Origin: an uncultured Bacteroidales bacterium
GTDB lineage: Bacteria; Bacteroidota; Bacteroidia; Bacteroidales; Paludibacteraceae
Length of the DNA: 47,526 nucleotides
Assembly: GCA_900317345.1 (NCBI GenBank)
Contig: ONGK01000014.1
Coordinates: forward strand, 1 to 47,526
Direction of reading: 5' to 3'
Part shown: positions 1 through 47,526 of the stretch, in pieces
How the letters are laid out: every line of letters starts with the position of its first letter
How positions within the stretch are numbered: position 1 is the stretch's first letter
The notes under the pieces: model-generated
What the model was told of the DNA's origin: nothing
The model's database searches: none
What the model saw: the letters and a program-made list of their open reading frames with translations, nothing else
Translations under genes and position numbers: made by a program

Positions 1-26
1 GAACGGTCAAATTTTTCTTTTGCCAT
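1..26 (-). CDS. tuf: Elongation factor Tu, first codons only (runs off the left edge)
   Basis: Read on the minus strand, bases 26 to 1 start with ATG and give MAKEKFDRS, the typical N-terminus of bacterial EF-Tu, the GTPase that brings aminoacyl-tRNA to the ribosome. Only nine codons are in the window, so the call rests on this short match and on context: four tRNA genes in the order Thr-Tyr-Gly-Thr lie just upstream, the same order that precedes tufB in Escherichia coli. A hairpin terminator at 104-141 separates the last tRNA from tuf. I see no TAnnTTTG promoter between them, so tuf may depend on read-through. Confidence 0.8.
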
Positions 27-103
27 AGTAATTCTTTAATTTTTTATTAACGTTAATAAACAAAAAATGTTTTTGTTTCTAATTCGCTTTTGTTTTTACT
101 TAA

Positions 104-141
104 AAAAGGCTGGTCAATGTTTGACCGTTGACCTGCCTTTT
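104..141 (-). terminator. Hairpin terminator or attenuator between tRNA-Thr and tuf
   Basis: Arms 104-117 and 128-141 pair, with a single mismatch in the middle of the stem. On the minus strand the hairpin is followed by a run of six T. It sits after the last tRNA and 78 bases before the tuf start codon, so it could end the tRNA transcript or attenuate read-through into tuf. Confidence 0.65.
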
Positions 142-143
142 TA

Positions 144-218
<75 letters not shown>

Positions 219-220
219 AA

Positions 221-296
221 TGGAGCGGAAAACGGGACTCAAACCCGCGACCCCCAGCTTGGAAGGCTAGTGCTCTATCGACTGAGCTATTTCCGC
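221..296 (-). tRNA. tRNA-Gly (anticodon TCC)
   Basis: The reverse complement starts GCGGAAA and ends TTTCCGC-T-CCA, giving a seven-pair acceptor stem and an encoded CCA. The anticodon loop is CTTCCAA, so the anticodon is UCC, reading GGA and GGG. The T loop is TTTGAGT. It is processed from the same transcript as the neighbouring tRNAs. Confidence 0.95.
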
Positions 297-322
297 AAAA
301 ATCCCGCTATGGAATTTTTGCA

Positions 323-382
323 GGAGTCTTGGCTGCATCGAGTTGCGAATGCAAGCATTCACTCGCCTTGCACAAGACTTCC
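323..382. repeat. Long imperfect stem-loop in the Gly-Tyr tRNA spacer
   Basis: The 112-base spacer between tRNA-Gly and tRNA-Tyr contains an almost continuous inverted repeat. GAATGC/GCATTC around a two-base loop (347-360) forms the tip. CGAGT/ACTCG, TGCA/TGCA and GTCTTG/CAAGAC continue outward with small bulges. A GCGAC/GTCGC dyad follows at about 392-406. It may be an RNase processing signal in the tRNA precursor or a dispersed palindromic repeat. Confidence 0.6.
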
Positions 383-408
383 GCGTAAAGGTGCGACTTG
401 CGTCGCAG

Positions 409-490
409 TGGGTGCGGATGGATTCGAACCACCGAAGTCGAAGACAGCAGATTTACAGTCTGCCCCATTTGGCCACTCTGGAACACACCC
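409..490 (-). tRNA. tRNA-Tyr (anticodon GTA)
   Basis: This is a class II tRNA with a long variable arm. The acceptor stem GGGTGTG pairs with CGCACCC. The anticodon loop CTGTAAA carries GUA. The variable arm lies around TGTCTTCGACTTC and the T loop is TTCGAAT. The discriminator is A and no CCA is encoded, unlike the Gly and Thr(GGT) genes in the same cluster. Confidence 0.95.
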
Positions 491-511
491 ATTTTCAAAG
501 ATCACCTTGAG

Positions 512-584
512 AGCCTCTAGTCGGACTCGAACCAACGACCGCTGGATTACAAATCTAGTGCTCTACCAACTGAGCTATAGAGGC
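512..584 (-). tRNA. tRNA-Thr (anticodon TGT)
   Basis: The acceptor stem GCCTCTA pairs with TAGAGGC. The D arm is GCTCAGTTGGTAGAGC and the anticodon loop TTTGTAA has anticodon UGU, reading ACA. The anticodon stem has one A-C mismatch. No CCA is encoded. It is the first gene of the tRNA-tuf transcript. Confidence 0.95.
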
Positions 585-652
585 GGCGTCGCGCGAGCGA
601 CGGCTCAATATGATTCGCGACTGCGTCGCTCATGTAAATTTTTGCCGTGCTC
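585..652 (-). repeat. Palindromic element beside tRNA (copy 1)
   Basis: Read on the minus strand this 68-base block matches the block at 28205-28272 at most positions. Both contain a GAGCGACG...CGTnGCTC dyad and the shared words GAGCACG, CAAAAATT and TATTGAGCCGT. Here it abuts the 5' end of tRNA-Thr in the leader of the tRNA transcript; the other copy lies near the 3' end of tRNA-Arg. No open frame of interest is present. Confidence 0.65.
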
Positions 653-746
653 TCGCTCTTCGGTCCGAGTGCACTTCGTTAGCGCTCGTCCCGATTTTGT
701 CATCGAGCGGAGAGCGTCATCGAGACACTTCCGACGAAAAAGCGTG

Positions 747-777
747 CAAAGGTACTGCTTTTTTTTGAACTGACCAA
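747..777 (-). promoter_or_regulatory. Promoter of the tRNA-tuf operon
   Basis: On the minus strand a -33 TTG (777-775), 20 bases, and a -7 TACCTTTG (754-747) match the Bacteroidota housekeeping sigma pattern. The tract between them includes a long A run. Transcription would start near 740 and run through the palindromic element into tRNA-Thr at 584. Confidence 0.75.
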
Positions 778-1287
778 ATATTTTTAGAAGAAAAATCAAA
801 AAAAATGCATTTTTGCGTAGTTTGGTTCAATTTTTGGGCTGTTTTCGTGCGCGTACGCAATCCTATTTTATAAATATAAGCAACTGCATCCGTTAGAAAA
901 ATGATGAGTTACGGCATAAAAATTTGTCGCCTTAGAAGCACCGGTTCTTGCACAAATCGATGTGCATAAAGCACTCAAAAAACGTCGGTATGGCGCATAA
1001 ATACAGGCGAACGGTTTATCTAAAATGCGGAGAGATGCAACAAAAAGTATATATATACTATGTATATATATAGGAAGAAGTGCAAAAATGACAAAAAATC
1101 GCGTCTATCATATGGGTATCCTATGGGTATGGTATGGGTATCCTATGGTAAGGGATGCTGAAGAGTAGGTAAATGGTAGTATATAGGGCAGGTGAAGGAG
1201 TGTGGGGTTATAAACTGTGCAAACAACAATCTTTTACCCGAAAACAACAAATTATACAAGCATATTTGATTTTTTTCGGGCAAAATC
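778..1287. other. Non-coding region between the divergent tRNA and ddl units
   Basis: I see no credible gene here. The region is AT-rich. It holds an 11-bp TA-rich inverted repeat with a three-base loop at 1048-1072 and an 11-bp-period tandem repeat at 1111-1154. Open frames across it have no recognisable protein features. The ddl promoter follows at 1288-1318. Confidence 0.6.
1111..1154. repeat. 11-bp tandem repeat upstream of ddl
   Basis: Three close copies of TATGGGTATCC/GG (1111-1121, 1122-1132, 1133-1143) are followed by a degenerate fourth unit. It lies about 135 bases upstream of the ddl promoter. The 11-bp period is shared with unrelated repeats upstream of manC and glnS in this window. 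Confidence 0.85.
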
Positions 1288-1318
1288 TTGCATATTTGAA
1301 TTTTTTGTAGTAAATTTG
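1288..1318 (+). promoter_or_regulatory. Promoter of the ddl operon
   Basis: TTG at 1288-1290, 20 bases, then TAAATTTG at 1311-1318 fit the Bacteroidota -33/-7 consensus. The start codon of ddl at 1367 lies about 42 bases after the expected transcription start. Confidence 0.75.
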
Positions 1319-1366
1319 TACCCGATTTTAGATTAGGGGTAAAAGGAACCCTGAAAATATGCACAG

Positions 1367-2443
1367 ATGAAACGCAATATAGCAATTATCGCAGGAGGCG
1401 ACAGCAGCGAGTACGAGGTGTCGCTGCGGTCGGCAGCGGGACTATACTCCTTCATGGACAAGGAGCGGTATAACATCACCATCGTTCGGCTGCACGGCCA
1501 AGACTGGCAGGCTCTGCCGGATTATAACGGTACGAACCCGGAGGTTCTGTCCGGCGCAGGCGAGCCGATAGACAAGAATGATTTTTCTTTTGCGCGCGGG
1601 GGCGTGCGTCGCACGTTCGATTTCGCGTATATCACGATACACGGTACACCGGGCGAGAACGGCGTTCTGCAAGGTTATCTGGACATGATCGGCCTGCCCT
1701 ACTCCTGTTGCGGCGTGCTGGCGGCGGCAATGACATTCAACAAATATGCCTGCAACCACTACTTAGAGGGTTTCGGCTTCCATATCGGCAAATCAATCCT
1801 GCTTCGCAAACAGGAATACCGAATGATGAACGAAGACCATAAACTGCGTATCATCGACCAGGTGATGAACGAATTAGGTTTGCCGTGCTTCATCAAATCG
1901 AATGTGGGCGGTTCGTCCTTCGGTTGCACCAAAGCGAAGAAGCCGGACAGCATCCTTCCCGCCATCGAGCGTGCGTTTGAAGAGGGCGACGAGGTGATTT
2001 GCGAATCGTACATGAAAGGAACAGAAGTGACCTGCGGCGTATATAAGACCAAAGACAAAGCGGTCGCTTTCCCGATAACCGAGGTGGTGACGAAGAATGA
2101 GTTCTTCGACTACGACGCCAAATATCGCGGGCAGGTGGACGAGATAACTCCTGCGCGTATCCCGGACGCTGTGCGCGACGCCATCCAGTCGGAGACGCTG
2201 CGTATCTACGACATCATCGGCGCAAACGGCATCATCCGCGTGGACTGGATAATTACTCCGAATGGACAATGGACAATGGACAATGGACAATGGACAGGGG
2301 ATATGCCGAAGATAAACCTCCTTGAGGTGAACACCACGCCGGGCATGACGCCGACGAGCTTCATCCCGCAACAGGTACGGGCTGCCGGTTTGGATATCAA
2401 GGATGTGCTGACGGATATTATCGAGAACAAGTTCTCGAATTAA
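1367..2443 (+). CDS. ddl: D-alanine--D-alanine ligase
   Basis: Ddl joins two D-alanines with ATP in the cytoplasm to make the dipeptide end of peptidoglycan precursors. The N-terminal motif GGDSSEYEVS (residues 10-19), HGTPGENG (92-99), the ATP-grasp glycine-rich segment KSNVGGSSFG (177-186) and LLEVNTTPGM near the end are all present. The length of 358 is a little above the usual 320-340. Part of the excess is an in-frame insert encoded by five copies of the heptamer AATGGAC (2261-2295), giving NGQWTMDNGQWT at residues 299-310, just before the metal-binding EVN strand. The reading frame stays open through the insert. It is the first gene of a plus-strand unit with a prenyl synthase and an unknown protein. 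Function is clear; whether the insert affects activity is not. Confidence 0.95.
   Translation: MKRNIAIIAGGDSSEYEVSLRSAAGLYSFMDKERYNITIVRLHGQDWQALPDYNGTNPEVLSGAGEPIDKNDFSFARGGVRRTFDFAYITIHGTPGENGVLQGYLDMIGLPYSCCGVLAAAMTFNKYACNHYLEGFGFHIGKSILLRKQEYRMMNEDHKLRIIDQVMNELGLPCFIKSNVGGSSFGCTKAKKPDSILPAIERAFEEGDEVICESYMKGTEVTCGVYKTKDKAVAFPITEVVTKNEFFDYDAKYRGQVDEITPARIPDAVRDAIQSETLRIYDIIGANGIIRVDWIITPNGQWTMDNGQWTGDMPKINLLEVNTTPGMTPTSFIPQQVRAAGLDIKDVLTDIIENKFSN
2261..2296 (+). repeat. Heptamer tandem repeat inside ddl
   Basis: Five perfect head-to-tail copies of AATGGAC plus one extra base lie within the ddl coding frame. Three units make 21 bases, so the encoded peptide repeats every seven residues (NGQWTMD). 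This part of the Ddl family is normally a short loop, so the repeat looks like an insertion or expansion. Confidence 0.9.
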
Positions 2444-2480
2444 GTAGAAAGACCGTGGCAAAGCCACTCAAAGCAGAAAA
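2444..2480 (+). repeat. Short palindromic element between ddl and the prenyl synthase
   Basis: GTAGAAAGACCG, then a GTGGC-AAA-GCCAC hairpin, then TCAAAGCAGAAA. The flanks AGACCG and TCAAAG match those of the elements at 34462-34517, 38458-38482, 46571-46610 and 47349-47365. This copy starts just after the ddl stop codon. Confidence 0.6.
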
Positions 2481-2489
2481 AGATTTATT

Positions 2490-3461
2490 ATGATAGATAT
2501 TAACAAAGCAATAGACGCCCTGAAATGGGAGAAAGAGCCGCGGGGACTGTATGAGCCGATATCGTACACCCTGGCTTCGGGCGGCAAGCGTATTCGTCCG
2601 ACGCTGACACTCATCGGCGCAGAGGCCATCGTGAACGGCAGCCTGCTGAACGGCGACGCGATAGAACAAGCGGTTCCTGCCGCACTGGCATTCGAGGTAT
2701 TTCATAACTTCACCTTGATGCACGATGATGTGATGGACCGCGCGGAGATACGGCGTGGACAACCGACCGTACATGTCAAATGGAACGACAACACCGCCAT
2801 TCTCTCGGGCGACCAGATGCTGATAGAGGCCTACAAACTGCTGAGCGATGTGCCGGCAGACAAACTGCCCCAAGTGCTCAAATGGTTCAACGAAATGGCC
2901 ACCGGTATCTGCGAAGGACAGCAGATGGACATGGACTTCGAGCATGAGAGCCATATATCCATAGATGACTATCTGAAGATGATTGAGCTGAAAACGGCCG
3001 TCCTGCTTGCTAACGCTTTGCGTACGGGCGGATACATAGCCGGCGCCAATGAGAGCGAGCAGCAGGCATTGTACGAATACGGCCTGCATATCGGTCTGGC
3101 GTTCCAGATACAAGATGACATCCTGGATGTGTACGGCGACCCGAAGACCTTCGGCAAAGCTATCGGTGGCGACATATGCAGCAACAAGAAGACCTTCCTT
3201 CTTCTTACCGCTCTGGAGACCGCCGACGCAGAGACCAAAGCGGAACTGCTGCAATGGCTGATAGCCACCGAGCATGACGAGCAGAAGAAGATAGCCGCTG
3301 TGACTGCTATCTATAGCCGTCTGGGCGTACGCGAAGCCGGCGAGACCGTCATGGAAGAGCATACATCGCTTGCCCTGGCACAATTAGACAAACTGCCGCA
3401 GAACGCAGCCACAGAGAAACTGCGCGTACTGGCAGAACAACTGGTAACAAGAAACAAATAG
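2490..3461 (+). CDS. Polyprenyl (trans-isoprenyl) diphosphate synthase
   Basis: The enzyme condenses isopentenyl diphosphate with an allylic diphosphate to make linear isoprenoids used for quinones and lipid carriers. GGKRIRP (31-37) binds IPP, and the two aspartate-rich motifs DDVMD (79-83) and DDILD (209-213) hold the Mg-diphosphate. The 323-residue length is normal. Phe74, five residues before the first motif, is a position that often limits chain length, so a shorter product such as farnesyl or geranylgeranyl diphosphate is possible, but product length cannot be settled by reading. It follows ddl by 46 bases and precedes the next gene by 11, so the three are probably co-transcribed. The stop codon is TAG. 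Confidence 0.92.
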   Translation: MIDINKAIDALKWEKEPRGLYEPISYTLASGGKRIRPTLTLIGAEAIVNGSLLNGDAIEQAVPAALAFEVFHNFTLMHDDVMDRAEIRRGQPTVHVKWNDNTAILSGDQMLIEAYKLLSDVPADKLPQVLKWFNEMATGICEGQQMDMDFEHESHISIDDYLKMIELKTAVLLANALRTGGYIAGANESEQQALYEYGLHIGLAFQIQDDILDVYGDPKTFGKAIGGDICSNKKTFLLLTALETADAETKAELLQWLIATEHDEQKKIAAVTAIYSRLGVREAGETVMEEHTSLALAQLDKLPQNAATEKLRVLAEQLVTRNK

Positions 3462-3472
3462 ACCAAAGACAT

Positions 3473-4240
3473 ATGCCTTACCGTCGATTACCTAACACAG
3501 ATTTAGCCCGCTTGCACGCCCTGCAGCACGCTATCCAGCGGGCGCAGTCAGCGGATTTCACCGAACAGGTTATTCCATACAAAGTTCAAAGCGAAGCACA
3601 ACGCTTCCTGGTTCAGTTCGAGAATGTGGTGATGCAGTCCAAAGACAGCTACACCAACGGCGTGAATGCCAACAAACAATACCGCCACATCGTGCAGAAC
3701 GCACGTATGTATATCTCGCATTTCATCCAAGTGCTGAACCTGGCCGTGATACGCGGCGAGATTAAGAAAGAGCAGAAACTGCTGTACGGCCTCGACCCAC
3801 ATCAACATGTGGTGCCGGACCTATCGACGGAGGAATATCTGCTGGAATGGGGCAAGAAAATCATCGAGGGCGAACAGAAGCGAATGGCGAATGGCGGTTT
3901 CCCGATTTACAACCCTGCGATAAACAAGGTGAAGGTGCATTACGATATCTTCTGCGAGCATCAGCGCCAGCACACCTTCCATGTTCAAAACGCCGAGCGC
4001 GTACACGGCGACCTGGAACCGCTGCGCGAGCAAGCAGACAAACTGATACTGAATATATGGAACCTCGTTGAGGATTACTATAAGGGCGAGTACCCCTATG
4101 CGAAACTGCTAAAATGCCAGATGTACGGCGTGATATACTACTATCGCAAGGGCGAACGAAAACTCACGGCCGAAACAGACCGTGAGCTGAAGATGATTCA
4201 GGATAGCCAGCCGACTATCCAATGGTTGAATGAGGAGTAA
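3473..4240 (+). CDS. Conserved protein of unknown function (255 aa)
   Basis: I do not recognise a named domain. The protein is soluble, mostly helical in appearance, with no signal peptide or membrane segment. It is rich in Gln, Tyr and charged residues, and includes YTNGVNANKQYRHIVQNAR and a Tyr-rich C-terminal part (YYKGEYPYAKLLKCQMYGVIYYYRKGERK). The overall look is like hypothetical proteins I associate with Bacteroidales. It begins 11 bases after the prenyl synthase and probably belongs to the ddl unit. Its 3' end overlaps the convergent cyclo-ligase gene by 26 bases. No function is claimed. Confidence 0.8.
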   Translation: MPYRRLPNTDLARLHALQHAIQRAQSADFTEQVIPYKVQSEAQRFLVQFENVVMQSKDSYTNGVNANKQYRHIVQNARMYISHFIQVLNLAVIRGEIKKEQKLLYGLDPHQHVVPDLSTEEYLLEWGKKIIEGEQKRMANGGFPIYNPAINKVKVHYDIFCEHQRQHTFHVQNAERVHGDLEPLREQADKLILNIWNLVEDYYKGEYPYAKLLKCQMYGVIYYYRKGERKLTAETDRELKMIQDSQPTIQWLNEE

Positions 4241-4817
4241 CGACACGGTCCATCTTGGGTTCGTGCCACAAATGCGGAATGGTGTGTTTCTTGAGCTGGA
4301 AATCGTAACAAACGCCTATCTTCTTCGCCAGCGGGCGCTTCGATAGGAATTTGTCATAATATCCCCCTCCGCGGCCGATGCGATGGCAATGGTGGTCAAA
4401 GACCACTCCCGGAACAAAAATCAGGTCAATAGCACCTTTGTAGGTCTCGGTCTGAGGTTCGGGAATGCCAAAACGCCCCTTTCGCATCATATCCTCGCCG
4501 GCATACGGACGGACCTCCATCGAGTGGCGATGGGTGACAGGAAAAAGGAAGGTTTTTTGACCCTCATACTTGGCAAGGAGCGGACGCAGGTCCACCTCGT
4601 TATGAATGGGATAATAAATGAGCACCGTGTTTGCCTCGCGGAAAGCAGCCAACTGCTCAATCTGCGCTACGACACGCGATGACTGCTCGGCGACCTGGTC
4701 CGGGGTCATCAGACGACGCTTCTGCTCGGCGATAGAACGGAGCTCAGCCTGCTCGCGACGGGCATAAAACCACGGGAGCAACCTTTTTAAATCGTGTATT
4801 TGAGATTCGAATAACAT
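4215..4817 (-). CDS. fau: 5-formyltetrahydrofolate cyclo-ligase
   Basis: The enzyme uses ATP to convert 5-formyl-THF to 5,10-methenyl-THF, returning a storage folate to one-carbon metabolism. Family features are VLIYYPIHNEVDLRPL, GRFGIPEP, IDLIFVPGVVFD and the C-terminal GRGGGYYDKFL phosphate-binding signature. The 200-residue length fits. The first 25 or so residues (MLFESQIHDLKRLLPWFYARREQ) are an extra N-terminal stretch compared with common relatives, and no internal ATG offers a better start. A strong minus-strand promoter lies at 4877-4907, inside the start of the divergent lipoprotein gene. The 3' end overlaps the convergent neighbour by 26 bases. Confidence 0.92.
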   Translation of the reverse strand: MLFESQIHDLKRLLPWFYARREQAELRSIAEQKRRLMTPDQVAEQSSRVVAQIEQLAAFREANTVLIYYPIHNEVDLRPLLAKYEGQKTFLFPVTHRHSMEVRPYAGEDMMRKGRFGIPEPQTETYKGAIDLIFVPGVVFDHHCHRIGRGGGYYDKFLSKRPLAKKIGVCYDFQLKKHTIPHLWHEPKMDRVVTPHSTIG

Positions 4818-4862
4818 ACGACGTATTGATTGAATAAATTAACGACTGAATGAATTGATGAT

Positions 4863-4870
4863 TAGCTTTG
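4863..4870 (+). promoter_or_regulatory. Possible -7 box for the DUF6242-like lipoprotein
   Basis: TAGCTTTG at 4863-4870 fits the -7 consensus and lies 30 bases before the lipoprotein ATG at 4900. I find no clear -33 TTG at the expected distance. It faces the minus-strand -7 box at 4877-4884 with six bases between them. Confidence 0.35.
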
Positions 4871-4876
4871 CGGGTG

Positions 4877-4907
4877 CAAAGGTACAAAAAAAAAACGAAA
4901 TGCGCAA
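4877..4907 (-). promoter_or_regulatory. Promoter of the 5-formyl-THF cyclo-ligase
   Basis: On the minus strand TTG (4907-4905), 20 bases including a long T run, and TACCTTTG (4884-4877) match the consensus. The -33 box lies inside codons 2-3 of the divergent lipoprotein gene. Confidence 0.7.
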
Positions 4908-6228
4908 ATTTTTCTATATAATTATCGCTGCAAGCCTGGTCGTGCTGGCCGGCTGCGACGGCCCGGCAACCAAGACCCAGCCTTCGTCCGTGGCTAAACT
5001 ATCGACATTCGCATTCGCGAAGAATGACTCGATGCCCGGCCTTGCAAAAGCCGTCTTTACCATCGAAGAACGTCTGGACACCGGCTTGGTGTGGAACCAA
5101 GACTCGATGCAGTACGGCACGCGTCTGGACAGCGTTGTCCCCCGATGCACCTTCGTGGCGACGCCCGGAGCCGCTTTCTTTACGCTGCCCGATACCGTCT
5201 GCCGTCTCACCGGCTATGACACGCTCAACTTCACCAAGGGACCGATATACCTCACTATCCGCTCGGCGGACAAATCGACGCTCAAGACCTACGAGATACG
5301 CGCTACTGTACACAAAGTGGACCCGGATTTGTACACCTGGACCCAGCTAACCGACGGTATCTATCCGAAAGACGACAGCGAGCAACGGGTTGTGGAACAG
5401 GGCGACGAATTTGTGATGATGGTGTCCAACGGCTTTGAGTTGAACGCCTACCGCTCCGCAGACGGCGCCAGCTGGACCGATTTAGGCGAACCGGTAGGTC
5501 TGCCCGCCGGCACCAAAGTGCGTCAGATTATCAGCGACGGCACTATGCTCTATTATGGCCAGCAGAACAAGATTTACACCTCTCTCGATGCTATTCACTG
5601 GGCAGAGAATGACGTCGATTACTCCGTGGTCACCATGATTTTCTACTGGAACGAAGAAGTATGGGCGCTGGTGGAGCATAACGGTTATGAGCTGGCGACT
5701 TACCAACCCGGCGGTCTGGTACTCAGCGGGTTGCAACCCAATGATTTCTTCCCTGTGAGCGATTTTGCAACCGTCACCTTCCAAAGCGCCAGCTGGCGTG
5801 AACGGGCTATGATAATCGGCGGCTTTGCAGAAAACGGAGCGTCCCTCAACACCCGTTGGAACCTCGAATACTCGCCGCATATCAAGGAGAATAACGGCTA
5901 CAGGCTCGAAGAATTCTCGATTGACAGGCCCGAATTCAAAAGCATGACGGGCATCTCCGTCATCTCCTATAACAATCAGTTGCTCCTTTTCGGCGGCGTG
6001 GACGCAAAGATGAGTTATTTCGGACGCGACATCCTCATCTCCAAGAACGAAGGCCTCACATGGGAGAAAGCCGACAGCACAAAGAACCAGCTGCCGGAGG
6101 TCTATCAAGCCCGGCAGAAACAGACCGCCATTGTACGGGACAATAACATTTACCTATTTGGCGGACAAGACGCCAACACCACATACAGCGACGTCTATAA
6201 AGGACGCCTGAACTCCATTGACTGGTAA
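4900..6228 (+). CDS. DUF6242-like lipoprotein with beta-propeller-type repeats
   Basis: I chose the ATG at 4900 because it gives a clean lipoprotein signal: MRK, a hydrophobic core, and the lipobox LAGC with Cys19 as the lipidated residue. An upstream in-frame ATG at 4855 would put 15 polar residues before it. Residues 30-150 form a cadherin-like or Ig-like N-terminal region (FAFAKNDSMPGLAKAVFTIEE), as in Bacteroidales DUF6242 proteins. The rest carries repeated strands with Kelch-like ends (NNQLLLFGGVDAKMS, DNNIYLFGGQDANTTYSDVY). It is probably anchored to the outer membrane. The function is unknown; ligand binding is a guess from the fold. pgk follows by 28 bases. Confidence 0.8.
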   Translation: MRKFFYIIIAASLVVLAGCDGPATKTQPSSVAKLSTFAFAKNDSMPGLAKAVFTIEERLDTGLVWNQDSMQYGTRLDSVVPRCTFVATPGAAFFTLPDTVCRLTGYDTLNFTKGPIYLTIRSADKSTLKTYEIRATVHKVDPDLYTWTQLTDGIYPKDDSEQRVVEQGDEFVMMVSNGFELNAYRSADGASWTDLGEPVGLPAGTKVRQIISDGTMLYYGQQNKIYTSLDAIHWAENDVDYSVVTMIFYWNEEVWALVEHNGYELATYQPGGLVLSGLQPNDFFPVSDFATVTFQSASWRERAMIIGGFAENGASLNTRWNLEYSPHIKENNGYRLEEFSIDRPEFKSMTGISVISYNNQLLLFGGVDAKMSYFGRDILISKNEGLTWEKADSTKNQLPEVYQARQKQTAIVRDNNIYLFGGQDANTTYSDVYKGRLNSIDW

Positions 6229-6256
6229 AAACATTAACAACTAAATATTTGATATT

Positions 6257-7504
6257 ATGACGATTAAAGATTACAAATTCGCCGGCAAGAAGGCGATTGT
6301 TCGTGTGGATTTCAATGTGCCACTCGATGAAAACGGTAAGATTACAGATGACACCCGTATCCGCGGTGCGCTTCCTACGCTCAAGCACATTCTGGACGAA
6401 GGCGGTGCGCTCATCATCATGAGCCACATGGGCAAGCCGAAAGGCAAAGTGCAGGCTAAGTTCAGTCTCAGCCAGATTGTAGATGCCGTCAGCGCTGCGC
6501 TCGGCCGTCCTGTTCAGTTTGCAGAGGACTGCGCAAAGGCTCAGGACAAAGCCGCTGCGCTCAAACCGGGCGAGGTACTGATGCTGGAGAACCTTCGCTT
6601 CTATCCGGAAGAGGAGGGTAAACCGGTAGGCATTGAGAAAGAAGACCCGGCTTACGAGGCAGCCAAGAAAGAGATGAAGGCACGTCAGAAAGATTTCGCC
6701 AAAATCCTTGCTTCCTACGCAGACTGCTATGTGATGGATGCCTTCGGTACCGCTCACCGCAAGCATGCTTCGACGGCTGTCATCGCAGACTACTTCGATG
6801 CCGACAACAAGATGCTCGGCTTCCTCATGGAGAAAGAAGTAGCCGCCGTTGACGCTATCCTCGGCGACATCAAGCGTCCGTTCGTAGCTATCATGGGCGG
6901 TTCGAAAGTAAGCTCGAAAATCGGCATCATCGAGAACCTGCTGGGAAAGGTGGACAAACTCATCCTCTGCGGCGGAATGACCTATACGTTCGCTAAGGCT
7001 CACGGCGGTGAGATTGGCGGCTCTATCGTGGAGCTCGACAAACTCGATGTAGCTCTGGGCGTTGAGGAAATGGCAAAGAAGAACGGCGTAGAGCTTGTGC
7101 TCGCTCCGGATGCTATCTGCGGCGACAGCTTCAGCAACGATGCTAACCAGAAGATTTTCCCGTCCAACGCTATTCCTGAGGGTTGGGAAGGTCTGGATGC
7201 AGGTCCGAAAGCACAAGAGAACTTCCGCAATGCTATCAAGGGCGCCAAGACTATCCTTTGGAACGGTCCTGCAGGCGTGTTTGAGTTCGATAACTTCTGC
7301 GACGGCAGCCGTGCTATCGGTGAGGCGATTGCAGAGGCTACGGCCAACGGAGCCTTCTCGCTCATCGGCGGCGGCGACAGCGTAGCGTGCGTGAACAAGT
7401 TCGGTCTCGCAGACAAAGTTTCGTATATCTCAACCGGCGGCGGTGCACTGCTCGAGGCTATCGAGGGTAAAATTCTGCCGGGCGTTGCAGCTATCAAAGG
7501 TTAA
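6257..7504 (+). CDS. pgk: Phosphoglycerate kinase
   Basis: Pgk transfers the acyl phosphate of 1,3-bisphosphoglycerate to ADP in glycolysis, in the cytoplasm. All landmark segments are present in order: [11 protein letters not shown] near the N-terminus, [34 protein letters not shown], the [10 protein letters not shown] nucleotide-domain motif, [14 protein letters not shown], the GGGDSVA phosphate loop and the C-terminal [14 protein letters not shown]. The length of 415 is typical. It starts 28 bases after the lipoprotein and is followed 24 bases later by a DUF3127 gene. I see no clear promoter directly upstream, so it may be read from the lipoprotein promoter. Confidence 0.98.
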
Positions 7505-7528
7505 AGAACAAAGCATAATCACAATACA

Positions 7529-7948
7529 ATGGAAGTAGTAGGAAAAATCATTCAAGTACTGCCGGCGCAAGAGGGTGTCGGCCGTAACGGCAACCCGTGG
7601 AAAGTGCAGCCGTACGTGCTGGAGACACTGGACCAATACCCCCGCAAAGTGCATTTCGAGGTGTTCGGAGAAGACCGTATCAAACAAAATCCCTGTGAAC
7701 TGGACCAACTGGTGACAGTTAGTTTCGATATAGAGAGCCGTGAGTTCAACGGCCGCTGGTACACGTCTATCCGTGCATGGAAAATCCAGCAAGGCGACAT
7801 GACTCAGGCCGCAGCAGGCGCACAACCGGCAGCACAGCCCGTAGCAGCCGCAGCCCCCGCGCAACCGGCAAACAGCCAAGAGCCGATGGCTAATGTTGAT
7901 CCATTTGATGCTTCTGCAGGTGACGGCACAAGCGATCTGCCCTTCTGA
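7529..7948 (+). CDS. DUF3127 protein with an SSB-like C-terminal tip
   Basis: Residues 1-90 match the DUF3127 pattern: VVGKIIQVLPAQEGVGRNG, then YPRKVHFEVFGEDRI, then VTVSFDIESREFNGRWYTSIRAWKI. The fold is probably an OB-type small barrel. The remainder is an Ala/Gln/Pro-rich linker ending in ...SDLPF. This layout (OB fold, flexible low-complexity tail, acidic residue and LPF/IPF tip) is that of single-stranded DNA-binding protein, whose tip recruits repair enzymes. A nucleic-acid role is therefore an inference. The last base of its TGA is the first base of the next gene's ATG. The repair gene recO lies two genes downstream. Confidence 0.85.
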   Translation: MEVVGKIIQVLPAQEGVGRNGNPWKVQPYVLETLDQYPRKVHFEVFGEDRIKQNPCELDQLVTVSFDIESREFNGRWYTSIRAWKIQQGDMTQAAAGAQPAAQPVAAAAPAQPANSQEPMANVDPFDASAGDGTSDLPF

Positions 7949-8904
7949 TGCGCAGGTGGATTAGAATCATATTTATCAGCCTTTTGCTGGCGGGCGGTGC
8001 AGTGCTCTGCATCGTCCGTTGGCAGGCTTGGTTCGGCATGCCGGCCGAACCACAATGGACGGGCGACACGCTCCGCTATGTATTCCCCACTCCGTTAGCC
8101 TACAGCCAACAGTGGTCGGAGCAGGAGGATTACACCATCCTCGTGCTTGGCGACATCCATAACAGGCTGACGCGTGCCGACTACGACACTTTGGCAGCCC
8201 GCGTACCGCAAGCAGATGCATTGGCACAGGCTGGCGACTGGATGGACAGAGGACAGGAATACTACTATCAACTGCTGCTGCGCGAATGGACCAACAGCGC
8301 CTTATATGGTATGCCCGTCATTGCATGCCCGGGCAACCATGAATACTCTAAAGGCCTGAAAAAAGAACTCTCGCCGGTATGGAGCAAAGCTTTCGTGGTG
8401 CTGTACAACGGCCCTACGGACGTTCCCGGAGCCACGTATTACGAAGACCTGCCGGGCATGCGGTTCATCGTTATTGACACCAACCCGCTCGACCGTTTGG
8501 CATACCTCACACGCACGCTGACATGGTTGCGCAAAATTATCAACGGTGCAGACAACCGTTATATTGTTGTCATGATGCACCACCCCGTCCTCTCAGCCGG
8601 AAGAGGACGATTCAACGTACTCATTTATGCTGCTTTCCGCCATGTGCTGAAGGATGCCGACCTCGTCATCGCCGGACATGACCACAGTTATATGCGCTCT
8701 AAGAACTTCGTTGTTCTCAATGCTGCCGGTATCCCCAAAAAGCAACATTCGTGCCCGTATGCAGACGTGACAGACAGTGTTCCCACCTACGGTGTTCTGA
8801 CTATCCAAGAGGCAATGACTGACATGCCGCAGGCTATGGATTTCAAAGTACATCGCTTCTGCGACGGGACAATAATCGATTCCCTGCATGTACAGCACGA
8901 CTGA
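7948..8904 (+). CDS. Membrane-anchored metallophosphoesterase
   Basis: A single N-terminal membrane segment (about residues 5-23, IIFISLLLAGGAVLCIV) is followed by a calcineurin-like phosphoesterase domain. The five metal-binding blocks are visible: LGDIHNR, AGDWMDRG, CPGNHEY, MMHHPVL and GHDHSYM. The catalytic domain should face the periplasm. The substrate is unknown; related proteins act on phosphomonoesters, phosphodiesters or nucleotides. The start ATG shares one base with the stop of the DUF3127 gene, and the 3' end overlaps recO by 17 bases, so the three are translated from one transcript. Confidence 0.88.
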   Translation: MRRWIRIIFISLLLAGGAVLCIVRWQAWFGMPAEPQWTGDTLRYVFPTPLAYSQQWSEQEDYTILVLGDIHNRLTRADYDTLAARVPQADALAQAGDWMDRGQEYYYQLLLREWTNSALYGMPVIACPGNHEYSKGLKKELSPVWSKAFVVLYNGPTDVPGATYYEDLPGMRFIVIDTNPLDRLAYLTRTLTWLRKIINGADNRYIVVMMHHPVLSAGRGRFNVLIYAAFRHVLKDADLVIAGHDHSYMRSKNFVVLNAAGIPKKQHSCPYADVTDSVPTYGVLTIQEAMTDMPQAMDFKVHRFCDGTIIDSLHVQHD

Positions 8905-9496
8905 CGCGATAGTATTGTCGCTCCAGCCGCACACCGACAGAGCACATATCCTTCACGCGTACACACGCGCAAGCGGGCGCATTAATTATAAGGTGTTCGG
9001 CCTCGGCAAGCACCATGCAGCCGGCCTCTATTCGCCTCTGTCTATTATTCAAATCACCGCGAACCACACCTCCGCGCAGATGCCTACCATCAAAGAAGCC
9101 GTCAGTCTGTCCGCCAATGGCAGGCAATCGTCTATTGATGCCACAATCTATAAACAAACCATTCGGCTATTCATCTGCGAGGTGCTCTACCATGTGCTGC
9201 GTCACCCTATGCAGGATGAACCGATGTTCGACTTCATCGCCGAAGCAGCACAGATGCTGGACCAGACAGAAGAACCGCAGAATTTCCACCTGCAGTTTCT
9301 ATCCGGTTTGGCAGCCAAACTGGGCTTTGCCATTCCTGAGGACCATAGTCTATCCTCTCTCACCCGTGAAATATATCCTCAAACCCGTTCTGAACGTCGG
9401 GAACAATTGCGCGCCTTATGCGCCTATTTCGCCGAGCATGTCGAGACATGGGAAGACCCAAAGTCGCTGGATATTCTGATGGAAGTATTCGATTAA
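8888..9496 (+). CDS. recO: DNA repair protein RecO (Bacteroidota type)
   Basis: RecO helps load RecA on gapped single-stranded DNA with RecR and RecF. The N-terminal OB-fold region reads TDAIVLSLQPHTDRAHILHAYTRASGRINYKVFG. The helical half carries LFICEVLYHVLRHPMQDEPMFDFI and HLQFLSGLAAKLGF, as in the short Bacteroidota forms. The length of 202 is somewhat shorter than the usual 230-245, and I see no zinc-finger cysteines. It overlaps the metallophosphoesterase by 17 bases and ends 3 bases from the convergent transporter gene. Confidence 0.85.
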   Translation: MYSTTDAIVLSLQPHTDRAHILHAYTRASGRINYKVFGLGKHHAAGLYSPLSIIQITANHTSAQMPTIKEAVSLSANGRQSSIDATIYKQTIRLFICEVLYHVLRHPMQDEPMFDFIAEAAQMLDQTEEPQNFHLQFLSGLAAKLGFAIPEDHSLSSLTREIYPQTRSERREQLRALCAYFAEHVETWEDPKSLDILMEVFD

Positions 9497-9499
9497 TGG

Positions 9500-10558
9500 C
9501 TATTTCTTGCGGGCGGCAAGAGTGAGTTGAAGCGAATTGAAAACATTCTGCCAGATGATATAAGCTGCGGCACCGAGCGATGCCATCGGGTTAAGATAGG
9601 TCTGCGCCATCCATACCCCCAATGAGGTATTCTTCTGCCCCAAAGCCTGACCGGCGGTGATACTTGACACGCCTGCCATGGTTGTGGGCGCGGCTGCAGG
9701 ATTGATGAGAACGTCCTGATAATCTCGCCCTTTGCTCGGCGCAGGGAGGCGATAACCGATGAACTTACCAAGGCCAAACTGGATGAGACAGGCAAAGAAA
9801 GAGCTGATAATCAAGATGATTATATTGGTCATCGGCGAGTAGTCATTCGTAGTCGGAGTTTGGAGATATGTGATAACAGTTTGTGTCACCGTGGCGGAAA
9901 GAACGATGATAGAAGCGACCCAAAGATAGAAAGGAATCTGTGCAAGTCCAGGGGACAATTCAAATTCCTTTTGCTCGGCTTCTCCTGCAAGATATTTTCT
10001 TTTATAGTAGAAATTAAAGGCAACTCTCACGAGCCAGGCAAGGCAAAACGGACCCAGCAAGAGCGGCCCTATGCGGCTGAGAAGGAGTAGAAACGCCGGC
10101 CAGAAATACGTAGAGAACTGAAGCTCGGAAATAAGTTGCGCATCCTGGCTTATCAAAGGGAAAGTGGCTGGAACAATGATGGTTGTGGCAAAGTTAGAAA
10201 GGAGCGTAAAGGTGGTAAGATTTTGTATCGAACCACCCAACTTACCGGCGATAATCGGCGCAGCCGTGGCTGTAGGCATGATAAAACACATGAGCATACC
10301 TTGCGCCAATATAGGATTATGGGTGAAAGTGATGAGTGCGAAGTATACAATGAGGCTGAGCGACAGTTGCACACCCAGAACAACCCAATGCCAACGATGC
10401 AAGCGCAAGTCCAGCGGGTTCACCTTGCAGAATGTAAAGAACAACATAAAGAAAATCAGCCATGGCAAGATAGGGCTGAGTGTCAGAAGCCACTTGTAAC
10501 CGAAGGCACCTATGAGCATCGAGAACCAAAGCGCGTTGGAGTCAAAGAGACGTTTCAT
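9500..10558 (-). CDS. BASS-family (bile acid:sodium symporter-like) transporter
   Basis: The protein is an integral membrane protein with about nine or ten hydrophobic segments. It starts MKRLFDSNALWFSMLIGAFGYKWLL and has the family motifs MPTATAAPIIAGKLGG and NPAAAPTTMAGVSSITAGQALG. Such carriers move organic anions with Na+; the substrate here is unknown. I chose the ATG at 10558 because everything upstream in frame overlaps dus and is not hydrophobic. Between dus and this gene lies a short repeat-like tract (AACGACTAACGCTCAACGACC, 10563-10583), and a similar sequence encodes TNDYSPMTN within this protein (about 9830-9865). It is the last gene of the minus-strand gldD unit. Confidence 0.85.
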   Translation of the reverse strand: MKRLFDSNALWFSMLIGAFGYKWLLTLSPILPWLIFFMLFFTFCKVNPLDLRLHRWHWVVLGVQLSLSLIVYFALITFTHNPILAQGMLMCFIMPTATAAPIIAGKLGGSIQNLTTFTLLSNFATTIIVPATFPLISQDAQLISELQFSTYFWPAFLLLLSRIGPLLLGPFCLAWLVRVAFNFYYKRKYLAGEAEQKEFELSPGLAQIPFYLWVASIIVLSATVTQTVITYLQTPTTNDYSPMTNIIILIISSFFACLIQFGLGKFIGYRLPAPSKGRDYQDVLINPAAAPTTMAGVSSITAGQALGQKNTSLGVWMAQTYLNPMASLGAAAYIIWQNVFNSLQLTLAARKK

Positions 10559-10571
10559 TGGTCGTTGAGCG

Positions 10572-11609
10572 TTAGTCGTTGGAATAATGGGATACAATCT
10601 CGTCCATGATGGCAAACACTTCATCTTTGGTATCAGCGCGGAGAAGGGCGATGCGAGTCTGCTTAAAATCCGCCAAACCTTTAAAAACGGGTGAAGCAGC
10701 GAAATGCCGACGGGAATGAATAATCCCTTTGCGTTCGTCATTGCCGCACCAGGTAATGGAATCTAAAACGTGCTCTTTCAAGACCGCAACTTTCTCCGCC
10801 ATGGATTGCGGTGCAGGGAGTCCCTTCATTTCAGCGAAGAGCCATGGAGCGCCGAAAGTGGCACGACCAATCATAATAGCGTCCACACCGTATTGATTGA
10901 AACATTCCCTTGCGCGCTCAGGCGTACCAACGTCCCCGTTGCCAATAATGGGTATGTGTATACGCGGTGAGTTTTTTACTTCACCGATGAGCGTCCAGTC
11001 CGCTTCGCCGCGGTACATCTGGCTGCGCGTACGACCGTGGATTGCCAGTTCCTGAATGCCGCAATCTTGAAGACATTCCGCTAAAGAGACGATGAACGTC
11101 TCTTTGGTATTGGCGTTGGCTATTGACAAACCGAGGGGGTTGACGCGGGGTAGTAGGTCGTTCTCATCCCAGCCGAGGCGAGTCTTGGCGGTGACAGGCG
11201 TATGCACGGCATTGACAACCGCTTTGGTTATCTCCAGCATCTTCGGCACATCGCGCAGCAATCCTGCGCCAGCTCCTTTACCTGCCACTTTCTTCACCGG
11301 ACAACCGAAATTGATGTCTATGAAGTCAGGGTGCGCCGCCTCTACGATACGCGCCGCCTCTGCCATTGCTTCCGGCTCACGGCCATAAATCTGTATTGCC
11401 ACAGGCCGTTCAGCATCAGAGATGGTCAGTTTGCGCATAGTGGAGGCCACATCGCGTACGAGCGCATCAGCATTGACAAACTCGGTATAAACGCGGTCAG
11501 CTCCATAGCGCTTGCATAGCGCTCTAAATGCCGGATCCGTAACGTCCTCCATCGGAGCCAGATAAAGAGCGTTGCGCTCTGACCACTGCGCAGAAAGACT
11601 ACTTTCCAT
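10572..11609 (-). CDS. tRNA-dihydrouridine synthase
   Basis: Dus reduces specific uridines in tRNA to dihydrouridine using FMN and NADPH. The N-terminal APMEDVTD, the INFGCPVKKVAGKGAGAGLL segment, AKTRLGW, AIHGRTRSQMY and the FMN-phosphate motif IIGNGDVGTPE...DAIMIGRATFGAPW are all present. Cys103, in NFGCP, is the expected catalytic acid. The length of 345 is typical. The gene overlaps the 3' end of pgpH by 11 bases and is followed 13 bases later by the transporter, so it lies within one operon. Which of the DusA, B or C site specificities applies cannot be decided by reading; it looks most like DusB. Confidence 0.93.
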   Translation of the reverse strand: MESSLSAQWSERNALYLAPMEDVTDPAFRALCKRYGADRVYTEFVNADALVRDVASTMRKLTISDAERPVAIQIYGREPEAMAEAARIVEAAHPDFIDINFGCPVKKVAGKGAGAGLLRDVPKMLEITKAVVNAVHTPVTAKTRLGWDENDLLPRVNPLGLSIANANTKETFIVSLAECLQDCGIQELAIHGRTRSQMYRGEADWTLIGEVKNSPRIHIPIIGNGDVGTPERARECFNQYGVDAIMIGRATFGAPWLFAEMKGLPAPQSMAEKVAVLKEHVLDSITWCGNDERKGIIHSRRHFAASPVFKGLADFKQTRIALLRADTKDEVFAIMDEIVSHYSND

Positions 11610-13488
11610 TATTCAACGTCGGATAGCTGATGCGGTGATGATTGATGGCGGTGAGCCGGGAGGTGAACACGCGGCGGATGTCCTCCACATCCTTGAAACT
11701 GAGTTTAGTTTCGGCAAACTGTCCGTCTGCAATCTGGCTCTCAATCATTTGATTGACAGCCTCAGCAACAGAGGCTTCCGAGAAATCTGTCAGGCTGCGA
11801 GAACGCGCTTCTATTGCGTCCGCCATCATGAGGACGGCTCCTTCCACCGTGGTCGGTTTACTGCCCGGATAGCGGAATAGTGACTCGTCCACAGTCTCAT
11901 TGGGGTGCTCGTTGCAATAGGTGTTATAAAAATAGCGTACCAGCGAAGTGCCGTGGTGAGTAGTGATGAAGTTGATTAGTGCCTCCGGCAAGTGGTGTTT
12001 CCTGGCGAGTTTCTCACCCTCGGTAACATGCGAAATGACCACTTGTGCCGCATCACGCGGATCCATCTTCAGCAGCGGATTATCCACGCCATTCTGGTTT
12101 TCCACAAAATAGAGCGGATCCACCATTTTGCCGATATCATGATATAATGCACCTGTACGTACGAGCAGCGCATTGGCTCCAATGGCTTTCGCTGCCTCTG
12201 CAGCGAGGTTCGATACCTGCATAGAGTGCTGGAAGGTGCCGGGTGCTTTCTCTGCCAACTGGTGCAGCAAATCCGAGTTGATATCGGTCAGTTCCACAAG
12301 CGTGATAGACGAGACGAAATGAAACATCTTCTCGAAGGAATAAATCAGGCCGTAGCAGCCAATGGTAAGCAGTGCACAAATAGCGAAATACAAGTACATC
12401 CACGGATCAATGGACGTGAAGACACCTGTCTGCGCAAAGGTGATAGCAGTATAAGCGACCGTCTGTGCCAGGAGGATCCATGCGGCAGTTTGGACGAGTT
12501 GCGCACGGCGTGTCATGTCGGACAGCGAGCTGACAGCCACCATACCACCGACGATTTCTATAAAGAAGAACTCCACGGGCGCGGGCACGACAACAGAGGT
12601 GATGAGAATGGTCGTATAATGCAAATAGAGCGCGGTACGGGAATCCAAGAAGACACGCGTCAGGATAGGCACCCATGCAAAGGGAACGAGGTACACAGAG
12701 AGATTGAACCTCAATGCCAAACATGCCAATGCAATCACAATAAACATCTGCAGGCAATAGAAGAGCACTGTGGAGGTTGACTGGAGATAGTTAAGTCGGA
12801 ACACATAAAGATAAATGACGAGGAGACTGAGGAACAGTACAACCAAGATAGCCTCCCCAATAAAAGAGATTGCACGCTGTTTATGACCCAACGAATCGTC
12901 TTCATATGCGCGGCGCAAAGACTGCAAAATCTGATAGTTACGCTCAGTAACCAATTCCCCCTTATCGATAATTTTCTCGCCTTTTTGGACGAGTCCCTGC
13001 GTGGGCGATAGTGAGGAGAGCAACTTTGTTTGCATCTGCTCGGTGAGCAAAGTGTCGCGGATGAGGCTCTGGTCGCAATTGTAACCGAAATGCTCGTACG
13101 CCGATTTCGGTGTATATACCTCGGACATCGAATAGGTCTTGTATGCACCTTTCTGCTGCACAGAGATGCGTGAAAAGCCGTTCTCATCCAGCCAGTCTTT
13201 CTCCTGTAACGAGATGACGAGCACCTGCCGCTGCGCACCGCGGATATATTTGTAGCAAGGTGTGAAACTGGACAGCAACTGTTTTTGCTCCTTCTCCATC
13301 TGTTCGTCAGACTTGTAGATGGGGAAATCGAAATCCGCAGTCAGTTTGGAGTAGCCCCATGGTTTACCTATCTCATAATGATATCGGAATGAATTACTAT
13401 AGCGCGGGAAGATAAGCACTATAACGGTTGCCAGAAGGGCGAAAGCTCCGAGTCGGAATGCTGCAGATGGGATGTTGGGTATTTTCAT
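11599..13488 (-). CDS. pgpH: 7TM-HD family phosphodiesterase (PgpH-like)
   Basis: Enzymes of this family hydrolyse the second messenger c-di-AMP. The order is one N-terminal membrane helix (about 12-27), an extracytoplasmic region (about 30-205) with QGLVQKGEKIIDKGELV, about seven membrane helices (208-385), and a cytoplasmic HD domain. HD landmarks are H421 (GTFQHSMQV), the H450-D451 pair (YHDIGKM), VISHVTEGEKLA and MMADAIEARSRS. The length of 629 is slightly below common Bacteroidota forms. Its ATG overlaps the tadA stop as ATGA, and its 3' end overlaps dus by 11 bases. Confidence 0.92.
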   Translation of the reverse strand: MKIPNIPSAAFRLGAFALLATVIVLIFPRYSNSFRYHYEIGKPWGYSKLTADFDFPIYKSDEQMEKEQKQLLSSFTPCYKYIRGAQRQVLVISLQEKDWLDENGFSRISVQQKGAYKTYSMSEVYTPKSAYEHFGYNCDQSLIRDTLLTEQMQTKLLSSLSPTQGLVQKGEKIIDKGELVTERNYQILQSLRRAYEDDSLGHKQRAISFIGEAILVVLFLSLLVIYLYVFRLNYLQSTSTVLFYCLQMFIVIALACLALRFNLSVYLVPFAWVPILTRVFLDSRTALYLHYTTILITSVVVPAPVEFFFIEIVGGMVAVSSLSDMTRRAQLVQTAAWILLAQTVAYTAITFAQTGVFTSIDPWMYLYFAICALLTIGCYGLIYSFEKMFHFVSSITLVELTDINSDLLHQLAEKAPGTFQHSMQVSNLAAEAAKAIGANALLVRTGALYHDIGKMVDPLYFVENQNGVDNPLLKMDPRDAAQVVISHVTEGEKLARKHHLPEALINFITTHHGTSLVRYFYNTYCNEHPNETVDESLFRYPGSKPTTVEGAVLMMADAIEARSRSLTDFSEASVAEAVNQMIESQIADGQFAETKLSFKDVEDIRRVFTSRLTAINHHRISYPTLNNGK

Positions 13489-13922
13489 TTTCGTTTATTG
13501 TGAAAAAATTCTTGTATCAGTTGACGGCAGTCGTTTTCGAGGATGCCGGCAGTTACGGTAGCTTTTGGATGCAACACACGCGGGGCATACACAGTGTATC
13601 CGCGTTTTGGGTCTGCTACGCCATAGACTATACGGTTTATCTGCGCCCATCCTATGGCACCTGCGCACATTGAGCATGGTTCTACCGTCACATAGAGCGT
13701 TGCATCCGGAATATATTTGCCTCCTACGGTCTGCGCGGCAGCGGTGAGTGCCTGCATCTCCGCGTGCGCAGTGACGTCTTGCAGTGTCTCGGTAAGGTTA
13801 TGCCCACGGCCGATGATGCGGCCATGCGACACAATGACGCAACCGATAGGCACTTCATCTTTAGCAAGCGCTTTCTGAGCCTCTGCAAGGGCGAGAGACA
13901 TATATTTTTCGTCATCGTTCAT
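13485..13922 (-). CDS. tadA: tRNA-specific adenosine deaminase
   Basis: TadA converts A34 to inosine in tRNA-Arg(ACG), enlarging codon reading. The zinc-deaminase motifs are H-A-E (HAEMQAL) and PCSMC further on. VPIGCVIV and NLTETLQDVTAHAEM are typical. The ATG at 13922 overlaps the gldD stop as ATGA; an alternative in-frame ATG two codons earlier (13928) is equally possible. Its own stop overlaps the pgpH start by the same four-base arrangement, so gldD, tadA and pgpH are tightly coupled. Confidence 0.95.
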   Translation of the reverse strand: MNDDEKYMSLALAEAQKALAKDEVPIGCVIVSHGRIIGRGHNLTETLQDVTAHAEMQALTAAAQTVGGKYIPDATLYVTVEPCSMCAGAIGWAQINRIVYGVADPKRGYTVYAPRVLHPKATVTAGILENDCRQLIQEFFHNKRK

Positions 13923-14485
13923 TTCCATTCAAAGGACTCCACCATGCGGAGCACATCAGTCCGCAGATAGTTATACACTGGTGCCAGCGAATCAGCATTC
14001 GGCGGGCAGTTGCAATAGACCGAAGCACGGAAGAAATGGTGGATAGAGTCTGTCACGAAGAACTGGCAAGATGAAGCCGTATTTCCTTCTAAATCAAATA
14101 ACACACCATAGACATGAGCTTCCGGATGCGCATATTCCCTTTCGGGTATGGCGCTGGCAAACGAAGCATTGCGATAAACGAAATCGAGAGCATCGTTGGT
14201 CAGTTCCCGCAGGTTGTCACGCACCGGTTTATACGAGCAATGAATGGTGGCATCCAAAGCGGGATAGTAGAGATTTATCCAGTACGGCTCGTCCGCACGC
14301 GGCTGAACCTGCGCGTTGACAGAAAGTGCAAAAGTGTATGGATAAGTGGCATTGACACTGGAGAAAGGCACGTACGCTGTGTCCGGCGGCGTGATGCGGT
14401 AGTAGCCATATGGCTTAGGCGTGCTACCTTTGCTACACGCTATAACCACCATTCCAACTATGCTTAAAATAACTATTTTCCGCAT
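13919..14485 (-). CDS. gldD: Gliding motility lipoprotein GldD
   Basis: The protein starts with a lipoprotein signal ending VVIAC (Cys17). The mature part has PKPYGYYRI near its start, YPYTF, WINLYYPALDATIHCSYK, a VYGVLFDLEGNTASSCQFFVTDS segment, PNADSLAPV and the final VESFEW. This series is what I know of GldD, an outer-membrane-associated lipoprotein needed for gliding and type IX secretion in Flavobacterium and conserved in many Bacteroidota. The length of 188 is normal. A promoter lies at 14505-14535. It leads an operon with tadA, pgpH, dus and a transporter. Confidence 0.88.
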   Translation of the reverse strand: MRKIVILSIVGMVVIACSKGSTPKPYGYYRITPPDTAYVPFSSVNATYPYTFALSVNAQVQPRADEPYWINLYYPALDATIHCSYKPVRDNLRELTNDALDFVYRNASFASAIPEREYAHPEAHVYGVLFDLEGNTASSCQFFVTDSIHHFFRASVYCNCPPNADSLAPVYNYLRTDVLRMVESFEWK

Positions 14486-14504
14486 GCTCCAAAACTTTGC
14501 GGTG

Positions 14505-14535
14505 CAAAGTTACTGCTTTTTTTTGACATATGCAA
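14505..14535 (-). promoter_or_regulatory. Promoter of the gldD operon
   Basis: On the minus strand TTG (14535-14533), 20 bases with a long A run, and TAACTTTG (14512-14505) match the consensus. The -33 box overlaps the T tract of the terminator that ends the upstream panD-tgt-lpt unit. Confidence 0.78.
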
Positions 14536-14562
14536 AAAAAAGCGACTTTTGAATCGCTTTTT
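14534..14562 (-). terminator. Terminator of the panD-tgt-lpt unit
   Basis: AAAAAGCGA (14537-14545) and TCGCTTTTT (14554-14562) form a nine-pair stem with an eight-base loop. On the minus strand it ends in a run of eight T. It lies 18 bases after the permease stop codon. Confidence 0.85.
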
Positions 14563-14579
14563 CTGCTGATGGCTATTGG

Positions 14580-15653
14580 TTATTTGCTTGCACGGATGTA
14601 GAGCGGAATAGAAAGAGCGAGAAAAACAAAATTAGGCAACCACGCGGCCATGAAAGGCGACATCACATTATTGACAGAGAAAGTGGTGCTAACCGTAGAG
14701 AAAAGGATATATGCCGCCGTGAGCACAACGCCAACCCCCAGGTTCTTTCCCATACCACCGCGCACGCGTCGGCTGGACATAGTGACACCCAATAGCGTCA
14801 TGATAAACGCTCCAAGCGGTGAGGCCCATCGCTTATGGTACTCTACCTCAAATGCCTTCACATTGCCACTGCCGCGTTCACGCTGACGCTGCATGTAATG
14901 GCGCAACTCAGGTGTGGTCATCTGCTGTGACTGCTGTGCGGTGACAAACATCTCATCCGGGATGATAGGCAGCGTGATGTCTTTACGACTGCCGCGCTCC
15001 AGTGTTTCACGCATATCATCAAACGAGCGCTGGGTATAGTTATCCAGATGCCAGTTGTACAACGAGTCATAATAGATACGATCGGCAGTGGTACGCTCTC
15101 GGAGCGTCTTACCTTCGAATTTCTCAATAGAACATCGGTAGCCGATATTAGAGCGGCGCTGGAATGACTCGATATAAAGAATAGTGCCCGGTTCCACTTC
15201 TAACTGCATATTTCGTGCGTTCTCAGAAGTGAAGTGCTCAATATACTTGTCCGTGAAATGAAGCATACGCTCCGAACTCTTCGGTATGACCCATCCGCCC
15301 AAAAAGACACCTAATACAAAAAGCAAGGCGGCAGAGAGGGCATACGGGACCATCAGCCGGTGATAACTCATACCTGTAGCCTGCATGGCGATGATTTCCG
15401 AGTTACCCGCCAGTTTGCTGGTAAAATATATAACCGCAATGAAGATGAACAGCGAACTGAACATATTCATATAATACGGGATGAATGGCAGATAGTAGTC
15501 TAGGATTATCTCTTTCAGAGGCACCTGGTTCTCAAAGAAATCATCCATCTTCTCCGTGAGATCAAATACGATAGCGATGGACAAAATAAGCACAATGGAG
15601 AAAAAAAATGTGCCTAAGAATTTCTTGATAATATACCAGTCGAGTCGTTTCAC
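14580..15653 (-). CDS. LptF/LptG-family permease (YjgP/YjgQ)
   Basis: LptF and LptG are the membrane subunits of the ABC system that lifts lipopolysaccharide out of the inner membrane. The N-terminal signature RLDWYIIKKFLGTFFFSIV, three early membrane helices with FIAVIYFTSKLAGNSEIIAMQATGMSY, a periplasmic middle (about 140-245) and three C-terminal helices are present. I chose the GTG at 15653 because it overlaps the tgt stop as GTGA and puts the conserved RLDWYIIKKF at the N-terminus; an ATG at 15692 would add 13 residues. Only one family member lies in the window, so F or G cannot be assigned. A terminator follows. Confidence 0.9.
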   Translation of the reverse strand: MKRLDWYIIKKFLGTFFFSIVLILSIAIVFDLTEKMDDFFENQVPLKEIILDYYLPFIPYYMNMFSSLFIFIAVIYFTSKLAGNSEIIAMQATGMSYHRLMVPYALSAALLFVLGVFLGGWVIPKSSERMLHFTDKYIEHFTSENARNMQLEVEPGTILYIESFQRRSNIGYRCSIEKFEGKTLRERTTADRIYYDSLYNWHLDNYTQRSFDDMRETLERGSRKDITLPIIPDEMFVTAQQSQQMTTPELRHYMQRQRERGSGNVKAFEVEYHKRWASPLGAFIMTLLGVTMSSRRVRGGMGKNLGVGVVLTAAYILFSTVSTTFSVNNVMSPFMAAWLPNFVFLALSIPLYIRASK

Positions 15654-16783
15654 ATTCGTGTCATGAGTGCCGGCAACACGGCTGCTTTCCATGCTCTGAA
15701 ATCACCCGCAAGGATGTGTTCGCGTGCCTGCGTAACGAGGTCTAGATAGAATGCCAGATTATGAATCGAAAGCACCTCAAGACCCAGCATCTCCTGCGCA
15801 TGAATCAAATGACGAACGTACGCACGGGTGTACGCATGGTCCACATAACTGGTGCCGGTTGGGTCGAGTTCCGTGAAATCATCCTCCCATTTCTTATTGC
15901 GTAGATTCATCACGCCCTGCCATGTAAAAATCATACCGTTACGACCGTTGCGCGTTGGCATAACGCAGTCAAACATATCCACGCCTCGCTCGATTGCCTC
16001 CAATATATTCCATGGTGTACCAACGCCCATCAGGTAACGCGGCTTTTCCTGCGGGAGGATATCGTTGCAAACCTCTATCATGTCGTACATCACTTCCGTT
16101 GGTTCTCCTACCGCCAAGCCGCCTATAGCGTAGCCGTCGCGATCCAAATCGCACAAGCGTTTGCAGGCCTCCTGCCGCAATTCGGCATAAGTGCAACCTT
16201 GCACGATAGGGAAGAGATGCTGCTTGTAACCATATAAATCTTCCGTGCCATCAAAGCGCGCAATACAGCGGTCGAGCCAGCGGTGCGTGCGGTCCATAGA
16301 TTCTTTGGCATACTTCTTGTCCGCCGTGCCGGGACAACACTCATCAAATGCCATCATAATATCGGCACCTATCTCACGCTGGATGTCCATCACATTCTCC
16401 GGTGTGAAGAGCAGTTTACGACCGTCGATATGACTGCTGAAACGCACTCCCTCCTCCGTCATTTTGCGGATATCCGTGAGACTGAAAACCTGAAATCCTC
16501 CGGAATCAGTCAGGATAGGCCGTGTCCAGCCTTCGAAGCGGTGCAAACCGCCTGCTTGATGCAAGATTTCCGTGCCGGGACGAAGAAACAGATGATAGGT
16601 ATTGCCTAAGATAATCTGCGCCTTTATGTCCTCTTCCAGTTCCTTGCGCTGTACACCTTTCACCGTGCCGGCTGTACCGACAGGCATGAAAATAGGCGTA
16701 AGAATGTCTCCGTGGTCCGTATGTATCACACCAGCCCTCGGCCCTACACCTTTCGGCTCGCTATGTAGTTCAAAGAATGCCAT
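15650..16783 (-). CDS. tgt: Queuine tRNA-ribosyltransferase (TGT)
   Basis: Tgt exchanges guanine 34 for a queuine precursor in GUN-anticodon tRNAs. The substrate-binding D93 (TDSGGFQVF), DECCPG, GGLAVGE, and the nucleophile D272 (FDCVMPTRNGRNG) are present. The usual zinc site has three cysteines in a segment like DPxCxCxxC, but here it reads DPTGTSYVD (307-315) with none; the fourth ligand His341 (SIHNL) remains. I believe this loss is common in Bacteroidota, so the enzyme is probably still active. The length of 377 is normal. It begins 3 bases after panD and overlaps the Lpt gene by 4. Confidence 0.95.
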   Translation of the reverse strand: MAFFELHSEPKGVGPRAGVIHTDHGDILTPIFMPVGTAGTVKGVQRKELEEDIKAQIILGNTYHLFLRPGTEILHQAGGLHRFEGWTRPILTDSGGFQVFSLTDIRKMTEEGVRFSSHIDGRKLLFTPENVMDIQREIGADIMMAFDECCPGTADKKYAKESMDRTHRWLDRCIARFDGTEDLYGYKQHLFPIVQGCTYAELRQEACKRLCDLDRDGYAIGGLAVGEPTEVMYDMIEVCNDILPQEKPRYLMGVGTPWNILEAIERGVDMFDCVMPTRNGRNGMIFTWQGVMNLRNKKWEDDFTELDPTGTSYVDHAYTRAYVRHLIHAQEMLGLEVLSIHNLAFYLDLVTQAREHILAGDFRAWKAAVLPALMTRM

Positions 16784-16786
16784 GTA

Positions 16787-17134
16787 TCAGTTTAACGTGT
16801 TGCCTGCGCCAGGAAACACTATAGATGGTTTGAATGTTTTCGCCTCCTCCGGTGTCATGAGCGCATATGCCATGATGATAACTGTATCGCCTACATTAAT
16901 CAAGTGCGCCGCTGCACCGTTCATACAAATACAGCCGCTGCCGCGTTTGCCTGTGATGACATAGGTCTCCAGTCGTGCACCATTGCTGTTGTCCACCACT
17001 TGCACGCGTTCGCCGGGATAGAGATTTGCCGCCTCCATCAATGCCTCATCAATGGTGATAGAACCAATATAATCAAGGTTCGCCTCTGTCACCTGTACAC
17101 GATGGATCTTCGATTTTAAAATATTCAAAAGCAT
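16787..17134 (-). CDS. panD: Aspartate 1-decarboxylase
   Basis: PanD makes beta-alanine from aspartate for pantothenate and coenzyme A. It is made as a proenzyme that cuts itself between Gly and Ser to form a pyruvoyl group. The site is visible as YIGSITID, with cleavage at Gly24-Ser25. Lys9 (ILKSKIHR) and Arg54 (GARLETY) are the expected substrate contacts, and NGAAAH is also conserved. The length of 115 is normal. A promoter lies at 17154-17184, and tgt follows by 3 bases, so this is the first gene of panD-tgt-lpt. Confidence 0.97.
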
Positions 17135-17153
17135 ACTACTCCAAATTATGCTG

Positions 17154-17184
17154 CAAAGATACTACAATTTTCCGAAATACACAA
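17154..17184 (-). promoter_or_regulatory. Promoter of the panD-tgt-lpt unit
   Basis: On the minus strand TTG (17184-17182), 20 bases, then TATCTTTG (17161-17154). The panD ATG lies about 27 bases after this -7 box ends near its start at 17134. Confidence 0.75.
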
Positions 17185-17198
17185 ATAAAATTGCACTT

Positions 17199-17723
17199 TT
17201 ATTCCACTCGGATGCCTCGCGCATCGTAAATCTTATTATCCCGCACGATATACAGCGTCCCGTCAATCATCTCTTTGCGTGCTCTCGTATACTGCAAACC
17301 ATCACCCACTACCTCGCTCATCCCCGTCGGTGTCTCGGATTCGTGTGTTACAGTCATTGGACTCACGTAATCTGTATTCAGCAGTCCATTGCATCGGCTG
17401 CCAGTATGTAGGGAGCACTTGATATAATATGTTCCTTCTATAGCCGGAGCAGTGAAAGACACGGCATTGGGAGCAGACATGCTTTCATTGACAAAAATCA
17501 TCGTGTCTATCTCGTTCATGCAGTCAGCATCGCTGTACACACTCCAGCAGACATATACGGTACCCTCTGGTACGGACGCTATGGTCGGGATGACAGTCAC
17601 TTGAGTACCTTTATACACGGTTGCCGGGCTAAACTCGAGAGCCGTGATGTCGGCTTGTGCTCGCATGACGAGTAGAGAGCCAAGGAGAATGAGAAAAAAC
17701 TGCTTATTCATAATGTTCTTCAT
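17199..17723 (-). CDS. Secreted protein with Ig-like region and a short C-terminal tail
   Basis: A signal peptide (MKNIMNKQFFLILLGSLLVMRAQA) precedes about 115 residues that look like an Ig-type beta-sandwich (FSPATVYKGTQVTVIPTIASV, SFTAPAIEGTYYIKCSLH). The last 28 residues, around DGTLYIVRDNKIYDARG, closely match the end of the next protein upstream (17733-21530). The shared tail suggests a sorting or anchoring signal, probably for type IX secretion; that is inference. The gene starts 9 bases after the 1265-residue gene and is likely co-transcribed with it. Function is unknown. Confidence 0.78.
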   Translation of the reverse strand: MKNIMNKQFFLILLGSLLVMRAQADITALEFSPATVYKGTQVTVIPTIASVPEGTVYVCWSVYSDADCMNEIDTMIFVNESMSAPNAVSFTAPAIEGTYYIKCSLHTGSRCNGLLNTDYVSPMTVTHESETPTGMSEVVGDGLQYTRARKEMIDGTLYIVRDNKIYDARGIRVE

Positions 17724-17732
17724 AAAATACCA

Positions 17733-20700
17733 TTATTGTATTCGGGTTCCCCGTGCGTCAAACACCTTGCCGTCACGGACGATGTATAATGTGCCATCCA
17801 TCAGTACTTTGCGAGCTCCTTCAACGAGTGTACCATCACCTGTAATTTCTTTTACATCAGTTGGTGTCGGCGACATCGGGGATAGTTCAAGCGAGAAGCG
17901 GTTGTTGTAGGTTCCGGCCTCTAACGCCACAGTATAGTCCGTCAAACCGAGGTTTGTACGAGTATCCGTGGCTTTGTCCACAAGCACAACGCCTATGCCA
18001 TTGGAGCCATCCGGCAAAGCAAAGGTATATTCTCCGCTATGCGCCAATTGCACACCTACCGGCACGGACGACACCGTGTCCGGCAAACAGTTACCTGCCA
18101 TCTTATAGTATCCGGCAAAGGTATAGAGGTTGTCGCCGCTCGCACTCAGCAGTTTGCTAAGGTCGAGATTCAGGTCATAGCCTTCTGTGGCCCCTTCCGC
18201 CATGCGGCTTATATATGCTACGTCGGCTTGTTCTCCATTACGCTTAAGAACCAGCTTCAATGTCTGTTCTCCGCTCTGCTCATTATTCTGCGCCGGTGCC
18301 TTTTTTATGCCTACCAGAGGGTTGGAGTCGTCAAATTTAGTCCATGTAATAGTCCCTGCGTATTGTACCAGATAGGCATGGGTGGCTTGGAAAGAACGAT
18401 TTGTAGCATCAACGGCTACATATTTAGGATCTCTATCTGCAGCCCAAGTGTAGAAATACTTGAATGCAGGAGCTTCGGCTTTTAAGGAATCTGAACCAGA
18501 CGATGGATAGTTATTGGTAGTCCAACCAGCAGGATTGGTTATTTTTGCCGTATTAAAACTTGGCGAGCCAATAATATTCCAGTTGGAATCTATTACACGA
18601 CGGTCGTATTTGGGGTTTCCCTCTCCTTTAGCAGGCACTGTGTCGTTTTGACGCCACTTTGTACACTCGTGCTCTGGAACAGTAGTAGTCGTGGCTTCAC
18701 CTAAACGTCCAAGAGTTAAATCGGTTTTAGCAGAAGGGAAATAGAGACGTAATGTGGTGATGGTTCCTCCAGGTTCGAATGGGTTTCCTGATGCGGCCAA
18801 ATTAGTCAAACGTATAACATAGCCTTGATTGGCTTTCATAACACCATCACGTCCTAAGTTATACCACCAACTTGTAGTTTCTGCCCACCAGCCATCGCGC
18901 GCGCGGTAGTCGCCATGATACGTCTGAATCACCCATTTCGTTCCATAATCAGGAATACCAAAGATATCGCTGATATTGCAGTCATATGGTAGAGATATCC
19001 AATAATATGCATCCGTATAACCGCCTCCTGTTATAGTACGAGAAGCATCCGCCCAATTTTCTTTCGTAAATTTCATTACCATGTATATCTGCGATATGTT
19101 GGTCAATGCCTTACCGCTATTGATATTCAACACTTGAGGGGCATCGTCTTCTTCCCGTTCCAGAATAAGATTGGACTCCAAACTAATGTCATTAAGGGCC
19201 TCGTCGGGTGGAGTCCATGCTGCAATTAATCGGTTGGTCTTGAAATCGTAAGTAACTTCTACATCATATTGCGTGCCTTTCTCTCCTCCCATAAGTTTCT
19301 TTTCACTTGCTAAAGTTTGAGTTCCACCTCCATATTTAGTAGTAACATTTGCATGAGAAGTGCCGCGTACCTTTGCTTTGATTTGATAGTTCCAGTATGT
19401 AGCATCCGTAAACGATTTTTCACTACCAGGGGTCGCATATTCATATGAGGAACCATTATACACTTGCACAGAATCGGCAGCCAAACCGGCAATCTTTATC
19501 TGGTCACCTGCCGCGGATACAATCGCACGTGCAAAATAGTTCGTTTCTGGATTATATGCATAGCGCACATTACCTCCGGCAGATTGTGTCATTCCTTTGG
19601 GAGCAAATTCATCAGCACCTAAGATTCCTGCAAGATTGGCGTTGTATTTATTACCGACAGTTGCAATGACACTCTGTTCTCCTTCGCTATCCCCACTTCC
19701 AAGGAACCAATCCACCCAATAATGGTCATATATATCACCGAAAAGTGCACTTTTATCAAATTTAATAAATTGGGTGCCAGTAGTTCCTTCTTTGCTTACA
19801 CCGCCGGCATTTAAATAGTTTCGGGTTTTTGCATTGACGTGGATGTGATAATCCCCATCAAAGACATCTATATCTGTCAGTCCGGAACCATTCGTCCTCG
19901 CGGTAAAAACGCCTCCGACTTTGCCTTCTAATGCTTGTCCACTGCCAAAGAATGGAGCAATAGAAGAACTATATACATTAGTGGGAGGATTTCCGCCGGC
20001 ATGGAAATCTACGGTGCTTCCTGAAGCCGCATAGAATGATAAAGTATCTTCTGTGCTCGCAACTACATTTGAAATATAATGATGACTGCCTTGAGTGACT
20101 TCAACCCAGTATATCGCGCCGCTGCAACCTGTTGTGACTAATCCCCAATTATTATCTCCTGCAGTATTGTTATTATATTTCTGCATGTGCGTTAAATGGG
20201 AAGGAGTGAAGAAAGCAGTTCGTGAACTTTCTCCTTCATTGTGCATATAATAGAAAGGAAATTCATTGGCGAAAGTAATTACATAGTAATCATTTCCGCA
20301 GACATTCACTTTATCCGCTACTTTCTGAGTGGTAATGCGGTAATTAGAACTATAAGTAGTGTGAGAATCGCTCCATTCAAAAACGAAGGGATTCCAACCT
20401 TTGAAATACATATTCGGAGCCCAACTGTTTACATCCATAACCAAAACAGTTTTCGTTTCTAAATCCGCGAAAGAAGCAGTGAATGTAACGTCACTACGAA
20501 CAACATATTTGCTTAATGTCTCAGATGTGTTCCATTCTCTGTTCGTCCCTACAAAATCAGTCAAATTCACACCTGCAACTACTTTCTGCGATTCAGGGAT
20601 GGCTTGCAAGTATACAATGGTTGTCGGTAACACTTGCGCAGAAGATCCTTCAACGATAGTTTTCCAAGTGCCATCTTCATCTTGATAATGTAGCACAACA

Positions 20701-21530
20701 GTACCACCGTCAACGGAAGTATTAGTAACGGTATATTTGAGAACTCCATAGTGAATTTCTGTTTTATAATATGTGCAAGAAGCATCAGTTCCTGTTCCTT
20801 GATAACTATCTTCTGAACGACCGATGAATGTAAAATTACCCTTCAAAGAACCGCGGATAAACTCAGTTTGTTTAGTGATTAGATAGTCACCGGAGCCCCG
20901 GTGATAGATACTATAAGAACCAGTGGCTCCTGCTGCATTAGCGAAACAAAATGCATGATAAGCATCCCAGTTCCCGTCAGTTTTTGTTTTCTTATATAAA
21001 CTTTCTGTTCCGGTAACCTTTGTCATGTCATCTTTAGTGGTTGTCGCTGTTGTTCCAACTCTAAGTTTTGGAGTGCTTGCACCAGAAGTAAACCTAGTTT
21101 CTGTGTCATCGTAATAAACTGTATACGTGTTCCACCAAGTTGTGTTATCCCAGTTATCAACATTCCAACCGCTCATGTTACATTGCCCATACCAATCTTC
21201 CAAAGTTTGGTTCCCTGTTCGATTCCATTCACCCCCTCCAGAAGGATTCCTTCTCACAAATTGAACTCGATCGGCCCAGTCAGGAATGAAAGCGTAATAT
21301 ACACCAGCATTGTTAGATTCAGTCATGGTAACATCACCATTATTACTATTATTGCTACTTTGCCAATAATGTACATCAAAATAAGCTTCATCAACCTTCC
21401 ATGAGTCAGGTTTAAAGAATACAATTCTTTTGGAATTCCCTCCCCACATCTGCCCGACACCTATCGTGCACAAGGTAAACAGGCTAAGGATAAGTCTGCG
21501 TAAAGATATATTATTTCTCATATTTTTCAT
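17733..21530 (-). CDS. Very large secreted protein (1265 aa) with carbohydrate-binding-like N-terminus and sorting-type tail
   Basis: I chose the ATG at 21530, which gives MKNMRNN and a signal peptide (RLILSLFTLCTIGVGQMWG); upstream in-frame sequence overlaps the neighbouring gene. After the signal, KRIVFFKPDSWKVDEAYFDVHYWQ resembles starch-binding modules of the CBM26 type, with a second similar start at VLVMDVNSWAPNMYFKGW about 390 residues in. The rest is rich in Thr, Ser, Asn, Gly and Tyr, with no catalytic motif that I can recognise. The final region ends in DGTLYIVRDGKVFDARG, shared with the downstream gene. It probably acts at the cell surface or outside. Base use in the first 2.5 kb looks more AT-rich than its neighbours. 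Binding of glucans is only a suggestion. Confidence 0.78.
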   Translation of the reverse strand: MKNMRNNISLRRLILSLFTLCTIGVGQMWGGNSKRIVFFKPDSWKVDEAYFDVHYWQSSNNSNNGDVTMTESNNAGVYYAFIPDWADRVQFVRRNPSGGGEWNRTGNQTLEDWYGQCNMSGWNVDNWDNTTWWNTYTVYYDDTETRFTSGASTPKLRVGTTATTTKDDMTKVTGTESLYKKTKTDGNWDAYHAFCFANAAGATGSYSIYHRGSGDYLITKQTEFIRGSLKGNFTFIGRSEDSYQGTGTDASCTYYKTEIHYGVLKYTVTNTSVDGGTVVLHYQDEDGTWKTIVEGSSAQVLPTTIVYLQAIPESQKVVAGVNLTDFVGTNREWNTSETLSKYVVRSDVTFTASFADLETKTVLVMDVNSWAPNMYFKGWNPFVFEWSDSHTTYSSNYRITTQKVADKVNVCGNDYYVITFANEFPFYYMHNEGESSRTAFFTPSHLTHMQKYNNNTAGDNNWGLVTTGCSGAIYWVEVTQGSHHYISNVVASTEDTLSFYAASGSTVDFHAGGNPPTNVYSSSIAPFFGSGQALEGKVGGVFTARTNGSGLTDIDVFDGDYHIHVNAKTRNYLNAGGVSKEGTTGTQFIKFDKSALFGDIYDHYWVDWFLGSGDSEGEQSVIATVGNKYNANLAGILGADEFAPKGMTQSAGGNVRYAYNPETNYFARAIVSAAGDQIKIAGLAADSVQVYNGSSYEYATPGSEKSFTDATYWNYQIKAKVRGTSHANVTTKYGGGTQTLASEKKLMGGEKGTQYDVEVTYDFKTNRLIAAWTPPDEALNDISLESNLILEREEDDAPQVLNINSGKALTNISQIYMVMKFTKENWADASRTITGGGYTDAYYWISLPYDCNISDIFGIPDYGTKWVIQTYHGDYRARDGWWAETTSWWYNLGRDGVMKANQGYVIRLTNLAASGNPFEPGGTITTLRLYFPSAKTDLTLGRLGEATTTTVPEHECTKWRQNDTVPAKGEGNPKYDRRVIDSNWNIIGSPSFNTAKITNPAGWTTNNYPSSGSDSLKAEAPAFKYFYTWAADRDPKYVAVDATNRSFQATHAYLVQYAGTITWTKFDDSNPLVGIKKAPAQNNEQSGEQTLKLVLKRNGEQADVAYISRMAEGATEGYDLNLDLSKLLSASGDNLYTFAGYYKMAGNCLPDTVSSVPVGVQLAHSGEYTFALPDGSNGIGVVLVDKATDTRTNLGLTDYTVALEAGTYNNRFSLELSPMSPTPTDVKEITGDGTLVEGARKVLMDGTLYIVRDGKVFDARGTRIQ

Positions 21531-21534
21531 GTTG

Positions 21535-21921
21535 TTACTTTCGGGTTTCTGTTTTGATTTGTATGTGATGTTGCCGCCAAGCAATCGCTCCTGCGAACAG
21601 GAGCGCAAAGAACACCATTACCCACGGCTCACCGACAGGGGACAGCTCGGAGCCTTCGGTCGCTTCACCCGGGTTGCGGTCATCCTGGGTCTCCGTATAT
21701 AGGCGTTTCTTTGGAGGATAACCACCTCCCACTTCGCTCAAATCAGAGGGCGTGATGTTGTCAAACGGCGTGTAGATGGTACCATGGTATGTAACACCCG
21801 TGGTCAAAATCTGCTGGCTTTGCATAGGCTGTGCTTCGGGCCATTGAGCCTCATACACGGGCGCAGCATAAGCATGGGCGATGCCTATCAACAATAATAT
21901 ATATAATATAACACGCTTCAC
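21535..21921 (-). CDS. Small exported membrane protein of unknown function
   Basis: The GTG at 21921 gives a clean signal peptide (MKRVILYILLLIGIAHAYA); a TTG at 21933 would add four residues. The middle is polar and proline-rich. The C-terminus has SPVGEPW followed by one membrane helix (VMVFFALLFAGAIAW) and a short basic tail. The topology is thus exported domain, membrane anchor, cytoplasmic stub. It ends 4 bases before the 1265-residue secreted protein and has its own promoter, so it is the first gene of a three-gene unit. I do not recognise the family. A helper or anchor role for its secreted neighbour is a guess. Confidence 0.72.
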   Translation of the reverse strand: MKRVILYILLLIGIAHAYAAPVYEAQWPEAQPMQSQQILTTGVTYHGTIYTPFDNITPSDLSEVGGGYPPKKRLYTETQDDRNPGEATEGSELSPVGEPWVMVFFALLFAGAIAWRQHHIQIKTETRK

Positions 21922-21941
21922 GATACTACACAAATAGCCTG

Positions 21942-21972
21942 CAAAGTTACTCTATTTTATTAAAATAACCAA
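21942..21972 (-). promoter_or_regulatory. Promoter of the secreted-protein unit
   Basis: On the minus strand TTG (21972-21970), 20 bases, then TAACTTTG (21949-21942). The transcript start would fall only a few bases before the TTG/GTG start codons of the small exported protein. Confidence 0.75.
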
Positions 21973-22024
21973 ATTTTCCATAATAAAAGTACACTTTTTC
22001 TTTGTTTTTCAAACAAAGTACATC

Positions 22025-22062
22025 AAAAAGAGAGACTTTCTTGCGAAAATCCCTCTTTTTTT
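22025..22062 (-). terminator. Terminator after glgP
   Basis: AAAAAGAG (22025-22032) pairs with CTCTTTTT (22053-22060) around a 20-base loop, giving a T-rich 3' side on the minus strand. It is 39 bases after the glgP stop codon. Confidence 0.6.
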
Positions 22063-22100
22063 CAGCTGTCAGTAGATCACATCCCGAATACCTCGGAATA

Positions 22101-24662
22101 TCAAATCCAGCGAACGTAGCAGAAGTCCATACGATGCGGGAGAAGGTCGTTTTGCGGATACATACGCAGACCGAATTTCATGCCGCCGGCGTAGTCCAGC
22201 TGATATACATTCTCGAAGAACATATGGCTGCCTTCCACTTTCTTCAACTGCAACGGCTCTACTTCGTAGAGTTTATCGTTATTGTGAGTTGACGTACGGA
22301 TAGCAACGAGCTCAACGCCGATACCCTTATCGTTCAGGCCTTTCGTATCAAGTTCAACGGCAACCTTGAACTTGTCTCCCACATTGAGGTTAGTCATGTC
22401 ATCCGGACCGGTCACATTCACCACTTCAATCTCGTCCCAGTGAGCTACCATGTTCTCTTTCCAAGCCGCTATCTCCTTGGCAACCTTGTAGTTATCTTCC
22501 ATGAGAAGCTTATGACGTTTCGCAAGTTTGTAATAGAACTTGTCGAAATAATCGTCCATCATTCGCTTCATCGTGAACCGCGGAGTAATCTTGGTCACAG
22601 AGTTCTTGATATACTGAATCCACTCGGGGCTATAGCCCTTGCTGTTCTTAGCATAATAGAGCGGAATGATCTCATTCTCAAGCATTTGGTAGATAGTAGC
22701 AGCGTCCAACTGGTCTTGGTGAGCCTGGTTCTCGTAGGTGCGATGCTCGGTCAAAGCCCAACCTGCGCCTTCTACATAACCTTCGTACCACCATCCGTCT
22801 TTCACGGAGAAGTTGAGCACGCCGTTCATCTGAGCTTTCTCGCCCGATGTACCCGATGCCTCAAGAGGACGTGTCGGAGTATTCAGCCAGATATCCACAC
22901 CGGAAACGAGGCGTTTTGCCAGACGCATATCATAGTTCTCCAGGAAGATAATCTTACCCAGGAACTGCGGCATACGGCTGATTTCGATGATGCGTTTGAT
23001 AAGGCCTTGACCGCCGCCATCTGCTGGGTGCGCCTTACCCGTGAAGAGGAACTGAACTGGGTAGTTCGGGTTGTTCACCAGTTTGTCCAGACGCTCGAGG
23101 TCCGTGAACAGCAGGTGTGCACGTTTGTAGGTCGCGAAACGACGACCGAAACCGATGATGAGGTTATTCGGGTTCATCTCGTTGAGAGCGCGAACGATGC
23201 GGGCAGGATCTCCCTGACTTTTCATCCAGTCCTCACGGAATTTCTCTTTGATGAAGTCCATCATCTTGCGTTTCAGACCCATACGGGTTGCCCAAATCTC
23301 GCTATCAGGAATGTCGGCGTATGCTTTCCACATGTCGAGGTTGGACTGGTCATTCATCCAGCCTTTCGGCAGATATTTGTTGTACACTTCCTTCCAGTCG
23401 GAAGCCGCCCAAGTAGGCATATGCACACCGTTGGTAACGTAGTCAACATGCAGTTCTTCAGGGAAATAGCCCGGCCATACCGGAGAGAACATCTTCTTCG
23501 AAACCTCGCCGTGCAGCCAGCTCACACCGTTTGCCTCTTGGCAGGTATTCAGCGCGAATACGGACATCGAGAATTTCTCGGTGTTGTCATCCGGATTCGT
23601 GCGGCCCATACCAATCAGGTCGTGCCACTCAATGCCCAGTTTCTCAGCATAATCGCTCATGTACTTGTAGAACAGGCCTTCCTCGAAATAGTCGTGTCCG
23701 GCCGGTACCGGAGTATGACAGGTGTACAAGCCGCTTGAGCGGACAACTTCTTTTGCCTGGTTGAAGGTCAAACCTTCTTCTTGAACCAAATCGACGAGGC
23801 GTTGCAGACCCATGAGAGCTGCGTGACCCTCGTTGCAATGGTACACATCTTTCTTGATACCCAGTTTCTTGAGCGCGAGCATACCGCCGATACCCAGCAT
23901 AATCTCCTGCTTGATACGGTTCTCCCAGTCGCCACCATAAAGTTGGTGGGTAATCTGACGGTCCCATTCGCTATTCATCTCATTATCAGTGTCTAAGAGA
24001 TAGAGGTCCATACGACCAACGGCTACGCGCCAGAGGTAAGCATGAACGGTACGGCCCGGATACGGAACGTCGATAACCATGTTGCTTCCGTCTTTCTCCT
24101 TCACCTGCGTAATAGGCAGGTTGCTGAAGTTCTGAGCCTCGTAGTTGGCGATTTGCTGGCCTTCAGGACTCAGTGTCTGGGTGAAATAACCATAGCGATA
24201 GAGGAAACCGATGGCCGTCATATCGATGTTGCAATCCGATGCCTCTTTGATGTAGTCACCGGCCAGAATTCCCAGACCGCCGGAATAAATCTTCAGCACG
24301 TGAGTCAATCCGTATTCCATTGAGAAATAGGCAATTGACGGCTTCTTCTTGTCTCTGGGTGTATCCATGTAGGCGCGGAACTCGTCATACACAGAGTTCA
24401 GATGTCTCATGAATTGCGCATCCTTGCTCAACTCAACCATTCGGTCATAGCTCAGGATATTCAGCAGCACGATAGGGTTGGAATTGGCGCGGTGCCATGC
24501 CTCGGTGTCGATGTAGCGCAACAAGTCCTTCGCTTCTCCATTCCAGCTCCACCATACGTTGTACACCAGCTCCTGCAATTTACTCAACTCTGCTGGAAGA
24601 GTGGCATGAACGTTGCACTCCTTCCACGAAGGTTGGTTTACATTACTTACTTTAACTTTCAT
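22101..24662 (-). CDS. glgP: Alpha-glucan (glycogen) phosphorylase
   Basis: GlgP releases glucose-1-phosphate from glycogen or maltodextrin by phosphorolysis with pyridoxal phosphate. The protein is of the 850-residue bacterial type: [17 protein letters not shown] near the start, [37 protein letters not shown], the [14 protein letters not shown] stretch and the cofactor-lysine region [14 protein letters not shown]. The length of 853 matches Bacteroides forms. It has a promoter at 24717-24747 that interlocks with the divergent RNase R promoter. Its partners (debranching enzyme, synthase, GH57) lie 9-13 kb away on the same strand. Confidence 0.95.
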
Positions 24663-24716
24663 AAGGTAAATATATATTTATTATTAATTTTAATCTAAAA
24701 AATCTAAAAAAGCGTG

Positions 24717-24747
24717 CAAATTTACTGCTTTTTTTTGAAATATGCAA
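24717..24747 (-). promoter_or_regulatory. Promoter of glgP
   Basis: On the minus strand TTG (24747-24745), 20 bases, then TAAATTTG (24724-24717). Bases 24735-24747 are also part of the divergent RNase R promoter. Confidence 0.75.
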
Positions 24748-24764
24748 GATTTTTTGTAAATTTG
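24735..24764 (+). promoter_or_regulatory. Promoter of the RNase R gene
   Basis: TTG at 24735-24737, 19 bases, then TAAATTTG at 24757-24764. It lies just before the ATG at 24782, which shows that the short form of RNase R is the natural transcript and not a piece cut by the choice of start codon. Confidence 0.7.
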
Positions 24765-24781
24765 CACCCGATTTATAGAAA

Positions 24782-26152
24782 ATGTGTACTTTAATTGGCA
24801 AAAAAATGATAGATGAGAAAGAGATCATTCGCCGCAGGGACATGAGAGATGTCTTCACTTTCACTATCGATCCCGCTGACGCTAAGGACTTTGACGACGC
24901 CATTTCGTTCGAATATCTTTCAGCGAAAGCGCTCTACCAAATCGGCGTGCATATCGCCGATGTCTCTTTCTATGTCCGTCCGAATACGAAGGTCGATGAT
25001 GATGCATACCAGCGCGGAACGTCCGTATATCTTGTGGACCGCGTAATCCCGATGCTCCCTGAAGAGCTCTGCAACGACAAATGTTCGCTCAAACCCGGAG
25101 AAGACAAGCTCTGCATGTCCGTCATCTTCACCATGGATGCCGATGCAAATGTGCTCAAATACAAAATCTGCCGAACCGTCATCCGCTCCGATGTGCGGCT
25201 CAATTACGACGAAGCACAGCATATCATATGTCGAAATCAGACTGGCGAGACACTATCGAGAGAGAACCGAACCGTGGTAAATACGGAGTCGGATGCTGGG
25301 CAAACCGTACTCATCTCTGAGGCTTTGACAGTTCTCAATGACCTCGCGCTCAAGATGCGTGCCGCACGTCTCGCTGCGGGAGCACTGGCTATCGAGCAGG
25401 AAGAGATACGTTTCCGTCTGGACGAACACCATCATCCGGTGGAAATTTATTTCGAGCAGCCGAACGAAGCCCATCATCTCATTGAGGAGTTTATGCTCCT
25501 TGCCAACAAAACGGTCGCTAAATCAGTCGGTTCGGGACGGCCGTTCGTCTATCGCGTCCATGATTTGCCGGACTACGACAAACTCGAGGAAATAAAGAAA
25601 TTCAAACGGCAGTACAAGATGGCGCGCCGAAAAGACAATTCCGCGCTCCAGCGGGCCATCGACATGCTCACCATCCGCGCACAGGCGAAAGCCGTCTATT
25701 CGACCTATAATATCGGGCACTACGGACTCGCTTTCACGCATTACACCCATTTCACGTCACCCATCCGCCGGTACCCCGACTTGATGGTCCATCGCCTGGT
25801 CGAGAAATATATTCTTACCGGCAAGAAAGAGACGATGACGCGAGAGGAACTCGAGCTTATATGCGAGCATTGTTCGGACTGCGAGCAGGAAGCGGCGCAA
25901 GCGGAGCGCGAGTCCGTCAAACTCTTCCAAACCATGTGGATGGAGGACAAAATCGGACAAGTCCTGCCCGGACATATTACAGGAATTACCGACTTCGGCA
26001 TCTTCGTACAACTGGATGATAGCCATTGCGAAGGACTCGTTCATATGATGACCATTGAGCACCCGGAAAACTATGTCTTGGGCGATGCCGTCACAGTTCA
26101 AGTGGTTCGAGTGGACGTCAACCGCGCTCAGATAGATTTCGAGTTGGTGTAA
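24782..26152 (+). CDS. rnr: Compact RNase R-like exoribonuclease lacking cold-shock domains
   Basis: The RNB domain begins almost at the N-terminus: D30, D36, D38 and D39 in the block DPADAKDFDDAIS are the catalytic metal ligands. FTSPIRRYPDLMVHRL and a C-terminal S1 domain (GQVLPGHITGITDFGIFVQLDD) follow. RNase R degrades structured RNA 3' to 5'. The usual 700-800 residues include a helix-turn-helix and two cold-shock domains before RNB; all are absent here, leaving 456 residues. A short insert (about residues 149-172) lies in the RNB domain. A promoter just upstream supports this start; ATG at 24806 is an alternative. Whether a full-length RNase R exists elsewhere cannot be seen. Confidence 0.88.
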   Translation: MCTLIGKKMIDEKEIIRRRDMRDVFTFTIDPADAKDFDDAISFEYLSAKALYQIGVHIADVSFYVRPNTKVDDDAYQRGTSVYLVDRVIPMLPEELCNDKCSLKPGEDKLCMSVIFTMDADANVLKYKICRTVIRSDVRLNYDEAQHIICRNQTGETLSRENRTVVNTESDAGQTVLISEALTVLNDLALKMRAARLAAGALAIEQEEIRFRLDEHHHPVEIYFEQPNEAHHLIEEFMLLANKTVAKSVGSGRPFVYRVHDLPDYDKLEEIKKFKRQYKMARRKDNSALQRAIDMLTIRAQAKAVYSTYNIGHYGLAFTHYTHFTSPIRRYPDLMVHRLVEKYILTGKKETMTREELELICEHCSDCEQEAAQAERESVKLFQTMWMEDKIGQVLPGHITGITDFGIFVQLDDSHCEGLVHMMTIEHPENYVLGDAVTVQVVRVDVNRAQIDFELV

Positions 26153-26179
26153 GCAAGTGAAGTTTTTTTATGCAAAGTC

Positions 26180-26210
26180 TTGTATATTTGGTTTTTTTGT
26201 AGTATCTTTG
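26180..26210 (+). promoter_or_regulatory. Promoter of the outer-membrane protein gene
   Basis: TTG at 26180-26182, 20 bases, then TATCTTTG at 26203-26210. The spacer is very like that of the ddl promoter. The start codon at 26237 follows 26 bases later. Confidence 0.75.
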
Positions 26211-26236
26211 CACTCGAAATGAAGTAATCATGTCGT

Positions 26237-26980
26237 ATGACTAAGAAAAAAGCAGCCCTTTTAATACTATTTTGCGCTTCCTTCCTTTGCGCGCACGCGG
26301 AAACAATAATATTGCGTACAGGCGCACGCGTAAAAGGAAATATTGTCTTCGAGAACGAGGAAGTGGTCATCGTGCGCAACGAGGAAGGGCAGCGCTTTCA
26401 ATACCCGCGTGCGGAGGTGGAGCAGATTCTTTCTGACGACCAGGTCGTAGAGGAGCCACAGGAAACCTCGGCTGAGGAAGAAGAAATAACTACATCCAAA
26501 AAAGCGTCCATCTTGCTTGAACTGGCGGGCGGCGCAGCGGTTAAACCGGGCGAAGCGGTAGGCGGTGGTGTGTCCGTGGACCTTTTGGTCGGTTCGCATC
26601 ACTTGGGCGACAAGCATATCTTCGTCGGTGGAGGTCTCGGCTATCATGGCGTCTTTCTCGGCGCAGAGAAATATAACTTCTTGCCGATTCAAGTGGCTGT
26701 GCGAATGCCTCTTATCGAGCAAAAGCACGCTCCGGTTTTCGGCGTGGCTGTCGGCTATGGCATAGCGTTGAGCAAGGATTATCTTGGAGGTCTATATGCC
26801 GGAGTGGATTTCGGCTACCGTTGCCAGCTCAACCCAAGAACGGCCATCGCTCTTGTGGCATATACTCAGTTCCAACAAGCCATCGTGCGCTCGGAAACTA
26901 TTATTGATGGAAACCCATACGCGCAGAAAATAGGCCGGAGTCTAGTGACACCCGGCATCAAATTTGCATTGTATTTCTAA
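26237..26980 (+). CDS. Predicted outer-membrane beta-barrel protein
   Basis: A signal peptide (KKKAALLILFCASFLCAHA) precedes a small strand-rich domain, about residues 22-62 (TIILRTGARVKGNIVFENEEVVIVRNEEGQRFQYP), then an acidic linker. From about residue 90 amphipathic strands alternate with short turns (GGGLGYHGVFLG, VFGVAVGYGIALS, GLYAGVDFGYRCQL) and the protein ends in Phe (KFALYF), typical of outer-membrane barrels. Its function is unknown. The stop TAA overlaps the ATG of the next small gene (TAATG), so the two are coupled. Confidence 0.8.
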   Translation: MTKKKAALLILFCASFLCAHAETIILRTGARVKGNIVFENEEVVIVRNEEGQRFQYPRAEVEQILSDDQVVEEPQETSAEEEEITTSKKASILLELAGGAAVKPGEAVGGGVSVDLLVGSHHLGDKHIFVGGGLGYHGVFLGAEKYNFLPIQVAVRMPLIEQKHAPVFGVAVGYGIALSKDYLGGLYAGVDFGYRCQLNPRTAIALVAYTQFQQAIVRSETIIDGNPYAQKIGRSLVTPGIKFALYF

Positions 26981-27159
26981 TGGCTAAGCAACCGCGCGAA
27001 TATAGAATCTCCATCTTGCTCAACGAAAAAGAGCAACGGATGTTGGATAAGTTCTGTGAGAAATACGGAGTTTCTAATCGTAGCCGTCTTATTCGCGAAA
27101 CACTCATGCGGGCTATCCTCAAACAAATCGAAAATGACCAACCCACATTGTTTGACTAA
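26980..27159 (+). CDS. Small ribbon-helix-helix protein (59 aa)
   Basis: ATG at 26980 gives a 59-residue protein ending in TLFD. It opens with a basic stretch and a short strand (REYRISILLNEKEQ), followed by two helices joined at YGVSNRSRLIRET, the layout of Arc/CopG-type DNA-binding proteins. It may regulate its own operon or act elsewhere; a palindromic operator was not found. No toxin gene lies next to it, so a toxin-antitoxin pair is unlikely. The start overlaps the stop of the outer-membrane protein gene. It is short enough to be missed by gene finders with a length cut-off. Confidence 0.8.
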   Translation: MAKQPREYRISILLNEKEQRMLDKFCEKYGVSNRSRLIRETLMRAILKQIENDQPTLFD

Positions 27160-27204
27160 GTCTCAATCTTCAATTTTCAATCTCAAATCTTCAATCTCCA
27201 ATAA
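27160..27204. repeat. Imperfect TCAATCT/TCAATTT word repeat
   Basis: Between the small regulator gene and the terminator lies a run of near-repeats of TCAATCTTCAA and TTTTCAATC. It is similar in style to the other word-like tandem repeats of this genome. No gene is present. Confidence 0.6.
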
Positions 27205-27207
27205 AAA

Positions 27208-27231
27208 AACGCCTCCTTTGCGGGAGGCGTT
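27208..27231. terminator. Bidirectional terminator between the RHH gene and rpoD
   Basis: AACGCCTCC (27208-27216) pairs perfectly with GGAGGCGTT (27223-27231) around a six-base loop. It is preceded by seven A on the plus strand (27203-27209), so it makes a good terminator for the minus-strand sigma factor gene and can also stop the plus-strand unit. Confidence 0.85.
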
Positions 27232-27240
27232 ACCATTTCA

Positions 27241-28101
27241 TCAACCAAGGTAAGTCATCAATATGTGACTGCGTTGACCGGAATTAAGCTTGCGGATGGC
27301 TTTCTCTTTGATTTGGCGCACACGTTCGCGGGTAAGGTGTAACTCGTCTCCGATTTCCTCCAGCGTTTTTTCGGGTGTCTTAATACCAAAGAACTTACGC
27401 AGAATATCCGCCTCACGAGGTGTCAGTGTAGCCAGCGCACGATCGATTTCTGTGGAGAGCGACTCATTTATCAGGCCACGGTCCGCATTCGGCGAATCTT
27501 CGTTGACCATTACGTCGATCAGACTGTTGTCCTCTCCTTCCACAAACGGCGCGTCCACACTCACGTGACGACCGGACATCTTCAGCGTGTCCGCAATCTT
27601 ATCCACCGGCATGTCAAGTTCTTCTGCCAACTCTTCTGCACTCGGCTTACGCTCGTGCTCTTGCTCGAAACGCTGATAGGCCTTGTTAATCTTGTTGAGC
27701 GAACCTACTTGGTTCAATGGCAGACGAACAATACGGCTCTGCTCCGCGAGGGCCTGAAGGATAGACTGGCGAATCCACCATACTGCATAAGAGATGAACT
27801 TGAAACCACGAGTTTCATCGAATTTCTCTGCAGCCTTTATCAGACCAAGGTTGCCTTCGTTAATCAAGTCCGGCAGACTAAGTCCCTGGTTCTGGTACTG
27901 CTTGGCCACAGACACTACAAAGCGTAGGTTACTTCTAACAAGTTCTTCCAATGCAGCGCGGTCTCCATTGCGGATACGACCGGCCAGTTCTACTTCACGA
28001 TCCACGGATATCAGTTCCTCACGACCTATCTCTTGCAGATACTTGTCGAGACTTGCTGACTCACGGTTGGTGATTGATTTTGTGATTTTTAATTGACGCA
28101 T
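27241..28101 (-). CDS. rpoD: Primary RNA polymerase sigma factor (RpoD/SigA, Bacteroidota type)
   Basis: This protein directs RNA polymerase to housekeeping promoters, here of the -33/-7 type seen throughout the window. I chose the ATG at 28101, giving [10 protein letters not shown], the usual start of the short (about 286 residues) Bacteroidota sigma factors that lack region 1.1. Region 1.2 ([16 protein letters not shown]), region 2 ([33 protein letters not shown], then [15 protein letters not shown]), region 3 and the region 4 helix-turn-helix ([17 protein letters not shown]) are intact. It lies downstream of tRNA-Arg and a structured leader. Confidence 0.96.
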
Positions 28102-28141
28102 GTATAATAAGTAATATACGATGTTTCTTTTATGTACCCTT

Positions 28142-28201
28142 CTCTCCCTTTCGGGGCCCCCGGAGTAAACCGAAGCCGCAGGCTGTTTGCTCAGGGGAGA
28201 G
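28142..28201. repeat. Structured leader region upstream of rpoD
   Basis: CTCTCCC (28142-28148) pairs with GGGAGAG (28195-28201). Inside lie a GGGGCCCCC dyad and an imperfect stem between CCGGAGTAAAC (28160-28170) and GTTTGCTCAGG (28185-28195), which partly competes with the outer stem. It could be part of the rpoD mRNA leader or a relic of a repeat; I see no known riboswitch pattern. Confidence 0.5.
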
Positions 28202-28204
28202 CGT

Positions 28205-28272
28205 GAGCACGACAAAAATTCATACGAGCGACGTAGTCGCGAGTCGTATTGAGCCGTAGCTCGCGCGAGTCT
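28205..28272 (+). repeat. Palindromic element beside tRNA (copy 2)
   Basis: This block matches the element at 585-652 read on the other strand. It contains GAGCGACG and a partly matching right arm GTAGCTC, followed by TCGCGCGA. Here it lies 14 bases beyond the 3' end of tRNA-Arg, so relative to the tRNA it is in the opposite position from copy 1. Confidence 0.65.
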
Positions 28273-28286
28273 TCGCCTAAGCGACG

Positions 28287-28360
28287 TGATCCGGTCGGGA
28301 TTCGAACCCGAGACCCACAGCTTAGAAGGCTGTTGCTCTATCCAGCTGAGCTACCGGACC
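28287..28360 (-). tRNA. tRNA-Arg (anticodon TCT)
   Basis: The reverse complement begins GGTCCGG and pairs with CCGGATC through a G-T pair. The D arm is GCTCAGCTGGATAGAGC, the anticodon loop CTTCTAA with five stem pairs gives UCU (reads AGA and AGG), and the T arm is CGGGTTCGAATCCCG. Discriminator A; no encoded CCA. Confidence 0.95.
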
Positions 28361-28399
28361 CGGAGCGTCCTCCCGTTGAAGCGGGAGGAGCGGCCTCCG
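28361..28399. repeat. Strong hairpin immediately 5' of tRNA-Arg
   Basis: TCCTCCCG (28368-28375) pairs perfectly with CGGGAGGA (28382-28389), and CGGAG (28361-28365) with CTCCG (28395-28399). It directly abuts the tRNA 5' end within the primary transcript and might guide 5' processing. Confidence 0.6.
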
Positions 28400-28473
28400 C
28401 CTAGAAGGGCATCTTTTTTATAATTATATGCATTCGCACACAAAAAGTATGCCCATTACGGCAAAATAGGGCG

Positions 28474-28504
28474 CAAAATTACTGCTTTTTTTTGAATTGT
28501 GCAA
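28474..28504 (-). promoter_or_regulatory. Promoter of tRNA-Arg (and possibly rpoD)
   Basis: On the minus strand TTG (28504-28502), 20 bases with an A run, then TAATTTTG (28481-28474). I see no separate consensus promoter between tRNA-Arg and the sigma factor gene, so both may share this one. Confidence 0.72.
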
Positions 28505-28551
28505 GAAAATTTGAAAAATAATCGTGCTACACCTAGAAAAAAGGTAATTTT

Positions 28552-28866
28552 TTACAAAATACTGTCAAAAAGTTGCGCCAAGTCCTGCTTGCGGCAAGCA
28601 CCGACATGACGATTCACCAACTCTCCGTTCTGGAAGAACAGCATCGTCGGGATGTTCATGATTCCGTATTCCTCGCATGTGTCGGGGTTTTCATCCACAT
28701 TCAGTTTGCCCACAGTAACGCGGCCTTCGTAATCATTCGAGAGTTCTTCGAGAATAGGCAGCATCATCTTGCAGGGTCCGCACCAAGCGGCCCAGAAATC
28801 TACTACTACCGGTTTTCCTGACGCAATCACATCCTTGATGTTAGCGTCTGTAATTTCAATTGTCAT
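28552..28866 (-). CDS. trxA: Thioredoxin
   Basis: This is a 104-residue cytoplasmic disulfide reductase. The active site is WCGPCK in FWAAWCGPCKMM, followed by KLNVDENP and the cis-proline motif NIPTMLFF. It has no signal peptide. It starts 3 bases after the Clp ATPase gene and is probably the last gene of a long minus-strand unit. Confidence 0.96.
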   Translation of the reverse strand: MTIEITDANIKDVIASGKPVVVDFWAAWCGPCKMMLPILEELSNDYEGRVTVGKLNVDENPDTCEEYGIMNIPTMLFFQNGELVNRHVGACRKQDLAQLFDSIL

Positions 28867-28869
28867 ACT

Positions 28870-31137
28870 TTATACTTGTTTAATGGTTATTTTCTTTTGA
28901 GTCGGTCTGCGCAGGAGTATGTCCGTAATGGGGTCCTCCAGATACGTCTGCACAGCTCGTTTTACAGGGCGTGCTCCGTTCTTGCTGTCAAAACTTTTCT
29001 CCACAAGTTGCGAGACGGCTTCGGGCGACACACTGAGCTGATGTTCCTGTGCCTTGAGCCGTTGCTGCAGCAAACTAATTTCGATGCGCACAATCTGTGC
29101 TATAGTGGCGCGGTCGAGCGGTTCGAATGTCACTATGTTATCTATACGGTTGACGAATTCGGGTGGGAACTGTTTTTGCAGCGCCTTGAGTAGCGTTTTA
29201 TTCACTTTCTGCGGGTCCATATCTTCTACTCCGAATCCGATACCTGTTCCAAACTCCTGCAACTGGCGTGTGCCGACATTGCTTGTAAGCACAATGATGG
29301 TATTCTTGAAATCCACCACATGCCCCTGTCGGTCTGTCAACCGCCCTTCGTCCAGCACCTGTAGCAGGACGTTGAAGATATCTGGATGCGCCTTCTCTAT
29401 CTCGTCAAAGAGAATGATAGAGTAAGGTTTGCGCCGCACAGCCTCGGTCAACTTCCCGCCGTCTTCGTGTGCCACGTATCCCGGAGGCGCGCCGACCAGC
29501 AGACTTACCGTGTGCTTCTCCATATATTCCGACATGTCGAATCGAATCAGCGCATCCTTGCTGCCAAACATCTCTTCTGCCAAACATTGTGCCAGATACG
29601 TCTTGCCGACACCTGTCTGACCGAGGAAGAAGAACGAACCGATAGGTCGTTTCGGGTCGCGCAACCCCAACCTGCTTCGTTGGATAGCGCGTACTACCGT
29701 GTCTACCGCTTTGTCCTGACCGATGATTTTACGTTTCAGTACGTCTCCCATTGTGCGAAGACGCTCATTCTCGGCCGTCGCCACACGTTGTACGGGCACG
29801 CCGCTCATCATGCTGACCACGCCTGCCACATCATCGGTAGTGATGATATACGGTGTGTCGTTCTCTTCGCCTAACGCTTTCTGACGCGCGTGGCTTCGGG
29901 CTCCCACTTCGTCCAAAACATCGATTGCTTTATCCGGGAAAGAGCGGTCGGTGAGGTATCGCTCGCTCAGGCTCACGCAGGCTTGAAGCACCTCGTCGGT
30001 ATAAACAACATGGTGATACGCTGCGTAATGAGCACTTAGGCGCTCAAGGATATGCACCGTTTCCTCGCTGGTGGTCGGCCGAACCTGCACCTTCTGGAAA
30101 CGTCGTTCGAGCGCTCCGTCTTTCTCAATCGACTTAGCGTACTCCGCTGTCGTCGTAGCGCCGATACACTGTACTTCGCCGCGTGCAAGAGCAGGTTTCA
30201 ATATGTTCGCCGCATCCAACGAACCGGATGCGTTGCCGGCACCGATGAGGGTATGTATCTCATCAATGAACAAGATGATTTCGGGGTGAGTCTGCAGCTC
30301 TGTGATGACTTGCTTCATGCGCTCTTCGAACTGGCCCCGGTAGGTTGTTCCGGCTACCATCGCGGCTATATCCAGCGTGACGATACGTTTGCCGTTGAGC
30401 GCACTGGCTTCGCCGTTCTTGATACGCAGGGCGATGCCCTCCACGATAGCGGATTTGCCGACACCCGGTTCGCCGATGAGGATAGGGTTGTTCTTCTTGC
30501 GGCGGCTGAGAATCTGCACTACGCGCTCTATCTCCACGTCGCGTCCTACGACGGGGTCCAGCAAGCCTTGCTCGGCCTGTTTGGTCAAGTCATGTCCGTA
30601 TTTGTCAAGCGATTTGGTCGCTCCTTGCTTCTTCGTGCCGTGATTAGGCTGCCATTCGCCGTCACTCACATCTCCCATCTGTTCAGACCCGTTCTGCGGC
30701 ATCTCAGGAGTAAAGTGCGGTTGGCCGTACAAATCCACCAACTGCTGATAACTCAATCCCCACTGGCTCTCCAAATAGGCAGCGGCTTTGTTGATTTGAT
30801 CACGCATGATTGCGAGCAATAGATGCACGGTATTCGTCACCTCTGTCTGATACTCGCGCCCTATACCTTCTGCGATGCGCAAGATACGGTCGGTCTGCTG
30901 ACTGCGTGTCACCGGTTCAATCAATCCCAGCGCTTTAGCTTGGATGGCTTCATCCAGTTGTCGCTTGGCTTCTGCCGGATCAAACGAGGTCTGTTGCAGC
31001 AGTTCATATGCGGAGCCTTCGCCTAAACGAATGATGGCCAGCAGCAAATGTTCTGGTTCGACACGCGGACATTGCAGACGCTCTGCCTCTTCCTGCGCAT
31101 ACATCAAGATTTTATTGAAATTCTGTGTAATTACCAT
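28870..31137 (-). CDS. clpC: Clp ATPase (ClpA/ClpC type) without a middle coiled-coil domain
   Basis: This hexameric unfoldase feeds proteins to the ClpP protease. Two N-terminal Clp repeats (about residues 1-140) precede the first AAA+ module with Walker A GEPGVGKS (222-229) and [14 protein letters not shown]. The second module has GQTGVGKT and [13 protein letters not shown]. The loop GIGFG in the second module resembles the ClpP-docking loop. ClpC normally has a UVR coiled-coil between AAA+ modules; here only about 25 residues ([17 protein letters not shown]) join them, as in ClpA. The length of 755 agrees with ClpA. The symbol clpC follows Bacteroidota usage and could equally be clpA. Confidence 0.88.
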
Positions 31138-31149
31138 AAATCTCTTTTG

Positions 31150-33153
31150 TCAATTATAGAAGTGCCATGCCAAGCCGGCTCTGAACACATCAGGGTTGGT
31201 CGGATAGCCGGGCATGGTCAGGTAGTCAATATTATTTTTCATAAACAAATGGTTCAGGTGTTGGTAGTGCGCGAAGAAACGCAAGCGAATGGAGCGAACA
31301 TAGAAACTCGCATAAACGTTCATCCATGGATAATTACCCACATACTCGCTTGTTTGAGTGGCGAACATGCCCGTTGCGGGGCATAGAATAGGTGCGTGAT
31401 AGCGTGTGAAATAGCGCACATCCACTCCTATTTGCGCGTCCAGCGCACGGAACCATGTACCGTGGTAATACAGCCTGTGCTGCAAAATCACTAACGGCAC
31501 GGGCAGAACGCTGTCGTTCGTACTGTGCTGTATTATGGCCCTGTTCTCTAAATTAATCCACGGGGTGGTGACATCGACCCCCACATCACCCGTGATTATT
31601 TGTACGCTCCCGTTGAATTGCCTCGGCTGCCAGTCGCTCGCCGATACATAGATGGGATTGGTACGATTCTCAAAACTGAAATCAATACGCGGCTTCACCC
31701 ACTCATAGTCATAACTGACAGTCGCGCCGCCAAAGAAGCGGTAGGTGAATCCGAAGTTATTCTCCCAACGCAGGTGGTTTGAGCGGAAGTGTTGCAGGTA
31801 GTAACTCGGCTTCTCGCTCTTTGCATAAGCCCTTGCAGCGATGCGCAACGGATATTTGCCGGCATTGAATTTCGTTTCCAACCGTCCGTTGACATCAAAC
31901 TCGCCGATTTTGTATCCCAGCACGCACACCTGTCCTTCCACATGGTAATGGATATGTGCGCCGCTATGCTTGTGTATCGAGCCGCCCACAAAGGTATTGT
32001 TTGTCCAAATAATCTGCTTCATCATGGGCAAGGGTTGCAGGATATCGGCTTTGTCGATAGTGGTTCCTGTGGATGTCGGATAATAGCTCTTATATTGCAA
32101 ACTGTCATATAGAAACCGCTGACACTCATTCATCGCAAATGCAGTAATACCGAATTTCAGTTTGGTATTGTATGCCTCGCAAAAAGTGACGGCAACAGTA
32201 TTGCGGATGGTCAGTACGTCTGTCGTGTCGTTGGTCTTGGACAGGCTATAATACAGCTCATCATAGAAACCTTGCGCCGCCGTCTTCTCTACATAACGCC
32301 TGCTCGAATTATTGGTTTCAAATATATGACTAAATGTCATCAGCGGGATATACTCCACTTTGACGGTATCTTTTTTAACGCGACGACCGTCTTCTATCAC
32401 TTGAATGGAGTCGTGGTACTCGCGTTCCTTTGTGATGGCGTACTGATTGTGCAGATAACCGCTCAGATACCGGTATCCGATCATCGCATTTAACCGCACT
32501 GGGATATCCTCCGGACTCAAGCCGCTCTTCAAATCCTCCACATTCTGCAATCCTCCGTTGTTAAAAGAGCTGAGTTGGCTCCATCCGAAAGCAGCGTGCA
32601 TGCTATAGTGCGCGCCCGTATAACTGCCCCAAACGGAGCCTCGGAATAGTTTACCTGCCGTATTAGCATAGTGGCCGATGGAATTCAGGTAGTCCATTTC
32701 CAGTCCTAAATTCAATCGCCGGCCAATATTGCCTGTAAATAGGAAATCGACGTCATTCTCCTCATGCCCGCTGGTAAAGCCTTTCTTGTACGCCACGGTC
32801 GAGAAGGGGGTGGTCACATTGAAATACCGCTGTTGTTGCGGCGTCACCACATAAGGTGACAGACTCTGGGCGAATGGGTCATCTATCGTCTTCAGCCGAT
32901 GGTTGATGACGCGGCTCTCTATCGGCGATACCAGTACGTTTCCGTTCGTCGCGCTGCTGAGTGAATAGAGCTGTTGCACATCCACATCGTGATAATTCAG
33001 CATTGCGGTATCCTGGAATGTTATCGTGTCTGCTACGGCACTGTAGGTCGGCATCGTCCATGTCTTCACTTCGGTTCGGATACGGGGCTGCTTGGCAGCG
33101 GCCACAAGGGTCGCTGCCAACAGCACTAATACTATTCCGAATCGTTTAATCAA
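31150..33153 (-). CDS. Porin_10-family putative outer-membrane porin
   Basis: The gene starts with TTG at 33153, three bases after the GH57 stop; no ATG lies nearby, and this start gives a good signal peptide (IKRFGIVLVLLAATLVAAA). The mature protein has the Bacteroidota porin pattern: TITFQDTAMLNYH, SLSPYVVTPQQQRYFNVTTPFS, then long alternating strands and a terminal aromatic pair (GLAWHFYN). The length of 667 fits. It should form a beta-barrel in the outer membrane. Its cargo is unknown. The close coupling to the glycogen genes may be only operon packing. Confidence 0.87.
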   Translation of the reverse strand: MIKRFGIVLVLLAATLVAAAKQPRIRTEVKTWTMPTYSAVADTITFQDTAMLNYHDVDVQQLYSLSSATNGNVLVSPIESRVINHRLKTIDDPFAQSLSPYVVTPQQQRYFNVTTPFSTVAYKKGFTSGHEENDVDFLFTGNIGRRLNLGLEMDYLNSIGHYANTAGKLFRGSVWGSYTGAHYSMHAAFGWSQLSSFNNGGLQNVEDLKSGLSPEDIPVRLNAMIGYRYLSGYLHNQYAITKEREYHDSIQVIEDGRRVKKDTVKVEYIPLMTFSHIFETNNSSRRYVEKTAAQGFYDELYYSLSKTNDTTDVLTIRNTVAVTFCEAYNTKLKFGITAFAMNECQRFLYDSLQYKSYYPTSTGTTIDKADILQPLPMMKQIIWTNNTFVGGSIHKHSGAHIHYHVEGQVCVLGYKIGEFDVNGRLETKFNAGKYPLRIAARAYAKSEKPSYYLQHFRSNHLRWENNFGFTYRFFGGATVSYDYEWVKPRIDFSFENRTNPIYVSASDWQPRQFNGSVQIITGDVGVDVTTPWINLENRAIIQHSTNDSVLPVPLVILQHRLYYHGTWFRALDAQIGVDVRYFTRYHAPILCPATGMFATQTSEYVGNYPWMNVYASFYVRSIRLRFFAHYQHLNHLFMKNNIDYLTMPGYPTNPDVFRAGLAWHFYN

Positions 33154-33156
33154 GAA

Positions 33157-34428
33157 TTACTTTTTTGCTTTTGCTTTCAGTTTGGCCTGGAGAGCCTGAA
33201 TCTCTTCTTCCTGATTGCGAATCGTCTTGAGCAACTCGTTCAACTCCTCGTTCTCGATGGTCGTCGGGTATTGCTCTTCCACGCTCTGCAGGAAGTCGGA
33301 CAGCACGTTCATATAGTTGATGAACGCGTCGTACGCGGACTCATACTGCGTCTCGCCCTGGTCGATATGGTTCATGTAATGGAGGTAGTTCACATCCTGC
33401 AGACGCAGCCAGTTGGTCTTCAGCGCCTTGTCCTGGCACAGATGAACACGCTCTGCTACGGCAAACAGTTTGTGAATAGCCTCTTGCTGCAAATCATTAC
33501 CCGCATAGATGCTCAGGTCTTTTGCCTCCCCGCTCCATGTTAGCGGATACGGACTGGAAAGCACATCGGTAGCGGCCATCTTCTTGGCTGCCTCAGCAGG
33601 AGTCATGAAGCCCATCTCGCGCTCCAATGCATAGTACGGAAGAGCTTTGAGGAAGTCAAAGATGCCTGTGCCGGCGTTCTGACGGACACCAAAGGTCTCG
33701 GCACCCACCCAAATGTTAATGATCTCTTCACCTTCCGGCATCGATTGCAGCATGTTTGCGTATTTCTCTGCATCCATCGGGAAATTGGCCCATCCCGGAT
33801 CAGAGAAATGGAAACTCAGCTCGTCGCTCAGGTTCGTATTACGCAACAGCACTTTCATTTTCGGTGCACCCGCAGACTGATACACATGGTTCGGGCTCTT
33901 CCAACTGATGACGTGCTTAGCGCCTTCCGTCAGAATCACTTTGTATCCTAATTTGTTCAGGTTGTAAGCCGTCTCATCCGTGTACAGCAGCTCGGTGTTC
34001 CAAACTGTTTGAGCCTTCACGCCGAAGATGTTCTCCAGCAGTTCACCCTGTAATTTGAGTTGCTTCTTGAATTCCTCTTCGTCATACTCCGACGCCAGCG
34101 AATAGCTGTACGGCGTAGCGAGGAACTCAACACATTTGCTGGCCGCCAACTCCTTGAGGATATCTATCATCTCGGGGTTGAATTGCTCGAACATCTCAAT
34201 CATCGTTCCGCTCACGCTCAACGCGCAGTGGAACTTACCTTTGCTCAGGTTGATCATGTCCTTGATGGTCTGGCAAAGCGGCAGATACGAGGTCTGCACA
34301 AGCCAGTTGATATGCTCTTCTGTCGCCATGTCATCGTAGTAGTAGTGGTCATGGCCGATTTCAAAGAAACGATAGCGCTTCAGACGATACGGTGCGTGCA
34401 TCTGGAAGCAGAAACATATATTTTTCAT
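33157..34428 (-). CDS. Glycoside hydrolase family 57 protein
   Basis: GH57 enzymes act on alpha-glucans (amylase, branching or transferase activity). The protein begins ICFCFQMHAPYRLKRYRFF, where the family usually has H-Q-P. The nucleophile region is TVWNTELLY with Glu146, and LTEGAKHVISWKSPNHVY follows. The fourth conserved block normally reads like MDYETFGEH with the acid/base Asp; here it is VGAETFGVR, so Gly242 replaces that Asp. A C-terminal coiled coil (NQEEEIQALQAKLKAKAKK) ends the 423 residues. In relatives this gene pairs with a GT4 synthase and debranching enzyme, as here. The altered site makes ordinary hydrolysis doubtful. Confidence 0.88.
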   Translation of the reverse strand: MKNICFCFQMHAPYRLKRYRFFEIGHDHYYYDDMATEEHINWLVQTSYLPLCQTIKDMINLSKGKFHCALSVSGTMIEMFEQFNPEMIDILKELAASKCVEFLATPYSYSLASEYDEEEFKKQLKLQGELLENIFGVKAQTVWNTELLYTDETAYNLNKLGYKVILTEGAKHVISWKSPNHVYQSAGAPKMKVLLRNTNLSDELSFHFSDPGWANFPMDAEKYANMLQSMPEGEEIINIWVGAETFGVRQNAGTGIFDFLKALPYYALEREMGFMTPAEAAKKMAATDVLSSPYPLTWSGEAKDLSIYAGNDLQQEAIHKLFAVAERVHLCQDKALKTNWLRLQDVNYLHYMNHIDQGETQYESAYDAFINYMNVLSDFLQSVEEQYPTTIENEELNELLKTIRNQEEEIQALQAKLKAKAKK

Positions 34429-34461
34429 AATACGAATTTTTAATTCTTAATAACCTTTTGT

Positions 34462-34517
34462 CTTTGAGCTCGCTCAGCGAGCGGTCTTTTGTCTTTCTAC
34501 TTTGAGCGAAGCGGTCT
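34462..34517 (-). repeat. Two palindromic elements between the GT4 synthase and GH57 genes
   Basis: Read on the minus strand, copy A (34517-34493) is AGACCG-CTTCGC-TCAAAG followed by TAGAAAG. Copy B (34486-34462) has the same flanks around a GCTCGCTGAGCGAGC palindrome. Bases 34493-34517 are identical to 38458-38482 inside manC. Copy A begins at the last base of the synthase stop codon. Confidence 0.8.
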
Positions 34518-35778
34518 ACAGCGTGTGATTAATCACACCGTCATAAATCCGTCTTACTTTCAGTCCGGCGTCAGACCATTTGATATTGTTAACTTCAGCC
34601 ATACCCAGTTCATGCAGACTCTTGTACATCGCCGGGTATTTAACGATCGCGTAGATAGCATCGGCCATGGCATCGATGTCCCAGTAATCGGTCTTGATGG
34701 CGTGCTGCAGAATCTCTGCGCAGCCTGACTGATGACTGATGATGGACGGACAACCTACCTGCATAGCCTCCAAAGGACTGATACCGAATGGCTCACTCAC
34801 GGATGGCATGATATATACGTCGCTCATCGCCAACATCTCTTGTACCTGCTTGCCGCGCATGAAGCCCGGGAAGTGGAATTTGTCTGCGATACCGCGTTTG
34901 GCCACAAGGTCTATCATCTCTGCCATCTTGTCACCGCTACCGGCCATCACAAAGCGTACGCCGTCCGTCTTGCTCAGCACGCGAGCTGCGGCTTCTACGA
35001 AGTACTCCGGACCTTTCTGCATCGTGATACGGCCGAGGAAAGTAACCAGTTTGTCTTTACGCTCCGGCTTCGTGAACTCTTCCGGATGAGCCAGTGGCTC
35101 TACAGCGTTGTGTACCGTGCTCACTTTGCGCGGGTCTTGTCCGTATTTCTCAATAACCGTGTTACGCGTCAGGTTGCTCACGCACATGATATGGTCGGCT
35201 TCGTCCATACCACGTTTCTCGATAGAGAACACCGTCGGGTTTACGTTACCGCGACTTCTGTCAAAGTCCGTAGCATGAACGTGAATGACTAACGGCTTGC
35301 CGCTGATATGTTTCGCAAACACACCCGCCGGATAAGTCAGCCAGTCGTGGCTGTGGATGATATCGAAGTCCAGGCTATTTGCCAGCACACTTGCTACGGC
35401 TTCATAATTGCCTATTTCTTCAATCAGGTTATCTGGGTAGCGTCCCGAGAAACCGATGCAGCCGAGGTCGTCTGTACCGATGCGACGATAGTCATAGCGG
35501 ATTCCGTCGCGGAAGTGGTAATACTCTTCCGGACTCATCTTGCCTTCCATGCGCGACTTCACGTAGTCATAATTGACGTCTTTCCAGACTACAGGCACAC
35601 TGTTGGCACCGATGATACGAAGGAAACTCTGGTCCTCGTCACCCCATGGCTTCGGAATGACAAATGTGATTTCCAGGTCTTTCTGCTCGCTCATGCCGCG
35701 AGTCAATCCGTAACTCGCTGTGCCCAAACCGCCTAAGATATGGGGAGGAAACTCCCAACCGAACATTAACGCTTTCAT
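34516..35778 (-). CDS. GT4-family glycogen synthase-like glycosyltransferase
   Basis: The protein starts MKALMFGWEFPPHILGGLGTA, the donor-domain opening typical of Bacteroidota glycogen synthases, and has DIIHSHDWLTYPA, the VTFLGRITMQKGPEYF hinge and the retaining-enzyme motif EPFGISPLEAMQVG. It should extend alpha-1,4-glucan from a nucleotide sugar in the cytoplasm. The length of 420 is typical. Its ATG overlaps the debranching enzyme stop as ATGA. It lies in the order debranching enzyme, synthase, GH57, a set known from Bacteroides. Confidence 0.9.
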   Translation of the reverse strand: MKALMFGWEFPPHILGGLGTASYGLTRGMSEQKDLEITFVIPKPWGDEDQSFLRIIGANSVPVVWKDVNYDYVKSRMEGKMSPEEYYHFRDGIRYDYRRIGTDDLGCIGFSGRYPDNLIEEIGNYEAVASVLANSLDFDIIHSHDWLTYPAGVFAKHISGKPLVIHVHATDFDRSRGNVNPTVFSIEKRGMDEADHIMCVSNLTRNTVIEKYGQDPRKVSTVHNAVEPLAHPEEFTKPERKDKLVTFLGRITMQKGPEYFVEAAARVLSKTDGVRFVMAGSGDKMAEMIDLVAKRGIADKFHFPGFMRGKQVQEMLAMSDVYIMPSVSEPFGISPLEAMQVGCPSIISHQSGCAEILQHAIKTDYWDIDAMADAIYAIVKYPAMYKSLHELGMAEVNNIKWSDAGLKVRRIYDGVINHTL

Positions 35779-37769
35779 GATTGTACCTCGCTTTCTTGAG
35801 CCTCTGCGGCTGCTCTGGCAGCGGCTTCCTCTTTCTCGTATTTCTTAAGTGTATCCAATAAGCTGATGACAGCTGCCACACTCGGCGCGCTACTCATGCC
35901 GCCGCGGCCCTTGTAAGGCGGGTTGGCATCGTAGAACTCATTCAGCGTACCGATGGTCAACTCGTTCATCTCTGCCTCGAAGCCTACCAGCACACGCTCC
36001 ATAAAGCTTGCGCCGCTATATTTATACACGTTCATGTAGGCACGCGAATAAGCCGTGATGGTGGACGGCCAAACGATACCGTTGTACAACGCACGCTCGC
36101 GATTGATGGCAGACATGTCATAGTACGGATGATACAAACCGCTCTTCGGACTCAGACTGCGCAGACCTTTCGGCGTCAGCAACTCCTTCGTGCAGATATC
36201 AACAACCGCTTTCTGCTGCTTGCGGTCCAGCGGGCTGTAAGGAAGACCTGCTGCCCAAATCATGTTCGGACGAACCTCACGGTTCTGATAGTTGTCTATC
36301 ACGTAGTCATTCAGATAGATGCCGTTCCAGAACGTCTTCACGAAAGCATCTTTCGTGATTTCTGCCTGATACTCCATCAGGTCGGCACTCGTCTCTTTGC
36401 CCATCTCACGAAGCATCTCTGCCGTGAAGCGCATCGCGTTGTACCACAGCGCGTTCATCTCTACCAGATAGCCCGTACGAGGCACAATAGGCCAGCCGTT
36501 CTCAGTCGCATTCATCCAGCTGGCAGGACGGCGTGTGCCATCCACCCACAGAAGACCGTTCTGATGCAACTTCGCACGCGGATGGTTCTGCTTGCGGTAC
36601 CACGATACGATGTCCAGACACAGCTGACCATACAAATCTGCGGCCTCGCGTACCGTGTATTTATGAGCATATTTCTGACATGCGCGAACGAACCAAAGCA
36701 ACACGTCCGGCTCGTCCATTCCGCTCATCTTGTTCTCGTTGCCGCGACCGTTCATGAAATTCAAAATCTCATCAATCGCCGTCTTATTGACAATCGCATC
36801 CCAGTATTCCGGACGGTCGATATCGAGGGTGCAACTTGCAACCGAGAAGAATGTTGCTCTCGCATCTGCATGGAACCATGGGAAACCGGCCAGCAAGTAG
36901 CACTTGTCGCCTTCGCGTTTATAGAACTGGCTCGCGCTGTTCTTCAGCGTCGTGAACATATCCAGACGTTTGTTTCTGCGCTCCAGCTCTTTCTTCCAAA
37001 CGGTCTTCAGTTGCGCGGTCTTGCACTCTGTCACACCCGCTGCAAAAATAACGCTCTCGCCTTTCTTCATCGGCATCTCAAAGTAACCCGGTACTAACAG
37101 GTCCTCTTTGTATGCATAGCCGCGGTCGCGCTCTTTGCGATAGACGATGTCTTTGTACCACTGCGGGTCGTGGTGGTATTCCACCGACTTGCTGAACTGC
37201 ATGTACAGGTTCGGGAAACCCGGGTACATCCGGTTGAAACGGCCGTTCTCGCATTCGTCCATATTGGAATTGGCGAGCGGGTTCTCGTGCGTCAACTCGT
37301 TCACGCTACGGAAAGCAAGGAACGGACGGAAACGAAGTGTCGTCGGACTGCCTGATTCAAGCAATGTGTAGCGAATCAGAACGCGAGGCTCGAAACTTAC
37401 CAGCAAACGCTCTTTCTGCAATACCATCGCGCCTACACGATAAGTCGTGCGTGAAATCAACTCGCAGTCAAACTCGCGAATGTACTTGTGCCCGTTCGGG
37501 CTGAAATGATTCTCGCTGTACTCGTGCAGACCTAAGTTAAACTCAGCCCCGTGTTGGATGACCGTCTCGTCCAGCGAACTGAGCAACACATAGTTGTCTT
37601 CGCCCAACTGAGGCAACGGCATCACCAACTGGCCGTGGTACTTACGCGTGTTGCAGTCGACAATTGTTGTCGAGTTGTACACACCTGCACGGTTCGTCCG
37701 AATCATCTCTTTCTGAAGCGACCGCTCCAGATTAACAAGCACCGTCTTGTCAAAATTAAGATAACTCAT
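35775..37769 (-). CDS. Glycogen debranching enzyme (amylo-alpha-1,6-glucosidase, GH133-like)
   Basis: The protein cleaves alpha-1,6 branch stubs of glycogen. The N-terminal domain carries TNRAGVYNSTTIVDCNTRKYHGQLV, typical of the family, and the (alpha/alpha)6 catalytic part contains LAGFPWFHADARATFFS, HQNGLLWVDG, PNMIWAAGLPYSPLD and YNGIVWPSTITAYSRAY. The length of 664 is normal. The C-terminus ends in a charged, Ala/Glu-rich helix. No consensus promoter is evident upstream, so it may be read from manC, 111 bases away. Confidence 0.92.
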   Translation of the reverse strand: MSYLNFDKTVLVNLERSLQKEMIRTNRAGVYNSTTIVDCNTRKYHGQLVMPLPQLGEDNYVLLSSLDETVIQHGAEFNLGLHEYSENHFSPNGHKYIREFDCELISRTTYRVGAMVLQKERLLVSFEPRVLIRYTLLESGSPTTLRFRPFLAFRSVNELTHENPLANSNMDECENGRFNRMYPGFPNLYMQFSKSVEYHHDPQWYKDIVYRKERDRGYAYKEDLLVPGYFEMPMKKGESVIFAAGVTECKTAQLKTVWKKELERRNKRLDMFTTLKNSASQFYKREGDKCYLLAGFPWFHADARATFFSVASCTLDIDRPEYWDAIVNKTAIDEILNFMNGRGNENKMSGMDEPDVLLWFVRACQKYAHKYTVREAADLYGQLCLDIVSWYRKQNHPRAKLHQNGLLWVDGTRRPASWMNATENGWPIVPRTGYLVEMNALWYNAMRFTAEMLREMGKETSADLMEYQAEITKDAFVKTFWNGIYLNDYVIDNYQNREVRPNMIWAAGLPYSPLDRKQQKAVVDICTKELLTPKGLRSLSPKSGLYHPYYDMSAINRERALYNGIVWPSTITAYSRAYMNVYKYSGASFMERVLVGFEAEMNELTIGTLNEFYDANPPYKGRGGMSSAPSVAAVISLLDTLKKYEKEEAAARAAAEAQESEVQS

Positions 37770-37858
37770 GATGTGTGATTTAATATTAAGTAATTTGTTT
37801 GTTTTTTTCTCTCTCTTCCGTTGCAGTTTGTAGAAACTGCTATTAAACTGTTACTCCG

Positions 37859-37875
37859 TTGAGCGAAGTAGCTTA
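37859..37875. repeat. Degenerate palindromic element downstream of manC
   Basis: TTGAGCGAAGTAGCTTA resembles the core TTTGAGCGAAGCGGTCT of the repeats at 34501 and 38466. It lies just beyond the manC stop codon. It is listed at low confidence because the right flank differs. Confidence 0.4.
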
Positions 37876-37880
37876 CGAGC

Positions 37881-39128
37881 CTAATTGGATTTGATTTCAG
37901 TTACAAACTGCTTTATCCGCTGCTCCTCTGCCTTCTTGCAAATCAGCAACGCTCCTTGCTCTTCCGCAATAATCATATCGTCCACACCTTGCACGATGGC
38001 CACTTTGCCCGGCTCCAGCACAACGATGTTGCCCTCTGCCTCATGGAAATAAGCCTTACTGTGCAGACTCACATTGCGGTTCTCGTCTTTCTCACTCAAC
38101 TCATACAAACTGCCCCAGGTTCCCAAGTCGCTCCAGCCGAAACTTGACGGCAACACGAACACATTGTTCGCTTTTTCCATGATACCGTAGTCGATGGAGA
38201 TATTCGGGCATTTGGGGAAAATCTCTTCGATGAACTGCTCCTCTTTGTCTGTGCCCATGAGCAACTCGCCCTCGCGGAAACGGTCGGCCACTTCCGGCAG
38301 TAAGTAACGGAAAGCCTCGCTTATCGTCTTCAGGTTCCAGATGAAGATACCGCTGTTCCACAGAAAATCGCCGCTCTCCAAGAATACTTTCGCCATCTCC
38401 AGATTCGGCTTCTCCGTAAACGTCTTCACCGGATAAATCCCATCTTCAATTTGTGTGCTTTCTACTTTGAGCGAAGCGGTCTGTGCTCTGTCAACGCAGT
38501 GGTCTTTTCTAAACTGAATGTACCCATACCCCGTCTCCGGACGTGTCGGCTGCATACCCAGCGTCGCAATCGCATCGTGCTGGCTCACAAACGCAAACGC
38601 TTTACGGATGGTGTCGCGGAATTTCTCTTCTTCCAATATCAGGTGGTCACTTGCTGCCACCACGATATTCGCTTGCATCTCCGGCTTGCTCCAGTCGATA
38701 TCTTGATAATTCGGCAGACTACTGTTGCCGCCTTTTACCTTACCATCCTTTGTGAAGCCCTCAAACTGCTTGCTTTCGTCTTTCGTCAAACCATAAGCTT
38801 TTTGCAGGCAGAGGGCGCGGATGTGCGCGGTCGCGTACGCGATACAAGGCGCCGTATTACGACGCGCAGGCTCGCATAAAATTTGACCTTCCGCCAAATC
38901 CGGTATCTGCTCCAATATCATCTGTTTATACGCCACGTTGGTCACTATAAACACATTCTCTATCGGCACTAACGGACGAAAACGGTCCACCGTCATCTGC
39001 AGCAGACTTCTACCCGTGCCGAAAAAGTCCAGAAACTGCTTCGGCTTATTCTCGCGGCTGAACGGCCAGAAACGGCTTCCGACTCCGCCCGCCATGATGA
39101 CGCAATAGTTATTTGAATTATTTTCCAT
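37881..39128 (-). CDS. manC: Mannose-1-phosphate guanylyltransferase
   Basis: The enzyme makes GDP-mannose from GTP and mannose-1-phosphate for surface glycans. The nucleotide-binding start CVIMAGGVGSRFWPFSRENKPKQF, EPARRNTAPCIAYA, ASDHLI, PETGYGYIQF, FTEKP and WNSGIFIW are all present. The length of 415 exceeds the 350-360 usual for the short bacterial form. Two inserts explain it: residues about 108-152 (KAYGLTKDESKQFEGFTKD and after), and residues about 208-230, which are encoded by palindromic elements (38458-38510). The core motifs are intact. A promoter lies at 39295-39325, with an 11-bp tandem repeat in the long leader. Confidence 0.93.
   Translation of the reverse strand: MENNSNNYCVIMAGGVGSRFWPFSRENKPKQFLDFFGTGRSLLQMTVDRFRPLVPIENVFIVTNVAYKQMILEQIPDLAEGQILCEPARRNTAPCIAYATAHIRALCLQKAYGLTKDESKQFEGFTKDGKVKGGNSSLPNYQDIDWSKPEMQANIVVAASDHLILEEEKFRDTIRKAFAFVSQHDAIATLGMQPTRPETGYGYIQFRKDHCVDRAQTASLKVESTQIEDGIYPVKTFTEKPNLEMAKVFLESGDFLWNSGIFIWNLKTISEAFRYLLPEVADRFREGELLMGTDKEEQFIEEIFPKCPNISIDYGIMEKANNVFVLPSSFGWSDLGTWGSLYELSEKDENRNVSLHSKAYFHEAEGNIVVLEPGKVAIVQGVDDMIIAEEQGALLICKKAEEQRIKQFVTEIKSN
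38458..38510 (-). repeat. Palindromic elements inside manC
   Basis: Bases 38458-38482 are identical to 34493-34517. On the minus strand they encode QTASLKV in frame. A looser second copy with AAAAGACC...TGACAGAG lies beside it (38484-38510). The pair encodes residues around 210-226, a stretch that other ManC proteins of this type lack as far as I recall. Confidence 0.85.
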
Positions 39129-39177
39129 TCTTATCTCGTTTCTTTATAGTTGTTTTTTCGTGGTTTTATCGGTCCTA

Positions 39178-39232
39178 TAGTGGGTGATTAGTGGGTGGTT
39201 AGTGGGTGGTTAGTGGGTTATTAGTGGGTTAT
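39178..39232. repeat. 11-bp tandem repeat in the manC leader
   Basis: Five units of TAGTGGGTGGT or close variants run head to tail. Two copies of GCTGACGTTGT follow at 39236-39257. The array lies between the manC promoter and its start codon, so it is transcribed. Confidence 0.9.
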
Positions 39233-39294
39233 TACGCTGACGTTGTGCTGACGTTGTGCTAACCTCGCGAAACTCTTCTCACCCAATTAGCGTG

Positions 39295-39325
39295 CAAAGA
39301 TACAAAAACTTTTTTACATATGCAA
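39295..39325 (-). promoter_or_regulatory. Promoter of manC
   Basis: On the minus strand TTG (39325-39323), 20 bases, then TATCTTTG (39302-39295). The leader to the ATG at 39128 would be about 160 bases and contains the 11-bp tandem repeat. Confidence 0.75.
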
Positions 39326-39410
39326 GCGCGCGCGCATATTTTTGCGAAAAAACCAAAATTTTTACACAAAAAACACCAACTTCTTACGCTACATACAGCA
39401 TTAATTGAAA

Positions 39411-39442
39411 GAAGCCTCACCATGAGGAGAGGCTTCTTTTTT
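39411..39442. terminator. Terminator of the small secreted protein gene
   Basis: GAAGCCTC (39411-39418) pairs with GAGGCTTC (39429-39436). Six T follow on the plus strand, and TTTCAATT follows on the minus strand. It lies directly after the 97-residue gene. Confidence 0.8.
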
Positions 39443-39444
39443 CT

Positions 39445-39738
39445 TTACCTTAGTTCAATACGGCGGGTTAGTGTTTCGCCGTTCACCTTAGCGTAGAGGC
39501 GGTAAGTTCCGCGGTCTAATTCAAACTCAGCGAACCTGCCTTGCTCTTTTTGCAGCAGTTTTCCCTGCATGGAATAGATGCGTGCTTCCTCCATACCGGT
39601 AGATGCTACAACCAGAGTGTTTTCGCGGAAGCGAACTGTGAAATTATCATTGCTTTTAGCGGCGTCCGCGAGTGTAAATCCTGCCATCAGGCAGCAAATT
39701 GTCATCAGATAACTAACTTCTTTCCAATACTTTTTCAT
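39445..39738 (-). CDS. Tiny secreted protein resembling a stand-alone type IX sorting domain
   Basis: After a signal peptide (about 1-26, with CCLMAGFTLADAA) the remaining 70 residues look like a type A C-terminal sorting domain: VRFRENTLVVAS, ARIYSMQGKLLQKEQG, DRGTYRLYAKVNGETLTRRIELR. Normally such a domain sits at the end of a large cargo protein; here there is no cargo. It has its own promoter (39849-39879) and terminator. It could be a real small cell-surface protein or the remnant of a longer gene. Function is unknown. Confidence 0.75.
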   Translation of the reverse strand: MKKYWKEVSYLMTICCLMAGFTLADAAKSNDNFTVRFRENTLVVASTGMEEARIYSMQGKLLQKEQGRFAEFELDRGTYRLYAKVNGETLTRRIELR

Positions 39739-40045
39739 AGTTATCCCCTTTCTTTTTAAAGACCAATACCGTTTTTCGTTCGCGTCAATGCGTGGGCTTC
39801 CCGTCTGTTACAACGTACCTTGAGAGCAGGCGTCATCGAAAAACGATGCAAAAGTACTGCCTTTTTGCGAACCCACCAAATAATCTGAACAAAAAGTGAT
39901 ATTTTTCTAAAAAGTGACGTGTCTGGTTTACAAAATATCACAAATATACTATATATGATAGCATTTTGTCACTTCGACTTAGCAAATATTCGTATGATTT
40001 TTATGAAAAGTAGTACCAATATTTGCATAATTGGGAAAAATATTG
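39739..40045. other. Non-coding region between the small secreted protein and aroB
   Basis: This AT-rich stretch holds the minus-strand promoter at 39849-39879 and the plus-strand promoter that ends at 40053. It also has two AAAAAGTGA words at 39893-39916. I see no credible gene or RNA. Confidence 0.5.
39849..39879 (-). promoter_or_regulatory. Promoter of the small secreted protein
   Basis: On the minus strand TTG (39879-39877), 20 bases, then TACTTTTG (39856-39849). It gives a leader of about 105 bases before the ATG at 39738. Confidence 0.7.
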
Positions 40046-40053
40046 TAATTTTG
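40023..40053 (+). promoter_or_regulatory. Promoter of aroB
   Basis: TTG at 40023-40025, 20 bases, then TAATTTTG at 40046-40053. The ATG at 40073 follows 19 bases later, which places the natural start of aroB upstream of the in-frame TAG at 40121. Confidence 0.7.
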
Positions 40054-40072
40054 TGCCGTTTTTTGGTGGCTT

Positions 40073-40123
40073 ATGCTTTGCAACGACCTACATACATCGC
40101 TTTCTGACTTCATCTCGCGCTAG
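40073..40123 (+). pseudogene. aroB: N-terminal fragment of aroB ended by an in-frame TAG
   Basis: ATG at 40073 opens MLCNDLHTSLSDFISR and meets TAG at 40121-40123. The same frame continues without further stops into the aroB body, so this is the original N-terminus cut by a nonsense codon. A consensus promoter is correctly placed upstream. Confidence 0.65.
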
Positions 40124-40153
40124 AACCATCTGTGGACAACTGCGTGTGCAGAT

Positions 40154-41083
40154 TTGCCCTGTTTAGTTTTGGAGATAGACGAAGCGCACAAGTCTCTCGA
40201 AACGGTGCAACACATCTGGGATTTCTTCTTTGCACAAGGTCTGACCAGAAGCGGTCTCGTCATATGCGTTGGAGGCGGTGTTTTAACGGATATTGCCGGC
40301 TTTGCAGCATCCACATACAAGCGCGGCATTGACTACATCGCCATTCCTACCACCCTATTGGCAATGGTGGATGCCTCGTCAGGAGGCAAAACAGGCATCA
40401 ACTATCATGGTCTAAAGAACAGCATCGGCGCTTTTGCCGCACCCATAGAAACACTCATCTGCCCCGAATGGCTGCAGACACTGCCGGCTAAAGAGATGCT
40501 CAGCGGCTTCGGTGAGATGCTCAAGACCGGATTGATTCATAGCAACCGCTTGTGGAGCAAATTATTGCAGCTCGATTTGGGCACCATGGATATCAAGGAA
40601 CTGACACCTCTAATTGATGCATGCGTGCACGCAAAAGAAGAGATTGTAAAGCAGGACCCGAAAGAATCCGGTCTGCGCAAAGTGCTCAATTTCGGCCACA
40701 CTTTCGGCCACGCATTGGAAGAGATAAGTCTCGTAGAAAAGCGGTTGCCCGAGCAAACGGTTTTGCAGCATAGCGGTCTGCTCCACGGCTATGCCGTGGT
40801 TTACGGCCTTATCGCCGAATTGTATTTGAGCGTTACTCGGCTCGGTTGTCCCAAAGAGCCCTTGCAGCAACTGACGCAAATCATGCTCCACTACTACGGC
40901 AAACCTGAATGTAAATGCTCCGACCGCGAGCGCCTTATCGCGCTTATGCATGCAGATAAAAAGAACGAGCGCACAGCCGATATCAACTGCACGCTCATCA
41001 AAGCCGTCGGTTCTCCGGTTATCAATCAAGTCATCACACCTGATGATGCCGTCGAAGCCTTGGACTACCTCTTCAGCCTCTAA
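40154..41083 (+). CDS. aroB: 3-dehydroquinate synthase, body of the gene after an in-frame stop
   Basis: AroB makes 3-dehydroquinate in the shikimate route to aromatic amino acids. GGGVLTDIAGFAAS binds NAD, PTTLLAMVDASSGGKTGIN carries the key lysine, and the metal ligands fall in GEMLKTGLI (Glu), LNFGHTFGHALE (His) and LLHGYAVVYG (His). The 309 residues from the TTG at 40154 are 35-50 short at the N-terminus. The missing part lies upstream in the same frame (40073-40153) but is split by TAG at 40121. It also seems to lack about a dozen residues before VLEIDEAHKSLETV. So the gene is either a recent pseudogene, affected by a base error, or translated from an internal start. It ends 8 bases from the convergent PhoH gene. 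Confidence 0.85.
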   Translation: MPCLVLEIDEAHKSLETVQHIWDFFFAQGLTRSGLVICVGGGVLTDIAGFAASTYKRGIDYIAIPTTLLAMVDASSGGKTGINYHGLKNSIGAFAAPIETLICPEWLQTLPAKEMLSGFGEMLKTGLIHSNRLWSKLLQLDLGTMDIKELTPLIDACVHAKEEIVKQDPKESGLRKVLNFGHTFGHALEEISLVEKRLPEQTVLQHSGLLHGYAVVYGLIAELYLSVTRLGCPKEPLQQLTQIMLHYYGKPECKCSDRERLIALMHADKKNERTADINCTLIKAVGSPVINQVITPDDAVEALDYLFSL

Positions 41084-41091
41084 TACTTAAT

Positions 41092-42306
41092 TCAATTCCC
41101 GTACGCCGCCACGATTTTCTTTACCAACGGGTGACGGACGATATCTTTCTCGTTAAACTCGATGATTTTGATGCCTTTGATGCCTTGAAAGCGCTCCAAT
41201 GCATCTCGCAAACCGGATTTCTGCGTCGGAGGCAGGTCTATCTGCGTCATATCGCCGGTAACGATCATCTTTCCGCCCAGACCAAGACGCGTAAGGAACA
41301 TTTTCAACTGCAGCGCCGTCGTGTTTTGCGCCTCATCAAGTATAACAACGGCATCAGCGAGTGTACGTCCGCGCATAAAGGCCAGCGGCGCTATCTGAAT
41401 AGTGCCCTTCTCCATAAATTCTGTCAGTTTGGTACCCGGTATCATATCCTGCAGAGCATCATAGAGCGGCTGCAGATACGGGTCTATCTTCTCTTTCATA
41501 TCTCCCGGCAGAAAACCTAATTTCTCTCCGGCTTCCACAGCGGGACGGGAAAGGATGATACGTCGAACCTCTCTGTTCTTCAACGCGCGAACAGCCAGAG
41601 CGATAGCCGTATAGGTTTTACCGCTACCTGCCGGTCCTACAGCAAAGAGCAAGTCGTTCTCTTCGTATGCCTTAACAAGCGCCTGTTGGTTCGTTGAACG
41701 GGCGTAGATAGATTTTCCGTTCACGCCATGCAAGATGAGATTGTCTGTTGCCTGCTCATGCGGCTTGTCGCCGTGCAGTAGCATCAAGATATCCTGTTCG
41801 GTAAGGCGGTTGTTGCGAATACAGAACTGCTCACACAGCCGCAGCGATGTCTCAAAATGCTTGACGGCCGCGTCGGAGCCGGTCACCTTAATCTGGTAAC
41901 CGCGAGCCACAACACGCACATCAGGGTGCTGGTTCTTGAGGCATTGGATATTATTGTTGTTCACACCGTAAAAGGTCGGTGTATCGAGGGAGTCCAGTAG
42001 TGTAAGTATTGTTTCCATGTACACAAATTCGAGCGTCTTTTGCGTCAGCGGTACTGTCTCCGCTTTGCACTCGATGAGCACCAGCGGCTGCATGGATGCA
42101 GAATAAACCACCGCGTCGCAGCGTTTCTTTGCTTCGCCTACGGTAATTGCTGTTTCTACGGCAATAAGCGAGGCAGGATAACCCAATTGCTCCACCATCT
42201 GATGAAGCAATTGTTGGCGCACCCATTCTTCCGGAGTCAGGCGTACCCAGCGGTGCCGCCACTCACAGAAAATCTGCTCTTTATTGTTTTGAAGACGCGT
42301 ACGCAA
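41092..42306 (-). CDS. phoH: HsdR_N (PD-(D/E)XK-like) domain fused to PhoH-family ATPase
   Basis: Residues 97-404 are a complete PhoH-like protein: LLDSLDTPTFYGVNNNNIQ at the start, Walker A GPAGSGKT (224-231), Walker B VVILDEAQN (320-328) and VTGDMTQIDLP. PhoH proteins are RNA-linked ATPases of uncertain role. Residues 1-95 match the start of the small HsdR N-terminal-like proteins of Bacteroidota: RLTPEEWVRQQLLHQMVEQLGYPASLIAVE, then D64 (KRCD) and E79-C80-K81 (LVLIECK), the nuclease-fold motif. The usual remainder of that domain is missing and PhoH begins at once with METIL. The whole is one open frame from a TTG at 42306; ATG at 42018 would give PhoH alone. Confidence 0.85.
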   Translation of the reverse strand: MRTRLQNNKEQIFCEWRHRWVRLTPEEWVRQQLLHQMVEQLGYPASLIAVETAITVGEAKKRCDAVVYSASMQPLVLIECKAETVPLTQKTLEFVYMETILTLLDSLDTPTFYGVNNNNIQCLKNQHPDVRVVARGYQIKVTGSDAAVKHFETSLRLCEQFCIRNNRLTEQDILMLLHGDKPHEQATDNLILHGVNGKSIYARSTNQQALVKAYEENDLLFAVGPAGSGKTYTAIALAVRALKNREVRRIILSRPAVEAGEKLGFLPGDMKEKIDPYLQPLYDALQDMIPGTKLTEFMEKGTIQIAPLAFMRGRTLADAVVILDEAQNTTALQLKMFLTRLGLGGKMIVTGDMTQIDLPPTQKSGLRDALERFQGIKGIKIIEFNEKDIVRHPLVKKIVAAYGN

Positions 42307-42326
42307 GACGTTCTACTTTTGCTTTT

Positions 42327-42471
42327 TTATTTCAAGTAATTATCCTTGAGCGAGCAGGTTCTATTCAAAATAAGTTTGTCAGCGGTGGTGTCTTGGTCCA
42401 CTACAAAGTAACCCTGTTTGAGCAACTGGTAGTGGTTCTCCTGCGGGATACCGTTCTCCATCACTGGTGCA
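42327..42471 (-). pseudogene. glnS: C-terminal end of glnS in a shifted frame
   Basis: The minus strand here reads APVMENGIPQENHYQLLKQG, then YFVVDQDTTADKLILNR and a final SLKDNYLK before TAA. This is the expected end of a glutaminyl-tRNA synthetase, but it is in a different frame from the main glnS reading. The switch lies at the AAA run 42472-42474. Confidence 0.75.
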
Positions 42472-44013
42472 TTTAACAATGAGACTGTCAGGATTCAGCA
42501 GGTCGCGGAAGTCTCCTTCTTCGGCACTCGGATTCTCCACTGCGAAGAGACGGTCGTACAGACGAGCCTCAGCATCGAGCGCAGAGTTGCACTCTACCCA
42601 GTTTATGGTTGCTTTCGTCTTGCGATTGCCGCCTTCCGTGCCGGACTTGCTATCCGGATCGTAGGTGGCATAAACAGTGGTGATATTGCCATTCGCATCT
42701 TTTTCGCAGCCCGTTGCTTGGATGATATAACTGCTCTTGAGACGTACTTCGCGTCCGCCCGGAGAGAGACGATAGAACTTGTTATCCGCTTCCTCGAGGA
42801 AGTCTCCGCGCTCTATCCATAGTTCGCGACCGAACTTCATCTCACGGGTGCCAAGTTCGGGATGTCCGTCAATATTCTCTGCGACAAGCGTCTCCGTTTG
42901 GTTCTCCGGATAATTGGTGATGACCAGTTTGACAGGGTCGAAGATAGCGCACACTCTCGGTGCGGTCTCTTTGAGATCCTCACGGATAGTATGCTCCAGC
43001 AGGCCCTGGTCAATCATTCCTTCCACCTTGGTATAACCGATTTTATCCATGAAGGTACGAATTGCTTGCGGTGTGTAACCGCGGCGACGCAGACCGCACA
43101 CTGTCGGCATACGCGGATCATCCCAACCTGCCACCAGACCTTCTTTGACCAGCTGCAGCATCTTACGCTTCGACATGACGGTATAGGTGATGTTAAGACG
43201 ATTGAACTCACGCTGCTTCGGGCGGTAGTCCGGTCCGTAAGGCGATAAGCCGCAGAAATTCGGTCCGCTGAACTGGTCGATGAAATAATCATACAACGGA
43301 CGGTGTACTTCGAACTCGAGCGTACAGATGGAGTGCGTCACGCCTTCGAAATAGTCGCTCTGGCCGTGCGCAAAGTCGTACATCGGATATACATTCCATT
43401 TGCGTCCCGTACGATGGTGCGGATGGCTGGTGATGATACGATACATGATTGGGTCGCGGAAGTGCATGTTCGGGTTCGCCATATCTATCTTAGCGCGTAG
43501 CACCATCTTGCCTTCCTCAATCTCACCGCGTTGCATGGACTCAAAGAGTCGTAGGTTCTCCTCTATCGGACGGTCGCGGTACGGCGATGCCACACCGGGC
43601 TCGGTAGGCGTGCCTTTTTGCTCGGCTATCTGTTCCGCTGTTTGCTCATCGACATAGGCTTTGCCTTGTTTGATGAACATGATAGCAAGGTCGTAGAGCT
43701 GCTGGAAATAGTCGGACGCGTAATATATCTGTCCCCATTTGAAGCCGAGCCAAGCGATGTCGCGCTCGATGGTGTCTACATACTCCGTGTCTTCTTTAAC
43801 GGGGTTGGTGTCGTCAAAGCGCAGGTTGCATACACCGTGGTATTTCTCCGCGATGCCGAAATCCATACAGATGGCTTTCACGTGACCTATATGCAGATAG
43901 CCGTTCGGCTCCGGCGGGAAACGCGTCTGTATACGACCGTTGTTCACGCCCTCTGCGAGGTCTTTCTCTACAATCTGCTCAATAAAATTGAGACTTTTTT
44001 CTTGCTCTTCCAT
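42379..44013 (-). CDS. glnS: Glutaminyl-tRNA synthetase, with an apparent frameshift near the 3' end
   Basis: GlnRS charges tRNA-Gln. The class I signatures are clear: FPPEPNGYLHIGHVKAI (HIGH) and VMSKRKMLQLV (MSK). CNLRFDDTNP and HSICTLEFEVHRPLYDYF confirm Gln rather than Glu specificity. The beta-barrel anticodon domains follow. At residue 511 or so the frame departs after SLIVK: the last 29 residues are unrelated, while the expected end continues in another frame to TAA at 42327. Dropping one A from AAA (42472-42474) restores it. GlnRS is normally essential, so a base-calling error or a tolerated mutation should be tested. An 11-bp tandem repeat precedes the gene. Confidence 0.92.
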   Translation of the reverse strand: MEEQEKSLNFIEQIVEKDLAEGVNNGRIQTRFPPEPNGYLHIGHVKAICMDFGIAEKYHGVCNLRFDDTNPVKEDTEYVDTIERDIAWLGFKWGQIYYASDYFQQLYDLAIMFIKQGKAYVDEQTAEQIAEQKGTPTEPGVASPYRDRPIEENLRLFESMQRGEIEEGKMVLRAKIDMANPNMHFRDPIMYRIITSHPHHRTGRKWNVYPMYDFAHGQSDYFEGVTHSICTLEFEVHRPLYDYFIDQFSGPNFCGLSPYGPDYRPKQREFNRLNITYTVMSKRKMLQLVKEGLVAGWDDPRMPTVCGLRRRGYTPQAIRTFMDKIGYTKVEGMIDQGLLEHTIREDLKETAPRVCAIFDPVKLVITNYPENQTETLVAENIDGHPELGTREMKFGRELWIERGDFLEEADNKFYRLSPGGREVRLKSSYIIQATGCEKDANGNITTVYATYDPDSKSGTEGGNRKTKATINWVECNSALDAEARLYDRLFAVENPSAEEGDFRDLLNPDSLIVKCTSDGERYPAGEPLPVAQTGLLCSGPRHHR

Positions 44014-44039
44014 ATATTGTAGTTTAGTATATTTATCGA

Positions 44040-44083
44040 ATCACATATTAATCACATGTTAATCACGTGTTAATAGCCTATTA
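44040..44083. repeat. 11-bp tandem repeat upstream of glnS
   Basis: Three close units of ATCACATGTTA (44040-44050, 44051-44061, 44062-44072) and a degenerate fourth lie between lpxA and glnS, 27 bases before the glnS ATG. The unit sequence differs from those before ddl and manC but the period is the same. Confidence 0.88.
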
Positions 44084-44100
44084 CGCCTCCTTGGCAACCC

Positions 44101-44826
44101 TTATTTTTCAAGGGTTTTCACAATACCTCTGGTTGACTGCCGCACGAACGATATGATTTGGTCCCGCTCAGCACTGGCCGGCATAGTAGCCTCTATCTTG
44201 TCCAAGGCCTGGGTGGTATTCAGATCGCTCTGATAGATAAGGCGGTATGCCTCCTGAATGGTATGAATCTGCTCTGGCGTGAAGCCGCGGCGGTTCAGAC
44301 CGACGGAATTGATGCCATAGAAACTCAGAGGTTCGCGGGCTGCAATGATATAAGGAGGTACATCTTTACCTACTTTTGAACCGCCTTGAATCATCACGTG
44401 CGCACCGATGCGGGTGAACTGATGCACGAGCGTTCCGCCGCCGATAACCGCGAAGTCGTCTATCTCCACTTCACCGGCAAGCTGCGTCACATTGGACATA
44501 ATAATATTATTTCCCAGCACGCAATCGTGCGCCACATGGCAGTACGCCATAATCAGGTTGTTTTTTCCCACAACGGTCTTGCCTCTCGATGCCGTACCGC
44601 GATGGATAGTGGCACATTCGCGTATCACACAGTTGTCGCCGATGATGGTCCATGTCTCCTCGCCTTTGAACTTCAGATCCTGCGGAATACAGCCTACCAC
44701 GGCATTGGGGAATACATGGCAATTATCGCCAAGTATCACATTATCATCGATATAGGCAAAGGCGTCAATGGTCACATTCTTGCCCAATTGTGCCTTCGGG
44801 CTTACATATGCTAAAGGACTTATCAT
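44101..44826 (-). CDS. lpxA: UDP-N-acetylglucosamine O-acyltransferase
   Basis: LpxA performs the first step of lipid A synthesis, adding a 3-hydroxyacyl chain to UDP-GlcNAc. The left-handed beta-helix shows as hexapeptide repeats through residues 1-180 (ISPLAYVSPKAQLGKNV, VILGDNCHVFPNAVVG). The catalytic His lies in MAYCHVAHDCVLGNN, and GGSKVGKDVPPY and the C-terminal GLNRRGFTPEQI follow. The length of 241 is slightly below the usual 255-262. It follows lpxC by 20 bases in an lpxD-lpxC-lpxA order. Confidence 0.96.
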   Translation of the reverse strand: MISPLAYVSPKAQLGKNVTIDAFAYIDDNVILGDNCHVFPNAVVGCIPQDLKFKGEETWTIIGDNCVIRECATIHRGTASRGKTVVGKNNLIMAYCHVAHDCVLGNNIIMSNVTQLAGEVEIDDFAVIGGGTLVHQFTRIGAHVMIQGGSKVGKDVPPYIIAAREPLSFYGINSVGLNRRGFTPEQIHTIQEAYRLIYQSDLNTTQALDKIEATMPASAERDQIISFVRQSTRGIVKTLEK

Positions 44827-44846
44827 ATTGTCTTTTATCTTTCTTT

Positions 44847-45749
44847 CTACTCACTCAATATCTGGTTTCTCAATCGTCTCACGCACTGCGTATTGAAGGT
44901 ATGACCGGGTTTGACGGCGATGATACGTCCCTGAATACGCAGACCCAGCAGTGCCATATCTCCGATTACGTCCAGCAGTTTGTGCCGCGCCGGTTCGTTG
45001 AGATAATTCAACGGCGAGAGGTAACCTAACTTGGTTGCATCCATGTGCGGTTGACCCATCTTGTCGCAGAAATAATCCATACCTTCCTGGCTCATCTCGG
45101 TCTCATAGATGACGAGCGCGTTCTGCAGGTCGCCGCCTTTGATGAGTCCGACGCGCAGCAGCGGCTCTATCTCACGTACGAAGCAGAACGTACGCGCAGA
45201 AGCCATTTCCATCGGGTAGTCCGCCAAATTCGTCAATGTGGCGTGCTGTTCTTTAAGCAGCACCGACGGGAATGCAATCGTCACATCCACCTCGTAGTGG
45301 TCACAGGGTTCGATACGTAGCATATGTCCGTGCTCGGAGATATACTCTATGGGCTCTGTCACCACATACACCTTCTGCTCTGCGTCCTGCTCTTCCAGCC
45401 CCACACGCTGAATCTCGCGCACAAAGAAACGCGCGCTGCCATCCAAGATAGGCATCTCCGGCGCATCGATGTCGATAATACAGTTATCTACTCCCAACGC
45501 ATATAGTGCACTCAGTGCGTGCTCCAGCGTCGATACTTTCCATTTCCCTCGTTCAAGTACTGTACCGCGTTCCGTAGCCGACACATAATCTGCCAAGGCC
45601 TGGTTGCATGGCTGACCGGGAAGGTCCACACGACGAATACATATGCCTGTATTCGCAGGTGCCGGATGAAACGTCGCCGTCACATGCAACCCGGTATGCA
45701 AACCCACCGAACTGAGAGAAAAACTGTCTTTTATTGTGTGTTGTTTCAT
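44847..45749 (-). CDS. lpxC: UDP-3-O-acyl-GlcNAc deacetylase without the FabZ partner domain
   Basis: LpxC is the committed, zinc-dependent step of lipid A synthesis. The zinc ligands are H77 (STLEHALSALYALGVDN), H256 and D260 (EPARHKLLDVIGD); H283 (PGHTFN) is the expected general acid/base. The length of 300 is that of a stand-alone LpxC. In Bacteroidota LpxC is usually fused to FabZ, the 3-hydroxyacyl-ACP dehydratase, giving about 460 residues; here the frame ends at SE and lpxA begins 20 bases later. FabZ must be elsewhere or replaced. lpxD lies 18 bases upstream. Confidence 0.95.
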   Translation of the reverse strand: MKQHTIKDSFSLSSVGLHTGLHVTATFHPAPANTGICIRRVDLPGQPCNQALADYVSATERGTVLERGKWKVSTLEHALSALYALGVDNCIIDIDAPEMPILDGSARFFVREIQRVGLEEQDAEQKVYVVTEPIEYISEHGHMLRIEPCDHYEVDVTIAFPSVLLKEQHATLTNLADYPMEMASARTFCFVREIEPLLRVGLIKGGDLQNALVIYETEMSQEGMDYFCDKMGQPHMDATKLGYLSPLNYLNEPARHKLLDVIGDMALLGLRIQGRIIAVKPGHTFNTQCVRRLRNQILSE

Positions 45750-45767
45750 TCGTTCAATCTTCTATCT

Positions 45768-46793
45768 TTAATGCTGCCCACTTTGTTTGAACCGCACCAC
45801 CGCTCTGCGCCATATGGCGGCATCGATAGCCGGATAGCCCATATACTGACCGGGCTTCTTGATATTTCCGGGAATACCTGTCTGAGCGCCGAAGATACAG
45901 TTGTCGGCTATTTCGATATGTCCCGCAGCTCCCACTTGTCCGGCAAGGATACAATGCTTGCCTATCTTTGTACTGCCGGCTATACCGACTTGCGCGCAAA
46001 GGAATGTACCTTCGCCCACCTCTACGTTATGCGCCACCTGCACGAGGTTGTCTATCTTCACATTGCGATGGATGATGGTCGAGCCCATCATGGCGCGGTC
46101 GATAGTGGTGTTAGCGCCTATCTCCACATCGTCCTCTATAATCACATTGCCTATCTGCGGAATCTTCCTGTTCACACCCTGCGCGTCAGGTTCAAAGCCG
46201 AAGCCGTCCGAACCTACTGTCACGCCGGCATGGAGCACACACTCAGCGCCGATGACGCAGTGGTGGTACACTTTCACGCCGGCATAGAGCACGGTGTGGT
46301 CACCAATCGTCACATCATCGCCGATATACACATTGGGATAAATCTGCACACCCTTGCCCAAACGCACATTCTTACCGATGTACGCAAAGGCACCGATGTA
46401 CGCATCTTCCGGAACGGCCACACCATCGGCAATGCAGCTCGGCTGTTCGATGCCCTGTTTGGCAGGGTTCAGCGCTTTTGACACCAATTGCAGCAATTGC
46501 CCCATCGCTCCGCGTGCATTCTCCACCAGAATAATAGCCTGCCCATCATTGAGTGGAGCGAGCTTTTGTCTTTTAGCGTAAGCGGTCTTTACTCCTTCAG
46601 CGAAGCGGTCAGAAACAAGCAAAACGCCAGCTTTGCTTGTTTCTATGTACGGCAGATATTTCTCCTCGGTGATAAACGATAAATGCCGCGCCTCAGCGTG
46701 CTCTATTGGCGCTACATCGCTCACCATCGCATTGGCGTTGCCTATCAGTTTGCCGCCCAGCAATGCGGCTATCTGTCCTGCGCTAAATTCCAT
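45768..46793 (-). CDS. lpxD: UDP-3-O-(3-hydroxyacyl)glucosamine N-acyltransferase
   Basis: LpxD adds the N-linked acyl chain in lipid A synthesis. The N-terminal uridine-binding domain (1-100) is followed by a beta-helix of hexapeptide repeats (AVPEDAYIGAFAYIGKNVRLGKG) with GSDGFGF, TTIDRAMMGSTII and QVAHNVEVG containing the catalytic His. The length of 341 is normal. Residues about 62-84 (RFAEGVKTAYAKRQKLAPLND) are encoded by two palindromic elements (46571-46610) and replace or extend a loop. A 12-bp perfect inverted repeat lies at 46612-46643. The genes before and after form HD-domain protein, lpxD, lpxC, lpxA, a usual Bacteroidota order. Confidence 0.96.
   Translation of the reverse strand: MEFSAGQIAALLGGKLIGNANAMVSDVAPIEHAEARHLSFITEEKYLPYIETSKAGVLLVSDRFAEGVKTAYAKRQKLAPLNDGQAIILVENARGAMGQLLQLVSKALNPAKQGIEQPSCIADGVAVPEDAYIGAFAYIGKNVRLGKGVQIYPNVYIGDDVTIGDHTVLYAGVKVYHHCVIGAECVLHAGVTVGSDGFGFEPDAQGVNRKIPQIGNVIIEDDVEIGANTTIDRAMMGSTIIHRNVKIDNLVQVAHNVEVGEGTFLCAQVGIAGSTKIGKHCILAGQVGAAGHIEIADNCIFGAQTGIPGNIKKPGQYMGYPAIDAAIWRRAVVRFKQSGQH
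46571..46610 (-). repeat. Two palindromic elements inside lpxD
   Basis: On the minus strand GACCGCTTCGCTGAAGG is followed by AAAGACCGCTTACGCTAAAAGACAAAAG. These resemble the elements at 34462-34517. They lie in frame and encode residues about 62-76 of LpxD. Confidence 0.75.
46612..46643. repeat. 12-bp perfect inverted repeat inside lpxD
   Basis: GAAACAAGCAAA (46612-46623) and TTTGCTTGTTTC (46632-46643) are perfectly complementary with an eight-base loop. The encoded residues are ETSKAGVLLVS of LpxD. It directly adjoins the palindromic elements at 46571-46610. Confidence 0.85.
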
Positions 46794-47058
46794 GAAACTC
46801 TAACGTTTTTATGCAGTAAAATCCATTTTAACTATTTAACCGATAGCGGAAAAGATATCGCTTCGTCGGTTTGCGCGTCAGCGCTTCAAGGTCCAGTATT
46901 TCACTGGCTTCGGCGATATCGCGTACCGTGCCGTCGGAATAGAGAATATCTATCGTGTCTGCTTTCTCCGAATAGGTATTGCTGGTCGATACATGTTCTG
47001 ACCAGCAGTAGGCTGCCTCTTGCTCGCTGATACCCAGATACTGCGCATATTCTTTGTT

Positions 47059-47110
47059 CAGCGCCTCTTTCTGTGCTTCCGTCACAGCGCCTCTTTCTGT
47101 GCTTCCGTCA
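47059..47110. repeat. 26-bp perfect tandem duplication in the HD-domain gene
   Basis: Units 47059-47084 and 47085-47110 are identical. Each encodes most of LTEAQKEAL on the minus strand. The second copy causes a frameshift. Confidence 0.95.
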
Positions 47111-47348
47111 ACGGTGCGTCCAGCAGCTCTCCGCGGAATAGACGACGGTTGATAAAACTCGTACTCAGCGCACTCAGCACCTTGTCCTCGCTACTCGTCC
47201 AGGCCTTGATGGCACTCAGCACATCTGTGTCGTCCAGTAGCGCGTACTGCTCCAACGCCTCGCTGGTCGGACTGAACATATCGAATGTCACCGGTTGATA
47301 GAGGAAATACCGCAATGCCGGCGAACAGAATAGCTCCTGGCTTTTATC

Positions 47349-47365
47349 TTTGAGCGAAGCGGTCT
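47349..47365 (-). repeat. Palindromic element inside the HD-domain gene
   Basis: TTTGAGCGAAGCGGTCT on the plus strand is identical to 34501-34517 and 38466-38482. It encodes KTASLK in the same frame as in manC. Confidence 0.85.
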
Positions 47366-47526
47366 TTCTATTTTCTACTAACTCCCTTGCCAACTCCTTC
47401 GCCCGACTCAGTATCTTTATCAGATGCTGCTCCGCCGCTACGGAAGTCTTATGCAGATATACCTGCCAGTACATCAACCGGCGAGCTACCAGGAATTTCT
47501 CTACAGAGTATATACCTTTCACCTGC

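Follow-up and report, generated by a model that had tools for sequence, protein, structure and literature searches.

The locus examined here raises the question of what kind of sequence is represented by a short, often palindromic motif that recurs both between genes and in frame within them. The window (that is, the whole stretch of DNA analyzed) comprises 47,526 nucleotides from an uncultured Bacteroidales bacterium of the family Paludibacteraceae and is contig C28 of a 1.96 Mb draft genome of 77 contigs that is 96% complete (hereafter G000). The initial annotation, made from the sequence letters, had reported one recurring plan at five places in the window, three of them inside protein-coding frames. 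All five places could be read as described, and the three in-frame sites were located in a mannose-1-phosphate guanylyltransferase-like (ManC-like) gene (37881-39128), LpxD (45768-46793) and an HD-domain protein (47082-47522). The shared unit plan is AGACC-[G..hairpin..C]-TCAAAG, with a core that starts with G and ends with C. The units, two of their host genes and a neighboring insert are listed below.

2261..2296, plus strand: tandem heptamer (AATGGAC)5.1, in frame in a D-Ala-D-Ala ligase-like gene; an insert of another kind found in the genus
2450..2473, plus strand: hairpin unit AGACC-GTGGC-AAA-GCCAC-TCAAAG, intergenic, between the D-Ala-D-Ala ligase-like gene (1367-2443) and an ORF (2490-3461)
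34462..34487, minus strand: unit AGACC-GCTCGC-TGA-GCGAGC-TCAAAG, intergenic
34500..34517, minus strand: unit AGACC-GCTTCGC-TCAAAG, at the stop codon of gene 34516-35778
37881..39128, minus strand: host gene, ManC-like (Pfam PF00483)
38465..38482, minus strand: unit AGACC-GCTTCGC-TCAAAG, in frame in the ManC-like gene
38483..38505, minus strand: older degenerate unit AGACC-ACTGCGT-TGACAGAGCAC, of another tail type, directly before unit 38465..38482
45768..46793, minus strand: host gene, LpxD (Pfam PF04613)
46571..46588, minus strand: unit AGACC-GCTTACGC-TAAAAG, in frame in LpxD and within its Pfam LpxD domain (match at residues 23-103)
46594..46611, minus strand: degenerate unit TGACC-GCTTCGC-TGAAGG, in the same LpxD gene
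47348..47365, minus strand: unit AGACC-GCTTCGC-TCAAAG, in frame in the HD-domain protein, near the contig end

The units are 18-26 nucleotides long and are often joined by heptamer spacers (TAGAAAG, ACAAAAG, TCGAAAG and others). Each contains a hairpin whose stem, free in sequence, has 2 to 6 base pairs and whose loop usually has 3 bases. The unit at 2450..2473 is flanked by partial heptamers (2444-2480), the two units around 34,500 are separated by TAGAAAGACAAA, and the AG of the TAG stop codon of gene 34516-35778 forms the first two bases of AGACC in unit 34500..34517. The Pfam match of the HD-domain protein was obtained on a near-identical copy in contig C40 of the same assembly; each of the two copies carries a unit, and this site may therefore be counted twice. 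A 26-base perfect tandem duplication (47059-47110), near the contig end, overlaps the 3' end of the HD gene.

When the whole G000 assembly was searched with the pattern AGACCG-N4-20-TCAAAG, 89 matches were found versus 4 for the reversed control pattern, and AGACCGCTTCGCTCAAAG with at most 3 mismatches gave 86 matches versus 3 for its control. The copy number is thus high and well above the chance level with which the initial annotation had proposed to compare it. Among the 89 matches, which include chance ones, cores of 7 (38 matches), 8 (9), 11 (8), 13 (11) and 15 bases (9) fit stems of 2, 2, 4, 5 and 6 pairs with loops of 3, 4, 3, 3 and 3 bases, respectively; 23 of them have stems of at least 4 pairs, with 14 different 5' arms. 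A de novo search for sequences flanking hairpins in 434 kb of G000 yielded little, because chance hairpins swamp short stems.

The pattern is enriched in the genus of G000. We drew 200 genomes from the family, including 35 from this genus; high counts were found, among the genomes listed, in G000 (89), G134 (58), G169 (47), G173 (41) and G185 (40), whereas the listed genomes of other genera had counts mostly near those of their own controls; the largest exceptions there were G013 (15 versus 3 for the control) and G009 (12 versus 2). Low counts also occurred inside the genus (G050, 2; G142, 2; G118, 3). A stem of at least 2 pairs with a loop of 3-4 bases was present in only 1 of the 40 matches listed from 12 genomes of other genera. 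For the related type with a TGACAG tail in G169, 83 of the 100 matches listed (of 106) showed such a stem and loop. For the ManC-like protein, the closest records that carry a name are metagenome-assembled genomes labelled Bacteroidales or Paludibacteraceae, many of them from the rumen or other gut sources.

The stems covary. In a set of 26 distinct 24-base matches visible from the searches of G000 and the family (chance matches included, kinship of the rows uncorrected), 83.8% of stem cells were paired versus 64.2% after shuffling, and 28 double-sided stem changes were counted versus 8.4 ± 2.6 in shuffles, none of 500 shuffles being as high. The pairing signal was lost when the partner was slid. 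On a coarser count, pairs with any double-sided change were not above the shuffles (4 versus 3.3; 210/500). In the TGACAG type of G169, the second stem pair was C-G in 60, T-A in 17, G-C in 15 and A-T in 2 of the 100 matches listed (of 106), and unpaired in 6. Since even the second pair of a 2-pair stem can be any of several complementary combinations, what is made or required in the units would seem to be self-complementarity itself rather than hairpin stability. Neighboring units within one array carry different stems.

To locate the units relative to genes, we applied a unit finder to 594,631 bases of G000, partly chosen around matches; it requires AGACCG and a stem of at least 2 pairs, and therefore misses decayed units. 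This returned 112 candidate units, of which 95 had a tail no more than 2 mismatches from TCAAAG and were kept. These 95 units form 74 sites: 29 in genes in the sense orientation, 11 in genes in the antisense orientation, 30 intergenic and 4 at gene edges. On longest-ORF, uncurated gene calls, which were used for both placement and orientation, 40 of the 74 sampled sites thus lie inside called genes, and the earlier description of a repeat family with palindromic cores that sits both in and between genes holds beyond the window. The units are dispersed and inserted in frame in conserved genes: all 20 host ORFs of G000 that were scanned had a Pfam match. On the basis of the Pfam match and a reading of the sequence, the 20 hosts are TsaB, the HD protein, BirA, DapA, LigA, a beta-lactamase-fold protein, EngB, a TonB receptor, AroA, a HypB-like GTPase, a glutamate-synthase-like oxidoreductase, RecF, RsmH, MurE, RadA, LpxB, a short-chain dehydrogenase, a WecB-like epimerase, LpxD and the ManC-like protein. 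The unit fell within a Pfam domain in 17 of them, between domains in 2 (LigA and RadA) and outside in 1 (the TonB receptor); RsmH was counted as within the domain, although two stretches matched there and the units immediately precede the better one, which starts at profile position 42.

The in-gene units are read from either strand and in several frames, and they yield different peptides; one example of a peptide encoded by the inserts is ESRKTASLKDKS. It had also been proposed that the strand read in genes has no stop codon in any frame. This is correct for the 18-base unit with a TCAAAG tail on the strand read in the window's genes, the only form that is stop-free in all three frames; appending TAGAAAG to a TCAAAG-tailed unit creates a stop in one frame, as does the opposite strand, on which 11 of the 40 in-gene G000 sites are read. 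In the predicted structure of the ManC-like protein, the residues at which the element is read (211-225) have pLDDT below 50 and lie between two predicted strands; residues 16-26 and 335-341 are also below 50, and 330 of the 415 residues are at 70 or above. Nine genes were compared across the window and 19 stretches from relatives (sets of 2 to 19 sequences), and 11 insertion regions with a length difference of at least 5 residues were found, none of them in two of the nine genes; inserts in these genes are therefore limited to few places.

At orthologous sites, relatives were empty or occupied by a different repeat. The ManC site was readable in 50 of 54 loci (some genomes present twice), and most relatives in the genus carry some other in-frame insert there. 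AGACC hairpins are among these inserts, with either a TCAAAG or a TGACAG tail; further loci hold hairpins of the form AATGAGC..CTCAATG or heptamers, of which there are at least five kinds, and in others the site is nearly empty. The insert of the RUG456 record (L076) shows a unit of like kind. The intergenic site at 34425-34525 was readable in all 18 relatives tried; the arrangement of G280 equals that of G000, G310 shares the long stem with a different loop, G201 has another hairpin and TGACAG-type units, G273 has almost nothing, and the others have heptamers or longer repeats. In EngB, readable in 26 of 29 loci, short forms were seen in G273 (LINGEWH), G167 (LVDGSWH) and G158 (LINDEWY), intact five-pair AGACC hairpins in G000, G280, G258 and G169, a short unit in G201, decayed units in G300 and G299, and other repeats elsewhere. 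The EngB hairpin is GCGAC-GCT-GTCGC in G000 versus GCAGC-GAA-GCTGC in G280, G258 and G169, so that two stem pairs differ between G000 and G280, both changed on both sides, and the loop differs too.

The RsmH site, readable in 29 of 30 loci (L346 being G185 and L347 being G258, with L344 and L347 representing one gene), has many short forms, and RsmH of G169 retains CTCAAAG. Some of these short forms may be deletion scars, and the borders of the unit are blurred because apparently empty relatives may be such scars. Other in-frame hairpin families were also observed in RsmH (L340, L341, L342 and L343), namely GCCGGAT-GAC-ATCCGGC and a GGCGG type followed by GAACAGGACAAAG or GAACGGGACAAAG; these hairpins resemble those at loci of RAYT transposases, which are considered below. 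No target-site duplication was seen. Since one species may carry the unit at a site where another has none or has a different repeat, the units are not ordinary conserved coding sequence, the reading that the initial annotation had set against its own. From these differences between species, as opposed to a fresh insertion in a pair of strains, we infer that the units are mobile. Many species share sites whose contents have been replaced, which could reflect conversion or in-place rewriting instead of new insertion.

Tandem heptamers are a second feature of these sequences. In the window and 19 stretches from relatives, exact arrays with period 7 (n=66) and period 14 (n=59) were the most abundant, versus 0 in each of three triplet shuffles, followed by periods 8 (16), 15 (15) and 11 (12). 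The heptamer array at 2261-2296 translates as NGQWTMDNGQWTGD. Arrays with period 11 were also common in 434 kb of G000 (27 of 114 arrays); they were observed at 1106-1148, 39178-39260 and 44039-44074 in the window, at 967-1009 in L188 and at 6612-6654 in L192, and the unit TATCCTATGGG recurs at three places. In addition, AGACC units of 16 bases (AGACC-hairpin-TGAA or TGTA) form arrays at ∼4029-4077 in L279, at ∼2702 and 3630-3662 in L266, and at 87243-87291 in contig C55 of G000; the cores of adjoining units differ, each being self-complementary.

The dominant tail is specific to the lineage. Counts of the TCAAAG and TGACAG patterns were 89 and 11 in G000, 38 and 144 in G201, which is the closest relative of G000 seen (92% identity in the ManC-like protein), and 51 and 8 in G280; in further relatives they were 15 and 133 (G310), 47 and 106 (G169) and 27 and 163 (G187). 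TGACAG-type units persist in G000, including one in the ManC gene that is fused with a TCAAAG unit. This switch of tails looks like successive waves of one superfamily.

With regard to orientation, the AGACC strand was on the mRNA side at 50 of the 63 G000 sites with a clear gene direction, versus a mean of 41.1 expected from permutation of orientation within contigs (P 0.0009). For TCAAAG and TAAAAG tails, in-gene sites of G000 were 28 sense versus 9 antisense, and sites between co-directional genes were 19 in the gene direction versus 1 in the opposite. A different picture was obtained from 18 relatives (19 stretches) and two additional loci, representing few independent places: the in-gene sites, mainly with TGTAAG/TGACAG tails, were 27 antisense versus 3 sense, and the orientation rule is therefore not general. 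TCAAAG units are stop-free in three frames of their own strand and two of the other, and for TGTAAG/TGACAG units the reverse is true; open reading frames may thus explain part of both orientation biases. A replication-strand reading of the orientation was unsupported within contigs (63 sites, draft genome).

Taken together, we consider that each unit is probably a copy of a mobile micro-element that is non-autonomous and is defined by two things, its ends and its self-complementarity. Such an element would consist of AGACC, a hairpin with a free stem and a tail of the TCAAAG or TGACAG type, often adjoining heptamer spacers, and would spread when an activity that recognizes the two ends and the fold copies its short hairpin in single-stranded form, as DNA or RNA. 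Selection would then retain copies that leave the frame open in permissive protein loops and, between genes, copies with the purine-rich strand in the mRNA, as the opposite orientation would place a GC hairpin followed by a U-rich tract, resembling a terminator, in the operon transcript. A reading without any mobile element would have local mutation alone at work, with slippage giving rise to heptamers and template switching to perfect palindromes wherever loops and spacers are free of constraint. The predominance of period-7 arrays (66 exact versus 0 in each of 3 shuffles), the different stems of neighboring units in an array, and the many different repeats that occupy the same permissive site all agree with such a process. 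However, identical AGACC and TCAAAG ends are found at scores of unrelated loci in one genome and are mostly missing from other genera. Such shared ends cannot arise by local mutation alone, and we regard it as a distinctly improbable explanation of the units. The covarying hairpin and the mRNA-sense orientation between co-directional genes might also be expected of a functional RNA or DNA signal (a terminator, an mRNA stabilizer or a protein-binding site) under selection at many genes. This appears highly improbable, given that relatives lack the unit at the corresponding site, or have it in decayed form or something else in its place, that in-gene units are read on both strands and in several frames, that stems of 2 pairs should not be stable, and that tRNA was the only kind of Rfam family above threshold in the window. 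An intrinsic terminator was rejected on orientation: at 19 of the 20 co-directional intergenic sites with TCAAAG/TAAAAG tails, the A-rich tail is in the transcript, and since this tail follows the hairpin in the common orientation, the unit is not the intrinsic terminator of those genes.

Two further rival readings concern the route of copying. Retroposition via an RNA intermediate, as has reportedly been proposed for the small dispersed repeats (SDR) of Nostoc, fits an orientation that follows transcription, but selection against the terminator-like orientation accounts for the bias equally well, and reverse transcriptase (RVT_1) was found in only 8 of 36 genomes of the genus and in none of G000, G134 and G169; no relation between its presence and the number of units was seen among these 36 genomes. 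This route therefore seems improbable. Alternatively, the units could be REP-like elements moved in trans by the RAYT (TnpA-REP, HUH) transposases of the genus, which cut single-stranded hairpins beside short guide sequences, so that stems could vary and ends be kept. RAYT-like genes were searched for with PF01797 and then with an alignment, and the stretches around them were examined for AGACC units. They occur in 36 of 46 genomes of the genus, with at most 10 matches each, fragments included, and across 35 genomes RAYT matches correlate with TCAAAG counts (Spearman 0.44, P 0.008, relatedness uncorrected). Some RAYT genes sit among hairpin arrays with conserved flanks and varying stems, some hairpins are in frame inside the RAYT gene, and at the RAYT gene of G167 (L266) AGACC hairpin units of another tail type were present from ∼150 bases upstream of the gene match. 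According to a previous report (PMC6006769), RAYTs of subclass 2.4 are plentiful in Bacteroidetes and have REPs inside their genes. Against this route, RAYT was not found in G000, a 96% complete draft in which absence is uncertain and which is the richest in TCAAAG units among the genomes counted. None of the 52 RAYT stretches, in which at least one RAYT is covered twice, contained a TCAAAG-tailed hairpin unit; the sole match to the TCAAAG pattern (L271) has a core that is not a hairpin, and AGACC units were present only in L266 and L279, are of the TGTAAG/TGAAAG type, and in L279 lie ∼1 kb away. The RAYT-linked hairpin of G191 has all 7 of its 7 copies at the RAYT itself; among the 11 genomes searched, scattered copies of it (1 to 3 per genome) occur in five others. 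Moreover, the orientation of the units follows genes, not contigs. On balance, we consider transposition by RAYTs of the genus rather unlikely. With respect to the RAYT loci themselves, the transposases (L251, L253, L254 and others) are mostly 340-430 residues long with a long C-terminal part, and near the RAYT gene in L282 (∼3157-3991) we observed twelve regular copies, ∼76 bases apart, of a sequence with GTATTGTTTAC, which we take from their pattern to be a candidate CRISPR array.

If the units are indeed copies of a mobile micro-element, they would be among the smallest mobile elements known, and a stem that varies yet stays complementary would point to a copying activity that reads structure. 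They would also represent a natural insertion-scanning experiment that marks the insertion-tolerant loops of EngB, RsmH, LigA, MurE and other proteins, and proteins of this lineage would carry recent repeat-derived peptides, with consequences for annotation and structure prediction. We tentatively suggest a broader possibility, which we would not yet call probable: an element class in which only two ends (5 and 6 bases) and self-complementarity are fixed, copied by a machinery that reads the fold rather than the stem sequence, may have been so active that, across the genus, it and rival families of heptamers and hairpins occupied the permissive loops of essential-type proteins time and again.

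Literature searches aimed at Bacteroidetes, Bacteroidales and Paludibacteraceae returned no description of such repeats among the matches listed. Among systems known elsewhere, the initial annotation had likened the units to the Rickettsia palindromic elements (RPEs), which, according to PMC10969869, are ∼150 bp long, palindromic and in frame in unrelated conserved genes, each encoding a conserved peptide. The likeness stands insofar as both systems place palindromic repeats in frame in unrelated conserved genes (20 of 20 host ORFs here with a Pfam match); in contrast, the units described here are 18-26 bp, encode no conserved peptide and are read from either strand in several frames; on grounds of size and of the missing peptide they do not belong to the RPEs. 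Heptamer repeats are known from Xanthomonas, where they lie between the same genes in two related species with extensive variation in length and sequence (PMC4692102). The passages on the heptamer repeats of Xanthomonas and Nostoc describe them as G-rich and intergenic and mention inverted repeats, with no separate hairpin unit like the present one. REPs are palindromes of 20-40 bp with conserved tags, in families with alternative complementary stem residues, and CGTC-tagged REPs have been reported from Bacteroidetes, as stated in PMC3733652. The present units resemble REPs in size and stem variation, and the genus has RAYTs, some with hairpins in the gene as in the account of subclass 2.4. 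On the other hand, the foot of the stem here is AGACC, without a GTAG or CGTC tag (GTAG occurs only in some heptamer spacers), no RAYT was found in G000, none of the RAYTs examined lies beside TCAAAG-tailed units, and 40 of the 74 sites are in called genes.

The nearest known kind would be the SDR elements of Nostoc together with their tandem heptamers, a likeness of length, folding and heptamer surroundings. SDR elements, the subject of work by Elhai in 2008, are reportedly ∼21-27 bases long, have a fold backed by compensatory changes, lie within tandem heptamers and are confined to one lineage. The present family differs in that its stems vary freely within one family and genome, its units are in frame in conserved genes, its dominant tail varies between close relatives, and it belongs to a different phylum. 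Nevertheless, a similar combination is found here, namely dispersed units of 18-26 nucleotides with 89 pattern matches, a common hairpin with compensatory changes, and TAGAAAG/ACAAAAG spacers with an excess of period 7 that match the heptamer context ascribed to SDR elements.
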